From positions 316,001 through 380,000 of the forward strand of contig NZ_CP102267.1 of the NCBI RefSeq assembly GCF_025148125.1: a DNA stretch of 64,000 bases. Direction: 5' to 3'. This DNA comes from Blautia wexlerae DSM 19850 (lineage in GTDB: Bacteria; Bacillota; Clostridia; Lachnospirales; Lachnospiraceae). The notes beneath the pieces were generated by a model that saw only the letters and a program-made list of their open reading frames with translations, did not search any database and had not been told where the DNA came from. Both the position numbers and the translations under genes were made by a program. Shown here one piece after another: positions 1-64,000 of the stretch (its first letter is position 1; every line of letters starts with the position of its first letter).

Positions 1-1973
<1,973 letters not shown>

Positions 1974-1985
1974 GGAGCGGATTTT

Positions 1986-2399
1986 ATGGCAGATACATTT
2001 GGTCTTGAGATTTATGCCAGTAATAAGCTGGCGTTTGCAGGACGTGCCAAAACCCTGACAATCCCGGCTGTTGACGGTGAGCAGGCCTTTCTGGCACAGC
2101 ATGAGAATATTGTTGCTGCTATCATTCCGGGAGAAATGCGTTTCGAGGAAGCTGATGGCACAAAGCATGTTCTGGCTGTGAGCAGTGGGTTTGTGGAGAT
2201 GATCAATAACCGTGTGAAGCTGTTCTGTCTGACGGCAGAGAGTCCTGAGGAGATTGATATCCGCAGGGCGCAGGAAGCGAAGGAGAGAGCAGAAGAGCAG
2301 ATGAGACAGAAGCAGAGTATTCAGGAGTATCATATGAATCAGCTGGCTCTGTCCAGAGCTATGGCACGACTTAGGGTTACGAGTCATAAAGAAATTTAA
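1986..2399 (+). CDS. atpC: F1 ATP synthase epsilon subunit
   Basis: Epsilon is part of the central stalk and its C-terminal helices can block ATP hydrolysis. The 137-residue protein has the N-terminal beta-sandwich (start MADTFGLEIYASNKLAFAGRA, residues 1-85) and a helical C-terminal hairpin ending in ALSRAMARLRV. AAGGAG is placed about 8 nt before the ATG. It is the last gene of the ATP synthase operon: a rho-independent terminator follows 20 nt after the stop and the next gene runs the other way. Confidence 0.96.
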   Translation: MADTFGLEIYASNKLAFAGRAKTLTIPAVDGEQAFLAQHENIVAAIIPGEMRFEEADGTKHVLAVSSGFVEMINNRVKLFCLTAESPEEIDIRRAQEAKERAEEQMRQKQSIQEYHMNQLALSRAMARLRVTSHKEI

Positions 2400-2417
2400 A
2401 GAAACAAAATATATCAA

Positions 2418-2470
2418 TAAAAAGCATCTTTGGATGGTCTGATGAAGGCTTTCCGTAGATGCTTTTATTG
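2418..2470 (+). terminator. Terminator of the ATP synthase operon
   Basis: AAAAGCATCT (2420-2429) pairs with AGATGCTTTT (2457-2466) around a 27-nt loop, with T-rich sequence on the right and A-rich on the left. It lies between the converging atpC and AlbA_2 genes, so it may act in both directions. Confidence 0.8.
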
Positions 2471-2510
2471 CTTTGTACCATGTTCTGACTTGTTTCTTAG
2501 CTGGTGAAAA

Positions 2511-4022
2511 TTATTTTTGCAGAGTCCATTTTCTGTTTGAATTATTTCCAATTGGAGATACATCAGGTATTTCTTTTAAAATAGCCCGGGTTCGCGGAAG
2601 ACTTAATCCAATATATTCAGCAATATCACTGGTTTTTGAGATATTGTTTTTAGATAAATACTCTCTGATTTTTTCTATATTTTCCAAAGTTTTTTGGTTT
2701 TGTTTTTTATGACAGGATTTATTCGCTTGTTTTTTATCGCTTGTTTTTATCGCTTGTTTTTTATCGCTTGTTTTTATCGCTTGTTTTTTATCGAAGCTAA
2801 GAATCAGAAGAGTTCTATCTGGATCAAATTGTTCTTCTATAACTGGTTCAACCCAGCCTTGATCCTCCCATGTGTTAAAAATGTTGGGTACTCCGCTGCC
2901 GGCACGCTCGCCGATATTGATCAGATTAAACATTTTCATGAGTACTTTGTTGCGAGGATCAGAAATTCCCCCTTTTTTCATTTGTTGTTTTCCTGTTCTG
3001 GAATATCCTGGATTTTCAAATACTATTCTGTCAGCTTCTTTTCGGACTACAATGCCTCGAACACCATAAAAGTCTGCATTTATCAAACAGTTTGCGAGGG
3101 CTTCCCTCAATGCTTCATGTACGGGAGTATCATCAATACGGTTTCCATCGATTGTTTTAAAAGGTACCTTGATATCTTTAACAAGTTTATTATATACTCG
3201 GAAGTAAAAATCACATATATTACCGGACCATTCACCGGAACTTGACTGTAAGCGATCGGTCCAGCGTATAGTTGGATCCAGAATTTCACGATAATCTAAA
3301 AAATATTCAGGGAAATGTCGTACAATGTTATATTCATCTCCAAACATTAGCATTCCTGCAGCTGTTGGATGAAGGCATTTATCAATATTGGAAATGGCAG
3401 CAGCTCCTATGCTGCGTAAATATTCAGAATCATTTAAACGGCCAAATGGATGTGCAGGTTTAAGGGCTCGATGTCTGTTGCGATATCCCTGAATGGTTTC
3501 ATAATTTAGGTCGCTTATTGGAACATCATCCAGTACATCCATATCCATAGTGTTGTCTGTCTGGTCGCGGAGCATGGCTTTCACCTGAAGTTTGGTACAA
3601 TGATAGTCTCCTTCGTGATTTCTTCGAAATGTTCCGCCAAATATATCATCATTAATATACACAGGTTTTTGTTCTCTGTTTGCCATAGGAACATAAATCA
3701 CGATGATAGTATCTTCATCCTTCTCATATATCTCTACATCCTGATCAGATAGAAGATTTACGTTGACCTTTTTTCGATTATTGATTGTATCCCAGAAATG
3801 TTTTAACAGCTTGTCCCTGTCTGTACTTTTTAAACCTGTAGTTCTCCAGGTTCCATCTTTGTTTTCGGCAACTCCCAGAATAATTACGCCGCCATAACAA
3901 TTTGCAAAAGCAGAGTAAGTCTCCCATAAAGAAGAAGGAAGGCCGCCATTTGCTTTTTTTACTTCGCGCCGGTTATCTTCTTTATATAAGTTGAACTTTG
4001 TAATATCAAAAAAATGTACCAT
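2511..4022 (-). CDS. AlbA_2 (Schlafen-type) ATP-binding/transcriptional regulator protein
   Basis: A 503-residue protein of the widespread bacterial family with an N-terminal AlbA_2 domain (about residues 10-140; conserved NxxGGxIxxGV-like core ANCYGGVIILGVAENKDG), a GHKL-like HATPase_c_4 domain (about 290-420, with EALREALANCLINADF and IGERAGSGVPNIF) and a C-terminal winged helix (about 440-500, SKTSDIAEYIGLSLPRTRAIL). Family members are usually called putative transcriptional regulators; the true function is unclear and some act in phage defence or stress. Between ATPase and winged helix is a lysine-rich linker made by a short tandem repeat, reported separately. The ATG has an AGAGG site upstream and its own promoter at 4060-4089. 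It is monocistronic and not related in function to its neighbours. Confidence 0.85.
   Translation of the reverse strand: MVHFFDITKFNLYKEDNRREVKKANGGLPSSLWETYSAFANCYGGVIILGVAENKDGTWRTTGLKSTDRDKLLKHFWDTINNRKKVNVNLLSDQDVEIYEKDEDTIIVIYVPMANREQKPVYINDDIFGGTFRRNHEGDYHCTKLQVKAMLRDQTDNTMDMDVLDDVPISDLNYETIQGYRNRHRALKPAHPFGRLNDSEYLRSIGAAAISNIDKCLHPTAAGMLMFGDEYNIVRHFPEYFLDYREILDPTIRWTDRLQSSSGEWSGNICDFYFRVYNKLVKDIKVPFKTIDGNRIDDTPVHEALREALANCLINADFYGVRGIVVRKEADRIVFENPGYSRTGKQQMKKGGISDPRNKVLMKMFNLINIGERAGSGVPNIFNTWEDQGWVEPVIEEQFDPDRTLLILSFDKKQAIKTSDKKQAIKTSDKKQANKSCHKKQNQKTLENIEKIREYLSKNNISKTSDIAEYIGLSLPRTRAILKEIPDVSPIGNNSNRKWTLQK
2724..2793 (-). repeat. Alternating 13/14-nt tandem repeat inside the AlbA_2 gene
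   Basis: On the coding strand, GATAAAAAACAAGC (14 nt) and GATAAAAACAAGC (13 nt) alternate for about five units. Together they make a 27-nt period, so the frame is kept and the protein shows SDKKQAIKT-like 9-residue repeats. The same DNA word is read in two frames (DKKQA and IKTS). The A5/A6 runs and the tandem units make it prone to slippage. Confidence 0.9.
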
Positions 4023-4059
4023 TGTTATTACCTCTTTTTGAAACCAATAATTTGTCTTT

Positions 4060-4089
4060 ATTATACCGTACAGAACTGAAAAATGGCAA
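4060..4089 (-). promoter_or_regulatory. Sigma-A-type promoter of the AlbA_2 gene
   Basis: On the minus strand TTGCCA (4089-4084) and TATAAT (4065-4060) are 18 nt apart, about 38 nt ahead of the start codon of the AlbA_2 gene. A good match to consensus in the right place. Confidence 0.65.
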
Positions 4090-4144
4090 TGGCTATAATT
4101 AAAGAATATTTGTCGAAATTGCCACAGGTATAGAGTGCTTCACA

Positions 4145-5122
4145 TTAATTCTGGAAACAGATATTCTGTTTTGCGAGTACAGGATATCGGATTAGGACTG
4201 TTGTATCCAGATTTTCACGATGCATATCGACAGCATTGATCTGATGATTTTCATAGGTGGTATAATAATAAATTCCCTTTGTTGTGTTGCAGCAGGAAGT
4301 GTAGAGAGTGATCTCATATTTGCCTTTTGCTACTTCGCAGCAACCACGCTGCTGATCTACGGAGCCGAGGATGTGGAAGAACTGGCTGACGCTTTCGAGT
4401 TCGGAGTCGCCGGATCTGGAGTTCATTTTTGTGAAGGCAACTTTGGCAAAGCGGGAGGCGGAGGAAAGGTCTCCCGGGAGGCCGAGGGCGCCCATACCGC
4501 GGCTGTAGGATTGGAGTTCTAATCCTGGAGCGAAGGTGTTCTCTGGTTGGCGAGGGGAGAGAGACTGGTAGTTGTTAAGCTGGAACATCTGCTGTGGGAA
4601 GGGTGGGTTATTGGTTAGTACCCCTACAGGATTTTCGTAGATATGGAGGCCGTCCTGCATGGATTCGATAACGAGGCAGCCGGAAGCATCTGCGAGGATC
4701 CAGTGGAGCTGAGCACATGGGAAGTTCTCACTGAACTGTGTGTTGGTGAGATTCATAGTTGAGAGTCTCTGGCGGGCTTCTTTTAAGGTGGCACACTGGC
4801 TGAGAATCCATGGGATGAATTCGAACTGGGCTACGTTTTCTTTGTCCGATACTGGTTCTGCATAGACTGCATTTCCTACGAAATTCAGACCTGCCATGCC
4901 GAGACCTTTTTCGTTAATGGCATCATAGTAAAGCGGATAGTCTCCGGCTACATGAGCCATGCCAATGATGGCATAGTGAGAGTTCAGAATTTTGTCAGAA
5001 TGGCGGAAATGAAATGGGTAGTTTCTTGGAGTGATGGTGATTTCGTCTCCGTAGGAAAATTCATAATCAAGGGTTCTGCCGAAATAGAAATCTTTTGTTT
5101 TATAAGTTGCTGCTGTGCACAT
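4145..5122 (-). CDS. bsh: Bile salt hydrolase / choloylglycine hydrolase (Ntn hydrolase)
   Basis: Hydrolyses the amide bond of glycine- or taurine-conjugated bile salts; a cytoplasmic Ntn hydrolase and a hallmark of gut Firmicutes. The protein is 325 residues, the normal size. The start MCTAATYKTKDFYFGRTLDY places the catalytic Cys at position 2, with Arg16 and Asp19 matching the family's Arg18/Asp21, the asparagine of GLNF near residue 80, the VLTNNPPF motif and the late arginine in QQRGC. I start at 5122 because AGGAGG lies 8 nt upstream and Cys must become N-terminal after Met removal; an upstream in-frame Met at 5164 would bury it. It resembles the Clostridium perfringens enzyme along most of its length from memory. 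A penicillin V acylase activity cannot be excluded, but TNNP favours bile salts. Single-gene unit, leftward. Confidence 0.92.
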   Translation of the reverse strand: MCTAATYKTKDFYFGRTLDYEFSYGDEITITPRNYPFHFRHSDKILNSHYAIIGMAHVAGDYPLYYDAINEKGLGMAGLNFVGNAVYAEPVSDKENVAQFEFIPWILSQCATLKEARQRLSTMNLTNTQFSENFPCAQLHWILADASGCLVIESMQDGLHIYENPVGVLTNNPPFPQQMFQLNNYQSLSPRQPENTFAPGLELQSYSRGMGALGLPGDLSSASRFAKVAFTKMNSRSGDSELESVSQFFHILGSVDQQRGCCEVAKGKYEITLYTSCCNTTKGIYYYTTYENHQINAVDMHRENLDTTVLIRYPVLAKQNICFQN

Positions 5123-5324
5123 AGTTATACCTCCTGCTGTAAAGAATATACACCTGTAAAACATATATATTTATAACTGTTTATTAGTAGATTGTTTGCT
5201 GTAAGTATAGCACAGTTATATGTTCCTTTATTTTGGAGAATATTACCACAATCTTTTGTTTTTATGCAATATACAGATTTTGCTTTTTGCATAGTTACAG
5301 TTTATAAATATTTTAGAAATTCGA

Positions 5325-5392
5325 CAAAAAATAGGACTGGACAAATGGATTGTCCGGTCCTATAATAATACTCACCAGAGTTCTTCTGGTGA
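5325..5392 (-). other. Two adjacent hairpins, the second terminator-like on the minus strand
   Basis: In the 350-nt gap between the divergent bile salt hydrolase and pilus genes. TCACCAGA/TCTGGTGA (5372-5392) and AGGACTGGACAA/TTGTCCGGTCCT (5333-5361) form two strong stem-loops. Read leftward, the second is followed by a run of six T (5331-5326), as in a rho-independent terminator; read rightward no T run follows. It could end a small leftward RNA antisense to the start of the pilus operon or act in the leader of the hydrolase gene. I saw no clear promoter for such an RNA. The rest of the gap shows only AT-rich sequence. Confidence 0.5.
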
Positions 5393-5472
5393 TTCAATCC
5401 CGTCAGTTCGGCGGTTAATTCCACTTTTATTTTTTTAAAATACCAAAGAAGAGACTGACTGTTTCCTATTGT

Positions 5473-6033
5473 ATGAACAGTATCGAAACAGTTGCGAAAA
5501 ATATAAGACTGGAGGTGATGCAATATGCATTTTTTCACCTTTTTCCTGTAACGGTTGCCGGGACTGCCATGATCATGGATATCCGTACAGCAAAAGTTGA
5601 TAACGGATGGATTATTTTTTCCATGTCTGTGGGACTGTTTGTCTGTATATGGCAAAAGAATACTACGGGAATTGGATTTTTTATAATGGGAAGCGTAATG
5701 CCGTTATTTCTTATGATCCTCTTTGCTTTTGGGATGATAGGTGCCGGAGATATTAAACTATTCTGCGCACTGGGAGGGATAATGGGCTGTGAATCTATCA
5801 TAAAATGCATCTTTATTTCTTTTCTGACAGGTGCAGGCATTTCGGCCGCACTTCTGATCTTTAACCACAATTTCTGTGAACGTATCCTTTATTTTATTGA
5901 ATATGTGAAATGTACAGTCAGTACGGGAAAGATTAGTTCCTATCGGAGAAAAAATATTGCTGCTCCTGAAAACTTCCATTTTACGATTCCTGTTTTTATA
6001 AGTGTGTTGTTATATGCAGGAGGTATCTATTGA
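5473..6033 (+). CDS. Prepilin peptidase, A24 family (TadV/CpaA-like), first of two
   Basis: An integral membrane aspartate protease that removes the leader of Flp-type prepilins. It is 186 residues with five to six hydrophobic segments. The two catalytic aspartates are seen: the first in MDIRTAKVDNGW (about residue 36) and the second in GMIGAGDIKLFCALGG (about residue 95). The start is uncertain: ATG 5473 has no ribosome site, whereas ATG 5518 in frame lies only 2 nt after GGAGG. The coding sequence opens the pilus operon and its stop overlaps the TTG start of the next gene. The operon carries a second, shorter copy at 12752, so the two may serve different substrates (Flp and TadE-like proteins). 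Confidence 0.82.
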   Translation: MNSIETVAKNIRLEVMQYAFFHLFPVTVAGTAMIMDIRTAKVDNGWIIFSMSVGLFVCIWQKNTTGIGFFIMGSVMPLFLMILFAFGMIGAGDIKLFCALGGIMGCESIIKCIFISFLTGAGISAALLIFNHNFCERILYFIEYVKCTVSTGKISSYRRKNIAAPENFHFTIPVFISVLLYAGGIY

Positions 6034-7055
6034 AAAGAAATATTTTTGCAGTATGCGATCTGGAAGTGGATTATGCGCTGAACTTTATGGACTATATGAA
6101 CCGGAAGAAGAATATTCCCTTTGAGATACAGGCATTTACATCTGTAGAGAACCTGATTGCCTATGGGAAACAAACACATATAGAGTTGCTGTTGATCTCC
6201 GGGCGGGCTATGTGCCGGGAAGTCCGGGATCTGGATATCGGGAAGATCATCATTTTGTCGGAAGGGGTACACCCTCCGGAACTTGACCAGTATCCAAGTG
6301 TGTATAAATATCAGTCTTCTTCTGATGTTCTCCGGGAAGTGATGGCATGTTATGGCGCCGAAAAAAAGACAGTGGCAGATCAGATTGCTGTATTAAAAAA
6401 GACAACAGAAATTATTGGAATATTTTCACCTCTGGGACGTTGTCTGAAAACCTCTTTTGCATTGACACTTGGACAGATACTTGCCAAAGAACGAGCCGTT
6501 CTTTATCTGAATATGGAAGAATATTCCGGATTTGAAGAATTGATGGGAAAAGGTTTTGCCCACAATCTGAGTGATCTTCTTTATTATGTGAGACAGGATA
6601 ACCAGAATCTTCTCTATAAGATGAACAGTATGATACAGACGATCAATAATCTGGATTATGTTCCACCTGTGCAGATGCCGGCAGATATCCGTACAACAGC
6701 CTGGCAGGACTGGGAACGGCTTTTTCAGATGCTTATACTTGACAGTTCTTATGAAGTGATTGTGCTGGATATTGGATGTGGGATTGATGAAAATTTCCAG
6801 CTGCTGGATATGTGTAAGAAGATTTATATGCCTGTATTGTCTGATGCTGTTTCACAGTGTAAGATTGCGCAGTTTGAGAATCTGGTCCGAATCTGGGATT
6901 ATCCTCAGATTCTGGAAAAGACGGAAAAGATAAATCCACCGTTTCATATGGCAACCTGTCTGTCATCTGCGTATGTTGAACAGCTGATGTGGAGTGAACT
7001 GGGAGATTATGTGCGGAACCTTCTGAGGAAAGAAAGCCAGAAAAAAGAAAATTAA
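6030..7055 (+). CDS. CpaE/TadZ-like ParA-family protein of the pilus operon
   Basis: 341 residues. The N-terminal third (1-105) looks like a degenerate response-regulator receiver, and the rest like a MinD/ParA-type ATPase, the arrangement of CpaE/TadZ proteins that place Tad pilus machines at the cell pole. The nucleotide loop reads SPLGRCLKTSFAL (about 133-145): the lysine-threonine pair of the deviant Walker motif is kept but the preceding glycines are not. The later segment IVLDIGCGID fits the Walker B strand. The start is TTG 6030, with AGGAGG 6 nt upstream, overlapping the stop of the peptidase gene by 4 nt; this indicates translational coupling. ATPase activity is doubtful given the loop. 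Confidence 0.75.
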   Translation: MKRNIFAVCDLEVDYALNFMDYMNRKKNIPFEIQAFTSVENLIAYGKQTHIELLLISGRAMCREVRDLDIGKIIILSEGVHPPELDQYPSVYKYQSSSDVLREVMACYGAEKKTVADQIAVLKKTTEIIGIFSPLGRCLKTSFALTLGQILAKERAVLYLNMEEYSGFEELMGKGFAHNLSDLLYYVRQDNQNLLYKMNSMIQTINNLDYVPPVQMPADIRTTAWQDWERLFQMLILDSSYEVIVLDIGCGIDENFQLLDMCKKIYMPVLSDAVSQCKIAQFENLVRIWDYPQILEKTEKINPPFHMATCLSSAYVEQLMWSELGDYVRNLLRKESQKKEN

Positions 7056-7090
7056 AAAAGTTCCGGAAAGATGCTGTAAAGGGAAAAAGG

Positions 7091-8281
7091 ATGAACAAAG
7101 ATGTATTTAGAAAGCTGCGGCAGATGCTGATGGAAGAACTGGATCTGTCCAGAGAATTATCGGATAAAGAAATCCTTGATGTAATTGATGAGCTGATTCT
7201 GAACCAGATAAAAGATGTCCGTCTTGCGCTGAAAGAAAAGGTACAGCTTCGTCAGGAACTGTTTTATTCTGTCCGCAAACTGGATGTGCTTCAGGAACTG
7301 GTGGATGATGAGACAGTGACTGAGATCATGGTAAACGGGCCGGATACCATTTTTGTAGAACGGGCCGGCAAGCTTATGAAATGGCATAAAAGTTTTACTT
7401 CTGCTGAGAAACTGGAGGATGTGATCCAGCAGATTGTTGGAAAATGTAATCGTGTGATCAATGAATCCATGCCGATCGTGGATGCAAGGCTGGAAAATGG
7501 TTCCAGGGTAAATGCTGTAATTTATCCGGTTGCATTAAATGGTCCGATTCTCACTATAAGGCGTTTTCCTGAACACCCCATTACAATGGAAAAGTTGATC
7601 GCACTGGGAAGTATCACACAGGAATGTGCAGAATTTCTGGAGAAGCTTGTGAAGGCCAGATATTCCATGGTCATAGGAGGCGGAACCGGAAGCGGAAAGA
7701 CTACATTTCTTGCAGCAATGTCGGAATATATCCCCAGGGACGAAAGACTGATCACAATAGAAGATAATGCAGAACTTCGCATCAGGGGAATTGACAATCT
7801 GGTCCGGCTGGAAGCAAAGATGGCAAACATGGAAGGAGCAGTTTCCGTTACGATCAGAGATCTGATCAAATCTGCATTACGAATGCGTCCGGACAGAATC
7901 ATAGTGGGAGAAGTCCGCGGCGGAGAGGCAATGGATATGCTTCAGGCATTGAATACAGGGCATGAAGGGTCGCTGTCTACTGCCCATGCCAATTCTGCCA
8001 GGGATATGTTATCCAGACTGGAAACAATGGTTCTGATGGGCGTTGATCTTCCATTGGAAGCAATCAGAAGACAGATTGCTTCCGGAGTGGATATTCTGGT
8101 ACATCTGGGAAGAATGAGGGATAAATCAAGGAAATTGCTGGAAGTAACTGAGGTGTGCGGCTTTGAAAATGGAGAAATCCGTATCCGGCCGCTGTATCAA
8201 TGGCAGGAAGGGAAAGGTCTTGTAAAGACAGCATCCCTCCTTCATGTGGAAAAACTGGAAAGAGCGGGGATTGAACTATGA
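7091..8281 (+). CDS. cpaF: Tad pilus assembly ATPase, CpaF/TadA family
   Basis: Hexameric secretion ATPase that drives assembly (and perhaps retraction) of the Flp pilus from the cytoplasmic face. 396 residues, near the family norm for Firmicutes. Visible motifs are VTEIMVNGPDTIFVE (about 77-91), the Walker A IGGGTGSGKTTFL (about 195-207), the Asp box TIEDNAELRI, Walker B RIIVGEVRGGEA (about 268-279) and the His box HEGSLSTAHANS. It follows the CpaE-like gene by 35 nt and overlaps the tadB start by 4 nt (ATGA). All catalytic elements are intact. Confidence 0.95.
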   Translation: MNKDVFRKLRQMLMEELDLSRELSDKEILDVIDELILNQIKDVRLALKEKVQLRQELFYSVRKLDVLQELVDDETVTEIMVNGPDTIFVERAGKLMKWHKSFTSAEKLEDVIQQIVGKCNRVINESMPIVDARLENGSRVNAVIYPVALNGPILTIRRFPEHPITMEKLIALGSITQECAEFLEKLVKARYSMVIGGGTGSGKTTFLAAMSEYIPRDERLITIEDNAELRIRGIDNLVRLEAKMANMEGAVSVTIRDLIKSALRMRPDRIIVGEVRGGEAMDMLQALNTGHEGSLSTAHANSARDMLSRLETMVLMGVDLPLEAIRRQIASGVDILVHLGRMRDKSRKLLEVTEVCGFENGEIRIRPLYQWQEGKGLVKTASLLHVEKLERAGIEL

Positions 8282-9051
8282 AAGGGAAAGAAAAAGAACA
8301 GCTTTATCAGAAACGTAATTATGATCATTATCGTTTTTCTATGAAAGAACTTCTGAAATATATGGTACAGGCACTGGCGTTGTGCATAATGGCAGATTAT
8401 CTTTTTTACAAAAGTAAATGGGTGTTGCTTCTTATGCTTCCCGTTCCTGTGTTTTATCTGAAATGGCAGAAAAATCGTATGATCAGGGAAAGACGGAAGA
8501 ATCTGAATTATCAGTTTAAGGATGCACTTACTTCGCTGAGTGTTGCGGTTCAGGCCGGATATTCGGTGGAAAGCGCGGTAAAAACCTGTGTCAGAGATTT
8601 GGAGAGACTCTACGGAAAGGGAACGGATATTGTGGAGGAATTTCGCTATATTGAAAGCCAGCAGCATATCAGTGTTCCGCTGGAAGAGCTGTTTCTGGAT
8701 CTTGGAGAAAGAAGTCAGATAGAAGATATCGAAAATTTTGCCTCTGTATTTTATACAGCCAAGCGTACAGGTGGTGATATGAACCGGGTAATTCAGAAGG
8801 TGTCTCGTATGCTTGGAGATAAGATTGACGTTAAAAAAGAGATAGAGGCTACACTGGCAGCAAAGAAGTCAGAACAGATGATCATGAGTCTTATGCCTGT
8901 GGGAATTATCCTGTACTTGCAGATGACTTCACCGGGCTTCTTAAGTGTTCTTTATGGAAATCCCTTTGGAATTGCAGCAATGAGTATCTGTCTTGTCATT
9001 TATGCTGCGGCATACTGGCTTGGCAGAAGGATTGTAGATATTGAGGTGTGA
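8278..9051 (+). CDS. tadB: Tad pilus inner membrane platform protein TadB (GspF family)
   Basis: 257 residues. Hydrophobic segments near residues 23-60 and in the last 60 residues flank a GspF/T2SSF domain with the typical ALTSLSVAVQAGYSVESAV motif (about 82-100). TadB and TadC form the membrane platform against which the CpaF motor works. It overlaps cpaF by 4 nt and tadC by 4 nt (GTGA), which implies coupled translation and equal output. Confidence 0.88.
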   Translation: MKGKEKEQLYQKRNYDHYRFSMKELLKYMVQALALCIMADYLFYKSKWVLLLMLPVPVFYLKWQKNRMIRERRKNLNYQFKDALTSLSVAVQAGYSVESAVKTCVRDLERLYGKGTDIVEEFRYIESQQHISVPLEELFLDLGERSQIEDIENFASVFYTAKRTGGDMNRVIQKVSRMLGDKIDVKKEIEATLAAKKSEQMIMSLMPVGIILYLQMTSPGFLSVLYGNPFGIAAMSICLVIYAAAYWLGRRIVDIEV

Positions 9052-10094
9052 CAGTACAAATGTGGATACATGTTGTCATTTTTGTTATGATCCTGTGTGC
9101 ACTGACCGGCTGGAAAAAAGGATGGATTCCATCTTCCGGAATCGGAGGGAAGGATGGTATCAGACTTTTTGCGGTAGTAGCGATAGCCGGAAATCTGCTG
9201 GGCATGATCCTTACTTTGCAAAACGGTGGACAGGTGTATCCTCAGGGATACCGTCTGGAAAAGGAGGATACAGGATCATATGAGAAGGAATTTATGGTAT
9301 CCGTTGACGGAGAAGAACCGGTCTCCATGTACATTCAGGTACCGGAGAAGGAACTGGAAGAGCAGGAGGAAGAACCGAAACAGAATAAGAAGCTGACCAG
9401 AAAAGAACAGGCACAAAAAAGTATTGCAGAGGCAGTATCCCGGTATAACGAGCAGCGCAGTGATCCGGATTATTATTATCTTCCGGATAAGCTGAATGGA
9501 AAAAAGGTAAAATGGGAAAGTCCGGCAGACACTTCCGGAATGCTTCTGACAGGACTGTTTCTTATTGCGGCAATGGCAATTCTTGTGATGAAAGGGAGAG
9601 AAGAACAGGTTCAGCTTCAGAAACGGTATGAAGAACTTCTTATGGATTATCCGGGACTGATCATGAAATTTACACTTCTGGTTCAGGCCGGGATGACTGT
9701 AAGAAAGGCATTCCAGAAAATTTCTCTGGATTATGGAAGAAAGAGAAAGCGGAATCCAAGACCTGCGTATGAAGAGATACGGATTGTCTGCTATGAGATG
9801 GAAAGCGGAGTTTCTGAAAGTGAAGCATACAGAAGATTTGGAGAAAGATGTGGTCAGGCAAAGTATAAAACATTTGCCACGCTTCTTATCCAGAATCTCC
9901 AGAAGGGCAGCAGACAGATGGCTGATATGCTTGAAAGAGAATCAACCGAAGCATGGGAAGAACGAAAGAGAAAAGCACGTGTTCTTGGAGAGGCTGCAGC
10001 CACAAAACTTCTGGTGCCGATGATCATGATGCTTATTGTCGTTATGGCAATTGTCATGATTCCTGCTTTTATGTCTTTCTACGGAGAAACATGA
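9048..10094 (+). CDS. tadC: Tad pilus inner membrane platform protein TadC (GspF family)
   Basis: 348 residues, GTG start overlapping the tadB stop; an ATG at 9060 is a possible alternative. An N-terminal membrane segment (about 3-18) and another near 40-55 are followed by a charged region rich in Glu/Lys (about 95-130), unusual for TadC and probably cytoplasmic or extracytoplasmic. The GspF domain follows (about 200-348) with LLVQAGMTVRKAFQKIS and a C-terminal pair of membrane segments ending in MIMMLIVVMAIVMIPAF. Works with TadB. Confidence 0.85.
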   Translation: MTVQMWIHVVIFVMILCALTGWKKGWIPSSGIGGKDGIRLFAVVAIAGNLLGMILTLQNGGQVYPQGYRLEKEDTGSYEKEFMVSVDGEEPVSMYIQVPEKELEEQEEEPKQNKKLTRKEQAQKSIAEAVSRYNEQRSDPDYYYLPDKLNGKKVKWESPADTSGMLLTGLFLIAAMAILVMKGREEQVQLQKRYEELLMDYPGLIMKFTLLVQAGMTVRKAFQKISLDYGRKRKRNPRPAYEEIRIVCYEMESGVSESEAYRRFGERCGQAKYKTFATLLIQNLQKGSRQMADMLERESTEAWEERKRKARVLGEAAATKLLVPMIMMLIVVMAIVMIPAFMSFYGET

Positions 10095-10154
10095 TAAGGT
10101 GCTGCAGTAAATTCTGTGCAGCGTAAAGGGTGCTTTTGGATATGGAGGGAAAAA

Positions 10155-10355
10155 ATGGGACAATTGATAAGACAGATAAAAAAGAAAAACGGACTGATAC
10201 GAAGATTCGCAGAGGAAGAAGACGCTGTAGGTGTTGTGGAGATCATTCTGATTCTTGTAGTCCTGATCGGGCTTGTCATTATTTTCAAAGAGCAGCTGAC
10301 CGAACTGGTGCAGAGCATTCTTTCAAAGATCGCCAAACAGAGTAATTCTATTTAA
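10155..10355 (+). CDS. Flp1-like small pilin
   Basis: 66 residues; the likely major pilin of this system. A basic N-terminus (MGQLIRQIKKKNGLIRRFAE) is followed by EEDAVGVVEIILILVVLIGL, that is, the prepilin-like Glu five residues into a hydrophobic helix, then FKEQLTELVQSILSKI. This is the pattern of the Flp1-like family common in clostridial Tad operons. Start chosen at ATG 10155, which has a GGAGGG site about 6 nt upstream, rather than an in-frame ATG at 10116 that has none. The position between tadC and the TadE-like genes is canonical. Cleavage by one of the two peptidases is inferred. Confidence 0.85.
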   Translation: MGQLIRQIKKKNGLIRRFAEEEDAVGVVEIILILVVLIGLVIIFKEQLTELVQSILSKIAKQSNSI

Positions 10356-10385
10356 GATGAAAAGAGAAGGAGGTGTACTTCCTGT

Positions 10386-11867
10386 ATGAAATATTGCGGA
10401 AAGGAAAGAGGAAGCATTACATTATTTCTTGCATTAATACTCAGTCTGCTTTTGTCTCTTGTATGTACAAGTATAGAATCTGTACGTATGGCATCGGCCA
10501 GAACCCAAATACTCAACAGTATGGATATCGGACTTTATTCTGTATTTGGACAGTATGACAGGAAACTTCTTGAGGAATATGATCTGTTTGCGCTGGATGG
10601 TTCCATGGGAGGCGGGCAGCTTAATCTCGCAAAGATCTGCGATAATCTGGAATCCTATATGAAACCGGTGTTAAAGCAGAACAGTCAGAAACTTGAACTG
10701 CATCAGAGCGGACTTACCGGTTACCGGCTTCTGACAGATGAGTGCGGAGAGGTTTTTTATCAGCAGATTGTGCAGTATATGCAGGAAACTCTTGGAAGTC
10801 AGGGGGTACAGCTCCTTCTCAACAAAATGTCTGATCGAGAGAGAAAAACAGAAGAGGCGGATCTGAAAGCGAAACAGGCGGAGACAGGAGGCTCCATCGA
10901 CAGATATGATTCAGAAATGAATCAGGCTTCTCAGAAAAGCCGGCAGGCAGCACAGGAAGCTGAAAACAGGCAGCAACAGGAAGGACAAATATCAACCCAG
11001 CCAGCACCGACGCAGCCACAGGCTGACAATCCCATCAGTATTATAAAAAGAATTATGAAAATGGGAATACTGGAGCTGGTTTTGCCACCCGGACGGGAAA
11101 TTTCCACCCGGACAGTCAGCAAAGACACAATGGTTTCGGGAAGACAGCTGCAACAGGGAATGGAGATGCCGGACGGAGTGACAGCAGATAGCAGTTATAC
11201 TTCCGGGGTTTTGTTTCAGCAGTATCTGATGAATCATCTGGGAAATTACACAGATCCGTCAAAAGAAAGTCTTGCATATCAGATGGAATATGTTTTTGGA
11301 GGAAGAGACAATGATATAGATAACCTTAAATCTGTGGCATCAAAGCTCTTGTTCATCAGAGAAGGCGTAAACTTTGCATGTTTGATGGCAGATAATGTAA
11401 AAAGAACAGAGGCACAGGCACTCGCTGCAGCCATTGCGTCGGGATTTCTGGTTCCTCCGGCAGCAGTAGTGATAGAGTCTGCATTGCTTTTATGCTGGGC
11501 ATTTGCGGAGAGCGTACTGGATGTGAGAGAACTTTTTGCAGGAGGGAAGATTCCCCTTGTAAAAACTTCCGCAGACTGGCAGATTTCGCTGTCTAATCTT
11601 TCAAGTCTGATGGAAGGACTGGATTCCATGCGGAAAAACAATGAACATGGATTGTCCTATGAGGATTACCTTCAGGTTCTGATATTGCCTGTTTCAAAGG
11701 AAAAGAAAGTGATGAGAGCTATGGATATGATCGAAGATGCGATAAGAAAGAAAGGCAGGGCAAATTTTTATATGGATTCCTGTGTTGTAGCTCTGGAGGC
11801 ATTTGCGGAGGTAAAAGCAAACAGGAAAAAGGAATTTCAGGTGATACGTCAGTATTGTTATGAATGA
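10386..11867 (+). CDS. DUF5702 domain protein of the Tad pilus operon
   Basis: 493 residues. The N-terminus (ERGSITLFLALILSLLLSLV) has a short basic stretch followed by a single hydrophobic helix, as in TadE/TadG-type pseudopilins, then a large, mostly soluble region with a Gln/Ala-rich stretch (about 160-215) and hydrophobic stretches near 340-375. It matches my memory of the DUF5702 family, which is found almost only in Tad operons of Firmicutes. A role as a TadG-like minor pilin or tip protein is inferred. An AAGGAGG site lies about 12 nt before the ATG, longer than usual spacing. Confidence 0.75.
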   Translation: MKYCGKERGSITLFLALILSLLLSLVCTSIESVRMASARTQILNSMDIGLYSVFGQYDRKLLEEYDLFALDGSMGGGQLNLAKICDNLESYMKPVLKQNSQKLELHQSGLTGYRLLTDECGEVFYQQIVQYMQETLGSQGVQLLLNKMSDRERKTEEADLKAKQAETGGSIDRYDSEMNQASQKSRQAAQEAENRQQQEGQISTQPAPTQPQADNPISIIKRIMKMGILELVLPPGREISTRTVSKDTMVSGRQLQQGMEMPDGVTADSSYTSGVLFQQYLMNHLGNYTDPSKESLAYQMEYVFGGRDNDIDNLKSVASKLLFIREGVNFACLMADNVKRTEAQALAAAIASGFLVPPAAVVIESALLLCWAFAESVLDVRELFAGGKIPLVKTSADWQISLSNLSSLMEGLDSMRKNNEHGLSYEDYLQVLILPVSKEKKVMRAMDMIEDAIRKKGRANFYMDSCVVALEAFAEVKANRKKEFQVIRQYCYE

Positions 11868-11891
11868 ATTGCTGAAAAGAGGTGTGAAAAG

Positions 11892-12731
11892 ATGCTTTTA
11901 CAGAAAGAAAAACAAAGTATTGAAGAAATCGGAAAAAAAGATAAAAAAATTTATGAAAGGAGAAAAGTCTCTCTAAGCAATATTTACGATCTTTTATTCC
12001 CCCAAAAGAGTCGAAAATATTTTCGGACAAATGCAAAAGAACATATTGGAGAAGTTTCTTCTGTAAAAGTATCTTTCTGCACCTCTTTTCGGGGAAAGAT
12101 TAAGAAGGGAAGTCTGGCAGTAGAAACAGCACTTGTACTGCCGCTGTTCTTCCTGGGAATGGTTACGCTGATTTCGTTTATGGATATATATAAACTGCAG
12201 ACGGAACATCTGACTGCATTGTGTACGAAGGCAAAACAGGCGGGAATGTATGCGTATCTTCCGGGTGGGGACAGTGTTGATGATATTACGCTGCCGGATA
12301 TCTACACGTATAAACCCTTTGGTGGACTGATACCTCTTCCGGATGTTGGAGTTTATAACCATGTAAAAGTCCATGCATGGACAGGAACCGAATTTCCTGA
12401 CAATGGAGGAGAGCAGGGAGAAACAGAACCGATGGTTTATGTAACTGCCTCGGGCAGTGTGTACCATAAAAATCCGGGCTGCAGCTATCTGAATGTTTCA
12501 TTAAAACAAATTCCCGGAAGTTCCGCAAAATCTGCATCCAATAAGTACGGGGAGCATTATTCAGCCTGTGAAATCTGCAGCAGGAATCAGAATCCGGCAG
12601 GAGTGGTATATGTTACGGAACAGGGAAACAGATACCATAATCTGGAGTCCTGCAGTGGGCTGAAACGTTCGGTAAGACTGGTAAAAGCTTCCTCTGTTTC
12701 GGAAATGGGAGCATGTAGCAGGTGTGGCTGA
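11892..12731 (+). CDS. TadE-like pseudopilin with two C-terminal cysteine modules
   Basis: 279 residues, with GAGGTG 7 nt before the ATG. Residues 1-70 are highly basic. Then comes a TadE-type helix (GSLAVETALVLPLFFLGMVT, about 76-95) with the expected Glu, a spacer, and two tandem modules (about 177-236 and 237-279). Each begins VYVT..G..YH and has a C....L core, ending in a CEIC or CSRC pair (YSACEICS; MGACSRCG). These look like the small Cys/His modules found at the ends of some bacterial secreted nucleases and surface proteins, presumably binding metal or forming disulfides. The helix makes it a minor pilin; the modules would be displayed outside. I know of no such fusion by name. Confidence 0.72.
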   Translation: MLLQKEKQSIEEIGKKDKKIYERRKVSLSNIYDLLFPQKSRKYFRTNAKEHIGEVSSVKVSFCTSFRGKIKKGSLAVETALVLPLFFLGMVTLISFMDIYKLQTEHLTALCTKAKQAGMYAYLPGGDSVDDITLPDIYTYKPFGGLIPLPDVGVYNHVKVHAWTGTEFPDNGGEQGETEPMVYVTASGSVYHKNPGCSYLNVSLKQIPGSSAKSASNKYGEHYSACEICSRNQNPAGVVYVTEQGNRYHNLESCSGLKRSVRLVKASSVSEMGACSRCG

Positions 12732-12751
12732 ATTTTGCCGGAGAGATGTAT

Positions 12752-13177
12752 ATGGAGATGAATGGCGTAAAAGAAATATGTATACTTGGATTTCTGGGAA
12801 TAAATTCATGGATAGATATCAGAAAAAAGCAGGTTTCTCTTCTGCTGATCATAATATTTGCAGTCTGCGGAACTGTGTGGACAATATATAGCAGAAGAAA
12901 TGTTCCGGAGGTTCTTATGTGCGTGGGGACAGGTTTTCTCTTTGTGCTGATCAGCATCCTTACAGAAGGTACTATGGGAATGGGCGATGGCTGGCTGCTT
13001 ATGGCACTGGGGACAGTGCTGTACCCGGAAGAATTTTTTTCAACACTTTTTATAGGAATGATCTGCAGTGCAGTATGGTCCGGCATCATGATGATGGGAT
13101 TTTGCAGAAAGGGAAGTACGGAAATACCGTTTGTGCCATTTCTGCTGGCAGGATATCTGGGAGGATTTTTGATATGA
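12752..13177 (+). CDS. Second prepilin peptidase-like protein, A24 family, short
   Basis: About 141 residues from ATG 12752, which has GGAGAG 6 nt upstream; a GTG at 12722 is also in frame and would overlap the previous gene. The two aspartates of A24 proteases are present, in INSWIDIRKKQV and TMGMGDGWLLMALG. Several hydrophobic helices cover the rest. It lacks the N-terminal domain of full PilD enzymes, as usual for TadV/CpaA. It overlaps the next gene by 4 nt (ATGA). Its location directly between two TadE-like genes suggests it serves them, while the first copy serves the Flp pilin; that is inference. Confidence 0.75.
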   Translation: MEMNGVKEICILGFLGINSWIDIRKKQVSLLLIIIFAVCGTVWTIYSRRNVPEVLMCVGTGFLFVLISILTEGTMGMGDGWLLMALGTVLYPEEFFSTLFIGMICSAVWSGIMMMGFCRKGSTEIPFVPFLLAGYLGGFLI

Positions 13178-13635
13178 AAGATAATTTTTGTATAACAAAT
13201 GAATACAGTATAATTCGTAAGGGAAGTTTTACAATCGAGACTGCCTGTGTCATGCCGTTGATTCTGCTGGTGTTGATGGGACTTATCTATCTGAGCTTTT
13301 TTGTACATAACAGGGCATGGCTGACAGCGGCAGCTTATGAATCGGCAGTAAGCGGGAGCATGGAAGGGATTAAGAAAAACGGAGAAATATATGATACTGC
13401 AAGGATGCGCAGTGAGGAGCTGGGGAGTATTGGCTTTTTCGGGGCGGAGAATTTAGGTACCCAGACAAATGTGGGAAAAGAAGTGCAGGTAACCTATGAC
13501 CTGGACACGATCTCGTCGTATGGCAATCTGAGCTGGCATTTGAGGACAGAAGGGAAATCCGCAGTGATAAATCCGGTGAAACATATCCGCAGACTGCGGG
13601 CGGCGCAGGCGGTACTGAGAGAAATGGGGGAATAG
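13174..13635 (+). CDS. TadE-like pseudopilin
   Basis: 153 residues from ATG 13174, which overlaps the stop of the peptidase gene. Basic N-terminus, then GSFTIETACVMPLILLVLMG (about 19-38): the TadE-type helix with the conserved Glu after the processing-like site. The remaining soluble part carries no recognisable domain. Minor pilin or initiation component of the Tad pilus. An open frame extends upstream to 12919, but that region is the peptidase gene read out of frame. Confidence 0.8.
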   Translation: MKDNFCITNEYSIIRKGSFTIETACVMPLILLVLMGLIYLSFFVHNRAWLTAAAYESAVSGSMEGIKKNGEIYDTARMRSEELGSIGFFGAENLGTQTNVGKEVQVTYDLDTISSYGNLSWHLRTEGKSAVINPVKHIRRLRAAQAVLREMGE

Positions 13636-13641
13636 AATAGT

Positions 13642-15135
13642 ATGCGGACAGAATATAAGAGGGATATGAATCATAATTATCTCATTGTCTATGGTGAGAA
13701 TGAGATCAATACAGATTCCTATCAGGTAAGGATGCTTGCGGGAAATGTGATTCCCTCTCTTCTGAAGTGCAGGATACAGGGGATGGATGGCAGATTTCTT
13801 ATCTATTTTGATATTACTTCGAAACAGGCGGTGAATGTGCTGTATGAAGAAAAGAAGATGGGAGTTGAAGATCTCAGGCTTATTTTCGGTGGTTTTGTAA
13901 AGGCTATGGAAGATGCGGCGGAATATCTGATCAATCCCGGACAGTTTATAATGTCGCCGGAATATATTTATACAGATATTGAAAAAAGACAGATTTATTT
14001 CTGTATGATGCCCGGATATGAGAAGGATATTAAAGAACAGTTTCAGCTTCTGACAGAATATATTCTGCCGAAAATAGACCATCAGGATCAGGATGCGGTA
14101 ATCCTTGGATATGGAGTATATAAAAGAGCAATGGAAGACAGTTTTCATCTGGAGCATATTAAAGAAGAATTATATAAAACTCAGAGTTCAGATGTAAATG
14201 GGGAGAAGAAAGAAAAAATAAATGCAAAAAAGACAGAGCAGGAGATGGAGTTTGCAGAAGAAGAGACTTTCCCGGAAGATAATGAAAACCGGAATGAATT
14301 TGTAAGAGAAGGAGAAGATTCAAAAGAACCCGGCCGACTGAACCCGGTCGGTGTTATTGTGCCGGCTGCTGTTCTGATCTGTGGACTGGCAGCTGCTATC
14401 CTGAAGGGATATCTGCCACATGTGGAAATGGAAACCATACTTGGTGTAATTGTTATAGCTATAGCGGGTATCATGCTGGGCCTGCGTATTATAAAGACAA
14501 AAAAAGTTTTGCATCTCCCGGAACAGACGTATGCATCAGGAGAAACAGTGAGACACATAGAAAAAATAAGAAATATGCCATCATGGAATAAAACAGAAAA
14601 GAAAACATCAGGGAAAAAATCAGGATGGAAAGAAGCAGAAGGAAAAGCGTCAGAGCAGAAATGGGAGGACAGATTATATGAAAACCTGTCCCAGACAGTG
14701 GAGAGAAATCAGCAAACAAATCAGAGTCAGCCGGTGAATGGGCAGAAAATGTCAGACTGTGGACAAAAAACTTCCGAATCATCCCGGATACATATGGACT
14801 ATGGTGAAACAGTAGTACTATCTGCCGGAACAGTAAGCGGACCTGCAAGTCTGGTGAGCAAAGAACCGGGAGAACTGGCGACCATTTATCTCAATGAAGA
14901 TCTGACTGTGATCGGAAAGTTGGAAACTGCCTGTGATGCGGTGATCAGCCTGCCTACCGTAAGCCGTATCCATGCAAAAATACGAAAAAAAGAAGAAAAC
15001 TATTTCCTTAGTGATATGAATTCCAGAAACGGAACGTCTGTAAATGGAAGATTACTTCGTCCGGATGAGGAATATCAGCTTGAACCGGAAGATGAAGTGG
15101 ATTTTGCACAGGCAAGATATATATTTCTGGAATAA
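13642..15135 (+). CDS. DUF6382 - transmembrane - FHA domain protein
   Basis: 497 residues. Residues 1-170 match the DUF6382 fold as I remember it, then a Lys/Glu-rich linker, two membrane helices (about 233-255 and 264-281), a low-complexity linker and a C-terminal FHA domain (about 415-497) with LPTVSRIHAKI and SDMNSRNGTSVNG, the phosphothreonine-binding core. It is last in the Tad operon, 6 nt after the TadE-like gene. FHA proteins commonly tie secretion machines to Ser/Thr kinases; no kinase gene is in the window. The role as a regulator or scaffold of the pilus is inferred. Confidence 0.8.
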   Translation: MRTEYKRDMNHNYLIVYGENEINTDSYQVRMLAGNVIPSLLKCRIQGMDGRFLIYFDITSKQAVNVLYEEKKMGVEDLRLIFGGFVKAMEDAAEYLINPGQFIMSPEYIYTDIEKRQIYFCMMPGYEKDIKEQFQLLTEYILPKIDHQDQDAVILGYGVYKRAMEDSFHLEHIKEELYKTQSSDVNGEKKEKINAKKTEQEMEFAEEETFPEDNENRNEFVREGEDSKEPGRLNPVGVIVPAAVLICGLAAAILKGYLPHVEMETILGVIVIAIAGIMLGLRIIKTKKVLHLPEQTYASGETVRHIEKIRNMPSWNKTEKKTSGKKSGWKEAEGKASEQKWEDRLYENLSQTVERNQQTNQSQPVNGQKMSDCGQKTSESSRIHMDYGETVVLSAGTVSGPASLVSKEPGELATIYLNEDLTVIGKLETACDAVISLPTVSRIHAKIRKKEENYFLSDMNSRNGTSVNGRLLRPDEEYQLEPEDEVDFAQARYIFLE

Positions 15136-15219
15136 ATGTTTTTACAAAATACAGGAGGTCTGCTACAATTAGTAATGGTACATTGTTTTTGAGATAAAGA
15201 AACAGAAAAGAGGTAAAAC

Positions 15220-15810
15220 TTGGAAGAACTGAAAAAGGCACCGGTTACAGTGCTTCTCATTCTGGCGAATATTCTTGTTTTTACTGCAGTGGAATTTACC
15301 GGAGGATCAGAGGATACCATGCATATGCTTCAGTGCGGAGCGGCATATACTCCCGCCATTATGCAGGGAGAATACTATAGGATCTTTACAAGTATGTTCC
15401 TTCATTTTGGACCGCAGCATCTTGGAAATAACATGCTGGTACTGTTTGTGCTTGGAGGCAGACTGGAGCGTACAGTTGGAAAACTGAAATATCTGCTGAT
15501 CTATCTTCTGGGAGGAATGGGTGGAAATCTGCTGTGTCTGTTCCTGGAACTGGACAGTGCGGATTTTGCAGTTTCGGCAGGTGCATCCGGTGCAGTGTTT
15601 GCTGTGATGGGTGCAATGATCTATGCTGTGATCAGGGGCAGAGGTCATATTGAAGATCTTTCTGCCAGACAGGTAGTGATCATGGCTGCTTTTTCGCTTT
15701 ATTTTGGTTTTACAAGCGAAGGGGTGGACAATGCGGCACATGTAGGCGGTCTTATCTGTGGATTCCTGCTTGCAGTTCTGCTTTATCACCCTTCGCAGCG
15801 TGCAGGATAA
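15220..15810 (+). CDS. Rhomboid-family intramembrane serine protease
   Basis: 196 residues with about six membrane helices. The catalytic pair is visible: Ser in the GASGAVFAVMGAM motif and His in DNAAHVGGLICGF; the HLGNNM motif supplies the oxyanion side. TTG start at 15220 with AGAGG 7 nt upstream. It lies 84 nt after the FHA gene with no terminator that I can see between, so it could be co-transcribed with the pilus operon. The substrate is unknown. Confidence 0.9.
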   Translation: MEELKKAPVTVLLILANILVFTAVEFTGGSEDTMHMLQCGAAYTPAIMQGEYYRIFTSMFLHFGPQHLGNNMLVLFVLGGRLERTVGKLKYLLIYLLGGMGGNLLCLFLELDSADFAVSAGASGAVFAVMGAMIYAVIRGRGHIEDLSARQVVIMAAFSLYFGFTSEGVDNAAHVGGLICGFLLAVLLYHPSQRAG

Positions 15811-15817
15811 CCGACCT

Positions 15818-16501
15818 TTATTCAGGGGATGCCGGCAGATAAATATAAAAGGCAGAACCCTGACCGGGAGTGCTGGAAACCCTGATCTGACCATGGTGTG
15901 CAGAGATGATTTCTGCTGTTACTGCAAGCCCGAGACCGGTTCCTTCCGGTTTATATGTAATGAAGGGATGAAAGATATTCTCAGTCTGCTTATGCGTCAT
16001 ACCACATCCGTTATCTTTAATACAGATGCAGATGCCGGAATCTGCAGGGGTGAGATTTACAATAATCTTTCCGCCTGGCTGATCGATGGCTTCACAGGAA
16101 TTTTTGATCAGGTTAAATATGACCTGACGCATTTTTATCCGGTCAAGAAAAACAGGTGAAGAAGTATGTTCCACATGTATTTCCAGCCGGATTCCCAGAT
16201 AGTCCAGAGTGTTTTTCTGACAGGATAAAACAGTGGTCAGAAATTCCGCGGGATTTACGGGAACAAGAGTAACTGTCTGCGCATGGCTGAAGTCAGAGAG
16301 TTCTTTCAGCAGTTCTTTTACATATTCAAGGTTATCCATAAGACTGTCCCATTGTCTGTAACTGCACAGTTCCGGGTGAGAGGAAGCCATCAACTGAAGT
16401 TCACTGTTGATCAGCGTGACCGGATTACGGATTTCATGTGAAAGTCTGGATAAAAGAAAACGAAAATCTTTTTCTGATTGTTTTGTTATTTCAATCTGCA
16501 T
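15818..16501 (-). CDS. Soluble orphan sensor histidine kinase core
   Basis: 227 residues comprising only the kinase core: H box FLLSRLSHEIRNPVTLI (His at about 22), N box FNLIKNSCEA, G1 DNGCGM, F box IFHPF and G2 GTGLGLAV. No membrane helix and no sensor domain precede the H box, so it is cytoplasmic and its input must come from elsewhere. No response regulator gene is near. It converges on the rhomboid gene with only 7 nt between stops. In clostridia such bare kinases can feed Spo0A; that is a guess. Confidence 0.85.
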   Translation of the reverse strand: MQIEITKQSEKDFRFLLSRLSHEIRNPVTLINSELQLMASSHPELCSYRQWDSLMDNLEYVKELLKELSDFSHAQTVTLVPVNPAEFLTTVLSCQKNTLDYLGIRLEIHVEHTSSPVFLDRIKMRQVIFNLIKNSCEAIDQPGGKIIVNLTPADSGICICIKDNGCGMTHKQTENIFHPFITYKPEGTGLGLAVTAEIISAHHGQIRVSSTPGQGSAFYIYLPASPE

Positions 16502-16640
16502 ATTATCACCTCAGGAAAAGTGTATCATTGTGAACTTTCAGCCGCAACTGATTTCGTCCTGAAAAATTCGCAATAAAACGACAAGTATTACTGATTATTG
16601 CAAATCAAAATCTTGAATTTTAAGAAAGAAGGATTTAAAG

Positions 16641-17054
16641 ATGGAAAATTGTATTTTTTGTAAAATCGCTAATGGAGAGATTCCTGCTGCAACACTTTAT
16701 GAGGATGAGAATTTCAGGGTAATTCTTGACCTGGGCCCGGCGAGTAAGGGACATGCGCTGATCCTTCCGAAATCGCATGCTGCCAATATTTATGAATTAT
16801 CGGATGAAATGGCTGCAAAGGCAATGATTCTTGCAAAGAAAATGGCGACAGCAATGACAGCAGCACTGAAATGTGACGGATTTAATATTGTACAGAATAA
16901 TGGCGAGTGTGCAGGGCAGACAGTGTTTCATTTTCATATGCATCTGATTCCGAGATATAAAGGAGATCAGGTGGGAATCACATGGCACCCGGGTGAACTC
17001 AGTGATGCAGATAAAGAAGAAATCCTGTTAAAAGTAAAGGAGCAGCTGTCCTGA
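16641..17054 (+). CDS. HIT-family nucleotide hydrolase/transferase
   Basis: 137 residues, complete. Begins with the CIFCKIANGEIPA zinc/nucleotide segment and ends with the histidine triad HFHMHLIPRY (about 97-106). HIT proteins hydrolyse nucleoside phosphoramidates and related dinucleotides. Its gene is divergent from the histidine kinase and 26 nt ahead of the sigma-like gene. Confidence 0.93.
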   Translation: MENCIFCKIANGEIPAATLYEDENFRVILDLGPASKGHALILPKSHAANIYELSDEMAAKAMILAKKMATAMTAALKCDGFNIVQNNGECAGQTVFHFHMHLIPRYKGDQVGITWHPGELSDADKEEILLKVKEQLS

Positions 17055-17080
17055 TATTCTGATACAGCACATTGCAAAAG

Positions 17081-17614
17081 ATGGAGAATATAGATTTTGT
17101 AAGTATCTACAGGAAATACCGCTCTCGGGCGTTCAATATTGGAAAATTTATCCTTGGCGATGAAGATGAAGCAGAAGATGTCTGTCAGGATGTATTTGAG
17201 ACTTTGTTTCATATGGGCCGGAGTGTGGATTTTTCAGATGAAAAGAAACTGGAGAATCTGATTGTCAGAATCAGCTACCATAAGGCATCCGATCATCGCA
17301 AAAAGGCCTTCAGGAAATATGAATATGCGAACTCAGATGCGATTCTGGAAATGACAGATATGCGGGTAAGAAAAGGTAATCGTGTAGATGAGATTGTTCT
17401 GAATCTGGAGGCAGCAGGATACCTGCAGTCGATATTTGAAAAACTGAGAGAAAAGAACAGGACAAATTATGAAATCTATGTCAGTGTAACGTTATATGAC
17501 ATACCAACGCGTCTCGTTGCCAGACATTATCATATCACAGAAAATAATGTGAATAACAGAGTCATGAGGACGAGACGCTGGCTTGCCAGGGAATATAAGA
17601 AAATAACCCGGTGA
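17081..17614 (+). CDS. Sigma-70-like RNA polymerase sigma factor (ECF type)
   Basis: 177 residues. Region 2 is recognisable (IYRKYRSRAFNIGKFILGDE and AEDVCQDVFETLF, about 6-45), and region 4 is a weak helix-turn-helix (RLVARHYHITENNVNNRVMR) at the end. ATG 17081 is preferred to an in-frame TTG at 17072; neither has a strong ribosome site. No anti-sigma gene is adjacent, but a small single-helix membrane protein at 18862 might be one. Its stop and the murG stop abut with no gap. Confidence 0.78.
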   Translation: MENIDFVSIYRKYRSRAFNIGKFILGDEDEAEDVCQDVFETLFHMGRSVDFSDEKKLENLIVRISYHKASDHRKKAFRKYEYANSDAILEMTDMRVRKGNRVDEIVLNLEAAGYLQSIFEKLREKNRTNYEIYVSVTLYDIPTRLVARHYHITENNVNNRVMRTRRWLAREYKKITR

Positions 17615-18685
17615 TTACTGTTTATTTACGCAGTCTTCGATCAGTCCGGTGATTTTTTCAATAGAATTCATATGACTGCTTTCTGACATGGCATGAACAT
17701 AGGACTCTCTGTTCTGGTACAGTTCGCGGATTGCGTTTAAAAGTGTGCTTTCTGTAATCTCTTCTTCCTCAAGTACCATGCTGAATCCCTGACGTTCAAA
17801 TGAACGTGCATTGAGGATCTGGTCACCGCGGCTGGCATTTGCAGAAAGCGGGATCAGAAGATTGGGTTTTTTTAAAGCATTCAGTTCACAGATTGCATTG
17901 GCACCTGCGCGGGAGATAACGATATCAGACAGAGCAAACAGATCGGCAAGCTCCTGTTTAATATATTCATACTGTACATATCCTTTTGTGTCTTTGAGAC
18001 TTTCATCCATTTTTCCCTTACCACACAGGTGGATAACCTGAAACTCTTTTAAAAGTTCCGGAAGGATTTTGCGGATATTTTCATTGACAGATGCAGCACC
18101 AAGACTTCCACCGATCACCATAAGAACCGGTTTGTCATCTGTGAAACCACAGAATTCGCGGGCTGCCTCTTTACTTCCGTTTAATAATTCCTGACGGATA
18201 GGAGTACCTGTAAGTACTGCTTTGTCAGCAGGAAGACTTTTTACAGTCTCAGGGAAGTTACAGCATACTTTTGTGGCAGATGGAATGCAGATCTTATTTG
18301 CAAGTCCGGGAGTCATATCTGATTCATGAATGATGGTAGGAATTTTACGTCGACCGGCAGCGATTACAACCGGGACAGTCACGAAGCCACCCTTGGAGAA
18401 AACCACATCTGGTTTTAATTGTTTCAATAATTTTTTGGCCTCACCGAATCCTTTCAGTACACGAAATGGATCTGTGAAGTTTTTCAGATCAAAATAACGT
18501 CTCAGCTTTCCGGATGAGATTCCGTAATAAGGAATATTCATTTCTTCAATAAGCTTTTTTTCGATTCCATCGTAGGATCCGATATAGGAAATTTCGTATC
18601 CAAGCTCCTTAAGGCGTGGGATCAGAGCAATATTCGGAGTCACATGTCCGGCTGTGCCGCCGCCGGTGAGCACAATATGTTTCAT
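17615..18685 (-). CDS. murG: UDP-GlcNAc:lipid I N-acetylglucosaminyltransferase MurG
   Basis: 356 residues, GT28 family, normal length. Adds GlcNAc to undecaprenyl-PP-MurNAc-pentapeptide at the inner face of the membrane to give lipid II. Visible motifs: [16 protein letters not shown] at the N-terminus, [17 protein letters not shown], and [16 protein letters not shown] in the donor-binding half. AGGAGG lies before the ATG. The gene is alone here rather than in a division cluster, as often seen in Lachnospiraceae. Confidence 0.96.
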
Positions 18686-18861
18686 AGAGATTCCTCCTGT
18701 TTTATTCTGAATAGTTACAACAATTCTATAAAAGATTGCAGGGAATCCGGGAATATGTGAAATCCTGCGAAAATGTCCGGATTCATTATTTTATGGAATT
18801 GCTATACGTTACTATTTAATATGAACCCAGGGGGAGAAATTGTCAAGGAAAGTTAAATATT

Positions 18862-19302
18862 ATGAAGAACAAAACAGATATACAGACAAAAAATCAGCAG
18901 ATAGACAAAATACTTCAAGAGCAGTATGATGCTGAAACCAAAATACTTGAATCCGCATTGCTGAACGTAGCAGGCAAAACCTCATGGGATGAATTTCCGG
19001 AAGAATCTGAGGAGAAGATCCGGGCGGGGTATGATCGGCTGATCACCCGACTGAGAGAAACAGGGGATTTCAATGAAGCAGCCAGGGCTGAAAAGACAGG
19101 AAGCACCAGGGCGGCAAAGGAAAAACTTGAAAGTCTTGAGTATGACTGGAACAGGACTCACAGAATCCTGAAATCTGCAGCTGCCGCAGTGGCAGTAGTT
19201 ATGTTGACTGCGCTGGTGGGAATGACTGCTATAGCTGACTGTCGATATCCGGATAAAAATACGCAGACATATCAGAAGACATCCGTTTTTGAAAAAAAAT
19301 AA
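18862..19302 (+). CDS. Small protein with one C-terminal membrane helix, possibly truncated
   Basis: 146 residues, not recognised. A charged N-terminal region (1-105, rich in Glu, Lys, Arg) is followed by one membrane helix (SAAAAVAVVMLTALVGMTAI, about 112-131) and a short tail. This resembles the front half of anti-sigma-like proteins of Lachnospiraceae, which normally have a larger outer domain. The frame ends at an A-rich/T-rich tract (19288-19320, runs of 8 and 7 A then 7 T), the kind of place where a frameshift could have cut it, but I cannot see a clear continuing domain in the other frames. Weak ribosome site. Confidence 0.55.
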   Translation: MKNKTDIQTKNQQIDKILQEQYDAETKILESALLNVAGKTSWDEFPEESEEKIRAGYDRLITRLRETGDFNEAARAEKTGSTRAAKEKLESLEYDWNRTHRILKSAAAAVAVVMLTALVGMTAIADCRYPDKNTQTYQKTSVFEKK

Positions 19303-19518
19303 AAAAATTTTATTTTTTTGTGTGATATTTGCCGATTTGATTCGCATAGTATATGTAATGAAAGTTTGCGAAGCAGAAATCCGGCATTTTATTCTTCGGA
19401 TAAGTGTGCGGATCAAAGGCTCGGAACAAAACGTTATATATTTATGCACTGACCGACAGAGAATCATTAAAATATCGGCAAATTTTTAAAATTCTTACGT
19501 GGCAGATGCAAAGAAAGG

Positions 19519-19558
19519 CAGGAACAGTCGAAAAAAAACTGTTTCTGCTTTTTGTTTT
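19519..19558 (+). terminator. Rho-independent terminator
   Basis: CAGGAACAG (19519-19527) pairs with CTGTTTCTG (19539-19547), then a T-rich run. It ends transcription from the 18862 gene. The 425-nt gap 19303-19727 otherwise holds the promoter of the next gene and no coding sequence I can support. Confidence 0.7.
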
Positions 19559-19569
19559 CAGAAAAGATA

Positions 19570-19599
19570 TTGTTAATTTGTTTCATTGTAGTGTATAAT
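19570..19599 (+). promoter_or_regulatory. Sigma-A promoter of the beta-CASP nuclease gene
   Basis: TTGTTA (19570-19575), 18-nt spacer, TATAAT (19594-19599), about 130 nt upstream of the coding sequence, just after the preceding terminator. Confidence 0.6.
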
Positions 19600-19727
19600 T
19601 AATACAATATAGAAGGATCATAAAAGCAGTAAAAAGTTGCCGGGTTAAACAGGCAAAATGCAGCAAAACAATTGGGGATATCAAAAAGATTCCGAGAGTA
19701 CATCAAAATCTGAAGGGAGGTTTTTAT

Positions 19728-21344
19728 ATGAAGATTACATTTATCGGGGCAACTCATGAGGTTACGGGATCCTGTTATTATCTGGAGGCAGCAGGTCACA
19801 AGTTTCTTGTAGACTGCGGAATGGAGCAGGGACCGGATTATTATGAAAATGCAGAAATACCAGTGGCTTTGGGAGAGATAGAATTTGTTCTTCTGACACA
19901 TGCACATATAGATCACTCAGGTAATCTTCCGGCTATTTATGCAAAGGGGTTCAGGGGACCGGTATATGCCACAGATGCCACCAGCCATTTATGCGATATT
20001 ATGCTCAGAGACAGTGCGCACATTCAGATGTTTGAAGCAGAATGGAGAAACCGTAAAGGCAGACGACAGGGCAAACCGGAATTTGTTCCGGCTTATACAA
20101 TGGAAGATGCCATGGGAGTGATCAGAAACTTTGTGGGATGCCCGTACAATAAGATGATCACTCCTGCAGAGGGAATCTCAGCCCGGTTTATTGATGCAGG
20201 CCATTTGCTGGGCTCTGCAAGTATTGAGCTGACGATCAGGGAGGAGGATACAGAGAAAAAGATTGTATTCTCCGGAGATATTGGAAATACCTGCCAGCCC
20301 TTGATTAAGGATCCTGAGTATCTGCACCATGCAGATTATATAGTTATGGAATCCACTTACGGTGACCGCAGTCATGGAGAAAAGCCTGATTATGTGAAAC
20401 TGTTGTCAGAAATCATCCAGGAAACCTTTGACAGAGGAGGAAATCTTGTGATTCCTTCTTTTGCAGTGGGACGTACGCAGGAAATGCTGTACTTTATCAG
20501 ACAGATCAAGGCAGACGGACTGGTGTATGGACATGACGGATTTAAAGTATATGTGGACAGTCCTCTTGCAAATGAAGCTACCACGATTTTCTCGGAGCAT
20601 CAGTATGACTGTTTTGATGAAGAAGCGATGGAACTGATCAAAAAGGGAATTAATCCAATCAGTTTCCCTGGATTGAAGATTTCCGTCACCAGTGATGATT
20701 CGAAGTCGATCAATTATGATGAGGAGCCCAAGGTAATCATTTCAGCCAGTGGTATGTGTGATGCAGGCCGTATCAAGCACCATCTGAAACATAATCTGTG
20801 GAATGAGAAGAATACGATTCTTTTTGTAGGATATCAGGCGGTCGGTACTCTTGGAAGAGCACTGATCGAGGGGGCTGCAGATGTGAAACTGTTTGGTGAA
20901 CCTGTTCATGTGGCAGCGCATATCTGCCAGATGCCGGGAATCAGCGGTCATGCGGATGTGAATGGCCTTTTAGACTGGGCGAAGGCATTTGAGGAGAAAC
21001 CGCAGAAAGTCTTTGTTACTCATGGAGATGATACAGTTACAGAGATTTTTGCAAAACGTCTGACAGATGAACTGGGGTATGATACAATGGCTCCGTTCAG
21101 CGGTACGGTTTATGATCTGGCAGACGATGTATGTCTGTATGAGGCAAAGGGTGTGAAAATCCAGAAAGCATCTGTATCACCGAAGGCAACAAGAGCAGCC
21201 AGAGCTTTCGAGAAACTTCTGGCACTTGGTTACAGGCTTATTACGGTTATCAGGAAAAATGAAGGAACGCCGAATAAAGATCTGGAAAGATTTTCAAGAG
21301 ATGTTCAGTCCCTGTGTGATAAATGGGACAGGACAGATATGTAA
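19728..21344 (+). CDS. Metallo-beta-lactamase/beta-CASP ribonuclease-like protein
   Basis: 538 residues, of the CPSF-73/YSH1-like family (MBL fold, beta-CASP, RMMBL). Metal ligands: THAHIDHSG (about 57-65), DAGHLLGSAS, FSGDIG and, for beta-CASP, SFAVGRTQEM and SASGMCDAGRI, then HADVNGL and VTHGD near the RMMBL part. Such proteins are putative RNA-processing nucleases; unlike RNase J they lack its C-terminal domain but have a 60-residue C-terminal tail here. AGGGAGG about 7 nt before the ATG. Monocistronic. Confidence 0.88.
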   Translation: MKITFIGATHEVTGSCYYLEAAGHKFLVDCGMEQGPDYYENAEIPVALGEIEFVLLTHAHIDHSGNLPAIYAKGFRGPVYATDATSHLCDIMLRDSAHIQMFEAEWRNRKGRRQGKPEFVPAYTMEDAMGVIRNFVGCPYNKMITPAEGISARFIDAGHLLGSASIELTIREEDTEKKIVFSGDIGNTCQPLIKDPEYLHHADYIVMESTYGDRSHGEKPDYVKLLSEIIQETFDRGGNLVIPSFAVGRTQEMLYFIRQIKADGLVYGHDGFKVYVDSPLANEATTIFSEHQYDCFDEEAMELIKKGINPISFPGLKISVTSDDSKSINYDEEPKVIISASGMCDAGRIKHHLKHNLWNEKNTILFVGYQAVGTLGRALIEGAADVKLFGEPVHVAAHICQMPGISGHADVNGLLDWAKAFEEKPQKVFVTHGDDTVTEIFAKRLTDELGYDTMAPFSGTVYDLADDVCLYEAKGVKIQKASVSPKATRAARAFEKLLALGYRLITVIRKNEGTPNKDLERFSRDVQSLCDKWDRTDM

Positions 21345-21350
21345 ATTAAA

Positions 21351-21455
21351 AAAATATCCCACGAAACTTTATCTATAGCAATCTTTGTAAATAATATATT
21401 GATTCAATTTACATTATTTAAGAGGCTTGCCATAGTTTTCGTGGGATATTTTATA
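21351..21455. terminator. Bidirectional terminator with a long loop
   Basis: AAAATATCCCACGAAA at 21351-21366 pairs with TTTTCGTGGGATATTTT at 21436-21452 across about 70 nt. A and T runs at both ends suit both strands. It lies between the converging nuclease and TSCPD genes. Confidence 0.65.
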
Positions 21456-21493
21456 CGGTCACCTGCGTAACTGTTCAGTATTTCCACAGTTAT

Positions 21494-21739
21494 TTATTTG
21501 TTCAGAACTTCCTCCAGTGCAGTGGAAAGCTGATCCGGACATGAGGTATTCTTAAATCCGCATTTGATTCCTTTTAATCTGCTGATCACTTCCTCTGCAT
21601 CCATTCCCTCTACAAGACTGGCTACACCCTGGGTATTTCCGCTGCATCCGCCGATGAAACGGACATTGTGGACTTTCTTATTGTCATCTACTTCAAATTC
21701 AATATGGCTGGCGCAGACACCTTTTGTTTTATACGTCAT
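21494..21739 (-). CDS. TSCPD-domain protein (TIGR03905-type)
   Basis: 81 residues. The start MTYKTKGVCASHIEFEVDDN and the motif GGCSGNTQGVASLVEGM match the small TSCPD family, a domain also found at the end of some class II ribonucleotide reductases; function of the stand-alone form is unknown. Cysteines at CASH, GGCSGN, IKCGFK and TSCPDQ are all kept. ATG 21739 has AGGAGG 9 nt upstream; an earlier Met at 21790 lacks one. Confidence 0.88.
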   Translation of the reverse strand: MTYKTKGVCASHIEFEVDDNKKVHNVRFIGGCSGNTQGVASLVEGMDAEEVISRLKGIKCGFKNTSCPDQLSTALEEVLNK

Positions 21740-21800
21740 GATATGTTTCCTCCTGTGTGAAAAAATGTAACTATAAATGCTGCTGTTCATATACCACTAC

Positions 21801-21943
21801 GTTACTGTTTACTTCGTTCTCAGTAACGTAGCCAAAATTTATTCCAGATTGCCTGCGGCAATGGAATTTTGGCTTGTATGTCTCGGGATTTTGGCATATT
21901 CATGCCAAAACACCTCGCGGAATAGTGATATGTGAACAGTAAC
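21801..21943 (-). mobile_element. MITE-like 143-bp structured repeat, copy 1
   Basis: Reads, on the minus strand, as a 143-nt element from GTTACTGTTCAC to GTAAACAGTAAC. It matches the copy at 53214-53356 (opposite orientation) at all but eight positions without gaps. Inner hairpins TTTTGGCAT/ATGCCAAAA and AGCCAAAATTC/GAATTTTGGCT-like are kept. No protein is encoded and no flanking direct repeat is seen here. It fills most of the gap between the TSCPD and nucleosidase genes. Confidence 0.8.
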
Positions 21944-21982
21944 ATAAAATAGCAATTGTATTATAACAGAGGATAAAAAAAG

Positions 21983-22011
21983 TTTCCATATAAATAAAGT
22001 TTTGCTATAAT
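21983..22011 (+). promoter_or_regulatory. Promoter of the MTA/SAH nucleosidase gene
   Basis: TTTCCA, 17 nt, TATAAT (22006-22011) with a TGC extension before the -10; about 97 nt ahead of the coding sequence. Confidence 0.55.
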
Positions 22012-22107
22012 AAAGAAATGTCAGGAACATTTGTCACTGTTTACACATCTGAACCTGATACCATGAAAATGAAAAATTACAATATACAAAGAAGAGGTGT
22101 TTTAATA

Positions 22108-22806
22108 ATGAAATGTATCGGAATTATCGGAGCAATGGAACAGGAAGTTGCAAAAATCAAGGAAAAAATGCAGGATGTCACAATTACATCCAGAGCCCGT
22201 ATGGATTTCTATGAGGGAACTCTGGAAGGAAAGAAAGTAGTTGTTGTACGCTCAGGAATCGGAAAAGTAAACGCAGGTATGTGCACACAGATCCTTGCAG
22301 ATGTATTTGGTGTGGAAGCGGTGATCAATACAGGAATTGCAGGAAGTCTGAATAATGATGTAAATATTGGGGATATTGTTCTTTCTACAGATGTTTTGCA
22401 TCATGATATGGATGCGATCGGCTTCGGATATAAGAAAGGTCAGATTCCGCAGATGGATGAATTTTCCTTCCCTGCTGATGAAAAACTTCGTAAACTGGCT
22501 GCAAAAGTATGTAAAGAAGTAAATCCTGAGATCAGTGTATTTGAAGGGAGAATCTGTTCCGGAGATCAGTTTATCTCAGATAAGAGCGTTAAAGATGCCA
22601 TCATTTCAGAATTTGGTGGATTTGCAGTAGAGATGGAAGGTGCTGCTATCGGTCAGGCTGCTTATCTGAACCATATTCCATTCCTTGTAGTAAGAGCAAT
22701 CTCTGATAAGGCAGACGGAAGTGCTCACATGGATTACGCTGAGTTTGAGATGGCGGCAATTGAACACAGTGTCAAATTAACTGTAAGAATGATCCAGGAA
22801 CTGTAA
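22108..22806 (+). CDS. mtnN: 5'-methylthioadenosine/S-adenosylhomocysteine nucleosidase
   Basis: 232 residues, full length. Cleaves adenine from MTA and SAH in methyl-group recycling and the first step of autoinducer-2 formation. Motifs: IGIIGAMEQEV (acid at residue 12 area), INTGIAGSLN, AVEMEGAAIGQ (nucleoside binding Met-Glu) and VVRAISDKADG with the catalytic Asp. The start at 22108 has GAAGAGG upstream; the open frame extends to 22018 but has no such site and no family homology there. Confidence 0.96.
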   Translation: MKCIGIIGAMEQEVAKIKEKMQDVTITSRARMDFYEGTLEGKKVVVVRSGIGKVNAGMCTQILADVFGVEAVINTGIAGSLNNDVNIGDIVLSTDVLHHDMDAIGFGYKKGQIPQMDEFSFPADEKLRKLAAKVCKEVNPEISVFEGRICSGDQFISDKSVKDAIISEFGGFAVEMEGAAIGQAAYLNHIPFLVVRAISDKADGSAHMDYAEFEMAAIEHSVKLTVRMIQEL

Positions 22807-22900
22807 TCTGCAAGAAGCAGATGAAATAAAGCGGCACGTGAACTGTATTTCGGCACAGTCTGCAGAACTTTGCATATACTGAAATAGACAATCGAAAAGA

Positions 22901-23284
22901 ATGCAGGATCGTACGATGTATCTGAAAGAATATTTTCCGTTTTATACCACATATGCAAATCCTCTTCTGTATGAAGGAGAACGGATGCAGGATAAAGAAT
23001 TTAACCTGATGAAATCCTATTATCCGGGGACTGTACAGCATATTCAGGAGAAAATAGAAGAGGAATGTGATCTCATGGATTATGAGGGAAGCCGCCTTTA
23101 TGATGAATATCCGGATAAATATATGATTTATCATTTAAGCTGCAAGATCAGGGAGAGTATGGAACCGGAAATAAGCACTCAGGCTATCAGGGAGGATTTT
23201 CTGGATGAACTGATACAGGTAATGCTTTGTCAGGAAATATCCAGAAGAAGATGCCGCAGATATCGCTGCAGGAGATACTTTTAA
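22901..23284 (+). CDS. Hypothetical protein with Cys/Arg-rich C-terminus
   Basis: 127 residues, not assigned. Acidic, tyrosine-rich body (YFPFYTTYANPLLYEGER at the front) and a basic tail CRRYRCRRYF. No membrane helix. A second possible ATG is at 22916. It sits in the same direction between the nucleosidase and the methyltransferase, both 85-95 nt away. It looks like a Lachnospiraceae-specific protein, but I cannot name a function. Confidence 0.6.
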   Translation: MQDRTMYLKEYFPFYTTYANPLLYEGERMQDKEFNLMKSYYPGTVQHIQEKIEEECDLMDYEGSRLYDEYPDKYMIYHLSCKIRESMEPEISTQAIREDFLDELIQVMLCQEISRRRCRRYRCRRYF

Positions 23285-23371
23285 AACAGATTGTAATTGC
23301 TCGGGAAATCGGTTTGCTGGTACACCGGACAGTTACAACAGATTATATAACATTAACAGACAGAAAGAGCA

Positions 23372-24535
23372 ATGAAAAATTTAAGAGAATATTTAGAAGA
23401 ACAGATAAATGAAAATCTGATACAGGCTGTTCTGAGTGCCGGCAGAAATAAAGATGGCATATCAAAAATAAAGATTCGTCCGATCCGGCTGAAAGGACAG
23501 ATCTGTTATCAGGCATCTGCCACAGAAGGACAGAAAGTTCTGCATAAAAACTACGGGCGTACGGAACTGATTGAATATGTGGAAAAAGAACTTGCAGAGA
23601 ATTTCAGACAGTTTCAGGCACAGGGTGCAGTAACAGACGGGGTTGTTCTTGTCAGTAAAAAGGGGAAAATGACTATTAAACAGAAACACCATGAACAGAA
23701 AGAAAAAGTTCAGATCCAGGCACATAACCGGGTGAAACAATATATTCTTAAAGAAGGCGTTCCGGTTCCGTTTTTGATCGATCTGGGAGTTATGAATGAA
23801 CAGGGAAAGATTATCCATGCCAGATATGACAAATTCAGACAGATCAATCGTTTCCTTGAATTTATTGAAGATATACTTCCCAGACTTTCCAGAGACAGAG
23901 AAATAACGATTCTGGATTTTGGCTGTGGAAAGAGTTATCTTACCTTTGCCATGTATTATTATTTAAGAGAACTAAAAGGATATGATGTAAATATCATAGG
24001 TCTTGACCTGAAAACAGATGTAATTGAGAAATGTAATTCTCTGGCACTCAGATACGGATATGAGAAGCTGCATTTCTATCATGGTGATATTGCAGATTAT
24101 GAAGGTGTATCCTGTGTGGATATGGTGGTAACGCTTCATGCCTGTGACACAGCTACCGATTATGCACTTGCCAAGGCAGTGGAATGGGGAGCTGAAGTCA
24201 TTCTTTCCGTACCCTACTGTCAGCATGAAGTTAATAAACAGATCAAAAATGAAATGCTGGAGCCGGTTCTGCGCTATGGAATCCTGAAAGAAAGGATGTC
24301 TGCGCTGATCACAGATGCTGTGCGTGCAGATCTTCTGGAGAGCAAAGGTTATGATACCCAGATCCTGGAGTTTATTGATATGGAACATACACCTAAGAAT
24401 CTCCTGATCAGAGCAGTCAGAACAGGGAAAAGATCAGACCAGGGTAAGGTGGAGAAAATGCTTGCAGCCCTGAATATCCATCCCACACTGGACAGGCTTC
24501 TGAATGAAAAAGAACAGGAAGGGAGTGTGCGATGA
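23372..24535 (+). CDS. Class I SAM-dependent methyltransferase (Methyltransf_32-like)
   Basis: 387 residues. Residues 1-150 form a novel N-terminal part; the Rossmann methyltransferase follows, with motif I ILDFGCGKSYLTFAMYYYL (about 176-194), IIGLDLKTDVIEKC and VTLHACDTATDYALA. The HACDTATD motif and overall layout match Methyltransf_32 proteins related to eukaryotic METTL25 and bacterial RNA methyltransferase-like proteins; the substrate is unknown, RNA being plausible. Overlaps the next start by 4 nt (ATGA), so the two are co-translated. Confidence 0.8.
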   Translation: MKNLREYLEEQINENLIQAVLSAGRNKDGISKIKIRPIRLKGQICYQASATEGQKVLHKNYGRTELIEYVEKELAENFRQFQAQGAVTDGVVLVSKKGKMTIKQKHHEQKEKVQIQAHNRVKQYILKEGVPVPFLIDLGVMNEQGKIIHARYDKFRQINRFLEFIEDILPRLSRDREITILDFGCGKSYLTFAMYYYLRELKGYDVNIIGLDLKTDVIEKCNSLALRYGYEKLHFYHGDIADYEGVSCVDMVVTLHACDTATDYALAKAVEWGAEVILSVPYCQHEVNKQIKNEMLEPVLRYGILKERMSALITDAVRADLLESKGYDTQILEFIDMEHTPKNLLIRAVRTGKRSDQGKVEKMLAALNIHPTLDRLLNEKEQEGSVR

Positions 24536-26985
24536 AAAGGATACTGAAAAAAGCAGGTATTCTTCTTCTGGTATTTCTGCTTGGTACAGCAGGTACTGCA
24601 TTGCTTCTTAACAGTGAATCCACAGATAACCGTTCTGATTTTAATGACGCAGTGTTTCCGGAAGTCATGGTGGATATGAATGATACGCTGATAAACCGGA
24701 TGTATGGATATGCGCAGCCTATGCAGGCGGATTTTACCAGAGACAGTGTGACTCCTCTGGATACATCAAAAAAACTGACATTTAAAGTGAATCCCTATGA
24801 TTCGGAAGTAAAGAGTTTTTCTTATGAGATCCGTACATCTGATGGAAGTAAAGTCCTTGAAAATAAGAAGATTAAGAATCTTGTAAAAGAAGATCAGTAT
24901 TTGTCCGTAGACGTGGAGATTGGCAGTGATCTGCGCATGAATCAGGAATATTCCATGCAGATTGCCCTGGAACTGGATGAGGGTACAGCATATTATTATA
25001 CGAGAGTTGTTTCCAGGTCACAGGTACATGCATCAGATTATGCAGCTTTTGTAAAATATTTTTATGAAGCGTGTCTTGACAAAGAGTCAGCAGATGCACT
25101 GGGAAGTTATCTGGAACCACAGACAACAGGAGCAGCAACGAATTACTCGGGAATTAATATTAATTCTTCCCTGAGTGAGATCAGTTGGGGGAATCTTGCT
25201 CCGCAGCTGTGTCAGGAGGGAATTCCTGTGATCAAAGAGATCAATGAGACAACTGCCAGCGTTGTGCTGGAATATCAGCTGACTTCGCAGAATGAGGATG
25301 AGGAAACGGAATTATATGACGTAAAAGAATTTTACAGAATGAAATATCAGGATACCAGGATTTATCTGCTGGATTTCCAGCGTTCTGCAAATCAGGTCTT
25401 TGATGGTACACTGCCTGTTTATGAGGATGATGGGATTATCCTTGGAGTGCGCGATAAGAATGTAGAATATATGATGAATGATGCTGCTACTGTGATAGCT
25501 TTTGTGCAGGAGGGAGATCTGTGGTCCTATTCACCGGGCAATGAAAAGGTAAATCAGGTTTTCAGTTTCAGAAAATTGAAGGACGGAGATTTCCGCGATT
25601 CCAGAACTCAGCATGACATCAAGATCGTCAGAGTAACTGATGAAGGAGATATTGATTTCGTACTTTATGGATATATGAACAGAGGAAGCCATGAAGGATA
25701 TGAAGGAATTGCAGTTTACCATTACAATCGTGATAAAAACGTGGCAGAAGAAAGAGCCTTTATCCCTGTTTCGGAATCATTTGAATTTCTGAAAAAAGAT
25801 CTTGAAAAACTGTCCTATGTCAATGAAAAGAATGAGCTGTTTCTGATTCTGGCGAAGAATCTTTACAGGATCAATATCGAAGAGAACTCCAGTGAAATTC
25901 TTGAAAAAGGAATAAAAAATGCGAATTTTGTATCTTCCGATAATAATGACCATGCAGCCTGGCTGGTTTCAGAGGGGGATGAAAAGGGAAATATCAAGGA
26001 AATTGATTTTGATACCTGTAAAACCCGACTGATCGCACCGCAGAAAGGCCAGAGACTTCGTACAGTTGGATTTATGAATGAAGATCTGATTTATGGAATG
26101 CTGAATAAAGAAGATATTCTTACAGATGAGGAGGGACATAAATCTGTTGGGATCCGCATTCTGCGCATTGAAGATTTTGAAGGAAATGTAAAAAAAGAAT
26201 ACCGGAAAGACGGACTTTATATCACTGATATTTCAGTAGGAAATACTCTGATCGAGTTTGAACTTTCTGCAAAATCCGGAGAAACCTCTTATGTTGCCCA
26301 GAAGAAAGATACGATCATGAATAATAAAAAGGCAGCGGCAAATACAGTAAAAATCGAACTTATTTCTGCATCCAGGACAGGTGTTCGTGTGAAACTGGTA
26401 TTTAACACAACCAAACAGACAGATTCTCCGCTGACTATGTATGCAAAGGTAAGCAGTTCCGACCGGAAAGACATTGTTCTGGACACTCAGATTCCTCAGG
26501 AAACAGCATATTATGTTTACGGACAGGGCGGACTGGACGGTATCTATACAGATCCGGCGAAGGCTGTATTGCGTGCAGATACGCTGGGAGGTGTAGTGCT
26601 GAACCGTACACAGCAGTATGTATGGGAACGTGGAAATAAAAAGACAAAAATGCAGATAGATACAGAAGGGATTCCGGAGAGTGTGCTTCAGGGAACCTAT
26701 GATATTAAAACCCTGAAAAAGAGCCTCAAAAAGACCGGAACTGTGATCGATCTTTCCGGCTGCAGTCTGGACAGTGTGCTGTACGAGATAAGTGCACAGC
26801 GTCCGGTAATTGCCAAAACGGGAGCAGATACAAGCGTGGTGATCGTAGGATATGATGAATATAATACCTGGCTGTATGATCCGGTTAAAAAAGAGACCTA
26901 TCCGTATGGAATGAATGACAGTACGGATCTTTTCCAGAAAGCCGGAAATGTGTTTATCACCTATATAGAAACAGTAAATTACTGA
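24532..26985 (+). CDS. Large exported protein with C39-peptidase-like C-terminal domain
   Basis: 817 residues. N-terminal membrane anchor or signal (ILLLVFLLGTAGTALLL, about 10-26), then a long extracytoplasmic region with repeated beta-strand patterns (about 300-560, propeller-like: LWSYSPGNEKVNQVF and similar), and a C-terminal region (about 715-810) that resembles the second half of a C39_2 papain-like fold: RPVIAKTGADTSVVIVGYDEY followed by WLYDPVKKETYPY. The CGPA cysteine motif of active C39 enzymes is not seen; a GCSLDSVL segment is the only candidate, and the usual catalytic His position appears replaced (TSVVIVGY instead of HxVVI). So it may be a non-catalytic binding domain. Coupled to the methyltransferase gene by a 4-nt overlap. 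Confidence 0.65.
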   Translation: MKRILKKAGILLLVFLLGTAGTALLLNSESTDNRSDFNDAVFPEVMVDMNDTLINRMYGYAQPMQADFTRDSVTPLDTSKKLTFKVNPYDSEVKSFSYEIRTSDGSKVLENKKIKNLVKEDQYLSVDVEIGSDLRMNQEYSMQIALELDEGTAYYYTRVVSRSQVHASDYAAFVKYFYEACLDKESADALGSYLEPQTTGAATNYSGININSSLSEISWGNLAPQLCQEGIPVIKEINETTASVVLEYQLTSQNEDEETELYDVKEFYRMKYQDTRIYLLDFQRSANQVFDGTLPVYEDDGIILGVRDKNVEYMMNDAATVIAFVQEGDLWSYSPGNEKVNQVFSFRKLKDGDFRDSRTQHDIKIVRVTDEGDIDFVLYGYMNRGSHEGYEGIAVYHYNRDKNVAEERAFIPVSESFEFLKKDLEKLSYVNEKNELFLILAKNLYRINIEENSSEILEKGIKNANFVSSDNNDHAAWLVSEGDEKGNIKEIDFDTCKTRLIAPQKGQRLRTVGFMNEDLIYGMLNKEDILTDEEGHKSVGIRILRIEDFEGNVKKEYRKDGLYITDISVGNTLIEFELSAKSGETSYVAQKKDTIMNNKKAAANTVKIELISASRTGVRVKLVFNTTKQTDSPLTMYAKVSSSDRKDIVLDTQIPQETAYYVYGQGGLDGIYTDPAKAVLRADTLGGVVLNRTQQYVWERGNKKTKMQIDTEGIPESVLQGTYDIKTLKKSLKKTGTVIDLSGCSLDSVLYEISAQRPVIAKTGADTSVVIVGYDEYNTWLYDPVKKETYPYGMNDSTDLFQKAGNVFITYIETVNY

Positions 26986-26993
26986 TGAAAAAC

Positions 26994-27053
26994 ATAACCG
27001 GCAGGCAGCTGAGAACGGAGCGAACAGTAACGCGACAGCAACCTGCCGGTTAT
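26994..27053 (+). terminator. Hairpin/terminator carrying a repeat end in its loop
   Basis: ATAACCGGCAGG (26994-27005) pairs with CCTGCCGGTTAT (27042-27053). The loop contains GAACGGAGCGAACAGTAAC (27013-27031), a near copy of the MITE end. A T-poor tail makes termination less certain than the stem. Confidence 0.6.
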
Positions 27054-27151
27054 TCATCCAAAAAATTGTAAAAATGCTTCTTTACATTTCACTGATATTT
27101 GAGTATTCTAAAAAGGACAAACAGTGGCAGAGAAATTTATTGTTTAAACAC

Positions 27152-27176
27152 GTTACTGTAAGAGTGAAACAGTAAC
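27152..27176. repeat. Small palindrome of the GTTACTGT family
   Basis: GTTACTGT (27152-27159) and ACAGTAAC (27169-27176) are perfect inverted repeats around 9 nt, upstream of galT. It looks like the two ends of the 143-bp element with the middle lost. Confidence 0.6.
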
Positions 27177-27198
27177 AGCGAAACGGAGGAACGTACAG

Positions 27199-28689
27199 AT
27201 GTTATATGAGAACATTAAAAAATTAGTACAGTACGGAGTAGAAACAGGACTTACACCGGCCTGCGAGAAGAATTATACAATAAATCTTCTTCTGGATGTC
27301 TTTAAAGAAGACGAATATGTGGAACCTGAGGAAGAGTACAGGGATATCGATCTTGAAGAGGTATTAAATGCACTTCTGGATGAGGCTGTGAAGAGAAATC
27401 TCATAGAAGACAGTGTTGTGTACAGAGATCTTTTTGATACCAGACTTATGAACTGTCTGATGCCGCGTCCGGCGCAGGTACAGAATGAGTTCTGGAGCAG
27501 ATATGAGAAAGATCCACAGGAAGCAACCGATTACTTCTATAAACTCAGTCAGGACAGCGATTATATTCGTCGTTATCGTGTAAAGAAAGATCAGAAATGG
27601 ACAGTAGACAGTGAATATGGTAAAATCGATATCACCATCAATCTTTCCAAACCGGAAAAAGATCCGAAGGCAATCGCTGCTGCCAAGCTTGTAAAATCCA
27701 GCAGCTATCCGAAATGTCTTCTTTGCCCGGAGAACGAAGGATATGCAGGAAGAGTTAATCATCCTGCCAGAGAGAATCACAGAATCATTCCTATCACTGT
27801 AAATGACAGTCCCTGGGGATTTCAGTATTCCCCATATGTGTATTACAATGAGCATTGCATCGTCTTTAACAGTCAGCATGTTCCGATGAAGATTGAGAAG
27901 AATACATTTATCAAACTTTTTGATTTTGTAAAACTTTTCCCGCATTACTTCCTGGGATCCAATGCAGACCTGCCTATCGTAGGCGGTTCTATTTTAAGTC
28001 ACGATCATTTCCAGGGCGGACATTATACTTTCGCAATGGCAAAAGCACCGATTGAGAAACATGTGACTATTCCGGGATATGAGGATGTAGAAGCAGGTAT
28101 TGTTAAATGGCCTCTTTCAGTTTTAAGGATCCGTCATAAGGATGAGAAGAGATTGATAGAGCTTGCTACACATGTTCTGGAAGCGTGGAGAGGTTATACA
28201 GACGAAAGTGCGTTTATCTTTGCTGAAACTGATGGAGAACCGCACAATACGATCACACCGATCGCCCGCAGATCCGGAGATATGTTTGAACTGGATCTCA
28301 CACTTAGAAATAACATTACTACTGATGAGCATCCTCTTGGTGTATACCATCCGCATGCAGAGTATCACCATATCAAGAAAGAGAATATTGGTCTGATCGA
28401 AGTAATGGGACTTGCTGTACTTCCGGCAAGATTAAAAGAAGAATTGGAACTTCTGGCAGAATATATTCTGGAGGGAAAAGACATTTCTTCCAATGAGAAG
28501 ATTGAGAAACATGCAGCGTGGGTTGCAGAATTCCTTCCGAAATATGACAACCTTGATAAAGACAACATTCAGGATGTTCTCAGAAAAGAAGTCGGTAATG
28601 TATTCGTTCATGTACTTGAGGATGCCGGCGTATATAAATGTACTGCTGAAGGCAGAGAAGCATTTATGAGGTTTATCAATAAATTATAA
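27199..28689 (+). CDS. galT: UDP-glucose--hexose-1-phosphate uridylyltransferase, Firmicutes type
   Basis: 496 residues, the long galT2 form of Gram-positive bacteria. Transfers UMP between UDP-glucose and galactose-1-phosphate in the Leloir pathway. Seen: AKLVKSSSYPKCLLCPENEGY (split into its core CLLCPENEGYAGR), LPIVGGSILSHDHFQGGHYTF with the HxH active site, and an N-terminal helical region. No galK or galE is adjacent. Ribosome site GGAGG 9 nt before ATG. Confidence 0.95.
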   Translation: MLYENIKKLVQYGVETGLTPACEKNYTINLLLDVFKEDEYVEPEEEYRDIDLEEVLNALLDEAVKRNLIEDSVVYRDLFDTRLMNCLMPRPAQVQNEFWSRYEKDPQEATDYFYKLSQDSDYIRRYRVKKDQKWTVDSEYGKIDITINLSKPEKDPKAIAAAKLVKSSSYPKCLLCPENEGYAGRVNHPARENHRIIPITVNDSPWGFQYSPYVYYNEHCIVFNSQHVPMKIEKNTFIKLFDFVKLFPHYFLGSNADLPIVGGSILSHDHFQGGHYTFAMAKAPIEKHVTIPGYEDVEAGIVKWPLSVLRIRHKDEKRLIELATHVLEAWRGYTDESAFIFAETDGEPHNTITPIARRSGDMFELDLTLRNNITTDEHPLGVYHPHAEYHHIKKENIGLIEVMGLAVLPARLKEELELLAEYILEGKDISSNEKIEKHAAWVAEFLPKYDNLDKDNIQDVLRKEVGNVFVHVLEDAGVYKCTAEGREAFMRFINKL

Positions 28690-28832
28690 GGAATATTTTC
28701 AACCATAAGAAAACAGTGTTTACATAGCAGGATGACAAATCTGGTATTATTTACATATGAGCAGGTTGTGGCGGTTCTGATCAAAAGCCGGGCAGTCTGA
28801 AGATGTTTTTGAATGATTGGGAATGCATAGAG

Positions 28833-28865
28833 AACGTCCCGCATATTTTATGTTGGGACGTTTTT
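28833..28865 (+). terminator. Terminator just upstream of the surface protein gene
   Basis: AACGTCCC (28833-28840) pairs with GGGACGTT (28855-28862), then TTTT. The T run ends only about 8 nt before the ribosome site GGAGG of the next gene. It may end galT transcription or act as an attenuator in the leader of the following gene. Confidence 0.75.
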
Positions 28866-28882
28866 GCAAAATGGAGGTAAAT

Positions 28883-31288
28883 ATGTACAGAAAAAGACAC
28901 AAAAGAGGAAAGCGTCTGGCAAGTGTGTTTCTGACTGTGGCACTGATCACTGCAACAGTTCCCGTACAGGCAGCAGAGTTCGGCACTCCGGACAGTTTTG
29001 AAGAGATTTTCAGTTCAGGGGAAGAAGATTCGTGCATAACTGATACAGAAAATACTTTGCCGGCAGCTTCTGATTCGGAGAAAGTAATGGCATCGGAACT
29101 GTCACCAACACCAACAGTGACTTCGACACCGGAGGGTACACCTGCACTGACAGAAACACCGACTCCTTCGGTCACACCGATGCCGTCTTCAACACCGACT
29201 CCTTCAGTCACACCATCACCATCTCCCACGCCGACGATTAATCCGGAGAAAGAGGTAATGCTCCGGTTTATAGACGGAGAAGGAAATGAATGTGAACAGC
29301 TGCGAACAGTGATGTCCTGGGGTGAATCTTTGATCCTTCCCAATGTACCGGATACAGGTGCACCGGATATGTGGAAACTGGAAAAAAATGAAAAACTTGG
29401 AGATGCGATCACTCTGAAGGGTGGAGATATTCTTACTCTGAAGAAAGGCGAGAGCTGGAATCTGTTTCTCGAAAAAGGCATCCTGAACTTCTATATGCCA
29501 AAGAAATGTACGGTTTCCCTTTATAATAATTCAGGAACCAGTGTGTTTTCCAATGGAATTCTGCAGGCATATGAGACAAAAAACGTCATACTTCCGGATA
29601 TGCCATCATCTAAATACATTAATTATGGATGGACAGATACAAAGGGAAGTTCTGCTGTAAAATATGAACTGAATTCAGAATTTACAGTGACCGGTGACAC
29701 AGATTTTTACATTGTGCGCCGTACAGCACTTCAGGTGAATTTTAAGACCAATACAGGGGCAAGCAACAGTAAATTTACCAGACTGAATCAGAAAGTCGGA
29801 AAAGGACTTACAGTTACAATGCCGCAGGTACCTGTCAAGACAGGATATCAGTCTCTGGGATGGTCAAAGAATAAAAAAGCCTCCAAAGCTGACTATAAAG
29901 CAGGCCAGAATGTGACTATATCAAAAACACTGACTCTCTATGCTGTATATAAGAAATTGCCTTACACAGTTACTTTCAATAACAATAATGGAACAAGTAC
30001 CAGTAAAATTTATACCTCTCTCACCATGTATGCGTCAAAAAATCAGAAAGTGACACTGCCTGATGTGCCGAAAGTAAAGGGCTATACAAACTTGGGCTGG
30101 ACAACTGTAAAGGGAGAAACAGAACCGGAATATTCAGCCGGTGATACAGTAAAGATTACAAAGGCAACTCAGTTCTATGCAGTGTGCAGAAAGAGTAATT
30201 ATTATACGGTCAGCTACTATCTGGGAAATGGAAGCACTAATGCAGCTTATCAAAAACTTACTCAGACAGTAGAAGAGGGAACTGTTGTTACCTTTGCAAA
30301 AGTACCGGCAAGAACCGGTTATGTTAATCAGGGCTGGTCAAGTAAGAAAAATTCCGAGAAAGCAACAGCGAAGGCGAAATGTACAGTTAATAAAAATATC
30401 ACTCTTTATGCGGTACAGAAGAAGGCAGTACAGCTGACTTTCCACAGATGTGACGGCAGCACCTGGCAGAAAACGACTCTGGCAAAAGGAAGTTCTTATT
30501 CTCTTCCGGGCGTAAGGGATGCAGAAGGGTATACTTTTATGGGGTGGTCCACAAAACCGATGCAGAGTGTCTCTCCACAGTATGAGGCAGAAGAAAAAAT
30601 CACGGTAAATGGAAATATGGATCTCTATGCAGTGGTATTTAACAGAACAACGGAAACAGACCTTACAGAGGATCAGCTTCCGCAGGTAGATATCTATAAA
30701 TATAAACAGGTGATTTTTGTAGGTGATTCCCGTACGGAATTTATGGAAAATGTTCTGACAGGAATGGGAGAATCTGCGACTAAGAATGTGAAGTTTGTCT
30801 GCTCGGCAGGAAAGGGACTGGACTGGTTTACCACTACAGGATGGGCTCAGCTTTATTCCATAGTACAGCACGATTCCAACAGTATTCTTTCAAAGAAAAC
30901 CGCAGTGATCTTTAATTTTGGAGTAAACGACTTGTCAAAATCTGCAGATTATGCGGAGTATTATAACTGGATTGCACCACAGCTTAAAAGCAAAGGATGT
31001 GAACTGTACTTCATGTCTGTAAATCCGGTGAATCGTCTGATGCTTCCCAATGCGGGAAGAGCGGACAGAAGTGAGGCGGCAGTCAGATCATTCAATCAGT
31101 ATATGAAAGCAAATCTGTCTTCTGCTTATACTTATATTGATATGTATTCTTATCTGAAATCAACAGGATACAGCTTTGCCAGTGATCATTACGGAACTGG
31201 TACGGTAGATGACGGGCTTCACTATACTACAAGGACATATAAGCGTATTTTTGCAAAATGTATGGATTCATTGAGAGTGCCTGCCTGA
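28883..31288 (+). CDS. Secreted protein: InlB-type repeats and SGNH hydrolase domain
   Basis: 801 residues from ATG 28883 (GGAGG 6 nt upstream). Signal peptide at 1-33 (basic start, hydrophobic core, cut near VQAAEF). A Thr/Pro/Ser linker at about 75-125 (TPTPSVTPMPSS and similar). Then about five InlB_B/Flg_new-like beta repeats (about 230-590), each with GY..LGW and ITLYAV-like strands. The C-terminal 195 residues are an SGNH/GDSL hydrolase: FVGDSRTEFM (Ser), NFGVNDL (Asn), and DDGLHYTTRTYKRIF (Asp/His). Likely acts outside the cell on an ester, such as acetylated glycans. No sortase motif; attachment could be through the repeats. Confidence 0.85.
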   Translation: MYRKRHKRGKRLASVFLTVALITATVPVQAAEFGTPDSFEEIFSSGEEDSCITDTENTLPAASDSEKVMASELSPTPTVTSTPEGTPALTETPTPSVTPMPSSTPTPSVTPSPSPTPTINPEKEVMLRFIDGEGNECEQLRTVMSWGESLILPNVPDTGAPDMWKLEKNEKLGDAITLKGGDILTLKKGESWNLFLEKGILNFYMPKKCTVSLYNNSGTSVFSNGILQAYETKNVILPDMPSSKYINYGWTDTKGSSAVKYELNSEFTVTGDTDFYIVRRTALQVNFKTNTGASNSKFTRLNQKVGKGLTVTMPQVPVKTGYQSLGWSKNKKASKADYKAGQNVTISKTLTLYAVYKKLPYTVTFNNNNGTSTSKIYTSLTMYASKNQKVTLPDVPKVKGYTNLGWTTVKGETEPEYSAGDTVKITKATQFYAVCRKSNYYTVSYYLGNGSTNAAYQKLTQTVEEGTVVTFAKVPARTGYVNQGWSSKKNSEKATAKAKCTVNKNITLYAVQKKAVQLTFHRCDGSTWQKTTLAKGSSYSLPGVRDAEGYTFMGWSTKPMQSVSPQYEAEEKITVNGNMDLYAVVFNRTTETDLTEDQLPQVDIYKYKQVIFVGDSRTEFMENVLTGMGESATKNVKFVCSAGKGLDWFTTTGWAQLYSIVQHDSNSILSKKTAVIFNFGVNDLSKSADYAEYYNWIAPQLKSKGCELYFMSVNPVNRLMLPNAGRADRSEAAVRSFNQYMKANLSSAYTYIDMYSYLKSTGYSFASDHYGTGTVDDGLHYTTRTYKRIFAKCMDSLRVPA

Positions 31289-31359
31289 CCAAATGGCAGA
31301 GAGCATGATTTTGCTATACCTGACAAAAGAAAAAACATAGTTAAATACCAGATTACTCC

Positions 31360-31388
31360 TTGCGTGAAAACAGGGAATAGTCTATACT
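31360..31388 (+). promoter_or_regulatory. Promoter of asnS
   Basis: TTGCGT (31360-31365), 17 nt, TATACT (31383-31388). The start point would fall near 31395, right at the foot of a terminator-like hairpin. Confidence 0.6.
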
Positions 31389-31394
31389 AAAAGG

Positions 31395-31432
31395 CGAGAC
31401 GGCTGTTATCTGAAACAGCGTTTCGTCTTTTT
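31395..31432 (+). terminator. Hairpin with T run in the asnS leader
   Basis: CGAGAC-G-GCTGTT pairs with AACAGC-GTTTCG, followed by TCTTTTTG. Either the terminator of the surface protein gene or an attenuator at the very 5' end of the asnS transcript. No T-box signature (no TGGNACC antiterminator) is present. Confidence 0.7.
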
Positions 31433-31473
31433 GTGTAAGACCAGAACGATGAGGAGAAAGAGGAAACATAGAT

Positions 31474-32865
31474 ATGAAGTTAACAACAGTAAAAGAGATT
31501 TACAAAGAGAGAGAAAAATACCTGGATAAAGAGGTTACAGTAGGTGGATGGGTACGAAGCGTACGTGATTCCAAGACATTTGGATTTATCGTGCTTCACG
31601 ACGGAAGCTTCTTTGAGACTCTTCAGGTAGTTTATCACGATACAATGGAGAACTTTGCTGAGATCAGCAAATTAAACGTAGGTGCAGCGATCATTGTCAA
31701 AGGTACACTGGTAGCAACTCCACAGGCAAAACAGCCATTTGAGATCCAGGCAGCAGAAGTTACAGTAGAGGGTAATTCTGCACCTGATTATCCGCTTCAG
31801 AAGAAACGCCACAGTCTTGAATACTTAAGAACCATCACACATCTCCGTCCGAGAACAAACACATTCCAGGCAGTATTTCGTGTACGTTCTCTGTGTGCCT
31901 ATGCGATTCACCGTTTCTTCCAGGAGCAGGGATTTGTTTATGTGCATACTCCGCTGATCACAGGAAGCGACTGTGAAGGTGCAGGTGAGATGTTCCAGGT
32001 AACTACTCTGGATATGAACAACGTTCCGACAGATGACAAGGGTGCTGTAGATTACTCTCAGGATTTCTTCGGAAAAGAAACTAATCTGACAGTAAGCGGA
32101 CAGTTAAACTGCGAGACTTTTGCACAGGCATTCCGCAATGTTTATACTTTCGGACCAACCTTCCGCGCTGAGAATTCAAACACAACCCGCCATGCGGCAG
32201 AGTTCTGGATGATCGAGCCGGAATGCGCATTTGCAGATTTAAATGACAACATGGATCTTGCAGAGGCAATGCTGAAATATGTGATCCGTTATGTACTGGA
32301 GAATGCACCGGAAGAGATGAATTTCTTCAATTCTTTTGTTGATAAGGGACTTCTGGACAGACTGAACCATGTGATCAATTCTGAGTTTGGTCATGTTACT
32401 TACACAGAAGCAGTAGAGCTTCTGGAGAAGAACAACGATAAATTTGACTACAAAGTATTCTGGGGATGCGATCTGCAGACAGAGCATGAACGTTATCTTA
32501 CAGAAGAAATCTTTAAGAAACCTGTATTTGTAACAGATTATCCGAAAGAGATCAAAGCTTTCTACATGAAGATGAATGAGGATAACAAGACTGTTGCAGC
32601 TATGGACTGTCTGGTGCCTGGAATCGGTGAGATCATCGGTGGAAGCCAGAGAGAGGATGACATTGAGAAACTTGAGAAACGTATGGACGAGCTGGGACTT
32701 AAGAAAGAGGATTATGACTTCTATCTTGATCTTCGTAAATATGGTTCCACACGCCATTCAGGATTTGGTCTTGGATTTGAACGTTGCGTAATGTACCTTA
32801 CCGGCATGGGCAACATCCGCGACGTAATTCCATTCCCAAGAACTGTTAAAAACTGTGATTTATAA
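31474..32865 (+). CDS. asnS: Asparaginyl-tRNA synthetase
   Basis: 463 residues, class IIb. OB-fold anticodon domain ([20 protein letters not shown], about 21-40), motif 2 [20 protein letters not shown] and motif 3 [15 protein letters not shown] (about 430-444). The [13 protein letters not shown] segment marks AsnRS rather than AspRS. Length is normal. AGGAAACATAG upstream of the ATG. Confidence 0.97.
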
Positions 32866-32949
32866 TTTGACTGATATCAGTATTGTGGGAGCATTGAAGC
32901 TGCAGAGCAATCCGCAGATATCAAAAATGTTATAGAAAGAGAGATTGGC

Positions 32950-34002
32950 ATGAGATTTATTCATCTTGCAGATGTACACCTTGGTGCAGTTCCTGACAGG
33001 GGCTGTCCATGGAGCAGCAGGCGGGAGGAAGAAATCTGGGAAACTTTCCGCCGGGTTATTGCGGGTATCCGCGAGAATCCGGTGGATTTGTTATTTATAG
33101 CAGGAGATTTGTTCCACCGCCAGCCTCTTCTACGGGAACTGAAAGAAGTAAATAACCTGTTTTCCACCATCCCGGATACCCGGGTTTATCTGATGGCAGG
33201 AAATCATGACTATATTAAGGCTGATTCTTTTTACCGGGATTTTCAGTGGGAAAAGAATGTGACATTTTTTAAGAATGAACAGCTTACCTGTGTGAAAGAT
33301 GAGAAACTGGATGTTTATGTATATGGACTGAGCTATGAACATCAGGAAATAGAGAATCCTCTGTATGATTCTATACATCCTGCAGAGGGAGAGGGGGTTC
33401 ACATTTTACTGGCTCATGGTGGAGATGCGAAGCATATCCCCATGAATATCAAATCAATTGCTGCGTCAGGATTTGATTATATTGCATTAGGACATATTCA
33501 TAAACCCCAGATTCTGATCCGGGATAATGCAGCTTATGCAGGTGCGTTGGAGCCTGTTGACAGAAATGATCTGGGTGATCATGGATACATAGAAGGACAT
33601 CTGGAAAACGGAAGGCTTAAGACAAATTTTGTTCCTTTTGCCTGCCGTTCCTATGAGCAGATTCTTCTGATGCTGCGTGAAGATTCTACACAGGCATCTC
33701 TGGAAGATATGCTGAAGGCGGATCTGGCGAATAAAGGACGCATGAATATCTACAGGATCGTGATCCAAGGAACCAGGGCACCAGAGCTTCTGCTGCTTCC
33801 CGAGAGACTGAAGTCTTTTGGCTACGTAACAGAGGTTCTGGATGAATCAAAGCCTTCCTATGATCTGGAAGCACTTCAAAAAAAATATAGTGGAACACTG
33901 ATCGGTGACTATATCAGTTATTTTCTTGAAAAAGACAGAAATGCAGTGGAGGAGAAGGCATTATATTATGGTCTTCAGGCTTTACTGGAAACAAGCAGGT
34001 GA
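32950..34002 (+). CDS. DNA repair exonuclease-like metallophosphoesterase (SbcD/YhaO family)
   Basis: 350 residues. Phosphoesterase motifs FIHLADVHLG (4-12), LLFIAGDLFHR, YLMAGNHDY, LLAHGG and IALGHIHKP (all five metal-binding blocks) are intact. Partner of the ATPase-like gene 10 nt downstream, as Mre11/SbcD is of Rad50/SbcC or YhaO of YhaN. Predicted DNA nuclease in end processing; here in a clostridial two-gene unit. Only the YhaN partner looks altered. Confidence 0.88.
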   Translation: MRFIHLADVHLGAVPDRGCPWSSRREEEIWETFRRVIAGIRENPVDLLFIAGDLFHRQPLLRELKEVNNLFSTIPDTRVYLMAGNHDYIKADSFYRDFQWEKNVTFFKNEQLTCVKDEKLDVYVYGLSYEHQEIENPLYDSIHPAEGEGVHILLAHGGDAKHIPMNIKSIAASGFDYIALGHIHKPQILIRDNAAYAGALEPVDRNDLGDHGYIEGHLENGRLKTNFVPFACRSYEQILLMLREDSTQASLEDMLKADLANKGRMNIYRIVIQGTRAPELLLLPERLKSFGYVTEVLDESKPSYDLEALQKKYSGTLIGDYISYFLEKDRNAVEEKALYYGLQALLETSR

Positions 34003-34012
34003 CAGACAGAAT

Positions 34013-35338
34013 ATGATTATCAGACAGTTAAATATTAAAAACTCTGGAGAAATCCATGATAAAACTTTAGAGTTTTCTCCGGGAATTAACGTTCTGTATG
34101 GAGAGAATGAAAGCGAAAGAGCGATAGTACATACGTATATTAAAAATATGTTTCTCGGAGATATCAGTGAAGCAATCTACGATAATGCAGTTTTTGCTGC
34201 GAAGTTAAAGAGTCCGACAGAACAGGATCTGGCTCGGGAGCTGCAAAAATTTATGACCGGCTATCAGGGAACTGCAGACAGCTCCATGGATCTGGGACGG
34301 GCCATGCAGATGCTCAAGATGTCCAGAAAGGGTTATCTGGTCCAGGCAGACAGAAAACAGAAAGAGACAGAACAGGAGAGGCAGAAACTTCTGACCAGGA
34401 TGGATGATATCATAAGTGATCTGAATAATCTGAATGGAAAGCTGGATCAGATTAATGAGAAAGAGGAGTCGTTACGGATGCATCCCGGAGATGAAAATGG
34501 TGCGGTTATTCTGGATGAGAGAATGGCACAGGCAAAGGCAAAAAGAAACAGCTTTGCAATGGGAATGCTGATATCGGCCGCTGCCGGCATCTTTGGATTG
34601 ATTCTGACTGCGATTATAGCGGACAGTGTTTCGGTAAGTCTGATCGTAGCGGTTATTGCAGCTGCGTTGGTGGGATTTTGTGGAAAACAGCAGCTGAAGT
34701 ATGCAAGGGAATTTCAGAAGAGAATACGGATGAAGAAACGCTGGGTATCCAGGCAGGAGAAACTCAGATGCAGTAAAGAAAATCTCAGACAGGACTATGA
34801 TGAGAAAGAAACAGAACTTTGTAACCTTAAGGAAGAATACCGGGAATACGAAGAAAATTCTTTTCTGCTTACATCGGAAGAGCGGGAGGTACAGGCTCTG
34901 AATATGGCGATGGAAACCATAGAGAGAATGTCAGGAAATATTCATCTTCAGGTGGGACGAAAGCTGCAGATACGTACTTCTCAGATTTTGAGTGAGATTA
35001 CAGATGGTGAATATCAGGACGTACAGATGGATGCGGCATCCCACATGACAGTAACTACCGGGAACGGAGTGGAAGCACTGGAATGTCTCAGCCGCGGCAC
35101 TCTGGAGCTGATTTATTTTGCCATGCGCATGGCTGCAGGAGAGCTTCTGTGTCAGGAAGAAAGTCTGCCGGTGATACTGGATGATATCTTTGGGATGTAT
35201 GAGGAAGAAGATCTTGAGGCAGTTCTTGGATGGATGTATAAGGAGAAAAAGCAGGTTATCATCAGTACCTGCAGTAAACGCGAGATGGAACTTCTGGACA
35301 GAGAGGGAATCCCTTATGGGAAGCAAATTATTTCCTGA
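34013..35338 (+). CDS. YhaN/Rad50-like coiled-coil protein with degenerate P-loop
   Basis: 441 residues from ATG 34013. The N-terminus MIIRQLNIKNSGEIHDKTLE and INVLYGENES follow the SMC/Rad50 pattern, but the P-loop reads GENESERAIVHTYI where GENESGKST is expected: the lysine and the following Ser/Thr are missing. A coiled coil (about 105-185 and 230-300) flanks two membrane helices (about 180-225: MGMLISAAAGIFGLILTAII and VSLIVAVIAAALVGF). The ABC signature-like LSRGTLELIYFAMRMAAG and the Walker B VILDDIFGMYEEED are kept. Short for YhaN. ATP binding is thus doubtful unless a partner helps. Confidence 0.78.
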   Translation: MIIRQLNIKNSGEIHDKTLEFSPGINVLYGENESERAIVHTYIKNMFLGDISEAIYDNAVFAAKLKSPTEQDLARELQKFMTGYQGTADSSMDLGRAMQMLKMSRKGYLVQADRKQKETEQERQKLLTRMDDIISDLNNLNGKLDQINEKEESLRMHPGDENGAVILDERMAQAKAKRNSFAMGMLISAAAGIFGLILTAIIADSVSVSLIVAVIAAALVGFCGKQQLKYAREFQKRIRMKKRWVSRQEKLRCSKENLRQDYDEKETELCNLKEEYREYEENSFLLTSEEREVQALNMAMETIERMSGNIHLQVGRKLQIRTSQILSEITDGEYQDVQMDAASHMTVTTGNGVEALECLSRGTLELIYFAMRMAAGELLCQEESLPVILDDIFGMYEEEDLEAVLGWMYKEKKQVIISTCSKREMELLDREGIPYGKQIIS

Positions 35339-35410
35339 ATTTTTAACCAGACTGCGAAGCAGTTATTCAGTGTAGGGCCGTATAGAAGAGTAGATTGCAT
35401 TATATATAAC

Positions 35411-35482
35411 AAAAAGAGAGATTTCATGTACTGCAGGAATTTCGGATGAAACAGCCGGAACAGAACATGAAATCTCTTTTTA
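35411..35482. terminator. Bidirectional terminator between yhaN-like and prs-like genes
   Basis: AAAAAGAGAGATTTCATGT (35411-35429) pairs perfectly with ACATGAAATCTCTTTTT (35464-35480) around a 34-nt loop. The stem carries A and T runs so that it ends both converging transcripts. Confidence 0.85.
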
Positions 35483-35501
35483 TAAATTTTACAGAAGTTA
35501 T

Positions 35502-36689
35502 TTATTTCTCATCATACTGAGCCATATAATTGCTTACGCAGCGGTTGATCCTGTCAACCGGGTTGAGCAGATAGCTTACGGACTGATCATGATTAAGAGT
35601 ATCAATGATCAGGGCGATATATTTACTCATATCACAGGAGATGTAGTAATCTTTTGCAAGAAGCTCAGGAGACTGATAGATCAGGTTTGTAGTGAGCAGT
35701 TTGTCAAACACTCCTGCCTTATGAGCCTCATCAAATTTCTCGAGTCCGTTTGTAAACAGTCCGAAAGTAGAGCAGATATAAATTCTGCCTGCTCCTCTTT
35801 CCTTGAGGAGAGAAGAAATCTTAAGAACTGTATCACCGGAAGAAATCATATCATCGATCAGGATCATATCTTTGCCCTTAAGGTTTGGACCGAGGAATTC
35901 GTAAGCTGCGATCGGGTGACGTCCGTTGATTCTCTTGGAGTAATCCAGACGTTTGTAATACATACCCATATCAACACCAAGGATATTGGCAAGATAGATT
36001 GCGCGGTTCATGCTTCCCTCATCAGGGCTGATGATCATGAAATGATCGTTGTCGATGTGAAGTCCTTTCTCATGGTTGAGAAGAGCTTTGATAAACTGAT
36101 AGGATGGCTGTACAGTCTCAAATCCATGCAGAGGTGTTGCATTCTGCACGCGCGCGTCATGTGCGTCAAAAGTGATGATGTTTTCCACACCCATACTTAC
36201 AAGCTCCTGAAGTGCTGTTGCACAGTCCAGGGATTCTCTGCCGCTGCGGATATTCTGGCGGCTTTCGTACAGATAAGGCATGATCACGTTTACTCTGCGG
36301 GCTTTGCCGCCGATTGCGCCGATCACACGTTTCAGATCCTGAAAATGGTCATCAGGAGACATAAGATTCTCGTATGGTCCGATGCTGTAGGTAAGACTGT
36401 AGTTACATACATCAACCATCAGATAGATATCGTCACCACGTACAGATTCCATGATCGTACATTTCGCCTCACCGGAACCGAAACGTGCTGTCTGGACCGG
36501 TATCAGATAGGACTCTCTCTGATAACCCTCAAATGCAAAAGAATCAAGCTCTTCGTGGCTGCGCTCTTTACGCCACTGTATCAGCCATTCATTTACTTTT
36601 TCACCCAGATCCTTACAGCTGATCAGAGGGATCAGACCAAGTCTGCCCACCGGAAGTGTAGTTAAATCTTTAGTTGTTGCCTGTGCCAT
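35502..36689 (-). CDS. Ribose-phosphate pyrophosphokinase-like protein (long form)
   Basis: 395 residues, about 80 longer than typical Prs. Predicted to make PRPP from ribose-5-phosphate and ATP. PRPP loop MILIDDMISSGDTV (about 276-289), an N-terminal flag region GSGEAKCTIMESVRGDDIYL with the ATP-binding VRGDD motif, and FDAHDARVQN close to the catalytic loop. The extra length is at the ends. It is last in the leftward dnaD-dnaI-prs block, 4 nt after dnaI. Long Prs paralogues are frequent in Clostridia; whether it is the main Prs is unknown. Confidence 0.85.
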   Translation of the reverse strand: MAQATTKDLTTLPVGRLGLIPLISCKDLGEKVNEWLIQWRKERSHEELDSFAFEGYQRESYLIPVQTARFGSGEAKCTIMESVRGDDIYLMVDVCNYSLTYSIGPYENLMSPDDHFQDLKRVIGAIGGKARRVNVIMPYLYESRQNIRSGRESLDCATALQELVSMGVENIITFDAHDARVQNATPLHGFETVQPSYQFIKALLNHEKGLHIDNDHFMIISPDEGSMNRAIYLANILGVDMGMYYKRLDYSKRINGRHPIAAYEFLGPNLKGKDMILIDDMISSGDTVLKISSLLKERGAGRIYICSTFGLFTNGLEKFDEAHKAGVFDKLLTTNLIYQSPELLAKDYYISCDMSKYIALIIDTLNHDQSVSYLLNPVDRINRCVSNYMAQYDEK

Positions 36690-36692
36690 GTT

Positions 36693-37676
36693 TTATTTTC
36701 CTCCTAAAAAAATTTTCTGTATACGGATATCCTTTCCTTCCAGCTTCACCATACGGTAGTTGCTGGCGATTCTCGAAAAGGTTCGTTCGGAATAAGTATC
36801 CGAGAAATTTTCCAGTTTCAGATTTGTTGATATGATCGTAGACTTCCTGCGCATGATGCGTTCATTTATGCACAAAAACAACTGGGAAGAGACAAAGCTG
36901 TTTGTAAGTTCAGTTCCCAGGTCGTCGATGATCAGCAGATCGCTGTCAAATACAAATTCCTGTCCTTCTGTTTTATCTCTGGAGAATTTGGAGTCTGCCA
37001 GCAGTTCAAACAGATCAAATGCGGAAAAGTACATAACGCAATGTGCTGATTCCAGAAGATCATGAGCAATACAGTGAGAAAGAAAAGTCTTACCCACACC
37101 GGTATCACCGTAAAGAAACAGATTCTCAAAGGAACTGTCAAAATTTCTCACAAAACCTCTGGCAATATCATAAGCTCTCCGGGCCGTCTCTCTTTCTGTC
37201 AGTCCGGTAGCTTCGTTCTTCATTGTATCAGAATAATAATCAAAAGAAAAGTGGTCAAAGTTTTCTTTTTTGAGAATTTCTTTTAAATTGGACTGCGTAT
37301 AGAGCAGTTCTATCTCTGCTTTCTTAAAACAGGTACATTTTTGGCTTCCGACGTAACCGGTATCCTGACAGACCGGACACTTATATGGAAGTTCCAGATA
37401 ATTCTCCGGATATGAGTTACATACCAGCAGGGCATTGCGCTCCTGGGACAGAAGAGAGATTGCAGCTTTAAGGTCCTCAAGACCTGATGATTCTCCGCTT
37501 AAGAGTGCTCTTGCTTTTTTGGCGCTTAAGGTGGCAACCTCTTCATCTATTTCGTGGATGCGCGGGATTTTTTTATAAATCTCCTGAGTACGCTCCTCCA
37601 GAATACGTCTGTTCTGAGACTGGGTCTTGCTGTATTCCCGCATGATCGTATCATACTGATAATTCTGTAAAGGCAT
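36693..37676 (-). CDS. Helicase loader-like AAA+ ATPase (DnaC/DnaI family)
   Basis: 327 residues. N-terminal helical region with a zinc-like cluster CPVCQDTGY..SQKCTC (about 113-130), then the AAA+ core: Walker A LYGDTGVGKTFL (about 190-201), Walker B DLLIIDDLGTE, sensor I IISTNL and the arginine finger area SRIASNYRMV. Loads the DnaB-type replicative helicase. It lies 4 nt before the prs-like gene and 68 nt after dnaD, forming a replication-initiation unit downstream of a DnaA-box cluster. Confidence 0.92.
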   Translation of the reverse strand: MPLQNYQYDTIMREYSKTQSQNRRILEERTQEIYKKIPRIHEIDEEVATLSAKKARALLSGESSGLEDLKAAISLLSQERNALLVCNSYPENYLELPYKCPVCQDTGYVGSQKCTCFKKAEIELLYTQSNLKEILKKENFDHFSFDYYSDTMKNEATGLTERETARRAYDIARGFVRNFDSSFENLFLYGDTGVGKTFLSHCIAHDLLESAHCVMYFSAFDLFELLADSKFSRDKTEGQEFVFDSDLLIIDDLGTELTNSFVSSQLFLCINERIMRRKSTIISTNLKLENFSDTYSERTFSRIASNYRMVKLEGKDIRIQKIFLGGK

Positions 37677-37744
37677 GACTTCACACCCTTTCGTTTGTTT
37701 TTTTGTAGCTGTTCAGTGACTTTCAGACGATTATGTCACTGCCG

Positions 37745-38827
37745 TTACTGATTCAGTAATTTCTTTTCATATTCGTTAAAGTCGTACTGTCGCTGATGGA
37801 AATTGTTAAACCGGTTTGATGTAGCCGGTTTGGAAGCTGCTTTTCGCTGGGTATTCTTTTCCAGCTTCTGGCGCTGATGCTGAGCATCGAGGAGCCGGAC
37901 ATCTGCAAGTGTACGGACATTTTTATCTTTCCATCCGGAAAGGATTTTATCTGCATACTGGAAACTTGGCTGTCCGGTAGAGAGAACTGTACGGCTGCAG
38001 GCTTCCTGGATGATATCCATGGTAAAACCATAATCATTCAGCCAGGTGTTCATAAGAGAAATCTCTGTATCTACCGGATTTCGTCCGCTGATTCCCATTG
38101 ATTTAAAAATAGTAAAGTATTCTTTGGCATAACGGGAATTTGCCTCTTTTGCCATGGTGACAGTGGTGATTCCCTCATCTGCCCAGGCAAGAGCAACGGT
38201 TTCTATGTAACGCATACTCTTATGCCCGCGGCTGACACTGTATTCGATCAGGTACTCGATCAGATCAGGCGAGAATTTCAGCTCATCATAGAAAAACAGG
38301 ATCTTTTTCATCTCGGTAGGAGTGAGCGTTTTGCCGAGATACTGTTCTGCGATATAGAGGAGCTGTACGATCTCATCATTTTGCTTTAATTCTTTTACAC
38401 GGTCAGGAGACAGTGCAGTGGCTGATCTGGTGGTCTGCTTCACAGGCTGTGCCGGCGCAGAAGAAGTCTGGGGTTCTGTTTTTGTAACAGGGGCTGCCGA
38501 AACAGTTGTGTCGGAAGCAGCAGATTTTACAGGTGGTACATTCAATATGATATCTGCTATATCTTCGTTATTTCTGTAGGTTAAAGTAAGGAGTTTTTCT
38601 TTCTCCCAGTATTTCAGAGCGCGGATAATGTCACGTTCTGTACAGAAGAAATGATCAGCCATCTGCTCCAGACTGAAGGGTACAGAGGTGTCAGAAAGAA
38701 GCCTCAGAAGATAGATATATACTTTCACAAATTCTCCATTGGCCCCAGGCATATAGTTGTCTATGAAATTGTTGGTTAATACAGTTACTTCCGCATTGCG
38801 GGAATTCTGTAAAGTGATCATAGCCAT
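37745..38827 (-). CDS. dnaD: DnaD-domain replication initiation protein
   Basis: 360 residues from ATG 38827; the open frame runs on to 39052, but that part reads through a repeat and a promoter. An N-terminal winged helix (EVTVLTNNFIDNYMPGANG to about 100) and two DDBH2 domains (about 185-250 and 265-335), the second ending in the FQYADKILSGW motif. DnaD-like proteins help DnaA and the helicase loader at the origin. Its 5' UTR carries two matched hairpins. The exact class (DnaD or DnaB of Bacillus) is not decided by eye. Confidence 0.88.
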   Translation of the reverse strand: MAMITLQNSRNAEVTVLTNNFIDNYMPGANGEFVKVYIYLLRLLSDTSVPFSLEQMADHFFCTERDIIRALKYWEKEKLLTLTYRNNEDIADIILNVPPVKSAASDTTVSAAPVTKTEPQTSSAPAQPVKQTTRSATALSPDRVKELKQNDEIVQLLYIAEQYLGKTLTPTEMKKILFFYDELKFSPDLIEYLIEYSVSRGHKSMRYIETVALAWADEGITTVTMAKEANSRYAKEYFTIFKSMGISGRNPVDTEISLMNTWLNDYGFTMDIIQEACSRTVLSTGQPSFQYADKILSGWKDKNVRTLADVRLLDAQHQRQKLEKNTQRKAASKPATSNRFNNFHQRQYDFNEYEKKLLNQ

Positions 38828-38844
38828 GAATTTCCACTCTCTTT

Positions 38845-38998
38845 CATAATAATAAGATGTTAGGGTCAAAAGGTATTTTGCCCCTAACCTGATATCCACG
38901 AATTGCTCCGCTGCAAAGCAGCTCCCACAATTCTCATAATAATAAGATGTCAGAGTAAAAAAAGATATTTTTCCTCTGACTTGATATCTATGAATTAT
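38845..38998 (-). repeat. Two 90-nt-spaced hairpin repeats in the dnaD leader
   Basis: Both copies start CATAATAATAAGATGT (38845 and 38935). Copy A stem is GTTAGGG (38859-38865) with CCCTAAC (38882-38888), extended by CAAAA/TTTTG; copy B stem is GTCAGAG (38949-38955) with CTCTGAC (38974-38980). Two stem positions differ between the copies and each change is matched on the other side. Both lie between the dnaD promoter and start codon, so they would be transcribed. Confidence 0.75.
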
Positions 38999-39022
38999 AG
39001 CACAACATTTTTTAAAAGAGAA
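38994..39022 (-). promoter_or_regulatory. Promoter of dnaD
   Basis: On the minus strand TATAAT (38999-38994) with TGC just before it (extended -10) and TTCTCT (39022-39017) at 17 nt. Transcription would start near 38987, giving a leader of about 160 nt. Confidence 0.6.
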
Positions 39023-39043
39023 TAGGGGATTTTTGTCGAAGAT

Positions 39044-39255
39044 TTCATCCACATTTGAATGTGGATAATGTGGATAATGTGGAAAGGTGAAATATGGTAT
39101 ATATTATTGGAAACCTGAAAAATGTTGAATTTCAGGGAAAAACGGAGTATTACGGGGACGAATAATGTCGAATTATGTTAAGTGATTTATGCACATATAC
39201 ATCCACATATGCAGGCAGATGAAAATGTGTATAACGATGTGGAAAATGTGGATAA
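39044..39255. promoter_or_regulatory. DnaA-box cluster upstream of dnaD
   Basis: Five 9-mers fit the consensus TTATNCACA on one strand or the other: TGTGGATAA at 39060-39068, 39069-39077 and 39247-39255, TGTGTATAA at 39226-39234 and TTATGCACA at 39187-39195. Near matches are TGTGGAAAG 39078-39086, TGTGGAAAA 39238-39246, TCATCCACA 39044-39052 and ACATCCACA 39199-39207. Three boxes are set in tandem with no spacing at 39060-39086 and two at 39238-39255. The region is AT-rich and lies just upstream of the dnaD promoter, in a 640-nt gap without genes. Confidence 0.8.
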
Positions 39256-39390
39256 GTGATCTGAACTGTTATAAATAAAGGAAGAACTGAGGGGGATAAA
39301 ATGTTTATAACTTTTTAATGGAAATTGTCGACAGAGACACAAGTGTTCAGTATCTTCTATTGCTATAAGTGCTATAAGTTGGGCGGTTGT

Positions 39391-39434
39391 AAAAAACAGG
39401 ACAATTCTGAAAAATTATTTTCCGAATTGTCCTG
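39391..39434 (-). terminator. Terminator of murC
   Basis: On the minus strand CAGGACAATTC (39434-39424) pairs with GAATTGTCCTG (39407-39397), followed by TTTTTT (39396-39391). It ends the murC transcript before the DnaA-box region. Confidence 0.85.
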
Positions 39435-39468
39435 TGTAAATTGCTGATATTTATGTCAGGCAGAAACA

Positions 39469-40848
39469 TTATTTACCCAGCAGATGCTCCCCGATATTTA
39501 CAACATCTCCGGCTCCCATGGTGATGAGCAGATCACCCTCCTGGCAGTTGGAGAGCAGATAACTCTCAATCTCATCAAAGGTAGGGAAATACTCGCAGGG
39601 AGTTCCCAGTTCCTGAATACGCTTCTGCAGATCTTCAGAAGAAATTCCCAGAGTATCGGTTTCTCTTGCTGCATAAATATCCGCAACTACCACATGATCT
39701 GCCAGGCTGAGTGCTTTGGCAAACTCCGGAAGCAGAGCTTTGGTACGGGTATATGTATGTGGCTGGAATACACACCATAATTTCTTATGGGGATAATTGT
39801 GTGCGGCATGAAGAGTTGCTTCAATCTCTGTAGGATGATGTGCATAATCGTCTACGATCGTAACCCCTGCAACCTCTCCTTTATACTGGAAACGGCGGTC
39901 TGTACCTGTGAAGCTTCCAAGTCCCTTGATGATCACTTCTTCGGAAAGACCAAGAAGATGACCGAGGGCAATTGCTGCCAGTGCATTGGAAACATTGTGG
40001 ATGCCCGGCACTTTCAGATAATAGCTGCCAACCTTAACGCCATTGCGCAGAACAGAGAAGGAAGCATGTCCATATTTGTCATAAGTGATATCTGCTGCCT
40101 GATAATCTGCATCATGTTCCAGACCATAAGTGATCACATTACATGGAAGATCCCGGATGATATCTTCATATTTCGGAGTATCTGCATTGATGATCAGTGT
40201 ACCGTCAGCAGGAAGAAGCTCTGCAAAGCGGCGGAAGGAATGACGGATATCGTCAATATCCTTAAAGAAATCCAGATGGTCTGCATCCATATTCAGGATA
40301 ATACTGATCTTCGGGAAAAAGCTCAGAAAGCTGTTTGTGTATTCGCAGGCTTCTGTGACAAAAGTCTCAGAATTGCCTACGCGGATGTTTCCGCCGATAG
40401 CAGGAAGAATACCTCCCACACTGATGGTCGGGTCACAGTCTCCTGCAAGAAGAATGTGAGATACCATAGATGTTGTGGTTGTTTTTCCATGAGTTCCGGA
40501 AATGGCAACAGGAGTGTCATAATTCCTCATAATCTGTCCGAGAAGCTCTGCACGTGTGAGCATTGGAAGTCCTTTTTCCTTTGCACAGGCAAATTCCGGG
40601 TTGTCAGGATGGATAGCTGCGGTATATACCACAACATCTACGTCATCGGTAATGTTTGTGGCACGCTGTCCGTAATAGATGGTGGCTCCCTTTTTCTCCA
40701 GTGCCTGCGTAAGAGGACTGGATTTGGAATCGGAACCGGAAATGACAAAATCCTCGCCGAGAAGAATCTCGGCCAGTCCGCTCATGCTGATGCCGCCGAT
40801 ACCGATAAAATGTATATGAAGTGGTTTGTGAAAATCTATCTGATACAT
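39469..40848 (-). CDS. murC: UDP-N-acetylmuramate--L-alanine ligase
   Basis: 459 residues. Adds L-Ala to UDP-MurNAc in the cytoplasm. Motifs: GIGGISMSGLAEIL (dinucleotide-like fold at 16-29), the ATP loop AISGTHGKTTTTSM (about 114-127), DADHLDFFKDIDDI and DDYAHHPTEIEATL. Normal length and order of the three Mur domains. Expressed alone from its own promoter. Confidence 0.96.
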   Translation of the reverse strand: MYQIDFHKPLHIHFIGIGGISMSGLAEILLGEDFVISGSDSKSSPLTQALEKKGATIYYGQRATNITDDVDVVVYTAAIHPDNPEFACAKEKGLPMLTRAELLGQIMRNYDTPVAISGTHGKTTTTSMVSHILLAGDCDPTISVGGILPAIGGNIRVGNSETFVTEACEYTNSFLSFFPKISIILNMDADHLDFFKDIDDIRHSFRRFAELLPADGTLIINADTPKYEDIIRDLPCNVITYGLEHDADYQAADITYDKYGHASFSVLRNGVKVGSYYLKVPGIHNVSNALAAIALGHLLGLSEEVIIKGLGSFTGTDRRFQYKGEVAGVTIVDDYAHHPTEIEATLHAAHNYPHKKLWCVFQPHTYTRTKALLPEFAKALSLADHVVVADIYAARETDTLGISSEDLQKRIQELGTPCEYFPTFDEIESYLLSNCQEGDLLITMGAGDVVNIGEHLLGK

Positions 40849-40944
40849 AGTATGTTCTCCTTGATTAATTATTTACAAATCTTTATAAATCCGGTAACTG
40901 TAACATATTCGCATAGTTACTGGAACTGTTTTATCTGTCTGTTT

Positions 40945-40973
40945 ATTATACTCCCTGTGCCTTAAAATGAAAA
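40945..40973 (-). promoter_or_regulatory. Promoter of murC
   Basis: Minus strand TTTTCA (40973-40968), 17 nt, TATAAT (40950-40945), about 95 nt ahead of the start codon. In the 393-nt murC-glgC gap. GTAACTGTAACATATTCGCA (40893-40912) near it belongs to the GTAACTG repeat family. Confidence 0.5.
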
Positions 40974-41125
40974 GGACTTCTTTTGGTTGATAAAAAATTA
41001 CAAAAAACGACATTGGATATATGAAAAATGCCTAATAATATATCGGTGGAAATACAGACTCAATAAAAAACGTGTGCAAAAATCATAAAAAAACAAAAAA
41101 TGAGAAACAAAAATTGTAAATAATG

Positions 41126-41154
41126 TTCACTAACAGATAAAAGTGTGTTATAAT
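41126..41154 (+). promoter_or_regulatory. Promoter of glgC-glgD
   Basis: TTCACT (41126-41131), 17 nt, TATAAT (41149-41154) with an extended TGT before the -10; 87 nt upstream of glgC. Confidence 0.6.
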
Positions 41155-41170
41155 TAAATAATCATAACCT

Positions 41171-41216
41171 GTAACTGTTCAGTGCCTCGCGAAACAGCAG
41201 ACTGACGAATAGTTAC
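41171..41216. repeat. GTAACTGTTCA-family palindrome in the glgC leader
   Basis: GTAACTGTTCA (41171-41181) and GAATAGTTAC (41207-41216) are imperfect inverted ends of a 46-nt unit lying in the transcribed leader of glgC. Similar ends recur at several other intergenic sites in the window. Confidence 0.5.
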
Positions 41217-41241
41217 CATAACTACAACAAGAGGTGATTGC

Positions 41242-42516
41242 ATGATTAAGAAAGAAATGATAGCTATGCTTCTGGCCGGCGGTCAGGGCAGCAGACTGGG
41301 TGTACTGACAGAAAAAGTAGCGAAACCTGCAGTTGCTTTTGGCGGGAAATATCGTATCATAGATTTTCCTTTAAGTAACTGTATTAATTCAGGCATTGAT
41401 ACAGTAGGTGTATTGACACAGTATCAGCCATTGCGACTTAATACACATATCGGAATTGGTATTCCATGGGATCTTGACAGAAACGAAGGTGGTGTAACAG
41501 TACTGCCGCCTTACGAGAAGAGTACCAGCAGTGAGTGGTACACAGGAACAGCCAATGCAATCTTCCAGAATATGGATTACATGGAACAGTATAATCCGGA
41601 TTATGTCCTGATCTTATCCGGTGACCATATCTATAAGATGGATTATGAAGTAATGCTTGATTTCCATAAAGCGAATAAAGCGGATGTGACGATTGCCTGT
41701 ATGCCGGTACCTATTGAGGAAGCAAGCCGTTTTGGTATCATGGTAACAGATGACATAGGACGCATTACGGAGTTTGAGGAGAAACCGGAGCATCCAAGCA
41801 GCAATCTGGCGTCCATGGGAATTTATATTTTCAGCTGGCCTGCTTTAAAGGAAGCACTGATGTCTCTGAAGGATCAGAACAGCTGTGATTTTGGCAAACA
41901 TGTTCTTCCATACTGCAAGGAGAAAGGTGAAAGACTTTTCGCCTACGAATACAATGGATACTGGAAGGATGTAGGAACACTGGGTTCTTATTGGGAGGCC
42001 AATATGGAACTGATCGATATTATTCCGGAATTTAATCTCTATGAAGAATTCTGGAAGATTTACACAAAGGGAGATATTATCCCGCCTCAGTATATTTCGG
42101 CAGATGCGGTTACAGACAGATGTCTGATCGGTGAGGGTGCAGAAATTTACGGGGAAATACATAATTCTGTGATCGGACCAAATGTTGTGATCGGAAAAGG
42201 CAGCGTGATCCGTGATTCCATTATCATGCGCAATTCTACCATTGGTGAGGGCGTACAGATGGATAAGGCTATTATTGCCGAGGATGTTACTATTGGAAAC
42301 AATGTTGTACTGGGATGTGGTGAGGAAGCACCGAATGTGCTGAAACCTGCAGTTTATGCATTTGGAATTGCTACGGTTGGTGAACGCAGCGTGATCCCGG
42401 ATAATGTAAGGATCGGAAAGAATACAGCAATCTCAGGTATAACTGTTCCTGAGGATTATCCTGATGGTGAGCTGGCCGGCGGACAGGTAATTACAGCAAA
42501 GGACGGTGACGAATAA
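41242..42516 (+). CDS. glgC: Glucose-1-phosphate adenylyltransferase, catalytic subunit
   Basis: 424 residues. Makes ADP-glucose, the committed donor for glycogen. The nucleotidyltransferase loop [20 protein letters not shown] (about 10-29) is intact, as are the sugar-binding [12 protein letters not shown] and the [13 protein letters not shown] aspartate motif. A left-handed beta-helix follows from about 290. Co-transcribed with glgD, whose ATG overlaps the stop (TAATG). Confidence 0.96.
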
Positions 42517-43634
42517 TGAGAGCGATAGGTATTATTTTGGCTGGCGGTAATAATAACCGCATGAGAGAATTATCAAATAAGAGGGCAATCGCAGCAATGC
42601 CGATTGCCGGAAGCTACAGAAGTATCGACTTCGCACTGAGCAACATGGCGAGTTCTCATATTCAGAGAGTTGCTGTTCTGACACAGTACAATGCCCGTTC
42701 TCTGAATGAACATTTAAGCTCTTCCAAATGGTGGGATTTCGGAAGAAAACAGGGTGGTCTCTTTGTATTTACACCTACGATCACAAAAGAGAACAGTCTG
42801 TGGTATCAGGGAACAGCAGATGCTATTTATCAGAATCTGGAATTCCTTAAAAGCAGTCATGAACCATATGTAGTGATCGCATCCGGCGACTGCGTTTATA
42901 AGATGGATTACAACAAGGTTCTTGAATATCATATTGCGAAACGTGCAGATGTTACGGTAGTATGCACTACCTGCGATAATCCCAGTGAGATTGAGAGATT
43001 TGGTGTTCTCCGTATGAATGAGGACTGCAGGATTGAGGAATTTGAAGAGAAGCCAATGGTTTCTTCTTATAATACAATTTCAACAGGTATCTATGTTATC
43101 CGAAGAAGACAGCTGATCGAGCTGATCGAGAGAGCTGCGCTGGAAGGCAGACATGATTTTGTAAAGGATATTCTGATCCGCTACAAGAATCTTAAGAGAA
43201 TCTATGGATATAAGATTGACACATACTGGAGCAATATCTCCACAGCAGAAGCATATTATAAGACAAATATGGATTTCCTGAAACCGGAGATCAGAAACTA
43301 TTTCTTCAAACAGGAACCGACAATTAAGACAAAGATTGATGATCTGCCTCCTGCAAAATACAATCCGGGAGCACAGGTGAAGAACAGCCTGGTTGCCAGC
43401 GGATGTATTATCAATGGTACGGTGGAGAATTCCGTTCTTTTTAAAGACGTATTTGTAGGAAATAACTGCGTGATCAAGAACTCTGTGATTTTAAACAATG
43501 TATATCTGGGAGATAATACTCATATTGAGAACTGCATTGTTGAAAGCCGGGATACTATTCGTGCAAATTCGTATTACTGCGGCGACGGTGAAGTGAAGAT
43601 CGTCGTGGAGAAAAATGACAGATATATACTGTAA
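42516..43634 (+). CDS. glgD: ADP-glucose pyrophosphorylase paralogue GlgD
   Basis: 372 residues. Homologous to GlgC, but the N-terminal loop reads LAGGNNNRMRELSNKRA, lacking the GxGxR(L) triphosphate motif, and the catalytic-site aspartate region is SGDCVYKMDY. In Firmicutes GlgD is the regulatory or poorly active partner of GlgC. Translationally coupled to glgC by a 1-nt overlap. The beta-helix domain is kept at the C-terminus. Confidence 0.94.
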   Translation: MRAIGIILAGGNNNRMRELSNKRAIAAMPIAGSYRSIDFALSNMASSHIQRVAVLTQYNARSLNEHLSSSKWWDFGRKQGGLFVFTPTITKENSLWYQGTADAIYQNLEFLKSSHEPYVVIASGDCVYKMDYNKVLEYHIAKRADVTVVCTTCDNPSEIERFGVLRMNEDCRIEEFEEKPMVSSYNTISTGIYVIRRRQLIELIERAALEGRHDFVKDILIRYKNLKRIYGYKIDTYWSNISTAEAYYKTNMDFLKPEIRNYFFKQEPTIKTKIDDLPPAKYNPGAQVKNSLVASGCIINGTVENSVLFKDVFVGNNCVIKNSVILNNVYLGDNTHIENCIVESRDTIRANSYYCGDGEVKIVVEKNDRYIL

Positions 43635-43683
43635 ATAAAACAGCCGGATAGATTCGGTAAATCGAAAGGAGTAAATTTGTATC

Positions 43684-43971
43684 ATGAATATTACTGACGT
43701 GCGTGTGAGGAAGGTAGCAAAAGAAGGAAAGATGAAAGCGGTTGTTTCCATAACGATCGATGATGAATTTGTAGTACATGATATCAAGGTGATTGAAGGA
43801 GAAAAAGGGTTATTTATCGCTATGCCAAGCCGTAAGGCAACAGACGGAGAATATCGTGATATTGCACATCCGATCAATTCTGCAACACGTGACAGGATCC
43901 AGACGATCATTCTGGACAAGTTCCAGGAAGTTATGGATGCGGAACCGGAAGAAGCTGCAGCTGCGGAATAA
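43684..43971 (+). CDS. spoVG: SpoVG family RNA/DNA-binding regulator
   Basis: 95 residues, starting [20 protein letters not shown] with the family's core [20 protein letters not shown] and an acidic Ala-rich tail. In Bacillus it affects septation and sporulation; in other Firmicutes it binds nucleic acids and controls surface genes. Preceded by GAAAGGAG; 49 nt after glgD, so it may be on the same transcript. Confidence 0.96.
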
Positions 43972-44005
43972 CCGGTGAATAAAGAACTGTAAACAGATAA
44001 GAAGC

Positions 44006-44045
44006 ACAGGCACTGTCTCTGAAAAAGGGGCAGTGCCTGTTTTTG
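44006..44045 (+). terminator. Terminator after spoVG
   Basis: ACAGGCACTG (44006-44015) pairs with CAGTGCCTGT (44031-44040), followed by TTTTT. Confidence 0.9.
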
Positions 44046-44102
44046 CTGAACATTAGTGAAGATAAAATGTTACATAATTATTACATAAATTAATAAAAAG
44101 TG

Positions 44103-44130
44103 TTGATTTTTTTACGAAATATGATATACT
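44103..44130 (+). promoter_or_regulatory. Promoter of the 3D-domain protein gene
   Basis: TTGATT (44103-44108), 16 nt, TATACT (44125-44130) with TGA extension; 34 nt ahead of the start codon. Confidence 0.65.
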
Positions 44131-44163
44131 GGGTTTCAGATTAACGAGAAAGGTGATTAATTT

Positions 44164-45486
44164 ATGAAGAAAAAAGTTTTTTCATTACTGCTGGCCGGAA
44201 TGCTTACTTTTTCCATGGGAACAACTGCATATGCAACAGAAGATGCGATTGCTGATATGCAGGCTCAGAAACAGCAGGCAGAAGCCGGACTTGCCCAGAC
44301 ACAGGCGAATATTGACAGCCTTCAGAGCAAGAAGCAGGAGCTGGAGAACTATCTGTCTGATTTGAATACACAGTATGAAGACCTGACTAATGCAATTTCT
44401 GAACTCAGCATACAGGCCGGAGAGAAAGAGAATGAGCTGAAACAGCTTCACACAGAATTAAAGAAAGCCAAGAAGGCATTAAATAAACAATATGATGATA
44501 TGAAGCTCCGCATCCAGTATATGTATGAGAATGGCGGTACATCTGCATTAGAGACTTTGCTGTCATCTAAGGATCTTTCTGAGTTCCTCAACAATGCAGA
44601 GAGTGTTGCGAAGATTTCCCAGTATGACAGGACTATGCTGGAGAAATGCGAGAACCTTCAGAACACTATCAAAGATCAGGAAACAACTGCTGAGGAAGAG
44701 AAGGCTGCTATTGATCAGCTTCTTGAAGAGAGAGCGGCCAAACAGCAGGAGGTTCAGAATCTTGCAGCAAGCACAAGTGATAACATATCTTCCTATGTAA
44801 GCCAGATCAGCGCAAGCCAGGAAGAAGCAGCAGCACTGACTGCAGAAATCAACAATGCAGATAACAGCATTGCTCAGCTTGTGCAGCAGGCAGAAGAGGA
44901 AAAAGCAGCCAGAGAGGCAGCGCAGGCACAGGCCGAAGCAGAGGCGGCAGCGGCACAGGAACAGGATGCAGAAGAGAGTTCTGATGATTATGAAGAAGAT
45001 ACAGATTCCTATGAGGAAGACTCTTCGGACAGTCAGGATTCTTCGGAGACTGAAGGATCTGAGGATACTTCTGAAGATTCAGGGGATTCTGATGATGAAG
45101 ATACATACGAAGAGAACGATGCAGATTTCTATGAGGGAGACTCTGACAGCAATGAATCAGAAGATACATCTGACAGCCAGGCATCCTCAGACAGTTCTTC
45201 CGGTCAGGGAAAATACCTTGGCAACTTTACACTGACTGCATATTGCAACTGTGCACAGTGCTGCGGTACAGCAGGTAACCTGACAGCCAGCGGAACAGTT
45301 CCGACAGCAGGACGTACTGTAGCTATGGCGGGAGTACCCTTTGGAACACAGCTTCTGATCAACGGAAATGTATACACAGTAGAGGATCTGGGAACACCTT
45401 ATGGACATGTTGATATTTATTGTGACAGCCATTCAGAAGCATTAAGCTTCGGACTTCAGTCTGCTGAGGTTTATCAGTTGAACTGA
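44164..45486 (+). CDS. Secreted coiled-coil protein with acidic linker and 3D domain
   Basis: 440 residues. Signal peptide (KKKVFSLLLAGMLTFSMG, cut near AYATED). Residues 28-260 are a long PcsB-like coiled coil rich in Gln, Glu and Lys. Then a low-complexity acidic linker (about 260-345, made of Ser/Asp/Glu). The last 90 residues form a 3D domain (TLTAYCNCAQCCGTAG, with the three Asp signature in VEDLGTPYGHVDIY), a double-psi beta-barrel seen in lytic transglycosylase-like RpfB and MltA enzymes. Probably a peptidoglycan-cleaving enzyme at the wall; catalytic Asp positions are the VED and VDIY aspartates. Confidence 0.87.
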   Translation: MKKKVFSLLLAGMLTFSMGTTAYATEDAIADMQAQKQQAEAGLAQTQANIDSLQSKKQELENYLSDLNTQYEDLTNAISELSIQAGEKENELKQLHTELKKAKKALNKQYDDMKLRIQYMYENGGTSALETLLSSKDLSEFLNNAESVAKISQYDRTMLEKCENLQNTIKDQETTAEEEKAAIDQLLEERAAKQQEVQNLAASTSDNISSYVSQISASQEEAAALTAEINNADNSIAQLVQQAEEEKAAREAAQAQAEAEAAAAQEQDAEESSDDYEEDTDSYEEDSSDSQDSSETEGSEDTSEDSGDSDDEDTYEENDADFYEGDSDSNESEDTSDSQASSDSSSGQGKYLGNFTLTAYCNCAQCCGTAGNLTASGTVPTAGRTVAMAGVPFGTQLLINGNVYTVEDLGTPYGHVDIYCDSHSEALSFGLQSAEVYQLN

Positions 45487-45507
45487 TAACAAAACAATAA
45501 TGTGATT

Positions 45508-45538
45508 AAGAACTCTGGTAAAACAGGGTTCTTTTTTT
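45508..45538 (+). terminator. Terminator of the 3D-domain protein gene
   Basis: AAGAACTCTG (45508-45517) pairs with CAGGGTTCTT (45524-45533), with a run of T after it. Confidence 0.85.
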
Positions 45539-45657
45539 CGGATTTTTGCCCGGATTGCTATAACATAGGTGGTTTAACTTGAGGATTCAGATGCCTGATG
45601 ATAAAATGATATATCAGATTTATATACGGTAAAATATAATTGGAATGGAGATAAACA

Positions 45658-46353
45658 ATGAGAATCTGTGGCTTTAATAAAACGACATTGCTGGACTATC
45701 CGGGAAAGGTAGCCAGTACTATATTTCTGGGTGGATGCAATTTCCGCTGTCCGTTCTGTCAGAATGGTATATTGGTTGTGGCTCCCGGAGAACAGCCGGA
45801 TTACAGTCAGGAGGAACTTTTGACTTTTTTGAAAAAAAGAAAGGGGATTCTGGACGGGGTCTGCATTTCAGGAGGGGAACCTACACTGTCAGATGGTCTG
45901 GAGGAATTTCTGGGAAAAATCAAAGAGCTGGGCTATGCTGTTAAACTGGACACCAATGGCTCACGTCCGAAGATTGTAAAACATCTGGCAGAAGCCGGAC
46001 TGATCGATAAAGTAGCTATGGATATCAAAGCCTGTCCGGATAACTATGGAAATCTGACCGGAATAGAAAAGCCTGATATGGACAGTATTTTTGAGACAGC
46101 AGATTTTCTGCTGCATGGGAATCTGGACTATGAATTCAGAACAACAGTAGTACGGGAACTGCATACGCAGAAGGATTTTGAAGAAATCGCTGGGTGGCTG
46201 GCAGGAGCGAAAGAATATTATCTGCAGGCTTATAAGGACTCAGATGGAGTCCTCAGGCCTGGATATGGAAGCTATACTTTTGAAGAACTTCAGAATTTTC
46301 AGAAGATTCTTCAAAAGACGATTTTATCTGTGGGAATCCGGGGCATCGATTAA
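45658..46353 (+). CDS. Anaerobic ribonucleotide reductase-activating radical SAM protein (NrdG2 type)
   Basis: 231 residues. Radical SAM cluster motif CNFRCPFCQN (Cys at about 27, 31, 34) after the start RICGFNKTTLLDYPGKVAST, then GGEPTL and the DTNGS strand. Of the NrdG-like TIGR02495 family that activates class III reductases or other glycyl radical enzymes. No nrdD is next to it. It converges on, and overlaps by 30 nt, the gene on the other strand. Confidence 0.88.
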   Translation: MRICGFNKTTLLDYPGKVASTIFLGGCNFRCPFCQNGILVVAPGEQPDYSQEELLTFLKKRKGILDGVCISGGEPTLSDGLEEFLGKIKELGYAVKLDTNGSRPKIVKHLAEAGLIDKVAMDIKACPDNYGNLTGIEKPDMDSIFETADFLLHGNLDYEFRTTVVRELHTQKDFEEIAGWLAGAKEYYLQAYKDSDGVLRPGYGSYTFEELQNFQKILQKTILSVGIRGID

Positions 46354-47367
46354 ACGATACCAGTAACCGCCGCGCATTTTTGGAATCTCTATATAGCTGC
46401 TTTCTTTGAAGTAAGGAAAGCCAAACATATTTGCCATAAAGCGTTCCTGCTGATTATAAACGCCGGGAACGCCGAGGATATACTGTCCGTTATTTCTTTG
46501 TCCTAAAAGCAAATATCCGAAATTATAATGCCCATACTGGAGAAAACGGTTATTGCGCAGTGCACAGTAATGCCGCGGAAAATGCTTCAGGTCATCAAGG
46601 TGTATCTTCCATGCAGAAATCAGTTCGCCATCGGAGAAGGGGGAAAATTCGGCAGAGGTTTTTCTGTTTTCTGCATTTCTTTCCGGGACAGGATTGCCGG
46701 CATTTTCAGAACTATTGGAATCTTCAACAGTATTATCTGAGATATAGGATGACTCTGTTCCTGGCTTGTTATCAGATGTTCTCTGAGCCGGAATGTTGGC
46801 AGACGGTTCAATTGATAAAGAATCGTCAGGAACTTTTGTAAGCGAGGTATCTTCGGGTTTTTCTGAAATATCTTCAAGTTCTTCGGGCATTTCCTGTAAT
46901 ACCATATCTGCCGGAACTTCGGGTTTCTGTGAAGTGATTTTCGCAGATTCAGGAATATCTGCGTCAGGCATAGCTTTTATTTCATGGAAATTCTCCGGAC
47001 GTATAGGCTGATCGTCCCATTCAGTACCAAAGAATCCGCCGGTATCTGAAGTAATGATCATTCCGCCCAACTTACCCATTGCAACGCCGGAGTCATTCAT
47101 ATCTGTTGCATCTGTTATGATCAGGCATTCTACAGTTTCTTTTTCTGTCTCGCAGGTATCCAGAAGAATTCCGTTGATCAGGCCATCCTTTCGTGTAAAT
47201 CCATAAATATTGCATTTTACATTTTCAGGCAGCCCCGGACAATGCAGATGAATCTCAACAGAACATTGCTGATCTTTTACTTCAACTTTAATAAATCCGC
47301 AATTGCTGCCTTTCTTTCCGCTTTCATAGTCATATACATATGCGATAAAACGCCGATATCCAGCCAA
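46324..47367 (-). CDS. DUF6128-type protein, function unknown
   Basis: 347 residues, cytoplasmic. A first domain (1-125) with many Cys (HLHCPGLPENVKCNIYG), a Ser/Pro/Glu-rich linker (about 140-255) and a C-terminal domain (about 260-347) with ALRNNRFLQYGHYNFGYLLL, which I recall as DUF6128 of Lachnospiraceae. Its 3' end overlaps the activase gene by 30 nt, tail to tail. Unknown function. Confidence 0.7.
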   Translation of the reverse strand: MAGYRRFIAYVYDYESGKKGSNCGFIKVEVKDQQCSVEIHLHCPGLPENVKCNIYGFTRKDGLINGILLDTCETEKETVECLIITDATDMNDSGVAMGKLGGMIITSDTGGFFGTEWDDQPIRPENFHEIKAMPDADIPESAKITSQKPEVPADMVLQEMPEELEDISEKPEDTSLTKVPDDSLSIEPSANIPAQRTSDNKPGTESSYISDNTVEDSNSSENAGNPVPERNAENRKTSAEFSPFSDGELISAWKIHLDDLKHFPRHYCALRNNRFLQYGHYNFGYLLLGQRNNGQYILGVPGVYNQQERFMANMFGFPYFKESSYIEIPKMRGGYWYRLIDAPDSHR

Positions 47368-47456
47368 AATCCTTCCTCCGTAAAACCAGATTCAATAATG
47401 TATATGACCATCAGAAGAAAATATTCGAAAAAATTAAAAAAATTTGAAAAAATCTA

Positions 47457-47485
47457 TTGACAAACTGCGATTTTATTAATATAAT
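47457..47485 (+). promoter_or_regulatory. Consensus promoter of tRNA-Pro
   Basis: TTGACA (47457-47462), 17-nt spacer, TATAAT (47480-47485): an exact match to the sigma-A consensus, 15 nt before the tRNA. Confidence 0.9.
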
Positions 47486-47499
47486 AGCACTTGCATTGA

Positions 47500-47573
47500 C
47501 GAAGCGTGGCTCAGTTTGGTAGAGCGCTGCGTTCGGGACGCAGAGGTCGTGGGTTCGAATCCCGTCGCTTCGA
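47500..47573 (+). tRNA. tRNA-Pro (anticodon CGG)
   Basis: 74 nt. Acceptor CGAAGCG/CGCTTCG, D arm GCTC/GAGC, anticodon stem CTGCG/CGCAG with loop TTCGGGA (anticodon CGG), T loop TTCGAAT. CCA is not encoded. It is followed by a hairpin with T run. Confidence 0.97.
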
Positions 47574-47588
47574 CTACGCATAGGAAGT

Positions 47589-47620
47589 CTGAAACCAATT
47601 GGTTTTCAGGCTTTCTTTTT
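47589..47620 (+). terminator. Terminator of tRNA-Pro
   Basis: CTGAAACC-AATT-GGTTTTCAG palindrome (47589-47609, one bulge), followed by a T-rich run CTTTCTTTTT. Confidence 0.75.
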
Positions 47621-47635
47621 GCTATTCTGGTAGTG

Positions 47636-48178
47636 ATGCAACAGCAGAAAGGAAAAGAAAAGTTGACAGATCAGGAACGTTTTATGAAAGAAGCTATCCG
47701 TCAGGCGAAGAAGGCAGAAGCTCTGGAAGAAGTGCCAATCGGCTGTGTGATCGTGCATGAGGGTAAGATCATCGCACGTGGATATAACAGAAGAAACACA
47801 GATAAAAATACACTCTCCCATGCAGAACTGAATGCAATCCGCAAAGCCAGTAAAAAACTTGGTGACTGGAGACTGGAGGGATGCACTATGTATGTGACGC
47901 TGGAACCATGTCAGATGTGTTCCGGGGCACTTGTCCAGTCCAGAATAGATGAAGTAGTGATCGGCTGTATGAATGCCAAAGCGGGCTGCGCAGGTTCTGT
48001 GATGAATCTTTTACAGGTGGATGGATTTAATCATCAGGTAAAGATTACACAGGGAGTTCTGGAAGAGGAATGTTCTTCTATGTTATCTGAGTTTTTCAGA
48101 AAGCTTCGTGAGAAAAAGAAGCAGGAAAAGGCAGCCCTTAAAGCTGCACAGGAAAATCCGGAGGGAGAACCGGAATAA
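47636..48178 (+). CDS. tadA: tRNA adenosine(34) deaminase TadA
   Basis: About 180 residues. Converts A34 of tRNA-Arg(ACG) to inosine. Zinc and catalytic motifs LSHAELNAIR (HAE) and LEPCQMCSGAL (PCxxC). Start uncertain: ATG 47636 lacks a ribosome site; TTG 47663 follows AAAGGA and would give MTDQERFMKEAI, typical of the family; ATG 47684 is also possible. Basic, alanine-rich tail (KKKQEKAALKAAQE). Sits behind the tRNA-Pro gene. Confidence 0.93.
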   Translation: MQQQKGKEKLTDQERFMKEAIRQAKKAEALEEVPIGCVIVHEGKIIARGYNRRNTDKNTLSHAELNAIRKASKKLGDWRLEGCTMYVTLEPCQMCSGALVQSRIDEVVIGCMNAKAGCAGSVMNLLQVDGFNHQVKITQGVLEEECSSMLSEFFRKLREKKKQEKAALKAAQENPEGEPE

Positions 48179-48286
48179 TAAAAGTAAAAGACAGACAAAA
48201 ACAGGAAGAATCTTAAAGGCAATAAGAGTAATAAAAATAACAGAAGTAATGTTACAGGCAGAAATAAAAAGAGGCGAATAAAAAGA

Positions 48287-49654
48287 ATGAAAAAAGATAC
48301 AACAAACGACATGACCGTCGGCAGTCCGGTGAGTCTGATAATAAAATTTATGATTCCAATGTGCCTGGGAAATCTTTTTCAGCAGTTTTATAATATTGCA
48401 GATTCCATTGTTGCCGGAAAATTTATCGGAGTAAATGCCCTTGCAGCTATCGGAAGCACCGGTTCACTGATGTTTTTTGTGACCGGCTGGCTGAATGGAC
48501 TCAGCAGTGGATTTGCGATTATCGTAGCCCAGATGTTCGGAGCGAAAAAATTTGACAGGATGCGCCATTATGTTGCCATGTCCATTTACCTTATGGCTGC
48601 ATTTTCCATTGTCATGACCATAGGATTCAGTCTTGCGAACAAACCAATCCTGCATCTGATGAATTCGCCGGAAGAGGTATTTGGTGATGTAACTGCATAT
48701 ATGGGAATTATTTATGCAGGCCTTATTATCACAGGTGCATATAATGCACTTGCGGCTTTCCTGCGTGCGCTGGGTGACTCCAAGTCGCCATTGTATTTCC
48801 TGATCATTTCGGCTGTGATCAATGTTATTCTGGATGTAGTTTTTATTGTAGTCTTTGGAATGGGTGTAGAAGGATGCGGATATGCCACAGTGATCGCACA
48901 GGGAATTTCGGCAGTGTGCTGCCTGATTTATATTGTAAAAAGATTTCCGATCCTTCATCTGGAACGGAAGGATTTTGAGATATGCTGGGACAGTTTCGGC
49001 AGACTTCTGAAGCTTGGAATTCCTATGGGACTGCAGTTTTCGATTACAGCAATCGGAACCATTATTGTACAGGGCGCGGTCAATATTTACGGACCTGTAC
49101 ATATGGCCGGATTCTCTGCTGCCGGTAAGATCCAGAATATTTTTGCCACAGTATTTACAGCCTTCGGTGCAACCATAGCAACCTATGTAGGTCAGAACAG
49201 GGGCGCAGGAAAAATGGATCGTGTGAAACAGGGAGTCCGTTACACGCAGATGATGGTCCTGGGATGGAGCGTTTTTGTTATGTTCCTGATGTTTTTCTTC
49301 GGAAAATATCTGACATATCTTTTCGTAGATCCATCGGAACAGGACGTAGTAAATGTGTCTGTTACTTATTTCCGGACAGTATTCTGGGCATATCCGTTTC
49401 TCGGAAGTATTTTCCTCTATCGAAATACTCTGCAGGGAATGGGATATGGACTTGTACCAATGCTTGGCGGGGTATTTGAACTGGTGGCGAGAACCGGAAT
49501 TGTCGTATTGATTGCGGGACATACTTCCTTTGCCGGTGTCTGTATGGCTGACCCGACCGCATGGATCGCCGCACTGATCCCACTGATTCCTTATTATTTT
49601 CATGTGATGAAGAAATATAAGAACAAAAGTCAGGTACAGGCAGTGGAGGATTAA
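48287..49654 (+). CDS. MATE-family multidrug efflux transporter
   Basis: 455 residues, about twelve membrane helices, of the NorM/DinF-like polysaccharide-type MATE superfamily. Begins with TVGSPVSLIIKFMIPMCLGN, typical for this group, and shows the inner repeat at LLKLGIPMGLQFSITAIG. Likely sodium- or proton-coupled drug or metabolite exporter. AGAGG ahead of the ATG; the 108 nt before it is a purine-rich low-complexity stretch. Confidence 0.92.
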   Translation: MKKDTTNDMTVGSPVSLIIKFMIPMCLGNLFQQFYNIADSIVAGKFIGVNALAAIGSTGSLMFFVTGWLNGLSSGFAIIVAQMFGAKKFDRMRHYVAMSIYLMAAFSIVMTIGFSLANKPILHLMNSPEEVFGDVTAYMGIIYAGLIITGAYNALAAFLRALGDSKSPLYFLIISAVINVILDVVFIVVFGMGVEGCGYATVIAQGISAVCCLIYIVKRFPILHLERKDFEICWDSFGRLLKLGIPMGLQFSITAIGTIIVQGAVNIYGPVHMAGFSAAGKIQNIFATVFTAFGATIATYVGQNRGAGKMDRVKQGVRYTQMMVLGWSVFVMFLMFFFGKYLTYLFVDPSEQDVVNVSVTYFRTVFWAYPFLGSIFLYRNTLQGMGYGLVPMLGGVFELVARTGIVVLIAGHTSFAGVCMADPTAWIAALIPLIPYYFHVMKKYKNKSQVQAVED

Positions 49655-49709
49655 TTATTTTTTCCAACCTTTGTTAATATATGGACTTTTTGCAAATTAC
49701 AAAAATAAG

Positions 49710-49757
49710 AAAAGCATTCAGGAAATTATCAACAGATAAAATTCTGAATGCTTTTTT
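49710..49757. terminator. Bidirectional terminator between MATE gene and SRP RNA
   Basis: AAAAGCATTCAG (49710-49721) pairs with CTGAATGCTTTT (49744-49755); T runs on both strands. Confidence 0.85.
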
Positions 49758-49785
49758 ATATGATGACCTGCATCATGAATATTCT

Positions 49786-50049
49786 TTTTTGCGCGCCGCA
49801 CTTCGGAATGGTCCCACAGACGTTACCTCTACAGTTAACTCAGCCCAGGCACCCTTACGGCACACAAGAGCTTCTGCTTAGTGCTGCTACATTCCTGTCC
49901 TGACACGGTTCACAGATTCCTGTTGCGTAAGACCCAAACGTCAACGCCACTTATAGAGGGCAGCTCCACAGGATACAAGCCTCGGATTGGCATCACCCCT
50001 GCTGTAGCGGATTGCAGGTACAGGGCACCGCTATCTCCCCGGCTGCGCA
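49786..50049 (-). ncRNA. ffs: Large bacterial signal recognition particle RNA
   Basis: About 265 nt on the minus strand. The SRP helix-8 core is clear: GTGTCAGGACAGGAATGTAG followed by CAGCAC at 49886-49913, in which ACA/TGT closes a GGAA tetraloop and CAGG faces AGCAG. A 5' GCGCAGCC and 3' GGCGCGC can close the Alu-side stem. It binds Ffh for co-translational targeting to the membrane. A consensus promoter on the minus strand lies at 50056-50084 and the terminator at 49710. Exact 5' and 3' ends are estimates. Confidence 0.88.
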
Positions 50050-50055
50050 TTTCTG

Positions 50056-50084
50056 ATTATATAGGCAGGAGGCTGTTTTGTCAA
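50056..50084 (-). promoter_or_regulatory. Consensus promoter of SRP RNA
   Basis: Minus strand TTGACA (50084-50079), 17 nt, TATAAT (50061-50056): exact match to the sigma-A consensus, as expected for a highly expressed stable RNA. Confidence 0.88.
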
Positions 50085-50114
50085 TAGTGAATCATTATAG
50101 TAAAACTTATTACT

Positions 50115-50177
50115 GGGAACGGAGTGAACAGTAACAAACGGAGTGAACAGTAACGAACGTAGTGCGTGAATAGTAAC
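50115..50177 (+). repeat. Three tandem MITE-end repeats
   Basis: GAACGGAGTGAACAGTAAC-like units follow one another: 50117-50135, 50136-50154 (AAACGGAGTGAACAGTAAC) and a diverged third ending TAGTAAC at 50177. They equal the right end of the 143-bp element (copy 2) and sit between SRP RNA and pfkA, upstream of the pfkA promoter. Confidence 0.65.
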
Positions 50178-50196
50178 TAAAACTTTTCTAACACTA

Positions 50197-50225
50197 TTGT
50201 ATGAAAACGATAAATATTATATAAT
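50197..50225 (+). promoter_or_regulatory. Promoter of pfkA
   Basis: TTGTAT (50197-50202), 17 nt, TATAAT (50220-50225); 112 nt ahead of the coding sequence. Confidence 0.6.
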
Positions 50226-50336
50226 AAACAGAAATAAACTATCTTTATTCTGGAAATGGATATGCCAGAGTACACAACATGTCTTGTATGTATGGATATG
50301 GATAATTCTTAAAACACAGAAATGGAGGATACTATC

Positions 50337-51419
50337 ATGATTAAAAGAATAGGTATGCTTACCAGTGGCGGTGACTGTCAGGCTCTTAACGCTACCATGC
50401 GAGGAGTAGTAAAGGGACTGAGTAACAATTTGGATGAACTGGAAGTTTATGGATTTGATGATGGATATAAAGGACTGATCTATGGTAAATACCGTATGCT
50501 CACATCCAAAGATTTTTCCGGAATCCTTACACAGGGCGGCACAATCCTCGGAACATCCAGACAGCCATTCAAACTGATGCGTGTCCCGGATGAGAATGGC
50601 CTGGACAAGGTTGAAGCAATGAAGCAGACTTATTATAAACTCTGCCTGGACTGCCTTGTGATCCTTGGCGGAAATGGTACACAGAAGACAGCAAACCTTC
50701 TGAGAGAAGAAGGACTGAACATTATCCATCTTCCAAAGACTATTGATAATGACATCTATGGCACAGACATGACCTTTGGTTTCCAGAGTGCGGTAAACAT
50801 TGCCACAAATGCCATTGACTGTATCCATACGACAGCATCTTCACATGGACGTGTATTTATCGTAGAGATCATGGGACACAAGGTAGGAAGTCTGACACTT
50901 CATGCAGGTGTTGCAGGCGGTGCGGATATCATCCTGATTCCTGAGATTCCATATGATATCAAAAAAGTTACCGCAGCAATCCAGAAACGCGCCAAAGCAG
51001 GCAAGCGTTTCACAATCCTTGCAGTTGCAGAAGGTGCGATTTCCAAAGAAGACGCAGAACTTCCTAAAAAGAAATACAAAGAGAAACTGGAAGCCCGAGC
51101 AAAGAAATATCCGTCCGTTTCCTATGAGATTGCTGACCAGATCTACAAAGAGATCGGAAGCGAAGTCCGCGTTACAGTTCCGGGACATACACAGAGAGGC
51201 GGAGAACCATGTCCGTATGACCGCGTTCTTTCCACAAGAATCGGTGCAGGTGCAGCGCAGGCAATCATGGATGGTGAATATGGCATCATGATCGGCGTGG
51301 TAAACGGCAAAATTAAACGTGTACCTCTTGAAGAGTGTGCAGGTAAGCTTAAGATGGTATCACCGAAAGATCAGCTTGTAGTTGCTGCCAAACAGATTGG
51401 TATCAGCTTTGGTGACTGA
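50337..51419 (+). CDS. pfkA: 6-phosphofructokinase (ATP/PPi family, group III-like)
   Basis: 360 residues. Phosphorylates fructose-6-phosphate. Starts KRIGMLTSGGDCQALNATMR, with PKTIDNDIYGTDMTFGF at about 123-139 and the MGHKVGSLTL site. Residue after the PK motif is Lys, as in PPi-dependent and mixed group III enzymes, but the nucleotide loop reads GGNGTQKTA: the usual GGDG aspartate is Asn, and the second Gly is not the Asp expected of PPi enzymes. So donor specificity is not settled by sequence. ATG 50337 has GGAGG upstream; a Met 15 nt earlier lies before that site. Confidence 0.9.
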   Translation: MIKRIGMLTSGGDCQALNATMRGVVKGLSNNLDELEVYGFDDGYKGLIYGKYRMLTSKDFSGILTQGGTILGTSRQPFKLMRVPDENGLDKVEAMKQTYYKLCLDCLVILGGNGTQKTANLLREEGLNIIHLPKTIDNDIYGTDMTFGFQSAVNIATNAIDCIHTTASSHGRVFIVEIMGHKVGSLTLHAGVAGGADIILIPEIPYDIKKVTAAIQKRAKAGKRFTILAVAEGAISKEDAELPKKKYKEKLEARAKKYPSVSYEIADQIYKEIGSEVRVTVPGHTQRGGEPCPYDRVLSTRIGAGAAQAIMDGEYGIMIGVVNGKIKRVPLEECAGKLKMVSPKDQLVVAAKQIGISFGD

Positions 51420-51481
51420 TTAAGTGAAACAGTACTTGACTGACAGATACTTTTTCATATAAGATATGGATGTAAAAAAGA

Positions 51482-51508
51482 CCGCCGCGGGAATTTTTTC
51501 CGCGGCGG
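51482..51508 (-). terminator. GC-rich hairpin, terminator-like leftward
   Basis: CCGCCGCGG (51482-51490) pairs with CCGCGGCGG (51500-51508) around a loop with six T. On the minus strand it is followed by TCTTTTTTAC; on the plus strand no T run follows. It lies downstream of pfkA, rightward, so its orientation is odd, though it may still end pfkA transcription. Confidence 0.55.
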
Positions 51509-51588
51509 CTGTGATAATAAGATAGAGATAACTATTTGGCGCGCTGCTGACAGTGGGGGTGCTGAATAGTTACGATAGGAGTTTACTC

Positions 51589-53208
51589 ATGAGTTACACT
51601 GCTCTTTACAGAAAGTTCAGACCGGATAATTTCGCGGATGTCAAAGGTCAGGATCACATAGTGACTACTCTGACAAATCAGATTAAGCATAACCGTATCG
51701 GCCATGCGTATCTGTTCTGCGGCACCAGAGGAACCGGTAAAACAACAGTAGCCAAAATTCTGGCGAAGGCAGTCAACTGTGAGCATCCCGTAAATGGCAG
51801 CCCCTGTAATGAATGTGCCATGTGCAAGGCAATCCAGGCAGGAACTGCAATGAATGTGATCGAGATCGATGCTGCATCCAACAATGGTGTGGATAATATA
51901 CGTGAGATCAGAGAAGAGGTTTCTTACCGCCCTACAGAAGGTAAATATAAAGTATATATTATTGATGAGGTTCATATGCTTTCCACAGGTGCCTTCAATG
52001 CCCTGCTGAAAACACTGGAGGAACCACCGTCTTATGTTATGTTTATCCTGGCAACTACAGAGGCGCACAAGATTCCGATTACGATTTTATCCAGATGCCA
52101 GAGATATGATTTCCACAGGATCACCATAGACACTATCGCGGCCAGACTGGATGAACTGCTCAAAGTTGAAGGTGTAGAAGCTGAGGAAAAAGCAGTCCGA
52201 TATGTAGCGAAAGCGGGAGATGGTTCCATGCGAGATGCGCTCAGCCTTCTCGACCAGTGTATTGCTTTTTATCTTGGACAGGAACTTACCTATGATAAAG
52301 TTCTGGAGGTTCTGGGAGCCGTTGACACCGAAGTGTTTAGCAAGCTTTTGCGAAAAGTGATCCGGGGAGATGTGACAGGTTCCATTCATATCCTGGAGGA
52401 ACTGATCGTAGGAGGCAGGGAACTGAGCCAGTTTGTGGGAGATTTTACCTGGTATATGAGAAATCTTCTTCTCGTTAAGACTTCTGAGAATCCGGAGGAA
52501 GCGATCGATGTCTCATCCGACAACATGAAGCTTCTGAAAGAAGAGAGCACCATGCTGGATGTGGAGACGCTGATGCGGTATATCCGTATTTTTTCGGATT
52601 TGTCCAATCAGATCCGATATGCAACCCAGAAAAGGGTTCTCGTGGAGATTGCACTGATCAAGTTGTGCCGTCCTGCAATGGAGACTAATCTGGATTCTGT
52701 TCTGGACAGACTGCGTGTGCTGGAACAGCGGATGGATGAACGTCCGGTACAGCAGGTGATCGTGCAGCAGGGTTCAGGGAAAATGCCGGCAGAAACCGGA
52801 GCAGTTCAGGAACCGGCGGGAAACAAAGCACCGGCGAAAGCTGCACCGGAAGATTTGCAGAAGATCGTGGCAGGCTGGAGAGTGATCACAGGACAGACAA
52901 CAGGGATGTTTAAACAGATGCTTCAGAAATCTGTTCCGAAGTATAACAGTGAGACAGGAGAACCTGTTCTTTATGTGGAATTTCAGGATTTTCTGGGGCA
53001 GTCCTATGTGGACAATCCGGAAGCGAAGAAAGAGCTTCAGGACATCATCACTGCCCAGACAGGAAAAACAGTAGAGATCCAGATGCTGGTGGCAGATAAG
53101 CGTCAGCATACAAATCTGGCAAATATCACAGTGGACCAGGCGATAAAGAATAATATCCACATGGATGTTGTGATAGAGGAAGATCCTGATGAGGAAAAAG
53201 GAGAATAA
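51589..53208 (+). CDS. dnaX: DNA polymerase III gamma/tau subunit
   Basis: 539 residues. Clamp-loader ATPase. Start YTALYRKFRPDNFADVKGQD, Walker A FCGTRGTGKTTVAKI (about 42-56), zinc cysteines in CEHPVNGSPCNECAMC, Walker B YIIDEVHML and sensor I LATTEAHK. C-terminal half (about 370-539) holds the domain III and a Pro/Ala linker. ATG 51589 has AGGAG 7 nt upstream; the frame is open from 51553 but has no such site. The stop codon TAA at 53206-53208 lies inside the flanking repeat of the downstream 143-bp element. Confidence 0.96.
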   Translation: MSYTALYRKFRPDNFADVKGQDHIVTTLTNQIKHNRIGHAYLFCGTRGTGKTTVAKILAKAVNCEHPVNGSPCNECAMCKAIQAGTAMNVIEIDAASNNGVDNIREIREEVSYRPTEGKYKVYIIDEVHMLSTGAFNALLKTLEEPPSYVMFILATTEAHKIPITILSRCQRYDFHRITIDTIAARLDELLKVEGVEAEEKAVRYVAKAGDGSMRDALSLLDQCIAFYLGQELTYDKVLEVLGAVDTEVFSKLLRKVIRGDVTGSIHILEELIVGGRELSQFVGDFTWYMRNLLLVKTSENPEEAIDVSSDNMKLLKEESTMLDVETLMRYIRIFSDLSNQIRYATQKRVLVEIALIKLCRPAMETNLDSVLDRLRVLEQRMDERPVQQVIVQQGSGKMPAETGAVQEPAGNKAPAKAAPEDLQKIVAGWRVITGQTTGMFKQMLQKSVPKYNSETGEPVLYVEFQDFLGQSYVDNPEAKKELQDIITAQTGKTVEIQMLVADKRQHTNLANITVDQAIKNNIHMDVVIEEDPDEEKGE

Positions 53209-53213
53209 ATATT

Positions 53214-53356
53214 GTTACTGTTCACACACCACTATCCCGCGAGGTGTTTTGGCATGAATATGCCAAAATCCCGAGACATACAAGCCAAAATTCCATTGCC
53301 ACAGGCAATCTGGAATGAATTTTGGCTACGTTACTGTGAACGGAGTGAACAGTAAC
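53214..53356 (+). mobile_element. MITE-like 143-bp structured repeat, copy 2, with 8-bp flanking direct repeats
   Basis: Ends GTTACTGTTCAC (53214-53225) and GTGAACAGTAAC (53345-53356) are perfect 12-bp inverted repeats. TAAATATT stands directly on both sides (53206-53213 and 53357-53364), as in a target duplication. Internal hairpins: TTTTGGCAT/ATGCCAAAA; AGCCAAAATTC/GAATTTTGGCT with ATTGCC/GGCAAT inside it; GTTACTGT/ACAGTAAC at the right end. No reading frame. Nearly identical to copy 1 at 21801-21943 in the opposite orientation. Confidence 0.85.
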
Positions 53357-53422
53357 TAAATATTCTCCGGACAGAAAAGGCAGTAAATAATAAGGCAATA
53401 AATAGCAAGGAGGACATCACAA

Positions 53423-53779
53423 ATGGCAAAACGTGGAGGATTCCCGGGAATGGGTATGCCGGGAAATATGAATAATCTTATGAAACAGGCGCAGAAAATG
53501 CAGCGCCAGATGGAAGAGAATCAGAAAGCTCTGGAAGAGAAAGAATTTACGGCTACTGCAGGAGGCGGCGCTGTAGAGGTAACTATCTCAGGTAAGAGAG
53601 AGGTGACAAAAGTAAAGCTTCAGGAGGAAGTTGTAGATCCGGATGACATCGAAATGCTGGAAGATCTCATCGTTGCAGCTACAAACGAAGCACTTCGCAA
53701 AGTGGAAGAAGAATCTACGGCTGTTATGTCTAAACTGACAGGTGGTCTGGGCGGACTTGGCGGAGGTCTTCCATTCTGA
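53423..53779 (+). CDS. YbaB/EbfC nucleoid-associated protein
   Basis: 118 residues with a Gly/Met-rich N-terminus ([19 protein letters not shown]), the coiled core [20 protein letters not shown], and [19 protein letters not shown] in the beta-hairpin, ending in Gly-rich [14 protein letters not shown]. Binds DNA as a dimer; almost always next to recR. Overlaps recR by 1 nt (TGATG) and follows dnaX, the classic dnaX-ybaB-recR set, now split by the repeat element. Confidence 0.95.
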
Positions 53780-54378
53780 TGGAATACTACAGCAGTCATA
53801 TCAATAAGCTGATCGAGCAGCTTTCCCATCTTCCGGGAATCGGTGCGAAATCAGCACAGAGACTGGCATTTCACATCATGAATATGCCAAAGGATCAGGT
53901 AGAGCAGCTTACCTCTTCCATTACCGGTGCCAGAGAGAATGTACAGTATTGCAAGTGCTGCTGTACTTTGACAGACAGAGAGATCTGTCCCATCTGCAGC
54001 AATGATAAGCGTGATCATTCAGTGATCATGGTGGTAGAGAATACAAGAGATCTTGCAGCTTATGAAAAAACAGGCAAGTTTGATGGCGTTTATCATGTTC
54101 TTCATGGTGCAATCTCTCCAATGCTTGGAATCGGGCCGGATGATATCAAACTGAAAGAACTCATGCAGCGTCTGGCAAAGGATGAGGTAAAGGAAGTGAT
54201 CATTGCTACCAACTCCAGTCTGGAGGGGGAAACAACGGCAATGTATATCAGTAAGCTGATCAAACCTACCGGGATCAAAGTCAGCAGGATCGCAAGCGGA
54301 GTTCCGGTAGGAGGAGATCTGGAATATATTGACGAAGTGACTCTTTTACGTGCTCTTGAGGGGCGTGTGGAGCTTTAA
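53779..54378 (+). CDS. recR: Recombination mediator protein RecR
   Basis: 199 residues. Helix-hairpin-helix LPGIGAKSAQRLAFHIM (about 15-31), zinc finger C-X2-C...C-X2-C (YCKCCCTLTDREICPIC, about 55-71), Toprim domain with VVENTRDLAAYEKTG. Acts with RecF and RecO in loading RecA at gaps. Normal length. Confidence 0.97.
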   Translation: MEYYSSHINKLIEQLSHLPGIGAKSAQRLAFHIMNMPKDQVEQLTSSITGARENVQYCKCCCTLTDREICPICSNDKRDHSVIMVVENTRDLAAYEKTGKFDGVYHVLHGAISPMLGIGPDDIKLKELMQRLAKDEVKEVIIATNSSLEGETTAMYISKLIKPTGIKVSRIASGVPVGGDLEYIDEVTLLRALEGRVEL

Positions 54379-54405
54379 GGTTACTGTTGAAAAGGAGGCA
54401 TCACT

Positions 54406-55515
54406 TTGTCTAAAAAGAAAGCAACTTCTTCTGACGTGGCAAAGAGGGCAGGAGTCTCCCAGGCAACTGTTTCCATGGTCCTGAATAAGAAATATAATGT
54501 TTCTTTTTCCAGAGAAACAGTGGAGAAGGTAGAGCAGGCAGCCAGAGAATTAGGCTATCATCTTCCCGGACGAAAGAACAGAAAAGAAAGCCGGAAAGAG
54601 AAGCTGATCGTTGTTTTTTGCCCTACGCTTACAAGCCCGTATTATGTATTGCTTCTGCAGGGAATTGAGGCAGTGGCGAACAAACAGGGATATGGTGTCT
54701 TTATCTGTAATACACAGAGAGATCCCCGTCTGGAGGAGAAGTATCTGCGCATGATGGGTACAATAGAGCCGCTTGGCATTATCTACTGCTGTAATCCAAA
54801 TCCGGATTTTCAGCAGCAGGTAGAGGAACTGGCGCAGACAATCCCACTGGTTATCATCAGCAATAAAGAGAAAACTACAACTATAGATGCCATTAATCAG
54901 GATAATACAGTTGTGGGAAGGATGATGGCAAGACATCTGCTTGATCTGGGGCACAGAGATGTAGCGTTTATCACTCCGCCCCTGACAAGGAGACAATGGC
55001 AGAGAACAAAACGTGTAAATGGTTTTGTGAAAGAGTTTGAGAAAGAAGGCCTGAAGGATCATGTGATCATTAAGGCTGCGGATGAAGCTATCGATATGCA
55101 GATCCCACGGATGGATTCGGAATATTCGATGGGTTATGAGCTTACTATGGAGCTTCTGGATGAAGGCAGGGAATTTACAGCTATTGCAGGCCAGAATGAT
55201 ATGATGGCTATTGGTGCGCTGGATGCTCTCCATGAAGCAAGGATTCATGTACCCAAGGATGTATCGGTGATTGGGTGCGATAATATCTTTTATTCGGGAA
55301 TACGGAAGATCTCTCTTACTACGATCGATCATTTCGTAGCCCTTAAAGGCAGAGATGCCTGTGATATTATACTGCGCAAAATCGATGAGCAGGACCGTTT
55401 TCTCACAGATTCTGCTCCTGTCAGTCTCTATAATATTGAATATACCCCCAAGCTGATAGCGAGACGCACTACGGGGTATGTCAGAACCAAAAAAATAATT
55501 AAATACGTCGAATGA
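54406..55515 (+). CDS. LacI-family transcriptional regulator
   Basis: 369 residues from TTG 54406, with AAGGAGG 7 nt upstream. N-terminal helix-turn-helix TSSDVAKRAGVSQATVSMVL (about 7-26), with the minor-groove hinge helix near 50, then a periplasmic-binding-like effector domain (about 65-340: IAGQNDMMAIGALDALHEARI and DVSVIGCDNIFYSGIRKISL). The ligand is unknown. The transaldolase-transketolase genes lie downstream behind a large AT-rich gap with inverted repeats and could be its target; inference only. Confidence 0.93.
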   Translation: MSKKKATSSDVAKRAGVSQATVSMVLNKKYNVSFSRETVEKVEQAARELGYHLPGRKNRKESRKEKLIVVFCPTLTSPYYVLLLQGIEAVANKQGYGVFICNTQRDPRLEEKYLRMMGTIEPLGIIYCCNPNPDFQQQVEELAQTIPLVIISNKEKTTTIDAINQDNTVVGRMMARHLLDLGHRDVAFITPPLTRRQWQRTKRVNGFVKEFEKEGLKDHVIIKAADEAIDMQIPRMDSEYSMGYELTMELLDEGREFTAIAGQNDMMAIGALDALHEARIHVPKDVSVIGCDNIFYSGIRKISLTTIDHFVALKGRDACDIILRKIDEQDRFLTDSAPVSLYNIEYTPKLIARRTTGYVRTKKIIKYVE

Positions 55516-55713
55516 AAATTATTAATAATAATTTATCGAAACTGCAGAACAGTTATTTGGTATAGAGCTGTGTGGCGAGGTAGATTGCGAATATCTACCC
55601 GGCAGGCATTTTCTGGAAACGTACCAAAATTTCAGGATGTGCGGCTGAAATCCGATATCAGAAATGATTTCTGACGGAGGTTTCCTGCAACAGCAAAGAC
55701 AGCGAACAGTTAC
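55516..55713. repeat. Intergenic repeat-like region after the LacI gene
   Basis: The palindrome AAATTATTAATAATAATTT (55516-55534) sits right at the LacI gene stop. Then a unit bounded by GAACAGTTAT (55547-55556) and GAACAGTTAC (55704-55713) has hairpins GGTAGAT/ATCTACC and TCAGAAA/TTTCTGA inside. The ends recall the dispersed GTTACTGTTC family, but the middle differs from the 143-bp element. No gene fits. Confidence 0.45.
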
Positions 55714-55806
55714 GAAAAGAAATGGTTATAAAACATATTGTATATTGCATGTTGATAACAACGAATATATGCTTTGACTGGAAAATAAAGAATTAATAAG
55801 ACATGC

Positions 55807-55835
55807 GATTATTAATAAAGAAATTATTAATAATC
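55807..55835. promoter_or_regulatory. Inverted repeat upstream of fsa promoter (possible operator)
   Basis: GATTATTAATA (55807-55817) and TATTAATAATC (55825-55835) are an exact 11-bp inverted repeat with 7 nt between, ending 11 nt before the -35 of the transaldolase gene. A related AT palindrome lies behind the LacI gene. Position suits a regulator site; LacI-type sites normally have a central CG, which is lacking. Confidence 0.45.
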
Positions 55836-55846
55836 TTTTGCCACGC

Positions 55847-55874
55847 TTGACCTAAATGTAAAGTCTGTTATAAT
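55847..55874 (+). promoter_or_regulatory. Promoter of the fsa-transketolase operon
   Basis: TTGACC (55847-55852), 16 nt, TATAAT (55869-55874); 57 nt before the start codon. Confidence 0.7.
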
Positions 55875-55930
55875 GAAACCATCAGATCAATGAACGATTA
55901 TGACAAGCAAAAATCAGGAGGGTTAAGAAC

Positions 55931-56584
55931 ATGAAATTTTTTATTGACACAGCAAAAGTAGAAGATATTAAGGCAGCTAATGATATGGGTGTAATCTGTG
56001 GTGTTACCACAAATCCGTCTCTTATCGCAAAAGAAGGAAGGGATTTCAAGGAAGTAATCAAAGAGATCACATCTATCGTAGACGGACCGATCAGCGGTGA
56101 AGTAAAAGCTACTACAACAGATGCAGAAGGAATGATCAAAGAGGGACGTGAGATTGCAGCCATCCATCCGAACATGGTTGTTAAGATTCCTATGACAGTA
56201 GAAGGTCTGAAAGCAGTTAAGGTTCTTCATGCAGAAGGAATCAAGACAAACGTTACTCTGATCTTCACTGCTAACCAGGCACTTCTGGCTGCAAGAGCAG
56301 GTGCTACTTATGTATCTCCGTTCCTTGGAAGACTGGATGACATTTCTACAAGAGGTGTTGATCTGATCCGCGAGATTGCTGAGATTTTTGAAGTGGCAGG
56401 AATCGAGACAGAAATCATCGCAGCAAGCGTAAGAAATCCGATCCATGTAACAGACTGTGCACTTGCAGGTGCTGACATTGCAACTGTTCCGTACAATGTA
56501 ATCGTACAGATGACAAAACATCCTCTGACAGATGCAGGTATTGAGAAATTCCAGAAAGATTATAAAGCAGTATTCGGCGAATAA
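55931..56584 (+). CDS. Transaldolase / fructose-6-phosphate aldolase-like protein
   Basis: 217 residues, the short TalC/FSA class. Start [19 protein letters not shown], then [13 protein letters not shown], and the Schiff-base lysine in [14 protein letters not shown]. Either transaldolase proper in the pentose phosphate pathway or FSA; the linkage to transketolase favours transaldolase. GGAGGG 6-7 nt before ATG; 16 nt before the transketolase gene. Confidence 0.93.
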
Positions 56585-56599
56585 GGAGAATTTACCACA

Positions 56600-57439
56600 A
56601 TGGAAAAATTAGAACTTCAGAAAATTGCAAACGAAGTCCGTAAAGACATCGTTACTGCATTACATTCTGCAAAAGCAGGACATCCGGGCGGATCTCTGTC
56701 TGCAGCAGATGTATTCACTTATTTATATTTTGAAGAAATGAATATTGATCCAAAGGATCCTAAGAAGGCTGATCGTGACCGTTTCGTACTTTCCAAAGGC
56801 CACACAGCACCGGGATACTATTCTGCACTTGCAGAAAGAGGCTTTTTCCCAAAAGAAGATCTGAAGACTCTTCGTCATCTGGGTTCCTATTTACAGGGAC
56901 ATCCGGATATGAAACATATCCCGGGTGTTGATATGTCCAGCGGTTCTCTGGGACAGGGAATCTCTGCAGCAGTTGGTATGGCGCTTTCTGCCAAATTAAG
57001 CAATGAAAGCTATCGTGTATATACCTTATTAGGCGACGGCGAAATTCAGGAAGGCCAGGTTTGGGAAGCTGCTATGTTTGCAGGCTTCAGAAAACTGGAC
57101 AATCTTGTAGTGATCGTGGATAATAATGGACTTCAGATCGACGGTAAGGTTGATGAAGTATGTTCTCCATACCCGATTGATAAGAAATTTGAGGCATTTA
57201 ACTTCCATGTGATTAACGTTGCAGACGGAAATGATATGGATCAGTTAAGAGCTGCTTTTGATGAAGCAAAAGCTACTAAGGGAATGCCTACAGCTATCAT
57301 TATGAAAACTGTAAAAGGAAAAGGTGTTTCCTTTATGGAAAATCAGGTTGGATGGCATGGAAAAGCTCCGAATGACGAGCAGTATGCACAGGCAATGGAA
57401 GAGTTAGAAAAGGCAGGTGAAGCATTATGTCAGAAGTAA
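56600..57439 (+). CDS. Transketolase, N-terminal (TPP-binding) subunit
   Basis: 279 residues; the TPP PP-domain of a split transketolase. Motif GDGEIQEGQVWEAAMFAGFR and VVIVDNNGLQIDG (TPP/Mg binding), HPGGSLSAAD with the conserved His at the start. Overlaps the C-terminal subunit gene by 13 nt, which ensures equal synthesis. Confidence 0.96.
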   Translation: MEKLELQKIANEVRKDIVTALHSAKAGHPGGSLSAADVFTYLYFEEMNIDPKDPKKADRDRFVLSKGHTAPGYYSALAERGFFPKEDLKTLRHLGSYLQGHPDMKHIPGVDMSSGSLGQGISAAVGMALSAKLSNESYRVYTLLGDGEIQEGQVWEAAMFAGFRKLDNLVVIVDNNGLQIDGKVDEVCSPYPIDKKFEAFNFHVINVADGNDMDQLRAAFDEAKATKGMPTAIIMKTVKGKGVSFMENQVGWHGKAPNDEQYAQAMEELEKAGEALCQK

Positions 57440-58365
57440 AGAAGATCGCAACAAGAGCAAGCTACGGTGCTGCGCTGGTTGAATTAGGTAAGAAACATGA
57501 GAACCTGGTCGTTCTGGACGCTGACCTTGCTGCAGCTACTCAGACTGGCGTATTCAAAAAAGAATTTCCGGAGCGTCATATTGACTGCGGTATTGCCGAG
57601 TGTAATATGATGGGCATTGCCGCAGGTCTGGCTACTACAGGAAAAGTTCCATTTGCCAGCACATTTGCAATGTTTGCAGCAGGACGTGCTTTTGAGCAGG
57701 TTCGTAACTCTATTGCATATCCGAAAATCAATGTAAAAATTGGCGCTACTCATGGCGGAATTTCTGTAGGTGAAGATGGTGCTACCCATCAGTGTTGTGA
57801 GGATTTTGCTCTTATGAGAGTAATTCCGGGAATGGTTGTTGCCTGCCCTTCTGATGATATTGAAGCAAAAGCTATGGTAGAAGCAGCTTATGAGCATGTT
57901 GGTCCTGTATATATGAGATTTGGACGTCTGGCAGTTCCGGTTATCAATGACAGACCGGACTATAAATTTGAATTAGGCAAAGGTATTGTCCTTCGTGAAG
58001 GAAAAGACCTTACGATCATTGCAAACGGTCTCTGCGTAGCTCCTGCTCTTGAAGCTGCAGAGAAGCTTGCGGCAGACGGCGTAGATGCAAAAGTAATCAA
58101 TATCCATACGATTAAGCCTCTGGATGAAGAACTTGTAGTTGCAGCAGCCAAAGAAACAGGCAAGGTTGTAACTGTAGAAGAGCATTCAGTAATCGGCGGA
58201 CTTGGAGGAGCAGTATGCGAATGCCTGTCTGAGAAAGCACCTGTACCTGTAAAACGTATCGGTGTAAATGATGTATTCGGAGAATCCGGTCCTGCCACAG
58301 CTCTTCTTGAGAAATATGGTCTTGATGCAGAAGGCATCTACAAACAGATCAAAGAATTTGTATAA
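57427..58365 (+). CDS. Transketolase, C-terminal (Pyr) subunit
   Basis: 312 residues; Pyr and C-terminal domains. Catalytic Glu lies in DCGIAECNMMGIAAG; TFAMFAAGRAFEQVRNSIAY and VIGGLGGAVCECLSEKAPV follow. Forms the heteromeric enzyme with the preceding gene. Its last 28 nt overlap yyaC on the other strand. Confidence 0.96.
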   Translation: MSEVKKIATRASYGAALVELGKKHENLVVLDADLAAATQTGVFKKEFPERHIDCGIAECNMMGIAAGLATTGKVPFASTFAMFAAGRAFEQVRNSIAYPKINVKIGATHGGISVGEDGATHQCCEDFALMRVIPGMVVACPSDDIEAKAMVEAAYEHVGPVYMRFGRLAVPVINDRPDYKFELGKGIVLREGKDLTIIANGLCVAPALEAAEKLAADGVDAKVINIHTIKPLDEELVVAAAKETGKVVTVEEHSVIGGLGGAVCECLSEKAPVPVKRIGVNDVFGESGPATALLEKYGLDAEGIYKQIKEFV

Positions 58366-58892
58366 TTTACGATTCCCTGTGTGATGGTATCTGCCAGAGA
58401 GATTACCGTAGACAGGCGGGTAGTCTGAAGGGTTAGCTGTTCCAGTACACCTGCAATGTTTACAATCCCTGTGATATGGATATCACCAACAGGAGGAAGT
58501 TCTTTCTGAACTGCAGCACCTGGGTAAAGTGCACCATCTGCGATGGTCACATACCCCAGGTGCTTTTTTTGTCCAAGAGAGGCATCCACTGCAATAACCA
58601 GACCTTCGGGATGCAGAATTTTGATCTGGCGGGAAATTCTGGAAAGATTTAAAGCATGTACGGGGCTTTTCAGGGTACCGTAAACATAAACGCCATGAGT
58701 GTCCGTATTCAGATGTTCAAGTAACTGGTGTCCGATATAGGGACCGAGACAGTCTCCTGTCACGCGGTCACTTCCGATACACAGAAAAACCAGTTCCGAC
58801 CATCTGCCGGGATATTGAAGAATACATTTATTTAAAAGAAAAGCGATTTCCTCAGCAGAACTGCTTTTCTGTGAGTCCACATAAAATACCAT
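58338..58892 (-). CDS. yyaC: Spore-protease YyaC family protein
   Basis: 184 residues. VFLCIGSDRVTGDCLGPYIG near the start (about 34-53), GTLKSPVHALNL and VIAVDASLG are typical for YyaC, a putative sporulation-linked peptidase of the HybD/GPR fold. Implies that the organism makes spores. The gene overlaps the 3' end of the transketolase gene by 28 nt, tail to tail. Confidence 0.88.
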   Translation of the reverse strand: MVFYVDSQKSSSAEEIAFLLNKCILQYPGRWSELVFLCIGSDRVTGDCLGPYIGHQLLEHLNTDTHGVYVYGTLKSPVHALNLSRISRQIKILHPEGLVIAVDASLGQKKHLGYVTIADGALYPGAAVQKELPPVGDIHITGIVNIAGVLEQLTLQTTRLSTVISLADTITQGIVNYTNSLICL

Positions 58893-59169
58893 AAAACCTC
58901 CCTGATCGTATTATGTACTCGCAGAGTCTCTATTGTACCTGCACAAAAAGATTTCGAGAGCACATTATTGATTATATCTTTTAATTGCTATAGTCCCTTT
59001 GCTTCATAACAACAAGCTGCGAAGAGGCTTCTGATAACATCATATCCTTACCGGGATAAAAATATGCACTGTGCAAAATCTGTCGCCAAATTCTGGTAAA
59101 TTCCTCTTACAATGTGATAAAATCTGCAATTTATCTGTGTTATCCTGATACCCGAAGGGGTGATGAGAG

Positions 59170-60537
59170 ATGATAGAAGTAATCTATAAGGACGAATCTC
59201 AGGAAGGACAAAATGGTGAGGAACCGTTTGGATTACCCAGAAATATACGCCAGATCGGCCTGGCAGCCGAAGATTACAGGATTTATATGGAGGACTATGT
59301 GTACACATTTCTGGTAAGACTTGCCAGAACGGAAGACTCTCTGGGAGAAGCAAAAACCAGAGTGGCAGTTCTTACAGGAAATCTTAAATGGCGTTCTCAG
59401 ACAGCTTATCTGTTTATCAAAGGTGCTATTATAGCGGAGGAGATGGAGGCAGCACCTGATCATATCGATTTTTCGGAAAATCAATGGAAGCAGATACAGG
59501 AAGCCCAGAAGGAGTACTTCGAAGATCAGGAGATTGTGGGATGGTTCTTTTCACAGCCTCAGCTTCTCCTGAAAGTATCGGAAGTGATGTCAAAAGTACA
59601 CATGAAACATTTTGGAGGAGAAAAAGTCCTGATGCTTATGGAACCTCAGGAAAGGGAAGATGCTTTCTTCCGTTATGAAAACAATGAAATGGTGCGTCTG
59701 GGAGGGTATTATCTTTATTATGAAAAAAATCCCGGTATGCAGACGTATATGATCGACAAAAATGAAGAACTTCAGCCGGAACCTCAGGAAAAATATGAAG
59801 ATCAGGCTGTGAAAGATTTTCGCAAAATAATTGCAGATAAAAAGGAAACCAGGAAGGAGCCGGCAGCTCCTTCTGTTTTTTCATATGGATTAACTGCATG
59901 TCTGGCAATTGCAGTACTGACAGTGGGTGTTAATTTTTACAGAAGTTACCAGAATGTAAAACAGAACGAAAAGGAGAGCGCGACGGTTTCTTCAGTGATC
60001 GTTGAGGAGATAACGCCGTCTCCTGTTGTCGGGACTTCGAACAATGAAGCTGTCAGGCAGCATAAACAATACCGGACAGATACTATACAAAATGATGCAG
60101 GGAAGAATAAAAAGAATAATGAAGAGAATAATGAAGAGAATAATCAAAGCACCAGTGAAAAAGAAAATTCTGAAAAGAAAAACAATACTTCAGAGAAAAA
60201 AATATCAGCAGAGCAGACAGATACAGAACAAAAATCGGACAAAACAGAACAGCTTCCGGATGTAAAGACAGAAAAAGCAGATAAAACCGAACAAATCTAC
60301 CAGCAGGAAGCAGATGAACGTAAAGCACAGAAACGTGTCAGGGAAGCTGTGCAGAAGGAAAACAGCGAAGCAGCGGGAAAAGCCCATGAGTCATATGTGA
60401 TTCAGCCCGGCGATACTCTTTTTCAGATAAGTATGGACAGATACGGAAGTATCGAAGCCATAAGTCAGATCTGCAAATTGAATGGGATGTCAGCGGACGA
60501 AATCATTTATCCGGGACAAGTAATTGTATTACCTTAG
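59170..60537 (+). CDS. Membrane protein: MPN-like N-domain, TM helix, Lys/Glu linker, LysM
   Basis: 455 residues. Residues about 30-195 resemble a JAB1/MPN fold by pattern (YVYTFLVRLARTEDSLG, then IVGWFFSQPQLLLKVSEVMS in the place of the VGWYHSHP..S..D loop), but the metal-binding histidines are absent. One TM helix (SYGLTACLAIAVLTVGVNFY, about 239-258), a long Lys/Glu/Asn linker (about 290-400), and a LysM domain (YVIQPGDTLFQISMDRYGS, about 410-455). So a cytoplasmic or linker domain is joined to peptidoglycan binding outside. Start ATG 59170 after GAAGGGG. The 277-nt gap before it shows no gene. Confidence 0.72.
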   Translation: MIEVIYKDESQEGQNGEEPFGLPRNIRQIGLAAEDYRIYMEDYVYTFLVRLARTEDSLGEAKTRVAVLTGNLKWRSQTAYLFIKGAIIAEEMEAAPDHIDFSENQWKQIQEAQKEYFEDQEIVGWFFSQPQLLLKVSEVMSKVHMKHFGGEKVLMLMEPQEREDAFFRYENNEMVRLGGYYLYYEKNPGMQTYMIDKNEELQPEPQEKYEDQAVKDFRKIIADKKETRKEPAAPSVFSYGLTACLAIAVLTVGVNFYRSYQNVKQNEKESATVSSVIVEEITPSPVVGTSNNEAVRQHKQYRTDTIQNDAGKNKKNNEENNEENNQSTSEKENSEKKNNTSEKKISAEQTDTEQKSDKTEQLPDVKTEKADKTEQIYQQEADERKAQKRVREAVQKENSEAAGKAHESYVIQPGDTLFQISMDRYGSIEAISQICKLNGMSADEIIYPGQVIVLP

Positions 60538-60553
60538 AAAACTGTGCTATAAT
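60524..60553 (+). promoter_or_regulatory. Promoter of the DUF5711 gene
   Basis: TTGTAT (60524-60529), 18 nt, TATAAT (60548-60553) with TGC extension. It starts within the last codons of the LysM gene. Confidence 0.6.
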
Positions 60554-60587
60554 AAATGGCAAAAACTGAAACCTGATAATCAACAAA

Positions 60588-61865
60588 ATGAAAGTGAGAA
60601 ATAAGGTAAAGGCTAAAATGGCAAATACATTTAAGAAAATAATAAAAAAACATAAAAAGAAAAAGCTTCAGGCAGAGAGAAACAGAAAAGCGAAAGCCCG
60701 GGAGAGAGCTGAAGAGGAATATGCAGATGATTATGAGCGCAGATTGTCCCGCCACAAAAGAAGTGTAGTGAAAAAGACAGTTATTACAGTGGTGGCGATA
60801 GCTGCTGCTGTAACGGCTGTGGGATTTTACATAGAGAAGAGAAGCTATCATACTTATAAAGTAGTCCAGACAAGTGAGCAGGAGGATATTGTTTCTACAA
60901 ATTATGTTGAAATGGACGGAAATATCCTTCGATACAGTCCGGACGGAGTTTCGCTTGTTTCTGATAAGATGAGTACATTATGGAGTGAAACCTATCAGAT
61001 GCAGAATCCTGTGGCAGATGTCAATGGAACTCGTGCGGTGATTGCGGATAAAGATGGAACAACTTTGGAGATTTATGATAAATCCGGAAAAACAGGCAGT
61101 GTAACTACTTCTTACAGTATTGTCAAAGCAAAAGTATCCAAAAGCGGTCTTGTTGCGGCAATCCTGGATGGCGGAGATGATACATGGATTGATTTTTATG
61201 GTACAGATGGAAGTCTGATTGCTGAAAATCAGACGAAGATAGATGATCCGGGATATCCCCTTGATATTGCTGTATCTGAAGACGGAGTGATCATGATGGT
61301 AACCTATCAGTTCGTAGATGGAAGTGATACGACCAGTTATGTGGCATTTTACAATTTTGGAGATGTAGGACAGAACGAGGATGACAGAATTGTCAGTGGA
61401 TATAAGTATGAAGGCGTGGTAGTTCCGCAGATCCAGTATCTTGATAATAACCGGTCTGTAGCACTTAAAGATAATGGATTTACAATTTATCATGGAAGCC
61501 AGATTCCGAAGGAAGTAAAAACAGTAAAAGTAGATAAAGAAATTGTCAGTACTTTTTATGATAATGATATGATTGGTCTTGTGTTTAAGAATGACAGTAA
61601 AGACAAACAGTATACAATGGAAGTTTATACTACAGATGGCAAATTGAAATTCAAAGAAAACTTCAATATTCCATATACGACGATTAAATTAAGCGGTGGA
61701 AATATTCTGATGTACAACAGTTCCCAGATGTGTGTAATGAACAGCAGAGGAGTACAGAAATATCTTGGCAGTGTGGATGGAACGATCAAAGATTTCTTCA
61801 AAATCGGAATGAACAGATATCTTCTGGTATTGGACAGCGGTGTAGAGATAATAAAACTTAGTTAG
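60588..61865 (+). CDS. DUF5711 membrane-anchored beta-propeller-like protein
   Basis: 425 residues. A basic N-terminal region (first 60 residues, Lys/Arg-rich), one TM helix (VITVVAIAAAVTAVGFYIE, about 66-84), then a large outer domain with regular beta patterns (DGNILRYSPDGVSLVS, IADKDGTTLEIYDKSG and others), as in DUF5711 proteins. Function unknown. Followed at 10 nt by the CvpA gene; the pair is probably one transcript. Confidence 0.8.
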   Translation: MKVRNKVKAKMANTFKKIIKKHKKKKLQAERNRKAKARERAEEEYADDYERRLSRHKRSVVKKTVITVVAIAAAVTAVGFYIEKRSYHTYKVVQTSEQEDIVSTNYVEMDGNILRYSPDGVSLVSDKMSTLWSETYQMQNPVADVNGTRAVIADKDGTTLEIYDKSGKTGSVTTSYSIVKAKVSKSGLVAAILDGGDDTWIDFYGTDGSLIAENQTKIDDPGYPLDIAVSEDGVIMMVTYQFVDGSDTTSYVAFYNFGDVGQNEDDRIVSGYKYEGVVVPQIQYLDNNRSVALKDNGFTIYHGSQIPKEVKTVKVDKEIVSTFYDNDMIGLVFKNDSKDKQYTMEVYTTDGKLKFKENFNIPYTTIKLSGGNILMYNSSQMCVMNSRGVQKYLGSVDGTIKDFFKIGMNRYLLVLDSGVEIIKLS

Positions 61866-61875
61866 GAGGATGAAA

Positions 61876-62574
61876 ATGGCTTTAACGTGGGCCGGAGTCA
61901 TTACGATACTTTTTCTGGCGGCTGCATGTGTCAGAGGTTATAGGCGGGGACTGATAAAAGAACTGGTTTCGCTTGTATGTGTTTTTCTGTCGATGGCGAT
62001 CGTGTGGTTTATAAATCCTTATGTAAATGAGTTTATTCGGGAAAATACATCAATTTATGAAAAAGTACAGGAAAGCTGCCGGGAGTTTGTAGGAGAGGAA
62101 TACAGCACATGGACAGGCAGTGGAGAAAGCCAGACTGAATTTATAAATGAAATGAATCTCCCGGAGCTGCTGAGAAATGGACTGGTTCAGAATAATAATT
62201 CTGACAGTTACCAGTATTTGGCTGTAACTACATTTTCGGATTATATTGCTCAATATCTGGCGAGAATGGCAGTGAACGGAATTTCTTTCCTGATTTCTCT
62301 GCTGATGTCGACGATTATGGTGAGGAGTATCACATGGATGCTGAATCTTGTGACGAGATTACCTGTGCTGCATGGCATGAACAAGGTAGCAGGAGCGTTG
62401 CTGGGGGCAGTTAAATTCCTTATAGTAATATGGATTATCTTTCTGGCTCTCACCATTGTGTGCAATACAAAGGCTGGTGAGGCGGCCCTTCAGATCATTA
62501 AGAAAGATTGCATCCTGAGTTTCATATATGACAGAGATATCCTGATCAGGATATTTATGAGTATCTTCTATTAA
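61876..62574 (+). CDS. CvpA-family membrane protein
   Basis: 232 residues from ATG 61876, with AGGAGG 7 nt before it (ATG 61870 is only 1 nt from that site). Four hydrophobic segments (ALTWAGVITILFLAAACVRG; ELVSLVCVFLSMAIVWF; GISFLISLLMSTIMVRSI; FLIVIWIIFLALTIVC). CvpA proteins are linked to the division and envelope process; in Firmicutes the role is obscure. Ends the envelope cluster LysM-DUF5711-CvpA. Confidence 0.85.
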   Translation: MALTWAGVITILFLAAACVRGYRRGLIKELVSLVCVFLSMAIVWFINPYVNEFIRENTSIYEKVQESCREFVGEEYSTWTGSGESQTEFINEMNLPELLRNGLVQNNNSDSYQYLAVTTFSDYIAQYLARMAVNGISFLISLLMSTIMVRSITWMLNLVTRLPVLHGMNKVAGALLGAVKFLIVIWIIFLALTIVCNTKAGEAALQIIKKDCILSFIYDRDILIRIFMSIFY

Positions 62575-62650
62575 AAAGGTTTGGTATCTGTGGACCGTAG
62601 GTATCGGATCCGAATGTCTTCCTGCGCAAATGCGAACGATTTTTGAATAA

Positions 62651-62703
62651 TTGCGCGTCGCATTCTCGTTACTTAGTGATGAGTTAGACGCGCAAATTTT
62701 TTA
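62651..62703 (+). terminator. Terminator of the CvpA gene
   Basis: TTGCGCGTC (62651-62659) pairs with GACGCGCAA (62687-62695), then ATTTTTT. Confidence 0.75.
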
Positions 62704-62726
62704 CCCAAAGGAAAACATATGTTTAT

Positions 62727-62749
62727 TTTTAGCACTATATGTGCTAAAA
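62727..62749. repeat. Palindromic hairpin upstream of the TnpB-related gene
   Basis: TTTTAGCAC (62727-62735), TATAT, GTGCTAAAA (62741-62749): exact 9-bp stem with a 5-nt loop. The sequence TGCTAAAAT at its right end would make an extended -10. Could be the left-end hairpin of an IS605-type element or an operator/promoter of the following gene. Confidence 0.6.
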
Positions 62750-62813
62750 TATAGCCATGGGTAGTAGAAAAAACAACAGAATCTGAGAAAAGAGTTATCA
62801 GGGAAAAATAAAA

Positions 62814-64000
62814 ATGCAGATAATATCCAGCTATGGCGTAGAATTACGAAAACAGAATATCCCGATCCGCCAGACACTGGAGATCTACCGTTCTGCTGTC
62901 AGCTATCTGATTGGGATCTATGTGCAGGTATGGGAAGAATTAGCAGAAATCCCGGATGCAAAGAGGCGTTTTAATGCTGCAGAACATCTGGTGCATACCA
63001 CGAAGAAAAACCATGCCTGTTTTGATTTTGATATCCGGTTCCCAAAGATGCCGTCCTATCTGCGCAGATCTGCCATCCAGCATGCACTGGGGACAGTATC
63101 CTCTTATAAAACACGGCTGGATCTATGGGAAAAGACAGACGGAAAGAGCGGGAAACCAAAGCTTGTATATGAAAATCACGCCATGCCGGTCTTCTACCGT
63201 GATGTCATGTATCGTGAAGGAGTGGAAGGGAAAGACGAAGCATACCTGAAACTCTATGACGGCCATGACTGGAAATGGTTCTGTATACGTCTGGAGCATA
63301 CAGATATGGAATATCTGAGAAAATGCTGGTCAGGGAAAAAGGCATCTGCCCCGATTCTGGAAAAGAGACACCGGAAGTATTTTTTGCGTTTTTCCTATAA
63401 AGAGGAAGTAACACTTACCAAAACACCTGTGAAAGAACAGATTATCTGCAGCGTGGACTTAGGGATCAATACCGATGCAGTCTGTACGATCATGCGGGCA
63501 GACGGAACTGTCCTGGGAAGAAGATTCATAGATCATCCCAGTGAAAAAGACCGGATGTACCGCACACTGGGACGGATCCGCAGATTCCAGAGGGAACATG
63601 GCTCTGCGCAGACACAGGGAAGATGGGCATATACGAAACGTCTGAACACAGAACTGGGTAAAAAGATTGCAGGTGCGATTGTAAGATATGCGGAAGAAAA
63701 CCATGCAGATGTGATCGTGTTCGAGTATCTGGAGATGCAGGGGAAGATATCGGGAAAGAAAAAACAGAAACTGCACCTGTGGAGAAAGCGGGATATCCAA
63801 AGACGCTGTGAACATCAGGCACACAGGAAAGAGATGCGGATATCCCGGATCTGTGCATGGAATACCAGCAGACTGGCTTATGATGGTTCCGGGGTGGTAA
63901 CACGTGACCGGGAAAATCACAGCCTCTGTACTTTTCAGACAGGAAAACGATATAATTGTGACCTGTCAGCATCCTATAATATAGGAGCCAGATATTTTAT
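62814..64000 (+). CDS. TnpB-related RNA-guided nuclease-like protein (3' end outside window)
   Basis: 395 codons from ATG 62814 are open to the edge. N-terminal part lacks known motifs; the RuvC-like core starts at ICSVDLGINTDAVCTIMRAD (RuvC I Asp, about 215), then VIVFEYLEMQ (RuvC II Glu, about 306) and KRYNCDLSASYNIGARYF (RuvC III Asp, near 385). The zinc ribbon between II and III is degenerate: ISRICAWNTSRLAYDGSG and ENHSLCTFQTGK hold single cysteines rather than CxxC pairs. The family is close to TnpB-related proteins of IS200/IS605 elements in Lachnospiraceae. No tnpA is seen on the left side. A guide RNA would be expected at or behind its 3' end, outside this window. Confidence 0.82.
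   Translation, partial: MQIISSYGVELRKQNIPIRQTLEIYRSAVSYLIGIYVQVWEELAEIPDAKRRFNAAEHLVHTTKKNHACFDFDIRFPKMPSYLRRSAIQHALGTVSSYKTRLDLWEKTDGKSGKPKLVYENHAMPVFYRDVMYREGVEGKDEAYLKLYDGHDWKWFCIRLEHTDMEYLRKCWSGKKASAPILEKRHRKYFLRFSYKEEVTLTKTPVKEQIICSVDLGINTDAVCTIMRADGTVLGRRFIDHPSEKDRMYRTLGRIRRFQREHGSAQTQGRWAYTKRLNTELGKKIAGAIVRYAEENHADVIVFEYLEMQGKISGKKKQKLHLWRKRDIQRRCEHQAHRKEMRISRICAWNTSRLAYDGSGVVTRDRENHSLCTFQTGKRYNCDLSASYNIGARYF

Follow-up and report, generated by a model that had tools for sequence, protein, structure and literature searches.

The gap between murC and dnaD in Blautia wexlerae is, on our reading of the sequence, probably a DnaA-operated, bridged control region of the dnaD-dnaI-prs operon. 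It holds two tandem arrays of DnaA-type boxes which, across the sampled Lachnospiraceae, keep helical phase both with each other and with the predicted dnaD promoter. The boxes, their conservation and orientation, both phasings in the sampled loci and the lack of boxes in very short gaps are features of the DNA as it stands. All positions refer to the window, the whole 64,000-nucleotide stretch that was analysed (316001-380000 of a one-contig genome); the two-part phased layout and the overlap with the murC terminator are seen solely through the relatives.

Five exact copies of TTATNCACA lie within 196 bp of the gap, at 39060-39255 (starting at 39060, 39069, 39226 and 39247 on the reverse strand and at 39187 on the forward strand), accompanied by two near-boxes with one mismatch each to TTATNCACA (39045, forward; 39238, reverse) and a third with two mismatches at 39078-39086. 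The initial annotation had described five such 9-mers, some of them in spacer-free tandems, and both descriptions stand: all five were recovered, and zero-spaced abutting boxes occur at each end of the cluster. As to its concern that the motif might be as dense elsewhere, the local density is far above that of the genome as a whole, which has 299 boxes in 4,685,728 bp (Poisson p ~2.5e-12 for five boxes in 196 bp, a value for a single stretch of that length, uncorrected for the ~24,000 such stretches in the genome). The reversed control pattern has 130 genome matches, as opposed to the 299 of TTATNCACA.

The predicted distal array (39226-39255, reverse strand, in the dnaD reading direction) consists of TTATCCACA at 39247-39255, TTTTCCACA at 39238-39246 and TTATACACA at 39226-39234. 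It is joined by an exactly matching inverted box, TTATGCACA, at 39187-39195 on the forward strand (offset +60) and by TGTGGAT at 39201-39207 on the reverse strand, the pairing arm of a distal box stem. The predicted proximal array (39060-39086, reverse strand) has zero spacers throughout, with CTTTCCACA at 39078-39086 and TTATCCACA at both 39069-39077 and 39060-39068, and an inverted near-box with one mismatch, TCATCCACA, stands behind it at 39045-39053 on the forward strand. Besides the dnaD region, the genome holds a single further exact zero-spaced tandem, at 4472960, which sits between two convergent genes, one of them resembling V-type ATPase subunit D and the other coding for a secreted protein, as judged by eye. 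Another copy of TTATGCACA lies inside murC (39839-39847), in the codons for YAHHPTEI, and several genera have it too, some 379-380 bp ahead of the first array box; since the array begins at the murC stop, this copy is probably a coding coincidence.

Downstream of the boxes and on the reverse strand lie dnaD (37745-38827, ATG at 38827), encoding a DnaD-domain helicase-loading protein, a gene for a DnaI-like AAA+ ATPase that is a probable helicase loader (36693-37676) and a prs-like phosphoribosylpyrophosphate synthetase gene (35502-36689), in the order that had been proposed from the start. The upstream neighbour, murC (39469-40848, reverse strand), is co-directional with dnaD. The extended -10 promoter first suggested for dnaD also held up as a promoter-like element at 38994-39022 (reverse strand): TTCTCT, 17 bp and (TGC)TATAAT, with TG one base ahead of the hexamer. 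That hexamer (38994-38999) is 69 bp away from where the last proximal box starts. A generic promoter scan leaves the element out of its output because its -35 has 3/6 consensus bases. The family promoter consensus, itself partly selected for by our search rule, reads TT at -35, about 17 bp and TG-C-TATAAT.

The compensating hairpins that the initial annotation placed in front of dnaD survive in part. The predicted dnaD 5'-UTR (38859-38989, reverse strand) contains two hairpins, at 38949-38980 and at 38859-38888, with a further stem in the middle, and the two hairpin stems, GTCAGAG/CTCTGAC versus GTTAGGG/CCCTAAC, show two compensated base-pair differences. However, these hairpins do not seem to belong to the operator and appear instead to be a dispersed Clostridiales-1-like repeat: within the 150 bases compared, such a stem was seen solely in this genome and its nearest relatives, and among the closest of these two loci have a single stem and one has none. 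The match to the Clostridiales-1 RNA (RF01699), at 38890-38989, scores 38.8 bits against a gathering score of 48; it spans the model from first to last position, yet takes up 100 bp versus 166 model positions. Apart from this match, an Rfam scan of the region gave weak unrelated RNA matches at an inverted repeat. Genome-wide there are 11 RF01699 matches at E 0.001, of which four reach the gathering score, and some of the other genomic matches have its middle stem and the beginning of hairpin 2 as well. At least three of these 11 repeats lie directly behind a TATAAT-like site, as 5'-UTR elements. Elsewhere in the window, at 49789-50050, there is a large bacterial SRP RNA (RF01854, 171.6 bits).

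The boxes proved to be widely shared with relatives, a point that the initial annotation had left to be checked. Upstream DNA of dnaD was taken from 144 regions, comprising 45 species of the genus, 89 other genera of the family (out of 148 with a dnaD match, mostly the better-matching ones) and 10 of 12 named loci, which partly duplicate genus species; two genus loci at contig ends were analysed from shorter stretches. At least two exact boxes, on either strand, stand within 480 bp of dnaD in 37/45 genus species, 62/89 other genera and 9/10 named loci, and no exact box was found over the same distance in eight genus species, 12 other genera and one named locus. Across all 144 regions, the stretch from -100 to -400 relative to dnaD has 0.9-1.1 exact boxes per 100 bp, compared with 0.03-0.06 from -700 to -1000.

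The cluster before dnaD is conserved inside the family and absent from the other families sampled. A class-wide sample, the best-scoring 29 of 140 other genomes with a match, included 26 other-family loci; none had a box in the 700 bp upstream of dnaD (one locus was cut by 29 bases) or murC within up to 1.5 kb ahead of it, and all three Lachnospiraceae members had both murC and boxes. A separate class-wide search for an exact tandem with a third box 50-80 bp further on found it in 2 of 196 genomes. Within Lachnospiraceae, murC is the upstream neighbour of dnaD in 142 of the 144 regions (one exception being a cut contig), and synteny cannot separate the two genes there.

Two tandems, sought 50-230 bp apart, were definable in 86 of the 144 regions (43/89 family, 34/45 genus and 9/10 named). 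The typical order is a distal tandem (two copies of TTATCCACA with zero spacer), a proximal tandem of two to three boxes and the extended -10 promoter of dnaD-dnaI-prs, with both tandems read in the dnaD direction. The first two distal boxes are present by definition of the tandem; a third distal box with at least 7/9 matches is found at offset +21 in 64/86 regions. Inverted partners of the distal tandem, again with at least 7/9 matches, occur at +48 in 62/86 and at +60 in 28/86, and 21/86 regions have an inverted box on the opposite strand, 33 bp from the first proximal box.

The first box begins 0-3 bases from the murC stop in 57/89 family genera. Moreover, a TGTGGA[T/A] motif near +48 can form a stem with distal box 2 and is followed by a T-run in 65/76 two-array regions (37/43 family, 28/33 genus), and on this ground the distal tandem likely forms the 5' arm of the murC terminator in most relatives. 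In the window, the TGTGGAT arm at 39201-39207 has no T-run after it, and a separate inverted repeat at 39396-39435, which runs into T when read along murC, is the likely murC terminator. The terminator pairing is also what would be expected if the motif served some other DNA-binding protein and its distal copy were merely the murC terminator stem, a reading that we consider improbable. The zero spacing, unusual for DnaA, agrees with it; on the other hand, distal box 1 lies outside the stem and is still conserved, further copies of the motif stand at the proximal array and upstream of hpf, and the +21 box varies chiefly at DnaA-box variable positions. Among 77 copies of that box, the four bases of TTAT are kept in 70, 69, 63 and 70 and those of CACA in 47, 62, 66 and 61, with position 5 free (A28, C24, G15, T10), a pattern of variation that is as expected for a DnaA-box signature. 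The genome's own dnaA region has TTATCCACA before dnaA and TTATACACA behind it; its exact boxes have starts 10-11 bp from one another (spacers of 1-2 bp), and it contains no exact zero-spaced pair. The E. coli protein is described as preferring a double box with 2-3 bp spacing (PMC11317965); the tandems studied here, at 0 bp, fall outside this definition, and the +21 box alone follows after 3 bp.

The distances between the two arrays fall into discrete classes. Taken once per genus (n=43) they are 77-78, 86-88, 97-99, 122, 131-133, 140-146, 152-158, 165-168, 176 and 189 bp, with a best period of 11.2 and R 0.70, compared with a maximum of 0.49 among 300 jittered sets; the choice of box end shifts R over 0.59-0.70 and the period over 11.1-11.2. 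Collapsing the data on a MurC tree left 46 events in 40 clades, with a period of 11.25 and R 0.69, a value reached by 0/3000 jittered sets. These jitter controls hold each distance near its value and treat clades as independent, in a scheme without an indel-bias model. The named loci, which partly duplicate genus species, were left out of the family, genus and tree-collapsed phase tests and of the promoter test below. The genus set alone, which holds few distinct distances, has its best period near 12, and all exact-box pairs before dnaD carry a weaker 11-bp signal (R 0.44 at 11.1; p 0.043 for unique distances). Sister pairs on the MurC tree lend weak support (16 pairs differing by at least 4 bp, mean cosine 0.29 at 11 bp). 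An 11-bp register was also sought among the weak boxes lying between the arrays; the family set has a slight excess at phase 0-1, and the genus set has one at another phase.

A second periodicity links the proximal array to the promoter, taken in these tests as predicted by consensus. The last proximal box lies 48, 58-59, 66-69, 76-80, 87-88 or 97-99 bp from the -10, and over 41 events in 35 clades the period is 10.0 with R 0.86, as high as in 0/3000 jittered sets; this set keeps distances of 30-110 bp and excludes outliers at 119-486 bp. Three-box runs in the family stand 48, 58-59, 67-69 and 78-79 bp from the -10, with one far outlier, and thus step by ten, from which it follows that the steps do not reflect a 9-bp box register. 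The length of the gap matters as well. No box was found in 11/11 murC-dnaD gaps shorter than 100 bp, while at least two boxes occur in 6/15 gaps of 100-200 bp and in 103/116 gaps of 200 bp or more; the absence from the shortest gaps is partly a length effect. Overall, 19/142 gaps have no exact box, and eight of these are at least 100 bp long and have a promoter-like -10. In 16 of 20 box-less species, no box was found in the 1.7-3.7 kb analysed upstream (for the remainder, just 214 bp ahead of murC were available in one, and the other three had no murC start that could be placed), and so the array has not been relocated to the front of murC.

These observations bear on a reading in which the boxes form a titration or DnaA-reactivation site similar to datA or DARS, holding DnaA or changing its nucleotide, with the position at dnaD reflecting gene dosage solely. 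We think this unlikely. Clustered consensus boxes ~354 kb from oriC in this genome would suit such a site, as would a second cluster, before hpf, that lacks promoter phase; at dnaD, however, the boxes are phased to the promoter, very short gaps are box-free with no move to the front of murC in 16/20 box-less species, and 26 other-family genomes are box-free within 700 bp of dnaD. The circuit that the initial annotation preferred, in which DnaA controls its own helper genes, draws support from family conservation, promoter phase and the lack of boxes in gaps too short to hold a promoter, whereas the titration that it mentioned beside this circuit leaves the promoter phase unexplained when taken alone.

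The cluster before hpf emerged from the exact tandem TTATCCACATTATCCACA, which is present in 94/150 family genomes and recurs, besides dnaD, before hpf, beside a gene judged by eye to be secA and at some other places. The gene hpf, for a ribosome hibernation factor, was identified for one genome and elsewhere by similarity. The tandems upstream of hpf are often next to the secA-like gene. Boxes are most frequent at -200 to -400 in a set of 50 hpf regions picked by match rank. The box-run distances before hpf are 41-45, 52-55, 62-64, 73-76, 86-88 and 97 bp, with a period of 11.1 and R 0.84 (n=40; p about 3e-4 for unique distances), in a set that joins the 50 rank-chosen regions with 20 partly chosen for a known tandem. 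The hpf arrays are not phased to a promoter, and in the B. wexlerae genome hpf has no exact box within 800 bp. Tandem DnaA boxes also occur in three genera near genes that by eye encode a Fur/PerR-type regulator and a rubredoxin-containing protein.

That the cluster is a second replication origin or unwinding site seems highly improbable to us. Two box groups with an AT-rich stretch between them do recall bipartite origins; against this, dnaA and a six-box cluster behind it lie at genome position 1, and the cumulative GC skew of the window rises, apart from a single, slightly negative step over 36001-38000, a stretch whose genes run in reverse. No DnaA-trio-like run of three or more is present in the region, a weak result given that the crude pattern used scored none in the genome's own dnaA-dnaN gap too. 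The earlier statement that no dnaA is nearby and that this is probably not the main oriC is supported, with dnaA ~354 kb from the box cluster. A GC-skew turn would be expected at the main origin and the window has none; by window skew and genome position alike, the cluster has neither such a turn nor a dnaA-dnaN neighbourhood, the two points that the initial annotation had suggested comparing.

Returning to the DnaA-operated control region, we infer from this sequence record the identity of the bound protein, the bridging of the arrays and the transcriptional response. DnaA would bind the proximal tandem, whose last box is centred ~55-105 bp upstream of the transcription start (placed 12 bp downstream of the first -10 base), and also the distal tandem, 77-189 bp farther upstream and in the same reading direction. 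Helical phase is preserved in both distances, and for this reason the DnaA molecules bound at the two arrays would most likely be connected along a single face of the helix, through a loop or a filament between them; in place of the loop, DnaA might form a filament built of 11-bp units. The bridged complex would then have a constant helical orientation to RNA polymerase, and DnaA dose or nucleotide state would set the supply of DnaD and DnaI. As to the sign of control, we lean slightly towards activation over repression, because the array lies upstream of the -35 and the promoter is not covered. Feedback of the DnaD protein onto the putative DnaA operator is also possible by analogy, given that B. 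subtilis DnaD inhibits cooperative DnaA binding, according to the title of a cited work.

Grouped TTATNCACA boxes upstream of genes, some of them for DNA replication, are a likeness to DnaA-bound regions described for B. subtilis, including dnaA autoregulation, and to the double boxes of E. coli (PMC4447404, PMC11317965, PMC8203912). In contrast to known DnaA-regulated promoters, the region described here belongs to a DnaD-DnaI loader operon, has zero-spaced boxes and carries two phased tandems, the distal one inside the likely murC terminator in most relatives. With datA, DARS1 and DARS2, which according to a review are absent in B. subtilis (PMC13220808), it shares the character of a non-origin DnaA-box cluster, and differs in being phased to a promoter. 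DnaA complexes that need helical phase are a feature shared with origins of the Thermotoga maritima type, where a 5 bp insertion is reported to have reduced the reaction and a 10 bp insertion did not (PMC10316083); unlike such phase-dependent origins, the dnaD region has no dnaA neighbour or visible unwinding element and is linked to a promoter.

The layout also recalls araCBAD, with its direct-repeat sites and upstream loop. Distant in-phase operators are shared with lac loop control, and the period between our arrays is near the helical repeat of 11.08 fitted to in vivo lac looping in one data set, that of another being 11.60 (PMC1762422). The difference from both systems is that the bridging factor would be the initiator protein, and that bridging is read here from evolution rather than from mutants. 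Among the papers listed in literature searches over titles and abstracts, mostly outside subscription journals, none describes a DnaA operator before dnaD, and the term dnaD does not occur in a 2021 review of DnaA as a transcription factor.

We regard as rather doubtful a composite terminator-operator, in which the tandem at the murC stop would be both the murC terminator stem and a DnaA operator, with bridging setting promoter activity as well as murC read-through into dnaD-dnaI. Were it true, wall synthesis (murC), initiator level and helicase-loader supply would be joined in one loop across much of the family. Natural spacer variants make the question of a DnaA loop or filament directly testable, and the phase record across genera offers an evolutionary reading of the in vivo helical repeat of DNA, near 11.2 bp between the arrays. 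DnaA controls its own gene and some others; if it also governed the helicase-loader genes, a feed-forward or feedback loop would be closed at the step right after origin opening, in a common family of gut bacteria.
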